Source: Chloroflexota bacterium
GTDB taxonomy: Bacteria; Chloroflexota; Anaerolineae; 4572-78; NAK82
Assembly (NCBI GenBank): GCA_024276515.1
Contig: JAJRXB010000341.1
Span: 1-40,571, forward strand
DNA: 40,571 nt
Direction: 5' to 3'
In this document: positions 1-40,571 of the stretch, in pieces
Position numbering within the stretch: the stretch's first letter is position 1
Layout: each line of letters begins with the position of its first letter
Notes under the pieces: model-generated
What the model was told of the DNA's origin: nothing
Seen by the model: only the letters and a program-made list of their open reading frames with translations
The model's database searches: none
Translations under genes and position numbers: made by a program

Positions 1-15
1 CAGTGATCAATTCAC

Positions 16-117
16 CAGACTTCGGAAGTCTGCGAAGGGGGTTTCACCCGGCAGGATTGCCTTGCGGTGCGCAGCAACTCTGTCGGCAAAAGTGCTTTGG
101 CGGACTTCCGAAGTCTC
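16..117. repeat. Pair of short palindromes flanking ~70 bp
   Basis: CAGACTT-CGG-AAGTCTG lies at 16-32. Its reverse complement core, GACTTCCGAAGTC, lies at 103-115. The two sites form an inverted repeat around a spacer that has no coding content I can support. It looks like a small dispersed, non-autonomous repeat, and no function is assigned. Confidence 0.5.
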
Positions 118-146
118 AAGTGTCAAGTGCGTAAGTCCTGTGATTG

Positions 147-266
147 AGAGCGTGTCTGAAAAATGCTCGTAGTGACGACTTCAGTCGTTAATTGCAGGTA
201 TTATTGAGCCAAAACGACTAAAGTCGCTACTACGGACCCTAAACCCTGAATTTTCAGACGCGCTCT
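147..266. repeat. Nested inverted-repeat (MITE-like) element
   Basis: The outer arms, 147-164 (AGAGCGTGTCTGAAAAAT) and 249-266 (AATTTTCAGACGCGCTCT), are near-perfect reverse complements. The inner arms, 169-189 (GTAGTGACGACTTCAGTCGTT) and 213-233, also pair with few mismatches. The whole ~120 bp could fold into one long hairpin. The inner 'CGACTAAAGTCG..ACTAC' motif recurs at 38459-38516, so it belongs to a dispersed family. It lies just beyond the 3' end of ccmF and might also affect transcript ends there. Confidence 0.65.
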
Positions 267-325
267 GAGTGACAAGTAGACGAAGGACGGATGTGAATCT
301 ACTGTTTCACCCTCCCATCGGCCCG

Positions 326-2458
<2,133 letters not shown>

Positions 2459-2467
2459 ATCAGAAAA

Positions 2468-2935
2468 TCAGCGAACTGCTTCTACTTTCTCCTCGGTGAA
2501 GCCACCTTCCTCGTAGCGGGAGGGGCATTTGAGCAAAAGCTCTTGAGCCGTAAACACATTCCCATCGAATTTGCCCTCGACGATGGCTTCGGCGTCGTGG
2601 CGCATCTGGTCGGGCCTGGGCCCGTTGAAGACGACGGGCAGGGTTTCCCCGGTCTCGCCGACGATCTCGAAGCGCAGGATCAGGTCGCGCGAGTTGAAGT
2701 CAATGGTATCGCCCAGCACCTTGCCCGACACACGCACGTTGCGGCCCACAATGGCCGACCCTTTGTCGTGCAGTTCTTCCACGGTCAGAAAGTAGGCGGC
2801 GGTGCTTTGGGTGGCGGTGAAGATGAGGTAGATAATCGCCAGGGCAATCACCGCACCGCCGATGATGAATTTGATGCGTTTGTTGGCCGCGCCGCTGCGG
2901 GCCTGAGATGGGGCTTGAGTTGCCAATTCGGTCAT
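2468..2935 (-). CDS. ccmE: Heme chaperone CcmE, CXXXY variant
   Basis: This 155-residue protein has one N-terminal membrane anchor (about residues 23-43, 'IKFIIGGAVIALAIIYLIF') and an OB-fold domain. The family features are visible: 'TVEEL', 'VRVSGKVLG', 'VVFNGPRPDQMRHDAEAIVEG'. CcmE binds heme covalently in the periplasm or outer-face space and passes it to CcmF. The heme-binding motif near the C-terminus is normally HXXXY, but here it reads C-P-S-R-Y in 'LLLKCPSRYEE', so a cysteine replaces the histidine. CXXXY-type CcmE is a known variant in archaea and some bacteria. A good SD (GGAGGT) lies 9 nt before the ATG at 2935. ccmF follows 9 bp downstream. Confidence 0.93.
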   Translation of the reverse strand: MTELATQAPSQARSGAANKRIKFIIGGAVIALAIIYLIFTATQSTAAYFLTVEELHDKGSAIVGRNVRVSGKVLGDTIDFNSRDLILRFEIVGETGETLPVVFNGPRPDQMRHDAEAIVEGKFDGNVFTAQELLLKCPSRYEEGGFTEEKVEAVR

Positions 2936-2949
2936 TGTTTGTTACCTCC

Positions 2950-2988
2950 ATAGTCTCCAGTCTCCAGTCTCCAATCTCCAGTCTCCAG
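2950..2988. repeat. Degenerate heptamer tandem repeat (AGTCTCC)n
   Basis: Plus strand 2951-2987 is about five copies of a 7-bp unit, AGTCTCC/AATCTCC, lying between the peptidase-propeller gene and ccmE. On the minus strand this reads GGAGACT repeated, immediately upstream of the real ccmE SD. It resembles short tandemly repeated sequences seen in intergenic regions of some bacterial genomes. Confidence 0.7.
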
Positions 2989-2997
2989 CCCCCAATC

Positions 2998-4743
2998 CTA
3001 TGGCCGCACCGACGACCACCACAACCGGGCATCGGCCGGCAAAGGAACGCCTTTGAGGGCGATCAAAAATGGGTAATCACCCACCTGGAGCATTTGATCG
3101 TAGGTAAAGTACCGGTCCAGCTCGAACTGCGGGTACACCTCTTGCATCGCCGCGTACCAGGGCAGACCCTCTGTCTTCTGGTAGTGCCAGTATTCAAACG
3201 CTTTAAAGTGCCAGGTCCAGCTAAAGTCGTCGTCGTGCCACGAGGAGATGCGGGTCCAACCGTATTCGCGGGCCAGGGCGGTGAAGTCCACGTAATAACC
3301 GTGCAGCATCGGCTTTTCGATGCCCCCCTGGTCGGGGGCAAGCTCGGCCCGTGCCCGGTAGCTGTAATCCCAGGTGTTCACGGTGATGGGCCGGCCGCAG
3401 GCTCCACTCTGATCGATGCAGCGCAAGAAGACCCGCCAATAGGTCTCGCCGCCCATGTCGTCGCGAGCGATCTCCATCACCTGGCCGTCGTCGGTGCGAT
3501 ACTCGAACAGGGTGTCCACGGCGCGTCCACTTTTGTGCCAGCTCGCGTATTCCGACGTGTCGTTGAAAAAGTCGTAGGGACGCCACGCCTCCGACACCTG
3601 CCCCAGGAAGTCGTAACCCACTTCGTCGGCCAGCCGGCGACGGAGGGCGCTGTACGAGTCGTCCACCCGGTCGCTCAGGTAGGGGGTCATGGCCGGGGTG
3701 GGCAGGCGCAACCCGGCCACCGGCACCAGGTCCCAGGGTTCGCCGCTGCCACTCTGGCTGGGGGTCAGTTCCTCCACGTACAGGGGCGAAGGTCCGGCGT
3801 CGCTCAGCCCGGCCGCCGGTGTGCCGTAGTCGATGGCAGAGGCGCTCCAGGCGGGACGTCCATCCAGCCAGGCCACTTCGGTCAGGCGGGTGGGCAACTG
3901 GTGCGTTTGGCCGGGAGTCAACCACAAAAGCTGTTCGCCGTCAAAGCGCCGGTGGAGCACCGCCAATCGCTCCCCCTCCGGCGACCAGGTTGGGCCGTCG
4001 TCTCGTCCCAGCCAGGTGACTTGGGTGACCGGCCCGCCGTCGGCGGGCGGGGCGGCGATGGTCATCGTATAAACCTCGCGCTCGCCCAGCCAGTTGCGGA
4101 CGAAAGCCAGCCGGGTCCCATCGGGGCTCCAGGCGGGCCATTCCTCGGCGGCCTGGCTGTTTGTGAGTTGGGCCAGCGCGCCGGTTTCCAAATCCAGCGC
4201 AAACAGGTCCTTGTCGCCCATCCGCCAGGAGGTAAAAGCGATGCGGGTTCCATCGGGACTCCAGGCCGGCGCAAAATCGCCGGCCGGCGAGTCGGCGGTC
4301 AGATTCCAAAGCGCGCCGCTGTCTAAATCTATTGCCCACACGTCCAGGTCGCCGGCGCGAAACGATTCAAAGGCGATTTGCGTCCCATCGGGGCTCCAGG
4401 CGGGTGCGCCGTCGTAGGCCGGGTGATCGGTCAGGCGCGTCTGCCGGCCGGACGTCAGGTCCAGGATGTAAAGGTCCCAGTTTCGATCCCGGCGCGAGGC
4501 AAAGGCCAGCTTCGTTCCATCGGGCGAGTAGGCCGGGTCTCGGTCTTCGTAGGGATCGTCGGTCAGTTGCCGCAAGTCGGCACCGGTTTCATCTGCGCTG
4601 TAAAGGTCCCACTGGCCGCGCCGATAGGCGGCGAAAGCGAGACGCGACGAGTCACCAGCAGCCTGGAGGTCGGGATGCGCCACCATCGGCCATATGAGCA
4701 AAATGACCAGGCCGGCGATGATCTCGTATCTGAGATGTGACAT
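2998..4743 (-). CDS. TolB-like beta-propeller fused to M15/VanY-like peptidase domain
   Basis: About 581 residues from the ATG at 4743; the ORF track extends to a GTG at 4773. The N-terminus (MSHLRYEIIAGLVILLIWPM) looks like a signal peptide or membrane anchor. The next ~260 residues contain repeated PD40 blades of the type 'PAWSPDGT+IAF', 5-6 copies, as in TolB. The C-terminal ~230 residues carry S-W-H-K-S-G-R-A-V-D (ORF-track residues 411-420) and F-E-Y-W-H-Y (526-531). These fit the SxHxxGxAxD and ExWH zinc motifs of the M15 (VanY/D-Ala-D-Ala carboxypeptidase-like) fold. I infer an exported, possibly zinc-dependent wall or peptide hydrolase with a propeller for binding. No strong SD supports either start. 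The gene stands alone, 62 bp upstream of ccmE. Confidence 0.75.
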   Translation of the reverse strand: MSHLRYEIIAGLVILLIWPMVAHPDLQAAGDSSRLAFAAYRRGQWDLYSADETGADLRQLTDDPYEDRDPAYSPDGTKLAFASRRDRNWDLYILDLTSGRQTRLTDHPAYDGAPAWSPDGTQIAFESFRAGDLDVWAIDLDSGALWNLTADSPAGDFAPAWSPDGTRIAFTSWRMGDKDLFALDLETGALAQLTNSQAAEEWPAWSPDGTRLAFVRNWLGEREVYTMTIAAPPADGGPVTQVTWLGRDDGPTWSPEGERLAVLHRRFDGEQLLWLTPGQTHQLPTRLTEVAWLDGRPAWSASAIDYGTPAAGLSDAGPSPLYVEELTPSQSGSGEPWDLVPVAGLRLPTPAMTPYLSDRVDDSYSALRRRLADEVGYDFLGQVSEAWRPYDFFNDTSEYASWHKSGRAVDTLFEYRTDDGQVMEIARDDMGGETYWRVFLRCIDQSGACGRPITVNTWDYSYRARAELAPDQGGIEKPMLHGYYVDFTALAREYGWTRISSWHDDDFSWTWHFKAFEYWHYQKTEGLPWYAAMQEVYPQFELDRYFTYDQMLQVGDYPFLIALKGVPLPADARLWWSSVRP

Positions 4744-4833
4744 TTGCGATTTAGTATGTGTGTATTTAACCACAAACGCATTAACCTAAGATTAAAATTG
4801 TGGGGAATTGTGATGCTGCCGGTCGCTACTGTT

Positions 4834-5226
4834 TCACTCGGAGCGACGGCGCCGGGCATATCGGGCCACGATGTTCACCAATTGCTCTGCCTCTACCGGT
4901 TTGGAGAAGATGGCATCGGCGCCCGCCCTTTCGACGATGTTACCCAACTGCGAACCGGGCCCGACCCAGGCCGAAATCACCACGATGGGCACGTCACCGA
5001 TCTTCGTGTCTCGCCGCACACGGTGGATGACTTCGATGCCGTCGGTCCGAGGCATCATCAAGTCCAATAGAATCAAATCAGGGTCCCACTCACGGGCCTT
5101 GTTGATGCCTTCCAGGCCATCGGTGGCTATTTGAATTTCGACGTCGTCGAGTTGATATTCGAGGATCGCGGCCAGAGCATCGGCCTGATCTTTGGCATCC
5201 TCAATGTACAGGATTTTCGTGGACAA
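4834..5226 (-). CDS. Stand-alone response regulator receiver protein
   Basis: A single CheY-like receiver domain of ~130 residues with no output domain. The N-terminal acidic pair is in 'ILYIEDAKDQ', the phosphoacceptor Asp is in 'LILLDLMMP', the conserved Ser/Thr region is 'VPIVVISAW', and the Lys is in 'AIFSKPVEAEQL'. The track starts at an ATG (5247) with no SD. A TTG at 5226 has a strong SD (GGGAGGTG, ~6 nt spacing) and begins exactly at the domain (L-STKILYIED), so I prefer it. No histidine kinase is adjacent. It probably relays phosphate to a partner encoded elsewhere. Confidence 0.88.
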   Translation of the reverse strand: MSTKILYIEDAKDQADALAAILEYQLDDVEIQIATDGLEGINKAREWDPDLILLDLMMPRTDGIEVIHRVRRDTKIGDVPIVVISAWVGPGSQLGNIVERAGADAIFSKPVEAEQLVNIVARYARRRRSE

Positions 5227-5410
5227 GGGAGCACCTCCCGCCGTCATACTGAAGGCAATCCAATCAGGTGAAAAGGTTTCCCATCAGGGACGCGCGAAAC
5301 GCAATATTTGCCCCTGGCATAGTGCGTAGTTGAACCTGCCTACATTCTACTCGCTTTGTCGCTCTGTGTCCAATTGTGTCCAATAATGTAGTGGTAGAAA
5401 AGTAAGTGAT

Positions 5411-5495
5411 ATGTCATTGCGAGGGAGTGAAACGGACGAAGCAATCCCCGTTCACCAACGGCTGAGACCGCTTCGCCTCCGGCTCGCGGTGACAT
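5411..5495. repeat. ATGTCATTGCGAG...CTCGCGGTGACAT inverted-repeat element
   Basis: The terminal arms ATGTCATTGCGAG (5411) and CTCGCGGTGACAT (to 5495) pair at 11 of 13 positions. The internal sequence 'GAAGCAATCCCC...GAGACCGCTTCG' is typical of the dispersed 'cattgcgag...gaagcaatc' repeats found in many bacterial genomes. It is probably a non-coding mobile or REP-like hairpin. Confidence 0.6.
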
Positions 5496-5643
5496 GTCGG
5501 CACACTTTTCATACACGAGCCAAGCTTTCAATTTGGGGGCGTCTGTTCGCCCTGTAGCGGGCAGACACATACCATCCTGGCACGGGGTCGGCCTGCCCCT
5601 ACTCGTTTTGAACACACCCTAATCCTACGACCGTAGATGCCCC

Positions 5644-5658
5644 AGGTGACTGTCACCT
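5644..5658. repeat. AGGTGACTGTCACCT palindrome, copy 1
   Basis: A 15-bp palindrome around a central base, 36 bp past the stop of the metallophosphoesterase gene. The same 15-mer is at 27721-27735, and its core recurs within the long hairpin at 33563-33611. Its position here is compatible with a transcript-end hairpin. Confidence 0.6.
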
Positions 5659-5693
5659 TCTGCCCTCCCCAAAGGGGAAGTGCGGTTATAGTA

Positions 5694-6656
5694 CTAATCA
5701 TTCGCCGTTTCGGCGCACCCGCCGCTCTGGGTGTACGTGTCTACCACTGTGCCGTCAATGGCGATGAACTGGTAGGAAATGGTGGTCCGGGTGACCGTCA
5801 CCAGCATGGCGCCGAAATTGGCGTTGTATCGAACCTGACTGCCAGGCACGGGCGATCCAAACGAATATTTGCTGGAGCCCCCCAAACCATTGACGAAATA
5901 GGGGAAGCCGTCGAGGACAATGCGTTCATACGTGTGGTCGTGGCCAGACAGGGCCGCGTCGGCGCCCCAGGTTTGGTACGGCCACTGCATGTAGGTGGTG
6001 GGACCGTGCAACCCGGACGAAAAGGGGGCGTGGTGAAAGTAGACCAGGTTCCAGCACGCGCTGGAGGCAGCCAACTGACTCTGCAACCACGTGGCCTGGG
6101 CCGACGTGCTCGACACGCCGTCCGGTTCGTGGGAGTCGCTGTCGAGGGCGAACAGACGCACCGGTCCCCAGGTGAAATCGTAGTAGCGTTCGTTTCCGGG
6201 CAGTGTGAAATAGTTCAGGTATGGCGCAGCGCCGGAGGTGTACCAATCGTGGTTGCCCAGCGAGGGGAAAAAGAGGTTGGTGGTAGCTCCTGCCCCGTAG
6301 CTCCCGGCGTAGGGATAGATGAACTGGTGGTAGTACTGGCCGATGTTCCGGTCGATGGTCGAGGCAGCGCCGCTGGGATAGTTGTTGTCGCCGGTGGTGA
6401 TGACGAAGTCCGGGTCCCAGCTCTTGACCATATCCGCCACGGCCAGTTCTCCCTGGCCGGCCTGGCCGTAATCACCGATGACGGCAAAGCGGACGCTCTC
6501 GCCCCGCATGATGAGCGGCAGCCAGACGACGACGGTGCCGGTGGGTGTGGGTTGCTCCGTCGCCTCGGGCTGCGGCCCGCCCAGCGATTCCTCGACGAAG
6601 GCCGGCGCGAGGCCCAGGGTCAGCAGCAGACTGATGAACAGAAGCAAACGGTGCAT
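5694..6656 (-). CDS. Secreted calcineurin-like metallophosphoesterase
   Basis: About 320 residues from the ATG at 6656; the track start at 6698 adds 14 residues ahead of the signal peptide. The N-terminus (MHRLLLFISLLLTLGLAP) is a signal peptide. It is followed by a Pro/Thr-rich linker and 'VVVWLPLIMRGE', a style common in Chloroflexi exported proteins. The metal-binding motifs of the family appear in order: GDYG, GDNNY, GNHD, YFHH and GHDHTYER. The arrangement resembles purple acid phosphatase or acid phosphatase type enzymes acting outside the membrane on phosphomonoesters. The substrate is unknown. It is transcribed alone; the divergent vapBC promoter starts within ~40 bp of its 5' end. 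Confidence 0.88.
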   Translation of the reverse strand: MHRLLLFISLLLTLGLAPAFVEESLGGPQPEATEQPTPTGTVVVWLPLIMRGESVRFAVIGDYGQAGQGELAVADMVKSWDPDFVITTGDNNYPSGAASTIDRNIGQYYHQFIYPYAGSYGAGATTNLFFPSLGNHDWYTSGAAPYLNYFTLPGNERYYDFTWGPVRLFALDSDSHEPDGVSSTSAQATWLQSQLAASSACWNLVYFHHAPFSSGLHGPTTYMQWPYQTWGADAALSGHDHTYERIVLDGFPYFVNGLGGSSKYSFGSPVPGSQVRYNANFGAMLVTVTRTTISYQFIAIDGTVVDTYTQSGGCAETAND

Positions 6657-6691
6657 CGTGAGCACTCCTGTTATTGCACTCCCCGGTTTTT

Positions 6692-6720
6692 TTGACATCC
6701 CTCTTTTTGACGTATATAAT
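6692..6720 (+). promoter_or_regulatory. Consensus sigma-70 promoter for the vapBC pair
   Basis: TTGACA at 6692-6697 and TATAAT at 6715-6720 are separated by exactly 17 bp, which matches the consensus at all 12 positions. The expected start of transcription is near 6727, about 43 nt before the antitoxin GTG. Such a strong promoter on a toxin-antitoxin operon implies tight repression. Confidence 0.85.
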
Positions 6721-6727
6721 CCTGATT

Positions 6728-6752
6728 GTCGGACGAAATGTCATTTGTCGGA
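6728..6752 (+). promoter_or_regulatory. Candidate antitoxin operator
   Basis: TGTCGGA is repeated directly at 6728-6734 and 6746-6752 (18-bp period). The interval holds an imperfect inverted repeat (CGAAATG/CATTTG). It lies right after the -10 box, where AbrB-type antitoxins usually autoregulate. This is inference from position and symmetry only. Confidence 0.45.
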
Positions 6753-6769
6753 AAATGGAGGAGTAGTCA

Positions 6770-7021
6770 GTGATCATTACGAAGGTAGGACGTCGAGGTC
6801 AAATCACGCTTCCCCGGCCAATCCGTCGCCAATTGGACTTGCAGGAAGGGGATCGGATCGCGTTTGTGCAACGGGGCGACGAGATCATTTTGCAGCCGCT
6901 CACCAAAACCCTGTTCGATCTGCGGGGCAGTGTTCCCGTGTCTGGGCCTCAGGATTTCGCGACCATCCGGCAGCAGGTAGTCGAGACCCACGCACGAAAG
7001 GTCGTCCAGGATGAAACCTGA
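6770..7021 (+). CDS. vapB: AbrB/SpoVT-type antitoxin (VapB-like)
   Basis: This 83-residue protein starts at a GTG (6770) with SD GGAGGAG six nt upstream. The N-terminal ~48 residues are a swapped-hairpin AbrB domain: 'KVGRRGQITLPRPIRRQLDLQEGD' then 'DEIILQPL'. The C-terminal half ('IRQQVVETHARKVVQDE') would be the toxin-wrapping segment. It overlaps the PIN-domain gene by 11 bp, the usual antitoxin-first coupling. The expected role is DNA-binding autorepressor and neutraliser of the downstream RNase. Confidence 0.9.
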   Translation: MIITKVGRRGQITLPRPIRRQLDLQEGDRIAFVQRGDEIILQPLTKTLFDLRGSVPVSGPQDFATIRQQVVETHARKVVQDET

Positions 7022-7439
7022 GCGCGTCTTGGCCGACACCAACCTGTTCTTGCGCTACCTGACCAACGACGTGCCGGAGCAGGCAGACGCCGTCGAGCAG
7101 TTGCTTCGCCGCGCAGCCGCCGGGGAGATGGTCCTGGTTACTAACAGCCTGGTCATCGCCGAGATTGTGTGGGCCCTGGAATCATTCTATCAACTGCCCC
7201 GAGACGACGTCAAAGACAAGGTGTTGGCGATTCTGAACACGCCCGGCCTGGAGGTCGTGGACGGGGATATGGTATTGCGAGCCATCACCTGGTATGCCGA
7301 GAAGAACGTGGACTGGATTGATGCCCACAACGCGGCCTGGTTGTTGACCCGGCAAATGAGGACGGTATACACCTTTGACCACAAACATTTTGCCCGCTTC
7401 GAGGGGATTACGGTCAAGGTCCCAGGAGAGGAAGGGTAG
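7011..7439 (+). CDS. vapC: PIN-domain toxin (VapC-like ribonuclease)
   Basis: 142 residues. The acidic residues of a PIN nuclease site are visible: Asp in 'LADTNLFLRYL', Glu in 'SLVIAEIVWAL', Asp in 'DWIDAHNAAWL' and Asp in 'YTFDHKHF'. VapC toxins are Mg-dependent endoribonucleases, often cutting tRNA or rRNA; the target here is unknown. The ATG at 7011 overlaps the antitoxin. Its last 26 bp overlap the 3' end of the convergent GT2 gene (stop at 7414), so both genes share a 3' tail and no terminator fits between them. Confidence 0.9.
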   Translation: MKPERVLADTNLFLRYLTNDVPEQADAVEQLLRRAAAGEMVLVTNSLVIAEIVWALESFYQLPRDDVKDKVLAILNTPGLEVVDGDMVLRAITWYAEKNVDWIDAHNAAWLLTRQMRTVYTFDHKHFARFEGITVKVPGEEG

Positions 7440-8223
7440 GGCGAACGCCCCTCAAATAGAAATTCATCACCCGATATAGCTGGCGGAATCTTTGAAAAAG
7501 AGAAAACAGCAACCTTTCCGACGGGGAGTAGTAGCGTTTCAACAAACGTTTGTGCTCCTGGCGTAAGACGTATCGATGGAGCTCGCTCTGCCCGCCGGCC
7601 GTGTATCTCACCACGACTTCTGGAATGTGCTTGTAGGCAATCTGCCTTTTCAACAGCCAGAAAAAAAAGAAGTCGTGGTCTGCTTTCAGGCGAAAAGATA
7701 GGTCAAACGCCCGCTCCAGGTAAAGGTCTCTGCTCACAAACCACGACTGCTGGCATATAGAGATCAGAAAGGCAGTGAGGCGATCAAAGGTATCGGGGAA
7801 TCTCAACACACGGCCCTGACCGTTGTCGCCGGCTCCATAGATCGGATGGCGCTGCATGGTCAAAACGTCGCCATAAAAAAAGGGCACTTCTGGGAATTTC
7901 TCGATATAATCAGCCACCGACCGCAGAACATTTTCGTGGATAAAGGTGTCCCCGGCGTTCAGAAAGCAGATGTACCTCCCCCGGCAAAGGGGCAAGGCCC
8001 GATTCATCGCATCGTAAATACCCCCGTCTGGCGCAGAAACCACAGTTGTAACCCCCAAAGCGCGCAACACGTCTACCGTGCCATCGGTCGAACCGCCGTC
8101 TTTGACCACGTATTCGTAGTCCGAAAAAGTTTGGCGATGCACGCTTTGGGCGGTGCGTCGCGCTGCGTCGGCGCAATTCAGGGTGACGGTGACGATGCTG
8201 AACAAGGGCGATTGGGGTCGCAT
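7414..8223 (-). CDS. Glycosyltransferase family 2
   Basis: This 269-residue GT-A enzyme has the N-terminal nucleotide-sugar motif 'FSIVTVTLNCADAARRT', then 'YVVKDGGSTDGTVDVL', 'APDGGIYDAMNRAL' and 'YICFLNAGDTF' (the metal-binding region, with NAGD in place of DxD, as in WcaA/colanic-type GT2). 'QSWFVSRDLY' and 'FRLKADHDFFFFW' follow. It would transfer a sugar onto a lipid-linked or growing glycan at the inner membrane face. It is the last gene of the minus-strand polysaccharide locus, 9 bp after the GT4 gene. Donor and acceptor are unknown. Confidence 0.9.
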   Translation of the reverse strand: MRPQSPLFSIVTVTLNCADAARRTAQSVHRQTFSDYEYVVKDGGSTDGTVDVLRALGVTTVVSAPDGGIYDAMNRALPLCRGRYICFLNAGDTFIHENVLRSVADYIEKFPEVPFFYGDVLTMQRHPIYGAGDNGQGRVLRFPDTFDRLTAFLISICQQSWFVSRDLYLERAFDLSFRLKADHDFFFFWLLKRQIAYKHIPEVVVRYTAGGQSELHRYVLRQEHKRLLKRYYSPSERLLFSLFQRFRQLYRVMNFYLRGVRPTLPLLGP

Positions 8224-8232
8224 AGCGTTATC

Positions 8233-9453
8233 CTACCACAGGCTTTGCTTTCTGGCGAAGGCGACCTGACGGGTGTAAACTCCCAACACCCGCTTCAAGC
8301 CGACGCGCAACAGGTGATATGGTTGATACACGGTCAGATTCCACCAATAGCGTCGTGATGAATACGCCCGGGCCGCCTGGGCAAAGGCTTCCTGGTGAGC
8401 CTGGACCGTTTGATCTACCGAAAACTTTCGGGCTTGCCGATAACCAGAGTCTATCAACCGGGTTCGCAAGGTCGCGTCGAACCAAAGCCTTTTGATAGCC
8501 CTGGCGATTTCGTCCGGCGTGGTGGGGTCAAAATAAAGGGCGGCCTCGCCCGCGACTTCCGGTAAGCTTGTGCGATTGGCTGCCGCTATCGGGCAGCCGA
8601 CGGCCATCGCTTCGACCAGGGGGATGCCAAATCCTTCGAACAGTGACGGAAATATCAACAGGCGCGCCCGACGGTACAGGTAGGCCATCTCCTCCACCGA
8701 CACGAAGCCTATTTGATGCACCAGATCGCCCACCCCATACCGGGCCGCCATCTCATTGAGTTGATACCCGCCGTTCACGTCATTCCCGGTAAAAACAGCG
8801 TTGATGGAAAGTCCTTCATGCTCTTTGAGCAACTGCATCGCTCGTAGCAGGCCGTCGTGATTCTTATGCTGCCACCGATTGGCCGGATAGAGGATAAACG
8901 TCTCTGGCAAAGGATGAGAGGGAGCTTTGGCCACTTCGGCGCTGCGATAGTATCGCTCATCAGCGCAGGGATAGGCAACCACCAGCCTATCTGGCCGCAG
9001 ACGATAGTGGTGAGCTATCGTTTGTTTTGAAAACTGTGAGATGGCGATCACCCGATCAGCCAGGTGGCTGGAGACGCGGAGATACCAGTCCCGGTAGAAT
9101 AGGTCCTGTGGCGTGAAGAACTGGGGGTAATACAAATCTTGGGTGTCGGCCAGGGTGATGACCGTAGGGATGGGCGGGAGAGGCAATGGCTGCAATCCGT
9201 TGATCGGGCTGAAGTACACGTCCAGATCGGCCAGATGTCGTCTGATCTGCCCGATATTTTGCAAAAAAACGGCGTCAGCCTGCCAGTGGTCGGTGCCAAG
9301 TTTGGCTAACTCGGGGACGTTGTGTGGAAAGTAAAAGAATACGAAGGTATCAGTCGTGTCACGGATTAACAACTCACGAAAAAGGTTGATGAAATATTGT
9401 CTCATCCCACCGATGTGGGGTTGAAGAAAATAGCAATTGACGCCGATTCTCAC
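8233..9453 (-). CDS. Glycosyltransferase family 4 (GT-B)
   Basis: 406 residues. The N-terminus 'MRIGVNCYFLQPHIGGMRQY' and the C-terminal 'SLFEGFGIPLVEAMAVGCPIAAANRTSLPEVAGEAALYFDP' block are classic GT4 features. The latter carries the E(X7)E donor-binding motif (first Glu in FEGFG, second in VEAMA). 'YPANRWQHKNHDGLL' marks the linker to the second Rossmann domain. It is a retaining transferase acting in the cytoplasm on the polysaccharide precursor. It sits 4 bp downstream of the fcl-like stop and is clearly co-transcribed with it. Confidence 0.92.
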   Translation of the reverse strand: MRIGVNCYFLQPHIGGMRQYFINLFRELLIRDTTDTFVFFYFPHNVPELAKLGTDHWQADAVFLQNIGQIRRHLADLDVYFSPINGLQPLPLPPIPTVITLADTQDLYYPQFFTPQDLFYRDWYLRVSSHLADRVIAISQFSKQTIAHHYRLRPDRLVVAYPCADERYYRSAEVAKAPSHPLPETFILYPANRWQHKNHDGLLRAMQLLKEHEGLSINAVFTGNDVNGGYQLNEMAARYGVGDLVHQIGFVSVEEMAYLYRRARLLIFPSLFEGFGIPLVEAMAVGCPIAAANRTSLPEVAGEAALYFDPTTPDEIARAIKRLWFDATLRTRLIDSGYRQARKFSVDQTVQAHQEAFAQAARAYSSRRYWWNLTVYQPYHLLRVGLKRVLGVYTRQVAFARKQSLW

Positions 9454-9457
9454 AAGG

Positions 9458-10560
<1,103 letters not shown>

Positions 10561-10597
10561 GATTTGTTATGACTGATGAAAAGCAGACGTGCAAACG

Positions 10598-13072
10598 TTA
10601 ATCCTCTGTTAAAGGCTTCACGGTAATCTGGCGCAGGAGAACCAGCAGGGGGCGGGTATCCCCGTTAGGTTGTTCGAGGATGGTGGCTTCATCCAGCACG
10701 ATGAATTGAAAATCGTTGCGACCTGGTTGGAGTTCACCGATAAAAGTGAGGTCGGTTGCTTGATCAAATTGCCGGCGGGCCCTTTGCGTGCCAGCCTGGT
10801 TTTGAAGGACCACCTCGACAGTGCGCTGAGCATCTGGCCGGGCCGGCCCTGGCTCAACCTCAAATATGGCTCGAATTGCCTGGCGTTCAGTTGCCCAGAA
10901 TGTACCCCCCAATCCTTGCTCCTCACCATATCCCAGCCATAGCAAACTAGCATCGTCATAAACTTCTATTCCCCAAGGTGGTGTTTGGAGTTGTGGGTCT
11001 ATACCCACTGTTCCCGTAAGAGATGGATCTACCATTACCAGAGGATGATTTGCCGGCCCTGCCTGGCTGACACCTAATAATTTCGAAGAAGGAACCCATT
11101 CGATCCAATGGTATGCGAGGCTCAATACACGTGGATCCCCATTAAGGTTCTTGAACTGATTGCTATGCTCAATCAAAACCTTGACAAATGGTTTTGTATG
11201 GATCCGCTCAGCAGGGATAAAGAACGTAATCACCCCATCGCCAAGGGGAGCAGTTGTCGAGTCTATAAGTTCGCCATCAATCAGCAAACGCACTTCCTGA
11301 TTTTCATCGGACAGGCCATACCTGACCCACGCGCGAAATATATAGTCCTGATTTACCTCAACTGGGAATTGTAAATACAGTGACGGTCCAGCCCACCTGT
11401 GATAATAGCCAGCACTTCGCTCAAGGTTGTGAAAACCGTCGTTAGCTTGGAGAAGCTTTTCAAAGTCGCAATCCTCTACTGACAAGCGGTAATTATGCTC
11501 TTCCAACGCTCTTGTTGTGCTCAACGCCCAAATATCTGGGTCTGTAATATCAGGGAAAATGCCATCAGACTCACACATATCAAACCTAAGTACATAACTT
11601 GATATGTAACTCCGGTCTTCGAGCAGTCCTAAATCTGTACCAAAGTAGAAATCGAGAATCAATCGAAAAGAATTGACAGGCGTTATGGATGGATATAAAT
11701 ACTGTTCACCACCACCTGGCAGATAATAGGCGTTAAATATTGGCAAGGCTTCTCTTGATTTTATCCAGCCGGACCATGTCCCATGGTCTGCTTGAAGGAC
11801 AATAATCGGTGGCGTTTCGGACTGAGCAAGAATACTGTCGATGAGATCTTCTGTCAGATGGTTAACGTAAGAAAGTTGATCGGTGTACGCCTGCTTAGGT
11901 AGCCAGACGTTGCCATTTACATTTTCATAGTACTCAACCCCTGTAAAGTTGCCCTCACGATCAAATACATATGGTGGATGCGGAGCCACAATATGAGCGA
12001 AAGTGAAGGTTGGGTCTTTGATCTTGGGAACTTCTTTTAACTTACTAAACGTATCGAGGATACCTTCTCTACGATCTTTTGTAAACAGATCAAAGGCTTT
12101 GTATATGGTCGTTCCTAAAAAAACCTTAGTAAACTCACTTCTGCCGCGAAACGGATGGTTAATATCCGCCTGTTCGCTATAATTTGTGAGCCTAAACTCG
12201 GAACCAAAGTGGATCGTTGTGTATCCCAAGTCATTAAACTGTCTTGTTAAGTAGTTTTCGTGGGCCAAGAATGTTAACCTGTTGGTCTTTTCCCTGTCGC
12301 TCAACTTATCTTCTAGAACACCCAAGTTATCCAGATAATCTATATTCAAGGATGATGGAATAGACAGACTCGTTTGGGCATAGTTGCTATGACTCTCCGA
12401 GGCAACATAAAAACCGTTTGAAGTCAAGTAGTTAATAAATGCACTATTGTCGAAGTCGTAGTAATCACGTAAAACATCACCTCGAGCGTACCCATCGAGA
12501 ATAATATAATACACATCTGGCAACGCATCTAATCTAACCCGAGAGTTGAGGCTACGTCCCTTTGTTGGAGTAGGCATCTCTACCAAATGTTCTGATGCCT
12601 TAGCTTGATCAAAATAAGATTGCGCAACCGGAATCAAAGCCATCACAACTAGCACAACAGACAAGAAATTCAAATATCCATCTACCTTGGACTGTGTATT
12701 AAGTTTCCACACTGCCAGAGCGATAATAAAGACAAAGAAGATAATCCACAAAGGTAGCAAATAGTTATGTCGGGGCTCAACATTGACAAAATTAGGATCA
12801 GGAGAAATCCTCCTAAAAACTTCATCATAATAATAACCGTAGTACAAAGCAGCAAAAGCTATTGCAGTTGTAATGACTCCTGCCCTCGTGTTCGCTTTAA
12901 GAGACCAATTCACTGCTAAGTATAAAACAGCAGTTGCACCAAGGATCAAAGCTAAAGGTAAAAGGATTTCTGAAAATGCCATTAACTCAATGTTGGTAGC
13001 ATACAAGTGAAGCAGCGGATAGACGGCGAAGAGAAAGGGGTAAACAATAATCTGTCGGCGCTTAGTCTGCAT
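10598..13072 (-). CDS. Membrane-anchored alkaline phosphatase/sulfatase-superfamily protein
   Basis: 824 residues. The first ~165 residues hold about five membrane helices. The catalytic domain follows (~190-520) with 'PDVYYIILDGYARGDVL', a Ser/Thr-rich nucleophile region 'NYAQTSLSIPSSLN', 'FAHIVAPHPPYVF' and 'IIVLQADHGTWSG', the usual metal sites of this superfamily (cf. LTA synthase and phosphoglycerol transferases). The C-terminal ~280 residues are beta-rich and include 'GDPRVLSLAYHWIEWV', resembling modules in two other proteins of this locus. I infer transfer or removal of a phosphate-type substituent on the surface glycan. Codons are more AT-rich than in flanking genes. It starts inside the 3' end of the methyltransferase gene (11-bp overlap). 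Confidence 0.78.
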   Translation of the reverse strand: MQTKRRQIIVYPFLFAVYPLLHLYATNIELMAFSEILLPLALILGATAVLYLAVNWSLKANTRAGVITTAIAFAALYYGYYYDEVFRRISPDPNFVNVEPRHNYLLPLWIIFFVFIIALAVWKLNTQSKVDGYLNFLSVVLVVMALIPVAQSYFDQAKASEHLVEMPTPTKGRSLNSRVRLDALPDVYYIILDGYARGDVLRDYYDFDNSAFINYLTSNGFYVASESHSNYAQTSLSIPSSLNIDYLDNLGVLEDKLSDREKTNRLTFLAHENYLTRQFNDLGYTTIHFGSEFRLTNYSEQADINHPFRGRSEFTKVFLGTTIYKAFDLFTKDRREGILDTFSKLKEVPKIKDPTFTFAHIVAPHPPYVFDREGNFTGVEYYENVNGNVWLPKQAYTDQLSYVNHLTEDLIDSILAQSETPPIIVLQADHGTWSGWIKSREALPIFNAYYLPGGGEQYLYPSITPVNSFRLILDFYFGTDLGLLEDRSYISSYVLRFDMCESDGIFPDITDPDIWALSTTRALEEHNYRLSVEDCDFEKLLQANDGFHNLERSAGYYHRWAGPSLYLQFPVEVNQDYIFRAWVRYGLSDENQEVRLLIDGELIDSTTAPLGDGVITFFIPAERIHTKPFVKVLIEHSNQFKNLNGDPRVLSLAYHWIEWVPSSKLLGVSQAGPANHPLVMVDPSLTGTVGIDPQLQTPPWGIEVYDDASLLWLGYGEEQGLGGTFWATERQAIRAIFEVEPGPARPDAQRTVEVVLQNQAGTQRARRQFDQATDLTFIGELQPGRNDFQFIVLDEATILEQPNGDTRPLLVLLRQITVKPLTED

Positions 13073-14456
13073 AGCGTTTTTCTCTCATCAAATATAAGAC
13101 TCTCGAGGAATCCTTAATAGGTTCAGTACGTTGAATGGTAAAATAATGACCGAAGGCCACTTCAAAACCTGGCTGGGTGTAGTTGGGAAAAATATCATCC
13201 CGAGTCGCCAGCAGTCTTTGTACCTTCGGGTCCCCTTTGGGCACGAACTCAATGATGAGCCAATCACATAACTCAGCCAGAAAACCGGCGACCATATCAA
13301 GGGGGGTGTTGTTCGAGATGACCAGGTGATGGATGAGGGCCAGGGCCAGAATCAGATCGACAGGTCCGCGTTCTACAAAAGACATTCGTTCTTGGGTGTT
13401 CCACCCGATAGCAGGACTGGGGTTTGTTAAGTCAAGCAGTAACGGCAATAGGTTGGTTTCACCATTTTTTACTGTTTGACGGAAACTGATATCTACGGCC
13501 CCTGGGTCGACGTCCCATGCAACGGTTGGAATCCCTTGATGGCTGGCAATCCGGCTGAACAAACCCGTGTTGGCGCCCAAGTCCCATACTGTTTTGGGGT
13601 TGGCAATCTTAATGAAATCTGCTACGAGCTGTCGCTTGTGCTTAATTCCTTCTGCGCTGTAGCTGTCATCCTGGTAGTAATTCGCCCAGGCAGTTTTCTT
13701 AGGGTTCCAATGAAGCTTCTTGACACCGGTTTCCAGGTTGTCGAGCAGCCCTAGCAACGCTTTTCGGCTTATGCCCCGTTTGGCCGTTGTGCCGTTCACT
13801 GTTTTGTCTTTGAAATACTGCTGACTTCTGGCGTGGAGATGAATGTGTAAAAGCAAAGGCAAGCTGAAGTAACTACGGACAGGTAGTAATTTGGCCGCCA
13901 AATCGAGCGGGATGCCATCAATGAACACCCGCAGCAGTTGATTGAGACGGATATCTTTATATGCCATCAGAGCGAGTGGAGCGAGAAAATGCTGACAGAA
14001 TTGGCGGTAAGGTACCCAAACTGTCCCCTCCCGATAATGCTCAAAGGAGAGCGTGTCTATGAGGATCGGTTTTCCATTTAAGAACTGGATATTGTAGGCG
14101 CTGCTATCCTTTAGTGACATATTAAACTCAAGCGCTATTCTCTGCACTTCGAGTGTCGCCAGCGCCGCCGCTTTTAGTTGGCTGAAGCTCCATTCATAGG
14201 GGTATGAGATAAACTCTATAGGTTGCGGCTGAATCACCTTGTAGGCATCGCCAGACCGAGCCAATTCAAGACTGGCTTCAGTATGGGGAATCAGTAGCCC
14301 AGCCTCCACGAGCCGCTGATATAAGCCCGAACTGATCAGATGATCGTAGTTGTCCTTGTAGACCACGTTGATTTGGCGATAAAGCAAGCCGTTGTGTCGA
14401 AAGATGAAGCCACTTGGGTCTCGGAAGGAAGCCAAGATCCTTCGATCGTTAGTCAC
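13062..14456 (-). CDS. SAM-dependent methyltransferase of the polysaccharide locus
   Basis: 464 residues. The C-terminal half is a class I methyltransferase: 'TVWDLGANTGLFSRIA' (motif I), 'PTVAWDVDPGAVD' (motif II acidic loop) and 'VDLILALALIHHLVI' (motif IV). The N-terminal ~200 residues have 'SLKDSSAYNIQFLNGKPILIDTLSFEH', a segment recurrent in methyltransferases of the NoeA-like type linked to nodulation and exopolysaccharide genes. It probably O-methylates a sugar or the chain end, a step that in some O-antigens sets chain length together with Wzt. It is translationally coupled to the downstream phosphatase-superfamily gene by an 11-bp overlap. Confidence 0.82.
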   Translation of the reverse strand: MTNDRRILASFRDPSGFIFRHNGLLYRQINVVYKDNYDHLISSGLYQRLVEAGLLIPHTEASLELARSGDAYKVIQPQPIEFISYPYEWSFSQLKAAALATLEVQRIALEFNMSLKDSSAYNIQFLNGKPILIDTLSFEHYREGTVWVPYRQFCQHFLAPLALMAYKDIRLNQLLRVFIDGIPLDLAAKLLPVRSYFSLPLLLHIHLHARSQQYFKDKTVNGTTAKRGISRKALLGLLDNLETGVKKLHWNPKKTAWANYYQDDSYSAEGIKHKRQLVADFIKIANPKTVWDLGANTGLFSRIASHQGIPTVAWDVDPGAVDISFRQTVKNGETNLLPLLLDLTNPSPAIGWNTQERMSFVERGPVDLILALALIHHLVISNNTPLDMVAGFLAELCDWLIIEFVPKGDPKVQRLLATRDDIFPNYTQPGFEVAFGHYFTIQRTEPIKDSSRVLYLMREKRYAD

Positions 14457-14495
14457 CTTGTTCTTGATTCTCCATTCTCAAAATGTAGCGAGTTG

Positions 14496-14708
14496 CTATT
14501 GCAGCGATTCGTCGGTAGATTCGTCTGATCGCCCGAAAATGCCTTTGATTTTACCCCAGAACACTTTTGCGAAGAATAGGGTGCTCAATAGAGCACCAAA
14601 GAGCAGTTGTATAATCAAACTACCGCTTCCGGGGTCAAGATATGACAGAATCAATCTGCCAAATAGAATTCCTCCAGCAATTTTAGAAGCTTTTCGAAGT
14701 AAACCCAT
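14496..14708 (-). CDS. Small membrane protein with YLDPGSGS motif
   Basis: 70 residues from the ATG at 14708, which has SD AAGGAGA at 6-nt spacing; the track start 14750 adds 14 residues without an SD. The sequence reads as one amphipathic N-terminal segment, the motif 'ILSYLDPGSGSLIIQLLFG', a hydrophobic stretch and a basic/acidic tail. Small proteins with a YLDPG(T/S)GS motif are, to my recollection, common next to phosphatase-superfamily and exopolysaccharide genes, but I know of no assigned function. It lies between GT4 and the methyltransferase in the same direction. Confidence 0.75.
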   Translation of the reverse strand: MGLLRKASKIAGGILFGRLILSYLDPGSGSLIIQLLFGALLSTLFFAKVFWGKIKGIFGRSDESTDESLQ

Positions 14709-14891
14709 CTTAACTCTCCTTTTCTGCTGTGCTATTGTAGGTATTACCAACTTTACATCTATGTAGTTCTAAGCATTTTGGGCGATTCCACGATGTTTTG
14801 ACGGATAGCAGGCAGCACCTATCACCTAATCGCTGACACCTCAAACAGTCGGAATGATCAGAGGTCAAGGATGACCAGTAGCTATCCTCTA
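14709..14891. other. Intergenic spacer
   Basis: 183 bp, moderately AT-rich, between the small membrane protein gene and the upstream GT4 gene. I see no convincing hairpin, promoter on the minus strand, or ORF. Confidence 0.4.
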
Positions 14892-16031
14892 CTACGCAAG
14901 TTCTTCATACACATCTAACACCCCCCGCGCCATCTTCTCCCACGAGAAAAGTTTAGATCGAGCCAGGGCACGCCGTTGCAAATCGGCGTGGAGAGTGCTA
15001 TCGTTTTGCAGGCGAAGCATAGCCTCGGCCATTGCTTCAACATCCTCAGGGTCTACACTGAGCGCCGCATCGCCAGCGATTTCTGGCAGGCTGGTCACAT
15101 TGGAGGTAATCACCGCCGCGCCCAGGCTCATCGCTTCCAGCACCGGCATGCCAAACCCTTCAAACAAAGCCGGGTACAAAAAGGCGAAACAATGACGGTA
15201 GAGCCAGTGCAGTTGAGCGTCGTTGACATACCCCAACAGGTGTACGTCGTTTTGAATGCCCAGGCCGGCGATATAATCTGGCAAGTCTTCCTCCAGCCAG
15301 CCTTTACCCCCGGCCACTGCCAGCGGTAAGTCGGTCAACCCTTCGTGACGCAGGCGGGCGTAGGCTTGCAACAGGCGACGCAGGTTTTTGCGCGGCTCCA
15401 GCGTGCCCACCGACAGCCAAAATTCTCCTGCAGGCAACTTTTTGACCTGCCCGGCCTTTTCATCAACATCGTCTGTCAGCGAGAAGCGGCTGGCCGGGTG
15501 TAGTACCTGCACCCGCTCGGCCGGATAGTGGGGAAAGATCTCCAAAAAGTGACGTCTAGAATATTCAGAGATGGAGATGATCATATCCGCACGCAAACTG
15601 GCCTCAAATACCCCGTTAAAACAGATCAGCCGATTTGCCTCAGTGGTAAATTCTGGATGCTCTACATATACCAAATCATACAACGTGTAAACCAGGCGGG
15701 CATGGCGCAAGCCCTTTGGGCAAAAATAGTTATTGGCGTGGACGACATCGGGCCTGCCCAATTGATCTTCAAAACCTGGGGCGGGGTTTGACCAGAAAAC
15801 CCTGGCCTGGCTATGGGAGAACTCGGTGAAGCGCCGCTCGAAATTAGCCTGCCGGGTTTGAAAGGTGTTTCGTTTATGATCGGCATCCCAAAAATCGGGA
15901 CCAAAATTAGAATACAGGATATAATAGTTATCGTGATCAAGCCGGGCCAGGTGTTGAATTAACGAGTAGGCAACATAACCACAGCCGGCCTTATTCGACC
16001 CGGTTTGGCTTACATCAAAGCCAATTCTCAT
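14892..16031 (-). CDS. Glycosyltransferase family 4
   Basis: 379 residues from the ATG at 16031 (MRIGFDVSQTG), which overlaps the stop of the upstream GT2 gene as ATGA; the longer track start (16085) lies inside that gene. GT4 signatures: 'CGYVAYSLIQHLARL', 'SVGTLEPRKNLRRLLQAY', and 'ALFEGFGMPVLEAMSLGAAVITSNVTSLPEIAGDAAL' with the E(X7)E pair. It is a cytoplasmic retaining transferase, and the mannosyl/rhamnosyl-like family range is too broad to name a donor. Its close coupling to GT2 suggests consecutive steps in repeat-unit assembly. Confidence 0.92.
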   Translation of the reverse strand: MRIGFDVSQTGSNKAGCGYVAYSLIQHLARLDHDNYYILYSNFGPDFWDADHKRNTFQTRQANFERRFTEFSHSQARVFWSNPAPGFEDQLGRPDVVHANNYFCPKGLRHARLVYTLYDLVYVEHPEFTTEANRLICFNGVFEASLRADMIISISEYSRRHFLEIFPHYPAERVQVLHPASRFSLTDDVDEKAGQVKKLPAGEFWLSVGTLEPRKNLRRLLQAYARLRHEGLTDLPLAVAGGKGWLEEDLPDYIAGLGIQNDVHLLGYVNDAQLHWLYRHCFAFLYPALFEGFGMPVLEAMSLGAAVITSNVTSLPEIAGDAALSVDPEDVEAMAEAMLRLQNDSTLHADLQRRALARSKLFSWEKMARGVLDVYEELA

Positions 16032-16930
16032 CGGTTTAGCCACCCCCGCAACGTATGATACAGGGGATCGACTACCCAGCCCCACATCGTCTGCATAGCA
16101 TCAAGCGGGACGTAATGATACCAACGAAGAAAGGAGATGGTGGAAACGGAGATAAGTAAAGTCATATATTTGATTTTTTCCGCCGGTATCTGGAGGTTGT
16201 AGTCCCTGGCATCCACAACAGCGTGGGCATAGTTAAAAATCCAGCGCTGGGGCGCTTGGCCCAGCCGCTTTTTCGTCATCTCAATGATCTCACGATGCAC
16301 AGCCACACGGCTGCCCAGCGTTTTATTGGCATCGTATAGCCGCGAACCGGCCAGCACGCGATTCAGACGGACGAATTTTGTGTCGGCGCCCAGACGCAGC
16401 CAATATTCGTAATCCATACAGTAGCGCAAGGTGGGATCAAGCAAGCCCTTTGTTTCCACCACCCGCCGTCTGAAGAAAACGGCCGGCTGGCATAGATAGC
16501 ACACATCCTTGAGTCGCTCATAGTCCCAATCTTCGGTGTAATAAGGTTCTATGACCGCGCCATACTCGTCAATGTGATTGGCGTCACCGTAGACCACTTC
16601 TACGGCCGGGTTCTGTTCAAAAAAGTCCAGTACAAAGCGTAAAGTGCCCGGATAGTAAATATCGTCCGAATTTAACCAGCCAATCACATCGCCAGATGTA
16701 TTTAAGATGCCTTTGTTGACTGCATCGGCCTGTCCTCCGTCTGGCTCTGAAATCCAGCGCAGTTGGCCTTCGTACCGACGCAGAATATCTATGGTTTCAT
16801 CAGTGCTACCCCCATCGCAAACCATATATTCCAGGTCGGGGATACCCTGGGACAAGACGCTCTGAATGGTACGCTCGATGAAGTGGCCTTGATTGTAGGA
16901 AGGTGTAATCACACTGATGGTCAACGACAT
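16028..16930 (-). CDS. Glycosyltransferase family 2
   Basis: This 300-residue GT-A enzyme has 'SVITPSYNQGHFIERTIQSVL', 'YMVCDGGSTDETIDIL', 'EPDGGQADAVNKGI', 'GDVIGWLNSDDIY' (DxD-type metal site), 'YCMDYEYWLRLG' and a C-terminal amphipathic/hydrophobic region (~240-300) that may seat it at the membrane. It resembles the WcaA-like GT2 of colanic and O-antigen loci. It is followed by GT4 with an ATGA overlap and preceded by a 9-bp gap from another GT4. Confidence 0.92.
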   Translation of the reverse strand: MSLTISVITPSYNQGHFIERTIQSVLSQGIPDLEYMVCDGGSTDETIDILRRYEGQLRWISEPDGGQADAVNKGILNTSGDVIGWLNSDDIYYPGTLRFVLDFFEQNPAVEVVYGDANHIDEYGAVIEPYYTEDWDYERLKDVCYLCQPAVFFRRRVVETKGLLDPTLRYCMDYEYWLRLGADTKFVRLNRVLAGSRLYDANKTLGSRVAVHREIIEMTKKRLGQAPQRWIFNYAHAVVDARDYNLQIPAEKIKYMTLLISVSTISFLRWYHYVPLDAMQTMWGWVVDPLYHTLRGWLNR

Positions 16931-16939
16931 TGTAACGTT

Positions 16940-18607
16940 TCAATCCTCGGCCGACCGAAAAAGTATCTGCAGGGAACCATCAGGAGCAACAATTTGGCAG
17001 GATTGGCACTGGCAACTTAGCCAACGCTCATCACTCGAGTTCATATGTTCGCTGGGCTTGAAAACAGGCGAGGCGTGTAAAATAATATGCCCACCCTCAG
17101 GCGAAAGAGGGAGGCGAAGAGTGATCGTTTGTCCTCGCGGTAGGCTCCATTGATCCATCGAAGTCGTACTATTTTCGCACCGGAGAGTGATTTTGCGATG
17201 AGGTAACCAGGCGGGCGCAGCCAACTTTAGTTCCAAAATACGTGCATCATCGTGAGCGCTGTAGCTAATTTCCACCTCCTGACCAAGCCAGCCGTCCGCG
17301 AAAACACCCGCCAGCCCATCGGTGATGGTTTTGCTCTTTCGCAAAGTCTGGTCAAATATCTCCAAATAATAACGAACCATATCTTCCTGCCGGAATTTGG
17401 CCAACTGTTGATAACCCCGTTGTACCAAATCCTCAGCCAGTTGCGGTTGATTAAGCAGTGCCTCTATAGCCTGTACAATTGCTGTTGGCTTGCGAGGATC
17501 AAAGTATAACGCGGCTTCACCTCCAATCTCCGGCAAGCTGGCTACGTTGCTGCACAATACCGGTTTGCCAAAGGCAAAAGCTTCCAGGAGCGGAATGCCA
17601 AACCCCTCGTACAAAGAAGGATAAATCATAAACTGGCAACCCCGAAATACAGCAGCCAATTGCTCATCAGATAGATAACCCAAGAAGTGAACTCTTTGCT
17701 TTAGTCCCATCGCTTCCACAGTGGCGCGCAGTTCTTTCTCCGGTTGAGCCAGCGCGCCGCTAAAAACCAAGTCCAGTTTAAGGCCTGGGTTGCGCCGGAC
17801 CAGGATATTGTAAGCCGTCAACAACATCCGATGATTCTTGTGAGGCCAGAAGTTGGCCGGATAAAACATATAGGGCTGTGTGCCAATTTGAAGTTCCGAT
17901 AGCGTATCCGGTGGTGGAACAACTTCACTTAAGCGGGAGTGAATACAAATATGCACCGTATGGGTTCGTTCGGGCACAACATCAAGGTGAGTCACCAGGG
18001 TTTGGCGAGTGTATTCTGAGATGCAAATCATAACATCGGCCCGCCGACTCGATTGTTCCAGAATGGCATCTCTACCGGCAACCTCATGCGGGTCAAAAAA
18101 TTGGGGATAGATACGATGTTGCAAATCGTAAACAATGGAAACAACTGGGATGCCAAGTTCAGCATAGGTTGGCGCTGTAAAAGGGCAAAACAACAGATCA
18201 ACCCCGTGCGCCCGCAATAACCGATTGGGCACGTGAGGATGAGGGGGCAGCCTGGGCACGCGACCTAATCTCTGTTTGAGTTGTCTGGCAGGTGGCAATA
18301 GCAGAGAGATGATCCGCGAGGGCAACACCTGGCGTAGGCGGTGTAACATTTGGTCAAGGCGCTCGTAGTTTCCAACGGCAGCCTGTTTAGTTGGCGGGGC
18401 CTCCCCAGGCAGCACGCACAATCGTTCGAAGCCTGGCCCATCCAATGCGGCCAGTTCGTGGTGGTTCCAGCCGGCCGTAAGCAACAAAAAGTCATAGGGA
18501 TGAGTCAGGCGCTGGAAATCGGCCAAAAGTTGCAAGACCAGAAGTTTAGCCCCTCCATTTTCGCCCCCCGGACGAAGCGGGGTTAAGTCTATGGCAATGC
18601 GTGGCAT
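16940..18607 (-). CDS. Glycosyltransferase family 4 with C-terminal beta-sandwich module
   Basis: 555 residues. The GT-B core (1-~425) includes 'IAIDLTPLRPGGENGGAK', 'YPANFWPHKNHRMLLTAY' and 'SLYEGFGIPLLEAFAFGKPVLCSNVASLPEIGGEAALYFDP'. About 125 extra residues follow (432-555), beta-rich, beginning 'LAGVFADGWLGQ' and ending with 'NSSDERWLSCQCQSCQIV'. The same order of features (G-x-F-x-DGW near the start, SD-x-R near the end) is found at the end of the DUF6492-like protein two genes upstream, which suggests a shared glycan-binding or docking module. The ATG at 18607 is 29 bp after the sulfotransferase stop. Confidence 0.9.
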   Translation of the reverse strand: MPRIAIDLTPLRPGGENGGAKLLVLQLLADFQRLTHPYDFLLLTAGWNHHELAALDGPGFERLCVLPGEAPPTKQAAVGNYERLDQMLHRLRQVLPSRIISLLLPPARQLKQRLGRVPRLPPHPHVPNRLLRAHGVDLLFCPFTAPTYAELGIPVVSIVYDLQHRIYPQFFDPHEVAGRDAILEQSSRRADVMICISEYTRQTLVTHLDVVPERTHTVHICIHSRLSEVVPPPDTLSELQIGTQPYMFYPANFWPHKNHRMLLTAYNILVRRNPGLKLDLVFSGALAQPEKELRATVEAMGLKQRVHFLGYLSDEQLAAVFRGCQFMIYPSLYEGFGIPLLEAFAFGKPVLCSNVASLPEIGGEAALYFDPRKPTAIVQAIEALLNQPQLAEDLVQRGYQQLAKFRQEDMVRYYLEIFDQTLRKSKTITDGLAGVFADGWLGQEVEISYSAHDDARILELKLAAPAWLPHRKITLRCENSTTSMDQWSLPRGQTITLRLPLSPEGGHIILHASPVFKPSEHMNSSDERWLSCQCQSCQIVAPDGSLQILFRSAED

Positions 18608-18636
18608 AGGTTACACAATTTCCTTCAGTCAAGAGG

Positions 18637-19917
18637 TTAAATCAACCGCAAACGGCGCAGCAGTCTAACGGGTGGCCGATTCAACGTTCGTTCTTGTGAT
18701 TGAATAATCTGTTCTTGCGATTGGATAACTTCCAGGCGGGCAGCACGGTCGGCCTCTGACTTCTGTAAAAGTTGAGTGAGCTTCTCAATCTGATCCAGCC
18801 GTGCTGCCCGGTCAGCTTCTGACTCTTGTAAACGCTGGGTTAGCGCTTTAATCTGATCCAGTCGGGCGGCGCGGTCAGCTTCGCTAGCTTGCAACCTCTC
18901 ACTCAGTTGATGGATGACCTTCAGCCGAGCGGCACGGTCGGCTTCGGCTTCTTGCCATTTAGACCGCAATATTTCTATCTCTTCTCTTAGTTCCATAATC
19001 TTATTTATGCGACTTCTACCAATACGGTCTCTAATTTCTACAGCTTTTGCCTCAGAAGGCGCTTGAAGCCCCAACAATTGCAGAGAATCAATCACATCAC
19101 TGTATCCCAGGCGGCGAAAAATATCAAAGCCTAATAACTCTATAAGTTGCTGCAATTCTGGCAGCGTAAATGTTTCTACCCATCTGCCAATAGATTGGGA
19201 ATGCACCAAGTGGGTGGTTAAGGCTTTTTTGTCACCCATCGTCGAAGCGTTGTGCCTTGCTATTAAGGTTTGGTTCTGCCCGTAATCCAGCATAGTTGCT
19301 TCAAATGGCACCCCCAGCCAGTCACAAATATCGGTCAACGTTTCTTGGGGTGTCTCTACCAACTTCTCATACTGAACCTCAAGCTTGTACGGTGAAGGGA
19401 GCTCAAAGTAGGCAGCCAGCTTAAACAAGCCAACTGCAAAATCAAAAGATAATGAAGTAATTTTTTGCCCCAAAATTATTTCAGGGCCAGCACCCCATGT
19501 TTTCTTATACGAGGAAGCTACATCAAGCGGGTTACGTTTTAACCAAATCTTCTGGGCTTTGGGAAAAAGCTGGTCAAGCCAAGGCAGAATATGGTAGTAT
19601 CGAGGCGTTTTGTCAACAAAAATTGTTTTACCCGCCGTTTGCAAATGGCTGTTGTAGACTGTAATGGCAAAAGCCCGGGAAGCTTCAATCAATGTTTCAT
19701 CTGATACAAACTCTTTAGTGCCAATTGCAGCCAATTCGTCATCAACAATGTTCTCGACAGAGCATGGTTGTGTAAGTGCGGCCAATTTGAGCAAGAACCA
19801 GGGCTCTGGAGGACAAAGTATATCCGAATGGCTACCCAGCAACAGACTCAAAAGCGTAGAGCCAGACCGGGGTAGTGACAGCAAAAAAACTAGATTTTCA
19901 CCTTTATTGTAAATCAT
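18637..19917 (-). CDS. Sulfotransferase-family protein with 21-residue coiled-coil repeats
   Basis: 426 residues. The 5'-phosphosulfate loop of PAPS-dependent sulfotransferases is at ~11-22 ('LSLPRSGSTLLSLLLG'). The 3'-phosphate element is 'KIWLKRNPLDVASSYKK' (~125-141). 'FVDKTPRYYHILPWLD' fits the fold. From ~residue 300 the chain becomes helical, and residues 325-408 are four copies of a 21-residue (three-heptad) unit starting EADRAARL. It ends in a basic tail (RPPVRLLRRLRLI). It probably sulfates a sugar of the exported glycan using PAPS; the tail may oligomerise it or set a spacing at the membrane. AT-richer than the genes to its left. Confidence 0.85.
   Translation of the reverse strand: MIYNKGENLVFLLSLPRSGSTLLSLLLGSHSDILCPPEPWFLLKLAALTQPCSVENIVDDELAAIGTKEFVSDETLIEASRAFAITVYNSHLQTAGKTIFVDKTPRYYHILPWLDQLFPKAQKIWLKRNPLDVASSYKKTWGAGPEIILGQKITSLSFDFAVGLFKLAAYFELPSPYKLEVQYEKLVETPQETLTDICDWLGVPFEATMLDYGQNQTLIARHNASTMGDKKALTTHLVHSQSIGRWVETFTLPELQQLIELLGFDIFRRLGYSDVIDSLQLLGLQAPSEAKAVEIRDRIGRSRINKIMELREEIEILRSKWQEAEADRAARLKVIHQLSERLQASEADRAARLDQIKALTQRLQESEADRAARLDQIEKLTQLLQKSEADRAARLEVIQSQEQIIQSQERTLNRPPVRLLRRLRLI
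18694..18945 (-). repeat. 63-bp coding tandem repeat (x4) in sulfotransferase gene
   Basis: Four consecutive 63-bp units encode EADRAARL followed by thirteen variable residues. The units begin at codons 325, 346, 367 and 388. DNA of the middle two units is most alike. Three exact heptads per unit means copy number can change without disturbing the coiled-coil register. Confidence 0.85.
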
Positions 19918-19944
19918 TGCTTACTAAACATACATCTATTTGAG

Positions 19945-21144
19945 TTACCAAGATATACTACGCAGGTGGGCGCGAAATTCACGAGGGTCGGAGATGTCGT
20001 GATAGTAGAAACCTTTACCAAGCTTAATATGGAGCTCCGTGAGTGTGTTAAGTCGAACCGGTGGAAATTTGAGTACGAGCTTATGTAGTCCTGGCTGTAA
20101 AGCAAAAGTCTTCTCCTTTACCATATCACCAAGTGAAACCGATCCAGTAAGTTGCCATCCTGAATCATTCGGGTTTTCAGGGACCATCATTTCGATAACA
20201 AGAGATTGGCAACTAGTTGGCAAGCTGACCAAGAATTTGGATTCTTTTTTCATCCAGCCGTCAGAAAAAGCGCCTGTTAGATAAACTCTTCCGCTGGTAA
20301 TATCGTCCTGCTGAACGACGAATAGCAGTGGTCTTCTGTCAGCTTTAACAATTACTTTCCCAAAATGATCCCTTTGACTATCTTCAAAGAATTCGATCAT
20401 CTTATCTTCAGCTAATTCCCAATGTGACCAAAAGACTACATACTTGTATGATTTGAATTGGTCGTATCGGCAGGTTGGGTCCAAGTGACAGTAATCTGGT
20501 GGAATTTGGTTTACCTTGGCTGCAATAGGAATAGTACTCTTCTCATCGCCCAAGATGAAACAATAATCATCACTGTATCTTGTGTGAGCAAACCAACCAT
20601 AGATCTGAAATTCTAATATGTCATTACGATTGAGCATATTCTTGAGTGGATACCGTGAGGCAAAATCAGATGCAATCGAGCGATTGAATACATATTGGGG
20701 AACAACTCCGTAAAGATAATCGATATTGCATCCAACAAATAGTTAAGATTGTTTTCTCCAGCGCAGCGGAGGCTCGTTTTCGCCCCAAGGACGATAAAAC
20801 CAGACTGGCTTTCCACAACGCAGAAAATCCTCATCAGAAGTGGGTTGGATAAATAGAAAATCCGAGTCCATAATGCAGAAATATTCTGTTGTTGCCACTT
20901 GATAGGCAAGCATTTTTAAGTAAGGTTGTTGACTGTAAGCAGTTGTACCTACTAACTCAGGATAATCATCTCTATAGAGCAAAGTTGTATTTTGGGGTAG
21001 CCGAATTTGCTCAAGCAAATACTGTTCCGACCGGCTCGCAAAGATAAACAACTTGTTTTTTGATTGATAGTATAAATCGTAACTGGCCAGGAAGTGTCTT
21101 AGCAGTTTAATGTCGGGGGCATAGGTGACAACCACAATATCCAT
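19945..21144 (-). pseudogene. DUF6492-like glycosyltransferase gene with in-frame TAA and C-terminal module
   Basis: The track shows two ORFs, 20743..21144 (133 aa) and 19945..20637 (230 aa). They are in the same frame and are separated only by one TAA at 20743-20745 (codon 134). Translating through it gives a continuous sequence: '..PPLRWRK QS*LFVGCNIDYLYG' then 'VVPQYVFNRSIASDF' and 'ILEFQIYGWFAHTRYSDDY'. This matches the layout I know for DUF6492 GT-A-like proteins: MDIVVVTYAPD at the start, 'CIMDSDFLFI', and an E-x-YG block late. Codons ~285-399 form the beta-rich module with 'TGAFSDGWMKK' and 'SDPREFRAHLRSISW'. Full length would be 399 codons. It may be a true nonsense mutation, a consensus error, or a readthrough site. 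Confidence 0.8.
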
Positions 21145-21167
21145 CCAAATAGACCTCTCTTATATGG

Positions 21168-22478
21168 CTATTCTCGATAGTACTCAACGTCGCAGGGCAT
21201 ATTAAATTCGCCCAGAAAAGGGGCCCGGTCTCTGTTATAATCCCAAAGGATAGAAATAGGGATTCGTGGCGTCTTATGAAAAGGAGTCCCGGTATTTGGC
21301 TTATGGCCTTCTTGGGTACCAACGACAAACTCCATAGTATAATCACCAGCTTGTAAGCCGAGTTCGAATTCAAAGTTGCAGAAGACCTGCTCATGCATTC
21401 CTAACAGAGGAGGAACAACGCCCTTAGTATAAGCCCCACCGCAGAATACTAAATGGTTAAACCTGTTATGTACGCCAACAGTAACGCTTGGGCGAACATT
21501 GTCACTGAAACTCTCTATGAGTAACTGTACACGCATTCGCTCCCCCATTTTGAAACTGAGGGTGTCCTTAGCCTGGGAGTTTTGAAAACGCACTCCCAAA
21601 ATTTTTGCTCGCTCAGTTTCGCTTTTGGCGGTGGGTGTGTCGTTAACCCATTGGCACTTTGACAGGAATTCAACCGTATCACGTGGATGACCGTCTATGC
21701 TTGACTCGAGATGATAACTATCAATAACGGTTCTGGTTGCACCAGCTTGAAGGGCTTGATATCTTAACACTGCGTTAACACTTTCTCCAGAGTAAATCAT
21801 TTCGCCCTTATCTAAAAGAATTGACTGTCGACATAGGGTCTGTATGGTGTTCATATTATGTGAAACTATCAGTAGTGTTGTACCATTCGCACGCAGCTTT
21901 TCCATCCGCGTGCTGCATTTCTGTTGAAAAAAAATATCACCCACAGCCAGTGCCTCGTCCACAATTAAGATATCCGGCTCAACACATGCCTGCACCGCAA
22001 AAGCCAGCCGCACAAACATGCCGCTAGAGTACAACTTCATCGGCTGGTCCATAAACTCGCCGATGTCGGCAAAGGCAGCGATCTCATCAAAGCGTTCGTC
22101 CATCTCCTCTCGGCTAAAGCCCAAAATAGCACCGTTGAGGTACACGTTCTCTCGCCCGGTAAACTCGGGGTTAAAGCCACTGCCAAGTTCCAGCAGGGCC
22201 CCCACCCGGCCATTGACCTGCACTTCGCCCTCGGTCGGTTGCAGTGTGCCGGCGATGATCTGCAACAGGGTGCTCTTGCCGGCTCCGTTACGACCGATAA
22301 TACCCACCATTTCTCCCCGTCGCACCTCAAAACTTACACCGCGCAGTGCCCAAAACTCGCGGGCGTAGTTTTTGCCGAAACGCCAAAACAAACTCTGCTT
22401 CAGCCGGTCTTGCGGCCGGTCGTAAAGCAGGTAGCGTTTGCTCACGTCCCGCACCGAAATGGCAATGTCATCGCTCAT
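21168..22478 (-). CDS. wzt: Polysaccharide ABC exporter ATPase with C-terminal glycan-binding domain (Wzt-like)
   Basis: 436 residues. ABC ATPase (1-~240): Walker A '[14 protein letters not shown]', signature 'YSSGMFVRLAFAV', Walker B 'DILIVDEALAVGD', H-loop 'LLIVSHNMN'. Residues ~265-436 form a Wzt_C-like beta-sandwich ('ILGVRFQNSQ', 'FKMGERMRVQLLIES', 'GLQAGDYTMEFVVG', C-terminal 'NMPCDVEYYRE'). In O-antigen export this domain reads the terminal modification of the finished chain, fitting the methyltransferase and sulfotransferase downstream. It works with Wzm (24377..25207), but unusually the two are ~1.9 kb apart with two MNT-HEPN pairs between. The HEPN stop is 8 bp before its ATG. Confidence 0.93.
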   Translation of the reverse strand: MSDDIAISVRDVSKRYLLYDRPQDRLKQSLFWRFGKNYAREFWALRGVSFEVRRGEMVGIIGRNGAGKSTLLQIIAGTLQPTEGEVQVNGRVGALLELGSGFNPEFTGRENVYLNGAILGFSREEMDERFDEIAAFADIGEFMDQPMKLYSSGMFVRLAFAVQACVEPDILIVDEALAVGDIFFQQKCSTRMEKLRANGTTLLIVSHNMNTIQTLCRQSILLDKGEMIYSGESVNAVLRYQALQAGATRTVIDSYHLESSIDGHPRDTVEFLSKCQWVNDTPTAKSETERAKILGVRFQNSQAKDTLSFKMGERMRVQLLIESFSDNVRPSVTVGVHNRFNHLVFCGGAYTKGVVPPLLGMHEQVFCNFEFELGLQAGDYTMEFVVGTQEGHKPNTGTPFHKTPRIPISILWDYNRDRAPFLGEFNMPCDVEYYRE

Positions 22479-22486
22479 TATCTGAA

Positions 22487-22912
22487 TTATGAATCCTCTT
22501 GTCCAAGCGAGATACGAAGCCCAGGTGGCAAAAGTTCAAGGACAAAGTCCCAAACGGCTTGCGCTGTGGTCAGGGCGTCCACCGCTTCTTGCAGTGAAAT
22601 CTCCATTACCTCGCCAGGGTAGCGAATTTCCACCGCAAAGGGTGACAGAGCTTCCACGCTATCGCGCAAGGATACCAGGTCAGGCTCCTCTGCTTCGCAC
22701 AGGTCCAGCAAGTAGGGCAAGCTATGCACTTTTTCAAAAGGAACAGCTTTCCACACCAGAAAAGCCTTAAGCGTCTTTTCCACCGCCTGCTGGCAATGAA
22801 ACATCGCCGTGTCCAAGACTGGAGGTCGATGCTCTACCAGGATCTGCGCCGACAACAAGTCGTTTCTTGCTTTCTGAAGCCATTCTGTAATTTCATCCAC
22901 CTGGGGATTCAT
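22487..22912 (-). CDS. HEPN-domain protein (module 1)
   Basis: 141 residues, all-helical HEPN family. The signature 'AMFHCQQAVEKTLKAFLVW' (~42-60) is followed by 'KVHSLPYLLDLC' and, later, 'FAVEIRYPGEV'. This is the subgroup paired with minimal nucleotidyltransferases. It lacks the RX4-6H ribonuclease motif, so an RNase role is uncertain; a binding or substrate-partner role is possible. It overlaps the MNT gene by 20 bp and ends 8 bp before wzt, so it is co-translated with both. Members are variously described as toxin-antitoxin parts or accessory stress proteins. Confidence 0.88.
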   Translation of the reverse strand: MNPQVDEITEWLQKARNDLLSAQILVEHRPPVLDTAMFHCQQAVEKTLKAFLVWKAVPFEKVHSLPYLLDLCEAEEPDLVSLRDSVEALSPFAVEIRYPGEVMEISLQEAVDALTTAQAVWDFVLELLPPGLRISLGQEDS

Positions 22913-23225
22913 AGAGTATCCTTCCTCTTTCCTCTACGATCCGCTCAAGGGAACTGATCCAGTGACGACGGCGCTCAAATTCCGCGTCAGTGACCACTTT
23001 GACCTCAATTGGCACACGGAGCCCCCGCAGTGCACGATAAACCTCCACTGCTCTTTTGTGCGGAGGTAATAAAGAATGATCAGTCACAATAAACAAATCT
23101 ACGTCACTGTTCTCATAGGGCTGGCCGTAAGCGTGAGAACCATAGAGGTAAATCCTTTTAGGCTGCAGCGCCGCTACAATCCGTCGAACGATTTCATCCA
23201 GTACTTCACTGTCTAAGGTCTTCAT
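22893..23225 (-). CDS. Minimal nucleotidyltransferase (MNT, module 1)
   Basis: 110 residues. The pol-beta-type nucleotidyltransferase motif is at ~28-48: 'YLYGSHAYGQPYENSDVDLFIV', with GS and the DxD metal ligands intact. A third acidic residue is plausible in 'VPIEVKVVTD'. MNT proteins transfer nucleotides (AMP in MntA) to a HEPN partner. The start ATG at 23225 lies 26 bp downstream of the wzt 5' fragment and its end overlaps the HEPN start. Confidence 0.88.
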   Translation of the reverse strand: MKTLDSEVLDEIVRRIVAALQPKRIYLYGSHAYGQPYENSDVDLFIVTDHSLLPPHKRAVEVYRALRGLRVPIEVKVVTDAEFERRRHWISSLERIVEERGRILYESPGG

Positions 23226-23251
23226 AAGAATCTCACTCCCGCCCGGTAAGA

Positions 23252-23311
23252 TCAGGAAAGCAGGTAGCGTTTGCTCACGCCCCGCACCGAAATGGCAATG
23301 TCATCATTCAT
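23252..23311 (-). pseudogene. Duplicated 5' fragment of wzt
   Basis: The minus strand reads MNDDIAISVRGVSKRYLLS and then TGA. The first 18 residues match the start of the intact Wzt (MSDDIAISVRDVSKRYLLY) at all but two positions, and the DNA is nearly identical over ~55 bp. Homology stops abruptly on both sides. This is the stub of a second wzt copy, now separated from the intact gene by MNT/HEPN module 1. It suggests duplication at the edge of an insertion or a past recombination exchange. Confidence 0.88.
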
Positions 23312-23455
23312 CGTTTTTCCAGATAGCTCGCAAATTTGGCAGGATTTACCTGTTCTCGCTCATCAAGTCGGCCAGTAACCCGAGGTCAACGAGGTGTCAC
23401 TGACCACGGGCATACGTCAGACCGTCCTCAAGCTCTTCTCCAACGTCGGCCCAAC

Positions 23456-23914
23456 TCACAAAGCCTCGTCTATCATATCTGGATGTTCCCTCAACCAGCG
23501 TCTGTAGGCACTCAGAATTTGTTCCAGGTCGCCCAACTGATGGGCACAGATCCGATACAGCTCTTCCTGGGAAACCTCGTGATAGAAATGCACCAGGCGA
23601 TTGCGATAGCCGGCCAGAATGCGCAGCAGGTCTGCCTCTTCATCCTGCAAAACGCTATGCTCCTGCAATCTCTGCGCGATTTCCTTGTATTCACTCACTC
23701 CCAGACCAAAACCCCTGGTCAGAATGTGTCGCCCTATATCCAGCAGGGCTTCCAGGCCACGCCGCAGGCAGGACTCTGCCGTCCAGATATTCCTTCTGTC
23801 CGCGAAAAACGTCTGATCATCGTCCAGAGGAAGGGATCTGATGTCATCGAGCGTTGCCTCTACCCAGGCGATGCGGTCCACCACCACCCGCCTGGAGATC
23901 CGACCTGGTGTCAC
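23456..23914 (-). CDS. hepT: HepT-type HEPN ribonuclease toxin (module 2)
   Basis: 152 residues, DUF86/HepT type. The catalytic and target motif RX4HXY is intact: 'R-NRLV-H-F-Y' within 'AGYRNRLVHFYHEVS' (~105). In the described MntA-HepT system the partner MNT adds AMP units to this Tyr and silences the RNase. The start codon is GTG (23914), overlapping the MNT stop as GTGA, so antitoxin precedes toxin with translational coupling. It is 144 bp upstream of the wzt fragment. Confidence 0.88.
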   Translation of the reverse strand: MTPGRISRRVVVDRIAWVEATLDDIRSLPLDDDQTFFADRRNIWTAESCLRRGLEALLDIGRHILTRGFGLGVSEYKEIAQRLQEHSVLQDEEADLLRILAGYRNRLVHFYHEVSQEELYRICAHQLGDLEQILSAYRRWLREHPDMIDEAL

Positions 23915-24354
23915 CGTTTCTCTCCCAAAATCAAAGCCATCCGTTCGCGCTCCAGGGGGATCAGATCGCCAGCCCGCCGCAAGACGTACAGATCGTATTC
24001 GTCGGCCTCGTGCTCATCTCGAGCGTACAGACGTTCGCCGCGCACGACGTTGGCCGCCAGGAAGGGGTCGGCCTCTGGCAAAGAGATCACGTCCACCCGC
24101 TCTACGTCAAAGAGATCCTCCAACGCGATTGCCAGGCGAACTTTTTCCTCCACAGAAAGGGGCATCCCGGGTATGGGTCTGACTCCAACGTCCACATCGG
24201 ACGGCCCGCGCCTGAAGGCTTGCCCCTCTTCTTTCACCCACGCCAATGCTTCTTTGGCCCGGCTGCCAAAAACGTATAAGGTAGCCACGTGGAACATTTG
24301 ACAGATGCGCGCCAGCGCTTCACGACGAGACTCGGCCCCTCTGATCTCTCCCAT
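23911..24354 (-). CDS. mntA: MntA-type nucleotidyltransferase antitoxin (module 2)
   Basis: 147 residues from the ATG at 24354 (MGEIRGAESRREALARICQ); the track start at 24474 runs into the wzm gene. The motif 'VFGSRAKEA' plus 'GPSDVDVGVRPI' gives GS...DxD with a ~20-residue loop between, longer than in the other two MNTs. 'VERVDVISLPEAD' supplies the third acidic residue. It is expected to AMPylate the HepT partner encoded directly after it. It begins 22 bp after the wzm stop. Confidence 0.88.
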   Translation of the reverse strand: MGEIRGAESRREALARICQMFHVATLYVFGSRAKEALAWVKEEGQAFRRGPSDVDVGVRPIPGMPLSVEEKVRLAIALEDLFDVERVDVISLPEADPFLAANVVRGERLYARDEHEADEYDLYVLRRAGDLIPLERERMALILGEKR

Positions 24355-24376
24355 CACTCCACTTTTGCCCTGTCCC

Positions 24377-25207
24377 TCATAGCACGTCGGCAAAGCCTTT
24401 CTTGGTGCGCATAAACCAAAAGTAGCCCAGCAAAAAGGCCAACAGGCACAATATCGCCGCGCCGATGAACCCATCCAGGCTGGGGAGTATCCCGGTCATA
24501 AAGGCATTTCGGTACAGAGTGATCAGCCGGGCCATCGGGTTGAGCCGAAAGATGATCAACGCCTGCGATGGCACCACGTCTTCCGGGTAAAAGATGGGGG
24601 TCAGAAACATCCACGCCCTGAGCAGCAGCGAGACAAGTTGCCCCATATCGGGCAGGTAGACGGCCAGGCTGGCCACGATCCAGTTTATCCCGATGGCGAA
24701 TAACAACTGCAAGGCCAAGATCACCGGCACAAACAGCAGAGTCCAGTACACCCGCCCGCTGACCCACCAGGCCAGAGGGAGTAGCAGCACAAAGCCGATC
24801 ACCTGCTGGATGGCGGCGGTCAAGGCCAGGTTCACCGGCAAAATCTCCAGCGGAAAGACCACGCGCTTGACCAGGTTGGTATTGGACCGGATCACACTTG
24901 TTGAGCGCGATAAGCCCTCGCTGACGGCGTTCCAGGGCAGCAGGCCGCACAACAGGTAAACCGAAAAGGTGAGCGGGCTGGCATCGGTGGTGAATTTCAC
25001 CCTGAGAAAAAGGGAGAAGACGACGGTATAGATGACCATCATCACCAACGGCTGGATGACAGACCAGAACAACCCGCCAAAGGAGCCCCGGTAGCGAGCG
25101 GTGAAGTCCCGCCAGGTCATGGTGCGGATCAATTCCCGGTGCCGGGCCAGGTTGCGGGTCAATCCCGGCAGGTCAAAAAACTCACGCGCATAATGCAGGG
25201 TAGCCAT
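24377..25207 (-). CDS. wzm: Polysaccharide ABC exporter permease (Wzm/TagG-like)
   Basis: 276 residues, ABC-2 family. The N-terminal amphipathic region 'LIRTMTWRDFTARYRGSFGGLFWSVIQPLVMM' and about six membrane helices are visible, with 'WMFLTPIFYPEDVVP' and 'RLNPMARLITLYRNAFM', both standard for O-antigen and teichoic-acid exporters. It forms the channel with Wzt as the motor and moves the finished lipid-linked glycan across the inner membrane. The ATG at 25207 is 3 bp after the stop of the HEPN gene of module 3, so translation is probably coupled. Confidence 0.93.
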   Translation of the reverse strand: MATLHYAREFFDLPGLTRNLARHRELIRTMTWRDFTARYRGSFGGLFWSVIQPLVMMVIYTVVFSLFLRVKFTTDASPLTFSVYLLCGLLPWNAVSEGLSRSTSVIRSNTNLVKRVVFPLEILPVNLALTAAIQQVIGFVLLLPLAWWVSGRVYWTLLFVPVILALQLLFAIGINWIVASLAVYLPDMGQLVSLLLRAWMFLTPIFYPEDVVPSQALIIFRLNPMARLITLYRNAFMTGILPSLDGFIGAAILCLLAFLLGYFWFMRTKKGFADVL

Positions 25208-25210
25208 CCT

Positions 25211-25711
25211 TCACTCCAATTGATCCGCCGTCTCCCTCAACCAGGCGATGAACGTTCGCACCTCGGCCTCAAACTGTTGCCATACCATAGCTTGCTGCGC
25301 AACCAGTTGGGCTATCCTCTCTATTTCCAGCTCGTAGCCGTAAATGTTTCGAATCCCGTGGCGAAAAGCCAGGTATTTCTCCAGCGACCGTGCCGTCTGG
25401 CTGGAGATGAGAGGAGGTCTGCCTTCGTGGGTCCAGGCCATCCGTTCCAACAAACGTTTGTGCCAGTCGTATCCGGCTGGTAGCGCGCCGTTCAACTCGG
25501 AAGCCACGATTCGAAAAATTCGCTCGCAGCCGGTGTAAAAGTTGTGGAGTTTAAGGCCTTGATTTTCGTAAAGAATGTCAGCCAGTTCCGGTGAAGCAGC
25601 GATAAGCTGATCCACCTTTTCGATCTCTTCTCTCAGGCGAGCCAGTTGCCTTAACTCAACCTCAATATCCAGCGCGATCTCTTTCAGTTCGGGCGGCGTC
25701 AGGTGCTTCAT
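25211..25711 (-). CDS. HepT-like HEPN protein with atypical active site (module 3)
   Basis: 166 residues, helical. It has 'GLKLHNFYTGCERIFRIVA' (~52-70) and 'YLAFRHGIRNIYGYELE' (~112-128), the layout of the longer HepT-like family. In that family I expect R-X4-H-X-Y in the second motif (as in 'FRHxxRHxY'); here the position reads R-HGIR-N-I-Y, with Asn for His. The Tyr that would receive AMP is retained. If the His is the RNase catalyst, this copy may be inactive or altered. It starts inside the MNT gene (50-bp overlap) and ends 3 bp before wzm. Confidence 0.82.
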   Translation of the reverse strand: MKHLTPPELKEIALDIEVELRQLARLREEIEKVDQLIAASPELADILYENQGLKLHNFYTGCERIFRIVASELNGALPAGYDWHKRLLERMAWTHEGRPPLISSQTARSLEKYLAFRHGIRNIYGYELEIERIAQLVAQQAMVWQQFEAEVRTFIAWLRETADQLE

Positions 25712-26054
25712 AAATTATCTCTCCTTGCGTCAAAACGCGCTGGCGGAAGTGAGGGTGCAAGCTTTCCAAAGGTTTTAAATCCACTTTAAACTGAGAAAGA
25801 CGGTTTACTTCAGCGTAGGCGGTAAAGAAGTCCGTTGGCGCAAGGCCGGCCACAGCCAGGTCAATATCAGATTCAGCAGTGAAGCGTCCCTTGACCAGAG
25901 AACCGAAGACGACCACCCGCTGCACGCCGTAGTTTTCCCTTAAGGCCTGAACAATTCGGTCCAGGTCGCGCCAGGCTGACCGGGCTAACCTTTGATGTCG
26001 GCGCTGGCGTATGGCCTGTTGTCGTTTCCAGTAAGCGACGTAAGGGTTTGCCAT
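25662..26054 (-). CDS. Minimal nucleotidyltransferase (module 3)
   Basis: 130 residues from the ATG at 26054 (MANPYVAYWKRQQ). The track start adds 22 residues of no family character. The motif 'VVFGSLVKGRFTAESDIDLAVAG' (~50-72) has GS and DxD intact, and 'FKVDLKPLES' gives the third acid. A long basic N-terminal helix (RQQAIRQRRHQRLARSAWRDLDR) precedes it. It partners the HepT-like gene that starts within its last 50 bp. It follows wecB at 168 bp. Confidence 0.85.
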   Translation of the reverse strand: MANPYVAYWKRQQAIRQRRHQRLARSAWRDLDRIVQALRENYGVQRVVVFGSLVKGRFTAESDIDLAVAGLAPTDFFTAYAEVNRLSQFKVDLKPLESLHPHFRQRVLTQGEIIYEAPDAARTERDRAGY

Positions 26055-26221
26055 GTCAGCGTCACTCTCCCATACCCTCAAAACGCAACACGGTGCTTGC
26101 GCAGCTAAGTACTTGTCCAAAAATAACTTTGGAGTTTAGGAGCCGTTTTGCGCCTGATCTGCGCTCTAAAGATGGACAAGTGCTAAACGAGGGGCAGAAC
26201 TGGATGGTCTTGCGCGCCTGC
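26055..26221. other. Spacer with 9-bp inverted repeat
   Basis: 167 bp between the wecB end and the module 3 MNT. ACTTGTCCA at 26111-26119 and TGGACAAGT at 26173-26181 form an inverted repeat with a 53-nt loop. This could be an internal transcript-end signal or insertion scar; there is no ORF. Confidence 0.4.
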
Positions 26222-27334
26222 CTACAACAAAGCATCCACAATATACTCGGCAGCGTGGCCGTCGCCGTAGGGATTCACCGCCTGGGCCATCTGTTGGTAA
26301 GCGGCCGGGTCGTCCAGCAAACGACTGGCCTCGCGCACAATGAGCTCGCGGTTGGTGCCCACCAGCCGCACCGTGCCGGCCTACACCCCTTCGGGCCGCT
26401 CGGTCACTTCACGCAGCACCAGCACCGGCTTGCCCAGTCCCGGCGCTTCCTCCTGAATGCCGCCCGAATCGGTCAAAACCAGGGTACAACGCTTCATCAA
26501 ATGTACCAGCGGCAGATAGTCCAGGGGAGGCAGCAGGGTGACGTTGGGCACACCTCCCAACAGGCGATACACCGGTCCCTGCACGTTGGGGTTGAGATGT
26601 ACGGGATAGACGATGTGCACGTCGTCCGGGTAGCGACGAGCGATCTCGATCAGCGCGGCGCAAATCTCCTCCAATGGACGGCCAAAGTTCTCCCGCCGAT
26701 GCGCGGTGACCAGGACGATACGCCGCTCCCACGGCAGACCGGCCAGGGGTCCGGTCCCCGGATCATAGGGCCTGTCGGCGACCATCAGCAGCGCATCGAT
26801 CACCGGGTTGCCTGTGACGCAAACAGCCTCCGGCGCCACCCCCTCGCGCAGCAGATTGTCGCGAGCCCAGGCGGTGGGCGCAAAGTGCAGGTCGGCGACG
26901 ACGCCGGCCACCCGGCGATTGATCTCTTCGGGAAAGGGCCGATGCTTGTCGTGGGTGCGGAGTCCGGCTTCCACGTGGCCCACCTTAATTCGGTGATAAA
27001 AGGCCAGCAGGCCGGCAGCCATAACCGTCGTCGTGTCCCCCTGCACCAGCACCCAGTCGGGACGCTCGGCGGTCAACACCGGGTCCAAACCGGCGAAAAC
27101 CGAAGCAGTCACCTGGGCCAGGGATTGGTCTTCCCCCATAATGTCCAGGTCGTAGTCGGGGATCATATCGAAAAGTTCAAGGACCTGGTCCAACATCTCC
27201 CGGTGCTGAGCGGTAACGCAAACCCGCGATTCGATCCAATCAGGACGAGCCTCGAGGGCTTTCACCACGGGGGCCATCTTGATAGCCTCAGGACGGGTGC
27301 CGAAAATGGAAAGTACTTTAAGGTGAGAAGGCAT
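26222..27334 (-). pseudogene. wecB: UDP-N-acetylglucosamine 2-epimerase (WecB-like) with in-frame TAG
   Basis: From the ATG at 27334 the sequence is a normal non-hydrolysing epimerase: '[18 protein letters not shown]', '[14 protein letters not shown]', '[13 protein letters not shown]', '[19 protein letters not shown]', '[10 protein letters not shown]', '[22 protein letters not shown]'. After 'ERPEGV' a TAG occurs at 26381-26383 (codon 318). Beyond it the same frame continues '[14 protein letters not shown]' to '[17 protein letters not shown]' and a proper stop at 26222-26224, exactly the C-terminus expected for a 370-residue WecB. A GAG-to-TAG change would explain it. Truncation removes ~52 residues of the second Rossmann domain. 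The product would normally supply UDP-ManNAc to the glycan locus. Confidence 0.88.
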
Positions 27335-27570
27335 AAACTTTAGCTGCCCGTGTCGCTCACGGCGCTTCAAGTTGTGGAGAGGTTATCCCGTTTGGGAAAA
27401 TCCAGGGGAGGTGGGTGCGCATCACAAATCTATCACCGAGCGATCTATGTGTTCCTGCCCAAGAGACTCGGTCACATTATAAACACATTCGTTTTCATTG
27501 GCAAACCTGCCACACCCATTGGGTGCATTTCAATTCTATGGCAGGATGCGTCTTTTATCTGGCCCGGCAT

Positions 27571-27660
27571 CAGGCGATAGCGACTAATGTCGCGCCTGAA
27601 GGCCCCAGGCCGAGGCGTCGGCCGGCGCCGACGCGCCGGCGTCCACGGGAGGTGGACGCC
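27571..27660. repeat. Cluster of adjacent hairpins
   Basis: Three hairpins lie in tandem. The first, CAGGCG..GCGAC-TAAT-GTCGC..CGCCTG (27571-27598), shares GCGACTAA-x-GTCGC with the element at 38459. The second is GCGTCGGC-CGGC-GCCGACGC (27615-27634), and the third is GGCGTCCAC-GGGAG-GTGGACGCC (27638-27660). All stems are perfect. It is probably a composite dispersed repeat. Confidence 0.7.
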
Positions 27661-27720
27661 TGGCCGTCAGGCCTGCAGGAGCGGTTTCAACCGCGTTTGT
27701 GCCTGGCACTAGCGCGAGCA

Positions 27721-27735
27721 AGGTGACTGTCACCT
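27721..27735. repeat. AGGTGACTGTCACCT palindrome, copy 2
   Basis: Identical 15-mer to 5644-5658, here between divergent genes, so transcript termination is not its obvious role at this site. Confidence 0.6.
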
Positions 27736-27824
27736 GGGTTAATCCTTTGAAAAGCCCTGACCCCTTGCGCTGAAGGATGTCCTCGTTGCGCCGGGGGCGT
27801 AACTATGCTCAATCTTGCGGGTTA

Positions 27825-27833
27825 TGCTACAAT
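27825..27833 (+). promoter_or_regulatory. Possible extended -10 promoter for the aminotransferase gene
   Basis: TGC-TACAAT at 27825-27833 fits an extended -10 element, about 30 bp before the ATG at 27867. No good -35 box is found at 16-18 bp spacing, so the call rests on the -10 alone. Confidence 0.35.
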
Positions 27834-27866
27834 AGGCCGACATTTTCACGCAAGGGAGGCATTCGC

Positions 27867-29147
27867 ATGTTCATCGGCCAACAATCCAAAGCGCAAATCA
27901 TCGAAGACTACGCCCGCTACGTGAATCCAGGCCGCGTATCCGTTTTCAAACAGATGGGGCTCGACTTTGTGCCAGGCCGGCGTGAGGGGGTGTGGCTGTG
28001 GGACGTGGACGAAAGCCGCCGGCTCCTCAACTGCCGTTGTTCCGGCGGGGTGTTCAACCTGGGACATCGTCCGCCGCGCGTGGTGGAGACGTTGAAAGCG
28101 GCGATGGACGAGATTGACGTGGGCGACCACATGCTGCTGGACGAGATGCGGGCCGCGCTGGGCAAGCGGCTGGCCCAACTCACGCCGGGCGACATTCAAT
28201 TTTCCACCTTCTCCCCCGGCGGCGCCGAAGCGATTGACGTGGCCATCAAGCTGGCGCGGGGCTACACCGGCCGGCCGGGCGTCATCTCGGTGAAGGGAGG
28301 CTACCACGGTCACACCGGCTTTGCCCTGGCGACGGGTGAGGATTCCTTCCGCGGCAAGTTCGGGCCGATGCCCCCCGGCTTCAGCAAAGTCCCCTTCGGC
28401 GACGCCGACGCGCTGGCGGACGCAGTGAGCGAGGAGACAGCCGCCGTCATCATCGAGACCATCCCGGCCACGGCCGGCATGCTCATCCCCCCCGACGACT
28501 ACTACCCCCGCGTGCGCCAGATTTGCGACGCCCACGGCGCGCAGCTCATCGTGGACGAGGTGCAATCGGGGCTGGGACGGACCGGCCGCATGTGGGCCAT
28601 CGAGGAGTGGGGCGTGGTGCCCGACATCCTGGTGACAGGCAAAGGACTCAGCGGCGCGGTGTACCCGATGTCGGCCACCTGCCATCGGCCCCACCTGGAC
28701 GCCTTCTTCCAGGAGAGCCCTTTTATCCACCTGTCGTCCTTCGGGGGGGCGGCGCTGGGCTGCGTCGCCGCGCTGACCACCCTCGATCAAACCACCGAGC
28801 CGGGCTTTATGGAACACGTCCAGGCCATGGGCGAGCGCTTTGAAGACGGTTTCGTCGAGTTGCGTTCGCGCCACCAGATTGTGGCCGGCTGGCGGCGGCG
28901 GGGATTGATGATCGGCTTTGAGCTGGTAGACCCTCGGATGGGACCGGCGATGAGCGTCGCCCTGGCGCAGAACGGTGTGCTGGCCGTCTTTGCCAATCAC
29001 CGGCCCAGCACCATCCAGATCATGCCGCCCCTCATCATCCAACCCGACGAGGTGGATTTTGTGCTGGAGGCGCTGGAGCGGTCGCTGACCTTCCTCACGG
29101 CACACCCCGAGATGGCGGAGTTGATCCCCAACGTGGGGGTGACGTAA
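27867..29147 (+). CDS. Class III (PLP-dependent) aminotransferase
   Basis: 426 residues from the ATG at 27867, which has SD AAGGGAGG 7 nt upstream; the track start at 27777 lies before that SD. Fold type I features: 'FSTFSPGGAEAIDVAIKLAR' (cofactor phosphate), 'KGGYHGHTGFALA' (ring-stacking aromatic), 'LIVDEVQSGLGRTG' (Asp for pyridine N) and 'ILVTGKGLSGAVYPM' (PLP Lys). It resembles the acetylornithine/4-aminobutyrate/glutamate-semialdehyde group, but the substrate cannot be named. The kinase-like gene follows 165 bp downstream, and the pair may form a small pathway. Confidence 0.9.
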   Translation: MFIGQQSKAQIIEDYARYVNPGRVSVFKQMGLDFVPGRREGVWLWDVDESRRLLNCRCSGGVFNLGHRPPRVVETLKAAMDEIDVGDHMLLDEMRAALGKRLAQLTPGDIQFSTFSPGGAEAIDVAIKLARGYTGRPGVISVKGGYHGHTGFALATGEDSFRGKFGPMPPGFSKVPFGDADALADAVSEETAAVIIETIPATAGMLIPPDDYYPRVRQICDAHGAQLIVDEVQSGLGRTGRMWAIEEWGVVPDILVTGKGLSGAVYPMSATCHRPHLDAFFQESPFIHLSSFGGAALGCVAALTTLDQTTEPGFMEHVQAMGERFEDGFVELRSRHQIVAGWRRRGLMIGFELVDPRMGPAMSVALAQNGVLAVFANHRPSTIQIMPPLIIQPDEVDFVLEALERSLTFLTAHPEMAELIPNVGVT

Positions 29148-29311
29148 GGAGGAGAGGTAACTATCTATTCATCTGCTCTTCGAAATGTCGGGCTTTTCTC
29201 TGCCGGGATTAGGGGATGAGAGGATTTAACCTAAGCTTTATCCCCCAATCCCCTAATCCCGGCGAACAGGGTGAATGGTTACACGGAAAGACTGGAGGGA
29301 TGGGGGAACCG
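29148..29311. other. Intergenic region with long inverted repeat
   Basis: The perfect 15-bp arms GCCGGGATTAGGGGA (29202-29216) and TCCCCTAATCCCGGC (29249-29263) flank a 32-nt loop. On the RNA this is a strong stem between the aminotransferase and dikinase genes. It is not followed by a T-run, so it is more likely an attenuating or processing stem, or a repeat, than a simple terminator. The track start of the dikinase ORF (29216) lies within it and is unlikely to be real. Confidence 0.6.
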
Positions 29312-31927
29312 ATGGAGAAGACACCCTTTGTTCTGCAATTCCACGAGATAAGCGAAGACGACGCGCGGCTGGTGGGCGGCAAAGGTTTGCGCCTGGCCGA
29401 GATGTCGCAAGCGGGGCTGCCTGTTCCTCCCGGCTTCTGCGTGACGACGACCGCCTATCGCGCCTTTTTGTCGCACAATGGGCTGGCGCCGGCCGTGGCG
29501 GCCGGCGACGAGGCGACCGTGCGCCATCTCATCGCCACGGCCGAGTTGCCCCCAAACATCGCCACCGCCATCGTCGAGGCTTACGAAGGATTGCGCGGCC
29601 CGGTGGCCGTCCGCTCCTCGGCCACCGCCGAGGACAGCCACGACGCCTCCTTCGCCGGTCAATACGACACCTTCCTCAACGTGATCGGCGCCGAAGCGGT
29701 GCTGGACAAAGTGCGGGCTTGCTGGGTGGGACTCTGGAGCGAACGCGCCCTGACTTACATGCGAGAGCAGGGGCTCAACCCCTTCCAGGCCGATATGGGA
29801 GTGGTGGTGCAGCGCCAGGGACAGGCCCAGGCGGCCGGCGTCCTCTTCACCCTCAACCCGACCACCGGACGCGAAGAGGAGATGGTGGTCGAAGCGGTCT
29901 GGGGGCTGGGCGAGGCGGTCGTCTCGGGCCGGGTGACGCCCGACCGCTACGTGATCCACGTCTACGAGCGTCGGGTGTTGACCCGCGACATCGCCAACCA
30001 GTCCGTCGTCCTGGTCACCGGCGGCGACGGCGGGGTGCGCGAAGAGCCCCTCCCCCCCGACCAGCACGACCGGCCCGTCCTCGGCGACGAACAACTGCTG
30101 GCATTGACCGACCTGGGCCGTCGAGTGCAGGCCATCTACGGCTACCCCCAGGACATTGAATGGGCGCTGGTGGACGACGATTTCGTCCTGCTCCAAACCC
30201 GACCGCTGACCTCTTTCAGCTTCGACCCCGGCCTGGGCCAGTGGACTTCGGGCAACTACCGGGAGGTGCTGCCCGGCTTTGCCAGCCCGCTGGCCCTGTC
30301 GTTGAGCCTGGAGCACGATTACGGACGCGCCCTCAGCGAGTTCTTCCGCGACATCAAAATGGGCGAGGCCCCGCCCGGCACCGTGTGGGGCCGACCCTTC
30401 TTCGGTCGAGCCTATTGGAACGTGGGCGTCGCCAAGCGATTCGCCGCCCTGATCCCCGGCTTCAAAGAGCGCGTCTTCGACCAGACCGTCGGCATCGAAC
30501 CCACCTACGAAGGGGACGGGCTGACCACCCCCTGGTCGCCCCGGACCATCCTGCGCGCGTTGCCCATCCTGTTCGCCCTCAACGACCAGTTCAAAAAAGG
30601 CTGGCGCGAAGGACGTGCCTACCGCGACCGATTTTTGAACGAAATCGAGCCGGCCCTGAACGCCGTGGACCCGGCCTCCCTCTCGGACGCGGAATTGGCC
30701 GACTATTGCCACCAGATGGCCGAACTGCACTGGGAGGCCAACGGCACCGCCATCCGGGTCAGCATCCTTTCTACCCAGGCGCAAGACGACTTTGAGCCGA
30801 TGGTCCGCCGCCTGAACGCCACGTTGCCCCCCGACCAACGCATTGCCGAGGGAGACTTGATCACCGGCCTGAGCGACGTGCGTACCGCCCAGCCCACGCT
30901 GGAGTTGTGGGAACTGGCCCGCGCCGCCCTGGACGACCCCCAGGTGGCAACCGCCGTCACCCAGGGGGACCCGGACGGCATCCCAGAGCGACTCCAGGCC
31001 ACCGAGGCGGGCCGTGCCTTCTGGCAGCAGGTGCAGGATTACCTGACACGCTACCATTACATGGCCCCCATAGACGAGGACCTCAGCCAGCCCCGCTGGG
31101 ACGAGGACCCCAGCTTTGTGCTCTCCACGTTGCAGGCCTACGCCCGCGCCGACGAGTCGGTGGACCCGGCGCGTCACCTGGCGGCCCAGCGGCAGGTGCG
31201 CCGGACGACCGAGCGGCGCGTGCTGGAGATTCTGTCGCGCGGCTGGCGACGACTGTGGCCCTTTGGCCGGCGGTCGTTCATCAAGCAATTGCGCCTGGTC
31301 CGGCGTTACGTCTGGTGGCGAGAGGAGACGCGGGTCATCGCCTCGCGCGCCTTTTACCAGTGTCGCCGTTTTTACAAAGAGCTGGGCCACCGCTGGGCCG
31401 AGCAGGGCATCCTCGACGAGCCGGAGCACATCTTTCTGCTGCGCTGGCCGGCCATCCGTGCCGTCCTCGACGGCGAAGCGCCGGCCGAGGGACTGCGGTC
31501 CCAGGTAGCGGACTACCTGCTTCTGAAGACCTGCTACCGCAACTTCGAGCCGCCCGGCGTCATCGGCGTGGGGGCCAGCATGCAGAAGCCGGCCATCCGG
31601 CCCGGCCAACGGGTGTTCGAAGGCATCCCGTGCAGCAGCGGGCGGGTGGAAGGCGTTGCCCGCGTGGTGGAGACGCTGGAGGAGGCGCGGGCCTTGCAGC
31701 GCGGCGAGATTCTGGTCGCCCGCTACACCAACCCCGGCTGGACGCCCCTCTTCAACCTGGCAGGGGGCATCGTCATCGAGGAGGGAGGACTGCTCTCCCA
31801 CGGCGCGGTGGTGGCGCGAGAGTACGGCATCCCGGCGGTGCTGCGCATCGAGGGGGCGACCAAGATCTTTCGCACCGGCCAGCGACTGCGGATTGACGGC
31901 GGAGCCGGGACAGTAGAGATCCTGTAA
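29312..31927 (+). CDS. PEP-synthase/rifampin phosphotransferase-like dikinase
   Basis: 871 residues from the ATG at 29312 (MEKTPFVLQFHEI; GGGGG 5 nt upstream); an ATG at 29300 is an alternative. The N-terminal ~320 residues are a PPDK_N ATP-binding domain ('VGGKGLRLAEMSQAGLPVPPGF', 'GPVAVRSSATAEDSHDASFAGQYDT', 'DIEWALVDDDFVLLQTRPL'). A long middle region follows (~325-770). The C-terminal swivelling His domain ends it: 'GIVIEEGGLLSHGAVVAREYGIPAVLR', where His is the phosphate carrier. The PEP/pyruvate TIM barrel of true PEP synthase is absent. This ATP-substrate-His order and length match rifampin phosphotransferase-type enzymes, which transfer the ATP beta-phosphate to a small molecule. The actual substrate is unknown. 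Confidence 0.85.
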   Translation: MEKTPFVLQFHEISEDDARLVGGKGLRLAEMSQAGLPVPPGFCVTTTAYRAFLSHNGLAPAVAAGDEATVRHLIATAELPPNIATAIVEAYEGLRGPVAVRSSATAEDSHDASFAGQYDTFLNVIGAEAVLDKVRACWVGLWSERALTYMREQGLNPFQADMGVVVQRQGQAQAAGVLFTLNPTTGREEEMVVEAVWGLGEAVVSGRVTPDRYVIHVYERRVLTRDIANQSVVLVTGGDGGVREEPLPPDQHDRPVLGDEQLLALTDLGRRVQAIYGYPQDIEWALVDDDFVLLQTRPLTSFSFDPGLGQWTSGNYREVLPGFASPLALSLSLEHDYGRALSEFFRDIKMGEAPPGTVWGRPFFGRAYWNVGVAKRFAALIPGFKERVFDQTVGIEPTYEGDGLTTPWSPRTILRALPILFALNDQFKKGWREGRAYRDRFLNEIEPALNAVDPASLSDAELADYCHQMAELHWEANGTAIRVSILSTQAQDDFEPMVRRLNATLPPDQRIAEGDLITGLSDVRTAQPTLELWELARAALDDPQVATAVTQGDPDGIPERLQATEAGRAFWQQVQDYLTRYHYMAPIDEDLSQPRWDEDPSFVLSTLQAYARADESVDPARHLAAQRQVRRTTERRVLEILSRGWRRLWPFGRRSFIKQLRLVRRYVWWREETRVIASRAFYQCRRFYKELGHRWAEQGILDEPEHIFLLRWPAIRAVLDGEAPAEGLRSQVADYLLLKTCYRNFEPPGVIGVGASMQKPAIRPGQRVFEGIPCSSGRVEGVARVVETLEEARALQRGEILVARYTNPGWTPLFNLAGGIVIEEGGLLSHGAVVAREYGIPAVLRIEGATKIFRTGQRLRIDGGAGTVEIL

Positions 31928-31946
31928 GCTCGTAAAATTTCCCTAC

Positions 31947-31973
31947 GTTGCATCAAATGCGATAGATTGCAAC
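31947..31973. promoter_or_regulatory. Inverted repeat upstream of the PocR-regulator promoter
   Basis: GTTGCA at 31947 and TGCAAC at 31968-31973 are inverted around 15 bp, ending 8 bp before the -35 box. This is a possible operator for the regulator encoded downstream. Short arms, low certainty. Confidence 0.35.
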
Positions 31974-31981
31974 AAAATGCC

Positions 31982-32010
31982 TTGACTTATCGTCTGGCTT
32001 CTGGTACAAT
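31982..32010 (+). promoter_or_regulatory. Sigma-70 promoter of the PocR-domain regulator gene
   Basis: TTGACT (31982-31987) and TACAAT (32005-32010) have 17-bp spacing; each differs from consensus by one base. Transcription would begin near 32017, 44 nt before the ATG. It shows that this gene is separately expressed from the dikinase gene. Confidence 0.75.
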
Positions 32011-32060
32011 TTTGCCTGGACGCGACACACCAACGAGCAGGGTAAGTCCGGGGAGGCGCT

Positions 32061-32822
32061 ATGGCGGATTTGCTCACAACCAAACAGTTGCAAGAACTAT
32101 TGCAGGTTGACCGCACCACCATCTATCGTATGCTGAACGAGGGGCGGATTCCCGGCTTTAAAGTTGGAGGGCAATGGCGGTTCTCGCGTGATGCAATTGA
32201 GGCCTGGTTGCAAGAACAGGAGAGATCGCTGGGACCTTCCACCCCGGATGCCGCGAGAGCCATAAGGCCGACGGTCGAAGCCTTGCCCATCAATTGCGTC
32301 CAGTCCATGCAAGACATCTTCGCCGAGGCGATGGACGTGGGCTCAATCGTCACGCGGCTGGACGGTGAGCCGATCACCGAGATGAGCAATTCTTGCGAGT
32401 TTTGCAACCTGATCCTGTCCAGCCCCTCCGGTCGACAGGGATGTCTCGACTCGTGGCGACAATTGGCCAACCAAATAGATCGCAGACCCCGATTGCACGA
32501 ATGTCACGCCGGCCTGAAGTATGCCCGGGGGCGGATCGAAGTGCAGGACGAGTTTGTGGGGATGGTCTTTGCCGGCCAAATGTCGACAGACGCCGACACC
32601 GGTGGGCTGGAAGCCCGGCTACCAGAACTGGCAGCTCGCTACAACCTCGACGAGGCGAAATTGCGCCGGGCCGTGACCACGGTGCGCCTGAAGCCGAGCC
32701 ACGAGATCCCCAAGCTGTACAGGCTCCTGCAACGGATGGCCGACACCCTATCGGAGGTGGCCTGCGAACGACTGGCGTTGCTTCAAAAGCTGCGCCACAT
32801 CGCAGAGATCACTTCTATGTGA
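32061..32822 (+). CDS. Excisionase-type HTH regulator with PocR sensory domain
   Basis: 253 residues. Residues ~3-53 are a MerR/excisionase-like helix-turn-helix ('LTTKQLQELLQVDRTTIYRML', 'IPGFKVGGQWRFSRDAIEAWL'). Residues ~78-245 match a PocR ligand-binding domain, with its cysteine pattern 'SCEFCNLIL', 'GCLDSW' and 'HECHAGLKYARG'. PocR domains bind small hydrocarbon-type ligands or use the Cys cluster for metal or redox sensing. SD GGGGAGG lies upstream of the ATG at 32061. It may control the adjacent dikinase/aminotransferase pair, an inference from position. Confidence 0.87.
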   Translation: MADLLTTKQLQELLQVDRTTIYRMLNEGRIPGFKVGGQWRFSRDAIEAWLQEQERSLGPSTPDAARAIRPTVEALPINCVQSMQDIFAEAMDVGSIVTRLDGEPITEMSNSCEFCNLILSSPSGRQGCLDSWRQLANQIDRRPRLHECHAGLKYARGRIEVQDEFVGMVFAGQMSTDADTGGLEARLPELAARYNLDEAKLRRAVTTVRLKPSHEIPKLYRLLQRMADTLSEVACERLALLQKLRHIAEITSM

Positions 32823-32920
32823 TGGAGCCTTGCGCAGCGTCGCCGGCAGATGGGTTTCGGGAACTTCGGGGGTGGGGGGAGGGCTTTGCCTCCTCTCGCC
32901 GCCAACACGCAAGAGGGAGT

Positions 32921-32954
32921 TATGTAAGGGCGAGGCATGCCTCGCCCTTACATA
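32921..32954. terminator. 34-bp perfect palindrome (possible terminator/repeat)
   Basis: TATGTAAGGGCGAGGCA followed immediately by its exact reverse complement, 17 + 17 bp. As RNA it would form a very stable hairpin ~100 nt past the PocR-regulator stop. No T-run follows. The 'GGGCGAGGCATGCCTCGCCC' core is of a dispersed-repeat style, so a mobile hairpin is an alternative to a terminator. Confidence 0.55.
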
Positions 32955-33009
32955 AACATGGAAGCCACCACGTGTGAAGTTTTTCGGCATGTTACGTGAC
33001 ATGAGTCCA

Positions 33010-33038
33010 TTGACCGCCGAAGAAAGGCATGCTATACT
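33010..33038 (+). promoter_or_regulatory. Sigma-70 promoter of the Rrf2 gene
   Basis: TTGACC (33010-33015), 17 bp, TATACT (33033-33038). Transcription would start near 33045, ~59 nt before the GTG start. Rrf2 proteins usually bind across such elements; I see no convincing dyad beyond weak symmetry at 33055-33070. Confidence 0.65.
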
Positions 33039-33103
33039 GAAAATACACAATTCCTGTCCGATAAGGATACTTCTCGTGTACGCAGATGGGAAAGGGGAGC
33101 GCT

Positions 33104-33544
33104 GTGGAAATCACCCGTCAGGCAGATTACGCAGTCCGTGCTATGACCTACCTGGCAGAGCTGCCATTGGAAAAGCGAGTCGCAACGGCCACCATCTCTC
33201 GGGTGGAGGGTATCCCCTTGCCGTTTCTCACCAAGGTCATCTCACGGCTGGCGACGGCTGGCCTGGTGGTCACCAGCCGGGGGATGGGGGGTGGCGTATC
33301 GCTGGCCCGTCCGCCCGAGGAGATCACCTTGCTGCAAGTCATCGAGGCGGTGGATGGCCCAATTCTCCTCAATCACTGTCTGCTGCGGTCAGATTCGTGC
33401 GACCGCGAACCTTATTGCGCGGCTCACGACGTGTGGGCCGAGATTCAGGGACGCCTGGTCCAGGAATTGGACACGGTGACAATGGACGATTTGGCCCGGC
33501 GACAAGCCGAGAAAAGAAAAATGTTGGTTGACAGCGGTCAGTAG
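33104..33544 (+). CDS. Rrf2-family transcriptional regulator with three-Cys cluster site
   Basis: 146 residues from the GTG at 33104 (VEITRQADYAVRAMTYLAEL), which has SD AAAGGGGAG 4 nt upstream and gives the usual Rrf2 N-terminus; the track ATG at 33086 adds six residues. The winged HTH covers ~1-75 ('GIPLPFLTKVISRLATAGLVVTSRG', wing 'MGGGVSLARPPEEITLLQVI'). The sensor loop 'HCLLRSDSCDREPYC' gives C-X6-C-X5-C, the Fe-S ligand spacing type of IscR/NsrR-like members. It probably senses Fe-S status, NO or redox; targets are unknown. It is convergent with the ECF locus. Confidence 0.9.
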   Translation: MEITRQADYAVRAMTYLAELPLEKRVATATISRVEGIPLPFLTKVISRLATAGLVVTSRGMGGGVSLARPPEEITLLQVIEAVDGPILLNHCLLRSDSCDREPYCAAHDVWAEIQGRLVQELDTVTMDDLARRQAEKRKMLVDSGQ

Positions 33545-33562
33545 AATTGTTCCCCTTTAAGC

Positions 33563-33611
33563 AACAGCAGGTGGCAGTCACTTGTGGCACAAGTGACTGT
33601 CACCTGCTGTT
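33563..33611. terminator. Bidirectional hairpin between rrf2 and ecfS
   Basis: Two 23-nt arms (33563-33585 and 33589-33611) pair with one mismatch around a GGC loop: AACAGCAGGTGGCAGTCACTTGT / ACAAGTGACTGTCACCTGCTGTT. It sits in the 73-bp gap between two convergent stops and so could end both transcripts. Its core AGTGACTGTCACCT matches the dispersed palindrome at 5644 and 27721. Confidence 0.75.
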
Positions 33612-33617
33612 CCCCGT

Positions 33618-34421
33618 CTACTGTCTACTGAATTGAAATCGCTGCCGAAAGCGGCGCAACAGTCGCAGCACAGGCGCACCCAACAGTAGAAGCAGCAACA
33701 GATTGCCGATGGCACGCCCCGCATCCCACCAGAGAGAAGTGGTCAGATAAAACAGGCCATAACGCACCAGGGTTTGCAACAGACCGACGCTCGGCTCCCA
33801 GGTGGTGCTCCCCAACTCCCCGGCGGCCGGCCCTCCGCCGGGGGACACCAGATAAGGCCAGAACCAAAGGTTCATCACCAACCCGTAGAGAAAGCCACTG
33901 AGAGCACCCCAGACTGCCAGCAAGAATACCTCCAGGCGTCCCCGGCCGGAGAAATGCGGCAGCCAGCCCGAGGCCATCCCCATCCAGCCGGCGGCGAACA
34001 TTTGAAAAGGGAGCCAGGGTCCCACCCCGCTGGTGATGATCCCCGACACCAGCATCGAGAGTGCGCCCATCAAAAAACCGAAGTCGGCGCCAAAGACGTA
34101 GCCGCACAGGATGGGCAAAAAGAACATCGCGCTGAAGCCGGCCGGCCCGGGAACCAGACGCAACGTGGCGTTGATGCCCACCAGCACCCCCAACACCGCC
34201 ACCACTCGAGCGTCCATCCGGCGCGTTTCCAGGTTGGCGACGATCACCACCAGGCATAATCCCAACAGCAAAATAAAGATGAGCGGCGCGTCGTCTGTGT
34301 GGGCCATCCCCATAGGGGGTCGTTGCGGAGTGGGCGAGAAGAACGGATACAAAAAAGCCCACCCTCCCAGCACGCTGGCCAGCGCCAGGATGAGCGTCGA
34401 AAGAAATTGGGACTTCGTCAT
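33618..34421 (-). CDS. ECF transporter substrate-specific (S) component, probably for cobalamin
   Basis: 267 residues, about six membrane helices. Features: 'ARVVAVLGVLVGINATLRLV', 'GFSAMFFLPILCGYVFGADFGFLMGALSMLVSGIITSGVGPWLPFQMFAAGWMG', the usual S-component layout with small-residue helix contacts for EcfT. The sequence alone does not fix the vitamin. The assignment to corrinoids rests on the operon: B12 riboswitch and a transcobalamin-like DUF4430 protein at its head (CbrT-like context). The start 34421 is 3 bp after the EcfA stop. Confidence 0.82.
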   Translation of the reverse strand: MTKSQFLSTLILALASVLGGWAFLYPFFSPTPQRPPMGMAHTDDAPLIFILLLGLCLVVIVANLETRRMDARVVAVLGVLVGINATLRLVPGPAGFSAMFFLPILCGYVFGADFGFLMGALSMLVSGIITSGVGPWLPFQMFAAGWMGMASGWLPHFSGRGRLEVFLLAVWGALSGFLYGLVMNLWFWPYLVSPGGGPAAGELGSTTWEPSVGLLQTLVRYGLFYLTTSLWWDAGRAIGNLLLLLLLGAPVLRLLRRFRQRFQFSRQ

Positions 34422-34424
34422 TCG

Positions 34425-36122
34425 TCAATCCCCAATCCCCAACCCCCGCAACACGTCCTCCACCGTCAAAAAGCGGTCGTCGCGCAACAGCTTGTTGATT
34501 TGAGAGGCAAAAATCAGCGAGCCGGTCATCACCTCGCGCACCGGACCGTCTACCACCACCTGCCCCTCGCCCAGGATCACCACCCGGTCGGCGCAGCGGG
34601 CGACCAGTTCCACGTCGTGGGTGGCCATCACCACCGCCACCCCCCGGCGACGCAAGTCGGTGAGGATGGCGGTCAGTTGTTCTTTGTTGATGTAATCGAG
34701 ACCGCGCGTTGGCTCATCCAGGAGCAAAATCTCCGGCCCGGCAACCAGGATGGCAGCCAGGGCCGCCCGCTGACGCTCGCCGGTGCTCAGGTCGCGGGGA
34801 TAGGCCTGGGCCAGGTCGCTGAGGCCCAGCCGGTCCAACAAGGGGTGGACGTCGGCCTGGGGGATCTGATGCGCCCGGCAGGTGAAGGTCAACTCGTCGG
34901 CCACCGTCTCGCTGAAGAGAAGTCGCCCGGGGTTCTGGGGCACAAAACCCACCCGTCGGGTTATTTCGGTCAGCGACATCTTCCCCGTGTCCTGGTCGAG
35001 GATGCGGATTCTCCCCCGTTGCGGGCGCAGCACACCCACTATGTTCTTGAGCAGGGTGCTTTTGCCAGACCCGTTGCGTCCCATCAGCGCCACCAACTCG
35101 CCTCGTTCCACGTCGAGGCTCACACCCCGGAGCGCGTCGGCGCCGTTGTAGCGATACCACACGTTCCGGGCGGCGATGGCGGGCGACGGGGGACCTGCAA
35201 TTTGCACCTGGGGGAAGATGATTCGCGAGTCACCCACCTCCGTTCTTGCCTGCGCCGGTCCGTCGGCCTCGGGGGGGAGAGGGGAGTCGGGGCGAGCGGT
35301 CGCAAGCAAGTCGGCGGCAAAGGCGCGCCCCTCTTTGATGGTCAGCGGCACAGGCTGCCAGCCGAGCTTCCGTCCCAACTGCACCAGAGGAGGAGCGAGT
35401 TCTGCCCGCGCCAACACCTGGCGCGGGTCGCCGACGATAGGGGGCTGGCCCTGCGCCGGCAGATAACACACCCGGTCGGCGTATTGGGCCACCCGCTCCA
35501 GCCGGTGCTCGGAGATGACGATGGTCAGTCCCAGGTCTTCGTTCAGCTTTTGGAGGATGGTCAACACCTCTTCGGCGGCCTGCGGGTCGAGTTGCGAGGT
35601 TGGCTCGTCGAGGACCAGCACCGACGGTTGCAGGGTCAGCACGCTGCCAATGGCAACCCGCTGGCGCTCGCCGCCGGAGAGGGTCTCGACCCGCCGGTGG
35701 CGCAGGTGGGCGATGGAGAGTTGGTCGAGCACTTCTTCTACCCGCTTGCGCATCGTGGTTTGCGGGAGGTTGTGATTTTCCATAGCAAAGGCCAGTTCGT
35801 CTTCCACCCGCCGGGTGACGAATTGCGCTTCGGGGTCCTGGAACACGAAGCCGACCAGGTCGCTCATACCGCGCGGTCCCAGGGCCACCGGATCGCGGCC
35901 GGCCACGCGCACCTGGCCGCGAATCGTCCCGCCGTGGAAATGAGGGACCAACCCGTTCAAACAGCGGAGCAGGGTGCTCTTCCCTGCCCCCGAAGGTCCC
36001 ATCACCAGCAAAAATTCGCCAGCCGACACCCGAAGGGAAACGTCGCGCAGGGCGGGGAGTTTTTGGTTGGGATAATGATAGGTGACGCCGATCAGTTCAA
36101 TACCCATAGGGCGTTTCGTCAT
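34425..36122 (-). CDS. ecfA: ECF transporter ATPase, fused A1-A2
   Basis: 565 residues from the ATG at 36122 (SD GGAGAGG, 6 nt); the track TTG at 36128 is less likely. Two full ABC domains in tandem. Domain 1 has Walker A '[11 protein letters not shown]', signature '[12 protein letters not shown]' and Walker B '[12 protein letters not shown]'. Domain 2, from ~residue 300, has '[11 protein letters not shown]', '[12 protein letters not shown]' (S-T-G variant) and '[12 protein letters not shown]'. It drives vitamin uptake through EcfT and S. It overlaps the ecfT 3' end by 26 bp. The 623-aa ORF on the opposite strand is a shadow. Confidence 0.94.
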
Positions 36123-37224
36123 AAGCAACCTCTCCGGTCAAGCGGCCGGCCAGGGCCGGCGCAGCGATGAGCAAGAGTGCCAGACCGATGAGCGGGTCGA
36201 AGGGGGGCCAGCCCAGTCGTGGATAGGGATAAAAGATAAGGGCGGAGCGATGAGTGACCCACGTCGCCAGGATGACCAACGTGGTAGTGATCGAGGCAGC
36301 GGCTACCAGCGAATCGCTCCGTCGCCACAGGTCGCGCCGGTAGCGACTGCGTCGCACGGTTTGCCCGACCATCCACAGGACGGCGACCAGCATCACGCCG
36401 CCGGCCAGCATCGTCGTCCCCCCAACGGCTTTGTTGGGAAAGTAACTCAGGGCGAAAGCCCCGCTGACCAGCACGACCAGGGCCAGGGCGATGATACTTT
36501 TGAACAGTAGCTCGGAGCGACCAGCGCGATCCGTCCCCGTGAGGGAAGCGGGGGGCGGCTGGCCCCCGAAGCCACGCGCGTCCATCGACTCGGCCAGGGT
36601 GATGCTGCGTTCCAGCCCTTCGGTCAGCAGCGCGACGAAAAGGGGAAGCAGGTCGCGGACGCCCCGGAAGCGGTGGCCGCGCAGCGCCTGTGCTTCGCGG
36701 ATCTCTCGCTGGGCGACGACCATCTGGGGCACAAAGGTGATGGCAATGGAGGCCACAATCGCCGATTGGTAGAGAAAGGCGGGTGTGCTGCGCAAAAGCT
36801 GGTAGTGATCCACCAGCGTGTTGAAAGTAGCAAAGGTGACGAGCACTCCCATCAGAGCCAGGCCGGTGGTCAGGCCGTAGACCAAGCTCTCCAGAGTGAC
36901 CTGGCCGCCAATCTGTATCAAGGCTGGCCCCTGCTGCAATGGCGTCGCCAGCTTCCAGCGCAGAGTGGGCAGGGTGAAGAGCAAAGTGTCGCCGGCACTG
37001 ACGAACAGCAGGTTGAAGGCGACGCTGAAGAGGACCAGAATCAGCCCGATGCGAAGAAACACCCCCCATTGACGAGCAGTGGGCGACGTCCGGCCCAGGG
37101 TGACGTAGTTGGCGCCCACGGCCAGGATGGCGACGAGCAGGTAAAAAGGGTTTTTGGTCAACACGACCGACGTCAGCGAGGCCAGCAGCCACAAGCCCCA
37201 CGCCTTGGGGTGATACATATTCAC
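36097..37224 (-). CDS. ecfT: ECF transporter transmembrane component EcfT
   Basis: 375 residues, CbiQ/EcfT family, ~6-8 membrane helices. The two coupling-helix motifs contacting the ATPases are visible: 'AQALRGH' and 'AESMDARGFGG' (A-R-G type). The C-terminal ~130 residues add three hydrophobic helices beyond the usual ~260-residue length. The GTG at 37224 overlaps the DUF4430 stop (GTGA); an ATG at 37218 is an alternative. It acts in the cytoplasmic membrane as scaffold between EcfA1A2 and the S subunit. Confidence 0.92.
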   Translation of the reverse strand: MNMYHPKAWGLWLLASLTSVVLTKNPFYLLVAILAVGANYVTLGRTSPTARQWGVFLRIGLILVLFSVAFNLLFVSAGDTLLFTLPTLRWKLATPLQQGPALIQIGGQVTLESLVYGLTTGLALMGVLVTFATFNTLVDHYQLLRSTPAFLYQSAIVASIAITFVPQMVVAQREIREAQALRGHRFRGVRDLLPLFVALLTEGLERSITLAESMDARGFGGQPPPASLTGTDRAGRSELLFKSIIALALVVLVSGAFALSYFPNKAVGGTTMLAGGVMLVAVLWMVGQTVRRSRYRRDLWRRSDSLVAAASITTTLVILATWVTHRSALIFYPYPRLGWPPFDPLIGLALLLIAAPALAGRLTGEVAYDETPYGY

Positions 37225-38066
37225 GACCGCCCGCGGGTTACGAAGTAGGCCACGCCCAACAGCACAAGCCCCAACCCCGAAAGGCCGGTCACCAGCAGGA
37301 TGAATGGGGACGGGAGTTGGGAGCCGGGAACAGCGGGCTGGGGGGTAGAGATTGGAGGCTGGGGAGACGGGCTAAGAGCGCCAGACTCGAGCCGGGGGTT
37401 GGGCTGTGTGAGTGTGGGGGTGGCAGATAGACGGGCAACCGGTGGTGTGGAGTCCTCGCCCGACCTCGCCAGGGGAATGGGCGTCTCCGTTGCCGGCACA
37501 GGGCAGATGTCCTCGGCCAGAACCGCCACCGGCGGCGATTCTCGGCCACTGCCCCAAACCCAGCCTTCCACGCCACCATCCCTTACCGTGCGGTTGGATG
37601 CGCCCAAGGGGGAATACTTCCACCGACCGTCCTCCGCGTACCAATACGTCCAATACTGGCATGGCGTGCCCAGGCATTGGCAAAAGCAATCTTCCCCCGG
37701 ATAGTCGCACCCGGTTTCGCCGATTTTGCAGATGGCCGTGCCGAGCATCCCTTCTGTCTCGAAAATGAGGTCAAGTTCCGATTGGCGCAGAACGTCCAGC
37801 CCGGTCGCCTCGGCGGCCTCTAGCTCGACGCACCGGGTAAACGTGGAGCCGTCCTCAAATTGGACGTATAATCCCACCCGAATGGGGCCGTCGGCAAAAA
37901 CGGCGGGCACGTTCATCCCAAGCCAGACCCCCAACAAGACCCCTATCGCCAGGGCCAGGCGACGCCCGTCCCCCGCTCGCGTGGGTTTTGTGCGACTTTC
38001 TCCTGCTTTCCAACCCAACAAAATCCCCCCTGGCTTGTGGCATAGGGGGGTGACTTGCCTGCTCAT
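37221..38066 (-). CDS. DUF4430 (transcobalamin-like) membrane-anchored surface protein
   Basis: ~281 residues. 'RRLALAIGVLLGVWLGMNVPAVFADG' is a signal peptide preceded by a ~35-residue extension. The exported domain (~60-180) has 'IRVGLYVQFEDGSTFTRCVELE', a cluster of seven cysteines ('CKIGETGCDYPGEDCFCQC'), and 'YWTYWYAEDGRWKYSPLGASN..VRDGGVEGWVWG'. This is the DUF4430 fold related to the beta domain of transcobalamin/intrinsic factor. A Pro/Ser/Thr linker and one C-terminal helix ('PFILLVTGLSGLGLVLLGVAYFV') with a basic stop-transfer follow. It probably captures corrinoids for the ECF transporter. Start choice: ATG 38066 (TTG 38069 in the track); TTG 38021 or 38018 also possible. Confidence 0.82.
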   Translation of the reverse strand: MSRQVTPLCHKPGGILLGWKAGESRTKPTRAGDGRRLALAIGVLLGVWLGMNVPAVFADGPIRVGLYVQFEDGSTFTRCVELEAAEATGLDVLRQSELDLIFETEGMLGTAICKIGETGCDYPGEDCFCQCLGTPCQYWTYWYAEDGRWKYSPLGASNRTVRDGGVEGWVWGSGRESPPVAVLAEDICPVPATETPIPLARSGEDSTPPVARLSATPTLTQPNPRLESGALSPSPQPPISTPQPAVPGSQLPSPFILLVTGLSGLGLVLLGVAYFVTRGRS

Positions 38067-38082
38067 CAATGCTCTTACCCCC
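38025..38082 (-). promoter_or_regulatory. Candidate riboswitch expression platform (competing G/C runs)
   Basis: Reading the minus strand, an SD-like AAAGGGGGT (38077-38085) precedes the start codons. A CCCCCC run (38045-38050) follows inside the first codons, and a GGGGGG run (38025-38030) followed by ATTTTGTT comes next. The C-run can pair with the upstream SD (AGGGGGT:ACCCCCT) or with the downstream G-run. The two pairings exclude each other, a plausible on/off switch downstream of the B12 aptamer. Confidence 0.5.
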
Positions 38083-38107
38083 TTTCCGCGAAGGTTGCAC
38101 AGAGCAG

Positions 38108-38353
38108 TGGCAGAGGCGGGTTTTCTGGCTTGGCCGGTAGTCAGAAGTCAGTAGCCAGATGTCAGTAGTCAGAAAGCTCTCCCCTGCTGCTCACTGACTT
38201 CTGAGTACTGGCATCTGACCACCGTCTACTGGCCTTACAGTTGCGGGACAGCGCCGGACTTCCAGTTTCCAGGAGAGGAAGCTGGGCACCGGTCTTCCCC
38301 CACGCTCGCGAGAGCGTGCGCCGCGCTTCCGGGCGGCTGGCGCACCTCTGCCA
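38108..38353 (-). ncRNA. Cobalamin riboswitch
   Basis: On the minus strand the core reads 'GTCCGGCGCTGTCCCGCAACTGTAAG' (in pieces: GTCCGGCGC, GTCCCGC, ACTGTAAG; 38235-38261), the conserved centre of RF00174-type B12 aptamers. It is preceded by GGTGCCCAG and followed by 'AAGCCAGAAAACCCGCC', matching the conserved AGTCAGGA-ACC-GCC end. P1 closes perfectly enough: TGGCAGAGGTG (38353-38343) with CGCCTCTGCCA (38118-38108). A peripheral arm of ~90 nt made of degenerate CAGTAGTCAG words sits between the core and the 3' part. It heads the DUF4430-ECF operon. Confidence 0.9.
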
Positions 38354-38386
38354 GTGCGCGTCAGATGTCGAATATTGTGTGCGGCC

Positions 38387-38415
38387 ATCTTAGCACACTT
38401 GGCGGTGATCGTCAA
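38387..38415 (-). promoter_or_regulatory. Sigma-70 promoter of the B12-riboswitch operon
   Basis: The minus strand reads TTGACG (38415-38410), 17 bp, TAAGAT (38392-38387). Transcription would begin near 38380, about 27 nt before the riboswitch P1 stem. The position fits perfectly with the aptamer. Confidence 0.72.
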
Positions 38416-38458
38416 CAAACGAGGCATTCAATCCTACACTGGACACTGGCGATCTTTC

Positions 38459-38516
38459 TGTAGTGGCAACTTTGGTCGTCCACAGCAGGGCCAAAGCGAC
38501 TAAAGTCGCCACTACA
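38459..38516. repeat. Inverted-repeat hairpin, second copy of the CGACTAAAGTCG family
   Basis: TGTAGTGGCAACTTTGGTCG (38459-38478) pairs with CGACTAAAGTCGCCACTACA (38497-38516), allowing a few mismatches. The same words form the inner arms of the element at 147-266. It lies between the two divergent promoters of the ECF and moa loci. Confidence 0.7.
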
Positions 38517-38544
38517 TCCCCACATCTTGGGATTCACCGGCACC

Positions 38545-38566
38545 GGGCGGACACATAGGTCCGCCC
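38545..38566. repeat. GGGCGGAC hairpin
   Basis: GGGCGGAC-ACATAG-GTCCGCCC, a perfect 8-bp stem with a 6-nt loop, upstream of the moaC promoter. The style ('gggcggacacataggtccgcccctac') is that of a short dispersed repeat. Confidence 0.6.
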
Positions 38567-38626
38567 CTACGGCGGATTTGCTAACATCCCGTGAGAATGG
38601 ATCAGCCCTGGCTCCGCTTCCGTCAC

Positions 38627-38655
38627 TTGAAGGAACGTCGGGGCCGTGTTATAAT
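38627..38655 (+). promoter_or_regulatory. Sigma-70 promoter of moaC
   Basis: TTGAAG (38627-38632), 17 bp, TATAAT (38650-38655). The start of transcription, near 38662, leaves only ~15 nt of leader before the preferred ATG at 38677, enough for the SD AGGTGA. Confidence 0.75.
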
Positions 38656-38676
38656 CGCCCCCACAGGTGAATGGAG

Positions 38677-39165
38677 ATGAAACTGAGTCATTTAGACGAA
38701 CAAGGTCGTGCCCGCATGGTGGACGTGGGACACAAACTCGATACCCGACGCGAGGCCATCGCCAAAGGGCGGGTACTGATGCAACCCCAAACGCTGGCAC
38801 TCATCCAGAAGGGAGGGCTGCCCAAAGGGGACGTGTTGGCCGTGGCCCAGGTGGCCGGAGTGATGGCCGCCAAGCGAACTCACGAACTCATCCCGATGTG
38901 CCATCCGCTGCTGCTGACCCACGTCGGGCTGGAATTTGAGCCCCGCGAGCCGGAGGATGGGGACGAATTGGCCGCCATCGACATCACCGCTACGGTGCGC
39001 ACCACCGGCAAGACCGGCGTGGAAATGGAAGCTCTCACCGCTGTGGCCGTCGCCGGCTTGACGATTTACGATATGTGCAAGGCGGTAGACCGGGGGATGC
39101 GACTGGAAGCGGTGCGATTGGTGCGAAAGAGCGGGGGCAAAAGCGGGGAATGGATTGGAAAATGA
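38677..39165 (+). CDS. moaC: Cyclic pyranopterin monophosphate synthase MoaC
   Basis: 162 residues from the ATG at 38677 (SD AGGTGA, 6 nt); the track ATG at 38671 directly abuts the SD. Family features: '[18 protein letters not shown]', '[29 protein letters not shown]', '[30 protein letters not shown]' and 'GGKSGEW', holding the active-site His and Lys residues. MoaC converts the MoaA product to cPMP, an early step in molybdenum cofactor synthesis. It overlaps the moaD-moaE gene by 4 bp (ATGA). Confidence 0.96.
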
Positions 39166-39845
39166 AAGTCACCATCAAACTTTTTGCCAGATTGAGAGAA
39201 GCCGTCGGCGCCGGAAAACTGGAACGCGAACTGAGCGACGGCGCTACCATCGAGGATTTGCTGAATGCCCTCCACGCCGAGTTCCCTCGCCTGGCCGATC
39301 TGACAGCGCGCACCATCGTCTCCGTCAACCAGGAATTCGCCACCCCCGACAGCCGGCTGCGCGACGGAGACGAAGTCGCCATCTTCCCCCCTGTCAGCGG
39401 CGGGGGGGATTCGTTCCGCGTCACCTTTGATCCCATCAGCATCGACGAGGTGGCGCAAGCGGTGGTGCGTCCGCACACCGGCGCGGTGACGACCTTCGTC
39501 GGCGTGGTGCGCAACGTGTCGGGGGGCAAGGCAGTGGCCTACCTGGAATACGAGGCCTACGAAGAGATGGCCGTCGCCAAAATGCGGCAGGTCGCCGACG
39601 AAGCGCGCAGGCAATGGCCGCAAATCGTGGACGTCGCCATCGTGCAGCGCATCGGGCACCTGGAGGTGGGCGACGTGGCGGTGGTGATTGCCGTGTCGAG
39701 CGGTCATCGCGACGAGGGATGTTTTGAAGCGTGCCGCTACGCCATTGACCGTCTCAAACAAATCGTACCTGTTTGGAAAAAGGAAGTAGGCCCAACCGGC
39801 GAAGAATGGGTGGAGGGCCACTACCTGCCGACGACGACCGACTGA
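39162..39845 (+). CDS. moaX: MoaD-MoaE fusion (molybdopterin synthase, MoaX-like)
   Basis: 227 residues from the ATG at 39162 ([13 protein letters not shown]). Residues 1-82 are MoaD, ubiquitin-fold, ending '..[12 protein letters not shown]'. Residues ~85-227 are MoaE: '[17 protein letters not shown]', '[11 protein letters not shown]', '[27 protein letters not shown]' with the catalytic Lys. Free MoaD must end in Gly-Gly to become a thiocarboxylate; here GG(G) is internal at 80-82. In the mycobacterial MoaX fusion, cleavage after this site frees the MoaD tail, and the same is likely needed here. The product adds two sulfurs to cPMP to make molybdopterin. Confidence 0.92.
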
Positions 39846-39847
39846 AC

Positions 39848-40066
39848 CTACAAGTCCAGGTCCATCACCTCGTCTGGGCCTACCAGGTGGTCGCGGGTCG
39901 CCACCACGGTGGAATCTTCCTCTTGCATCAGTCGCATGCGCTCCTGGGCCAGGTATCCATCCAACGCCCGGCGCACCACCTCCTCGGGCGATATCTCCTC
40001 GGACTGAGCTATCGTCTCCAGAGCTTCCCACTCCTGCCAGGTCAGCTCCACCGTCAATCGAGGCAT
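39848..40066 (-). CDS. Orphan ribbon-helix-helix protein
   Basis: 72 residues from the ATG at 40066 (MPRLTVELTWQEWEALETIA). The N-terminal beta strand 'RLTVELT' and two helices ('EWEALETIAQSE', 'SPEEVVRRALDGYLAQER') fit an RHH/CopG-type DNA-binding domain. The acidic tail (QEEDSTVVATRD..DEVMDLDL) could bind a partner. It would be an antitoxin-type or small regulator, but no toxin gene lies beside it. Its stop is 2 bp from the convergent moaX stop. Confidence 0.72.
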   Translation of the reverse strand: MPRLTVELTWQEWEALETIAQSEEISPEEVVRRALDGYLAQERMRLMQEEDSTVVATRDHLVGPDEVMDLDL

Positions 40067-40095
40067 CGGACTTCTCCCCCGCGTGCGCAATTGAC

Positions 40096-40262
40096 TTGGG
40101 TGTGTTTCATCTCAGTTGGAGTGCGGAATTTATTCCGTTTTTTGGGCCGTTGGCAGAATGAATTCTGCACTCCGGCCCGTCACCTCTACTCGTTTGAAAC
40201 ACACCCGAATGAATTCTGCACTCCGGCTGGTCCCCTCGACTCAATTTGAAACACACCCAATT
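40096..40262. repeat. Cluster of ~50-bp repeats, two direct and one inverted
   Basis: 'GAATGAATTCTGCACTCCGGC...GTTTGAAACACACCC' occurs at about 40157-40205 and again at 40207-40258. An inverted degenerate copy, 'GGGTGTGTTTCATCTCAG..GGAGTGCGGAATTTATTCC', is at about 40099-40138. The inverted and direct units could pair. The 61-aa minus-strand ORF 40107..40292 is just translated repeat ('PECRIHS' twice). Confidence 0.75.
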
Positions 40263-40397
40263 GACTTTGATTATACCATCGGCGGAACGCACCGCAAGTC
40301 CAATTGCTGCCTTATACCAATTGTGTGTTCAAGTACCGGCGTTGTCTACCCCTACGCCAAACAGGTGAGTTTGCAGCGTTCAAACTCGCAACTGGTA
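40263..40397. other. Intergenic spacer
   Basis: AT-rich start ('TTGACTTTGATTATACC'), then 'TTGTGTGTTCAAGTACCGGC' and a loose inverted repeat (GAGTTTG..CAAACTC, 40367-40387) just past the stop of the partial transporter gene, perhaps its terminator. No ORF. Confidence 0.4.
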
Positions 40398-40571
40398 TTA
40401 TGTGTTGACCGAGGTCGTCACCTGGCGGCGGGGTGCCTGAACCGGCTGGCGGGTGGCGAGCAGGAAGCCGACGAACATCAGAATCACCCCCAACAGCAAG
40501 GCCAGGGATTGAAACTCGGGCCGACCGAACCGGGTGAATATGCCTCCCAACGCTGGCGACATTGCGCCGAC
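40398..40571 (-). CDS. C-terminal fragment of a membrane transporter (probably MFS)
   Basis: Not in the ORF track. The minus strand is open from the window edge to TAA at 40398-40400, 57 codons: 'VGAMSPALGGIFTRFGRPE', then the helix 'SLALLLGVILMFVGFLLATR' and a soluble basic tail ending VTTSVNT. A G-x-L-G-G re-entrant segment followed by a last hydrophobic helix is typical of the final part of a major facilitator transporter. The gene is cut by the window boundary, so family and substrate cannot be given. Confidence 0.6.
   Translation of the reverse strand, partial: VGAMSPALGGIFTRFGRPEFQSLALLLGVILMFVGFLLATRQPVQAPRRQVTTSVNT

Follow-up and report, generated by a model that had tools for sequence, protein, structure and literature searches.

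The window analysed here, a 40,571-nucleotide stretch of contig JAJRXB010000341.1 from a Chloroflexota bacterium, likely encodes the larger share of a corrinoid import system, in which a split alpha/beta, intrinsic-factor-like trap serves a CbrT-like ECF transporter and both halves of the trap are B12-controlled. Gene content, riboswitches, predicted folds, the family of the S component and conserved gene linkage carry this reading, and from them we infer that corrinoids (B12) are bound, that the alpha and beta halves pair on the cell surface and that the substrate is handed over to the S component.

Operon organization and riboswitch association

Four tightly packed minus-strand genes, separated by a few bases or overlapping, follow a promoter-like site and a cobalamin riboswitch (Table 1). 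An earlier note, made from the letters of this DNA, had described promoter, riboswitch, surface protein, EcfT, fused EcfA and S component as one tight operon, and each of these elements lies where it had been placed. Pfam and TIGR models, together with a family profile for the S component, identify the parts of an ECF transporter: EcfT, two EcfA ATPases and the S component. Upstream of the operon, moaC and a moaD–moaE fusion are transcribed away from it; downstream, genes for Rrf2 and PocR-domain regulators are convergent with it.

Table 1. Features of the corrinoid uptake operon (window coordinates)
Feature	Position	Strand	Evidence and remarks
Sigma-70-type promoter, TTGACG-17 nt-TAAGAT	38387..38415	-	9/12 consensus matches, TG before the -10; consensus match only
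Cobalamin riboswitch aptamer, RF00174	38098..38364	-	54 bits, E=7.8e-11
Expression platform of the riboswitch	about 38018..38094	-	Layout common to L017, L012, L046, L047, L056 and others
Surface protein, beta-type	37221..38069	-	ORF; true start probably 38021 or 38018
EcfT (CbiQ family), extra C-terminal membrane region	36097..37224	-	PF02361, 41.8 bits
Fused EcfA-EcfA ATPase	34425..36128	-	Two ABC_tran domains; TIGR04520 379 bits, TIGR04521 346 bits, both above cut-off
ECF S component, CbrT-like (cobalamin)	33618..34421	-	Family profile matches 6FNP, E 1e-7; PF12822 in 26/34 homologues

The covariance-model search of the minus strand that the earlier note had proposed confirmed the riboswitch, well above the RF00174 gathering threshold of 31.5 bits. 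Same-strand RF00174 matches also lie 30–941 bp upstream of the homologous operons at 37 of the 44 loci scanned, or 37 of 41 when only those not truncated by a contig end are counted. Since the whole genome holds only three matches over threshold in 4.28 Mb, the association of riboswitch and operon is not due to chance. The window aptamer carries an inserted arm (~38133–38212) of GACTTCTGACTAC-like repeats, which is lineage-specific and absent from the sister leader L017.

The surface protein carries a predicted transcobalamin-type beta domain

The first gene of the operon encodes a protein with a signal peptide, a transcobalamin-type beta domain (~37500–37883), a proline-rich linker and a C-terminal membrane anchor. 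An AlphaFold2 model of the beta domain, built from 46 sequences, reached a mean pLDDT of 92.6. Its best match in the PDB by Foldseek is 5np4, the isolated human transcobalamin (TC) beta domain with cyanocobalamin (prob 1.00, E 5.8e-5, TMt 0.70), and ranks 1–16 are occupied exclusively by transcobalamin, haptocorrin, intrinsic factor and the R. gnavus protein 3u7z; the TM-scores are moderate, at 0.47 by query length. The predicted structure thus supports a beta-domain fold of the transcobalamin/intrinsic-factor kind, and the structural comparison that had been suggested for the capture domain comes out in its favor, by a route other than DUF4430. The DUF4430 label itself does not hold: PF14478 has no match at E<=1 in the window protein, in any of its 46 homologues (0/46) or anywhere else in the genome, though the same model finds members in control genomes, which rules out this Pfam family as proof of a transcobalamin-like domain. 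At the level of sequence, a beta profile searched against the PDB gave only chance matches (collagen, spike–collagen fusions).

The domain contains eight conserved cysteines, five of them within the loop GCxxPxxxCFCQCxGxxC. C97 and C102 (alignment numbering) behave as a disulfide pair would: in the four sequences where one is missing, so is the other. A contig scan with the single beta protein as query returned nothing, and one with a tighter beta alignment returned 51 loci. Of the genomes sampled, 115 of 249 from the class and 73 of 301 from the phylum encode the protein; among named contigs, Anaerolineae, Caldilineae and Ardenticatenia predominate, and Actinobacteria and a single Polyangium are also represented. 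The layout of riboswitch with toroid and beta genes is also present in Actinobacteria.

Assignment of the S component to CbrT

A profile of 34 S-component homologues, searched against all PDB sequences, found one entry, 6FNP (ECF-CbrT; E=1e-7), and no other S component of known structure at E<=1. ECF-CbrT is reported to be a cobalamin transporter that depends on ATP (PMC5997447). This sole match places the window S component, as judged from sequence, in the CbrT (B12) family independently of the riboswitch; PF12822 is matched by 26 of the 34 homologues. The earlier note had let riboswitch and DUF4430 together identify the S component; of these two supports the riboswitch stands and DUF4430 falls, and the match to 6FNP now provides the assignment on its own. 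Corrinoid uptake under B12 control, as the note had proposed, is accordingly backed by both RF00174 and the family of the S component. In the S-component tree the window protein groups with those of L017, L058 and L073.

The putative toroid partner is encoded in trans

Two parts make up intrinsic factor and transcobalamin: a beta domain and an alpha/alpha toroid. Among 43 untruncated relatives, 40 have an alpha/alpha-toroid gene adjoining beta, nearly always on its upstream side. These toroids match the squalene-cyclase and prenyltransferase families and the unnamed SCO2321 family; PF01122, the ‘eukaryotic cobalamin-binding protein’ family, matches 12 of 43, at best with 1.2e-6. Some relatives carry the parts in one chain, either as beta–toroid–toroid or as beta joined to the S component (among loci L061, L062, L063 and L065).

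The window operon contains no toroid gene. The locus had been called complete, but it lacks the alpha-toroid gene that goes with nearly all related operons. A gene of this kind lies instead on contig C269 of the same genome and encodes the only toroid of its family found in the genome. The C269 gene encodes 374 aa with a signal peptide, an LPATG-like motif and a C-terminal membrane helix. A second RF00174 riboswitch (46 bits) precedes it, and cobS (PF02654) and cobU (PF02283, 4e-57) lie downstream. Cyclases head the matches of this toroid’s predicted structure (pLDDT 90.7), followed by transcobalamin (2.4e-5), and by both sequence and fold its best matches are squalene-hopene and drimenyl-diphosphate cyclases, with transcobalamin behind; its PF01122 match (1.8e-5, 24.3 bits) falls just below the cut-off of 25. 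In the toroid tree it sits inside a single-toroid clade (99/98). We dropped the claim that the C269 toroid has evolved as a pair with the window’s beta protein, as the beta tree gives the latter no well-resolved position. The description of an intrinsic-factor-like capture protein stands for the beta fold but not for the window as a whole, which holds the beta half only; two genes are the normal state.

The trans arrangement recurs in CP070811.1, an Anaerolineales bin of the same family that is assembled as one contig. Here the toroid orthologue (77%) lies at 1.386 Mb and the transporter orthologue (73–84%) at 3.80 Mb. Being 2.4 Mb apart on a single contig, they show that the layout is not a binning error and is older than one genus. 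The orthologous beta gene in this genome is degraded, with its core lost and stops present, which suggests that the split arrangement may be decaying in the lineage; the degraded locus retains its riboswitch (41 bits), and a separate toroid–beta pair is found at 1.35 Mb. An Rfam search found no riboswitch before the CP070811.1 toroid, and BLASTN found only fragments of the C269 toroid’s leader upstream of it.

Probable control by transcription attenuation

Downstream of the aptamer, CCTTCGCGGAAAGG (one base variable) is followed by a G-run, a C-run and a second G-run with T residues, a layout that the window has in common with L017, the toroid leader L012, L046, L047, L056 and others. In the window, CCTTCGCGGAAAGG is P13/L13-like, and its loop CGCGGA, as read from the sequence, is complementary to CCCGC of aptamer L5. 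Antiterminator arms lie at 38082–38077 and 38051–38045, and a terminator-like hairpin at 38050–38025 precedes a T-rich run. B12 attenuators usually combine an aptamer, an L5–L13 contact and an antiterminator/terminator arrangement, and transcription attenuation is the most likely mode of control suggested by these elements. The energies of the two alternative hairpins are modest in the window (-12.7 and -15.4 kcal/mol; z -1.0 and -1.8 versus shuffles) and strong in L012 (z -2.5 and -3.2). A hairpin sequestering the ribosome-binding site was considered as the sole switch and rejected: its energy in the window is not clearly below shuffles, and attenuation suits the relatives better.

Because the attenuator includes the ORF start at 38069, translation of the surface protein probably begins at a TTG, at 38021 or 38018. 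In the sister leader the frame from the matching ATG meets a stop after 17 codons, in agreement with a later start in the window.

Probable dependence of the organism on B12 uptake

No member of the BtuC family scored over cut-off and no CbiC was found in this 82%-complete metagenome assembly, so that both absences are weak and provisional; 11 B12-binding domains score over cut-off. Taken together, these results suggest that the organism is probably a B12 consumer reliant on uptake and salvage, for which uptake would be essential.

Model and alternative explanations

We envision an extracellular two-part trap, its alpha-toroid and beta-domain made as separate proteins and each held by a C-terminal membrane helix, that would close on a corrinoid outside the cell. 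The corrinoid would then be handed to the CbrT-like S component, which the EcfT/EcfA–EcfA module would turn over using ATP. The window would supply the beta protein and the entire transporter, and the second B12-riboswitch operon would supply the alpha toroid along with the salvage enzymes CobS and CobU. When B12 is plentiful, both halves of the trap would be shut off: bound B12 would favor the L5–L13 contact and the P13 hairpin, which would take up part of the antiterminator and allow the terminator to form. The direction of the switch, off with B12, is our reading of this layout.

The beta protein might instead work alone as a corrinoid binder, with the C269 toroid serving another job. The window operon and its orthologue L017 have no toroid gene, L070 and L072 likewise have none adjacent, and the domain in 5np4 was crystallised with cyanocobalamin in isolation. 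We nevertheless consider a stand-alone binder unlikely, since alpha and beta adjoin each other in nearly all untruncated relatives, natural alpha/beta fusions exist, and even the displaced C269 toroid still shares a B12-riboswitch operon with cobS and cobU. The cyclases that head the toroid’s sequence and fold matches could be taken to mean that it is a terpene- or sterol-type enzyme, that beta is an unrelated surface protein and that B12 regulation exists for other reasons. This is very improbable in light of the DxDD motif of class II cyclases, which is missing in 33 of 33 toroids, the N-terminal signal and C-terminal anchor of the toroid, the transcobalamin fold of its partner, and the B12 riboswitches, cobS/cobU and CbrT-like transporter to which the toroids are linked.

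As to the substrate, Pfam places EcfT in the CbiQ family, and the S component of the window, taken alone, has a sub-threshold Pfam match to ECF-ribofla_trS (25.0 versus 26.7 bits), as might be expected of a transporter for cobalt or another vitamin. The operon has no CbiM-type protein, and the S-component profile finds CbrT alone among solved structures; with a transcobalamin-fold partner and a B12 riboswitch added, either substrate is very improbable. The split trap feeding a CbrT-like transporter is thus the explanation that we prefer.

Implications

We lean towards a wider reading: a widespread bacterial two-subunit intrinsic factor, with its halves in separate genes and here even in two riboswitch operons, that would assemble at the cell surface, clamp corrinoids and deliver them to a CbrT-like ECF transporter. 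ECF transporters are usually described as capturing their substrate by the membrane S component alone. If true, our reading would break with that view and mean that bacteria have the alpha/beta B12 clamp. ECF uptake by way of a conserved extracellular clamp that is linked, and sometimes fused, to the S component would be new. Such a clamp would also suggest a function for the relatives of SCO2321 and SCO2322, two unnamed protein families, and a route to B12 for Chloroflexota, and would bear on the origin of the animal B12 carriers.

Comparison with known systems

BtuFCD resembles the window system in its role, B12 import with an extracytoplasmic binder, but the genome yielded no BtuC family member over cut-off, and the folds of BtuFCD are unrelated to those found here. 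For the toroid and beta proteins of this genome and of relatives, the nearest named matches are SCO2321 and SCO2322 (NCBIfam NF053823 and NF040672; E down to 1e-38 and 7e-9), yet all scores are below the curated cut-offs, and the NCBIfam names carry no function. Among DUF4430 proteins, R. gnavus 3u7z has the same fold as beta by Foldseek, without a sequence match between beta and PF14478. In the literature searched we found neither a description of such a system nor a paper that connects bacterial ECF uptake with SCO2321/SCO2322 or with DUF4430 proteins; an earlier mention in the ECF prediction paper of Rodionov et al. 2009 is possible.

ECF-CbrT of Lactobacillus delbrueckii (6FNP; PMC5997447) has the S-component family, the ECF module and the cobalamin substrate in common with the window system. 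It is a Group II transporter, whose ECF module is common to several S components, and the Lactobacillus cluster nrdJ–cbrS–cbrT–pduO is without a transcobalamin-type protein (PMC5997447), whereas the window has a dedicated operon, fused ATPases and an extracellular transcobalamin-type protein. Vertebrate transcobalamin, intrinsic factor and haptocorrin are alike in the beta fold, the alpha/alpha toroid partner and the presumed cobalamin clamp. In the vertebrate proteins a single chain holds both alpha and beta; in this genome and in most relatives each has its own gene, while some relatives have beta–alpha–alpha fusions. The bacterial proteins further differ in being membrane-anchored, in the eight conserved cysteines of beta with a Cys-rich loop (CFCQC) and a sequence identity of about 13%, and in having an ECF transporter in place of a receptor.

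Cobalamin riboswitches of the window and related loci

The variable arm of the window aptamer is built in part from repeated GACTTCTGACTAC-like units (38133-38212), for which five matches were observed against a chance expectation of 0.05. These units are mostly missing from the sister riboswitch, which forms the leader of the orthologous locus (L017, 6576-7340) of a related genome assembled as one contig. There, riboswitch and transporter are retained, and the gene for the transcobalamin-type beta-domain protein has lost its core and contains stops.

The window's own genome carries a second B12-riboswitch operon (Table), which comprises cobS, cobU and the gene for an alpha-toroid surface protein bearing an LPATG-like anchor. 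The top-scoring cobalamin riboswitch of this genome (57.8 bits) lies elsewhere, on contig C229 (L011, 5925-6116); downstream of it come a small uncharacterized ORF and the gene for a radical-SAM/TRAM protein.

Gene neighbors and domain arrangements

Two genes downstream of the window operon, on the opposite strand, a PocR sensory domain is fused to an excisionase-type HTH (32061-32822). Within the operon, EcfT has an additional C-terminal membrane region (36097-36500) of ~120 residues or more past its CbiQ domain. In a relative, locus L062 encodes two beta-domain fusions (Table).

Operon and fusion genes outside the window
Feature	Locus	Positions	Strand
Second B12-riboswitch operon, own genome	L012 (G000 contig C269)	6578-10154	minus
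Beta domain + ECF S component fusion	L062	7710-10028	
Beta domain + two toroids fusion	L062	5296-7683	

A solitary beta protein is encoded on a Polyangium (Myxococcota) contig (L137, 7905-8456), with no riboswitch, toroid or ECF genes around it within the contig stretch examined; transfer is a possible origin of this gene.
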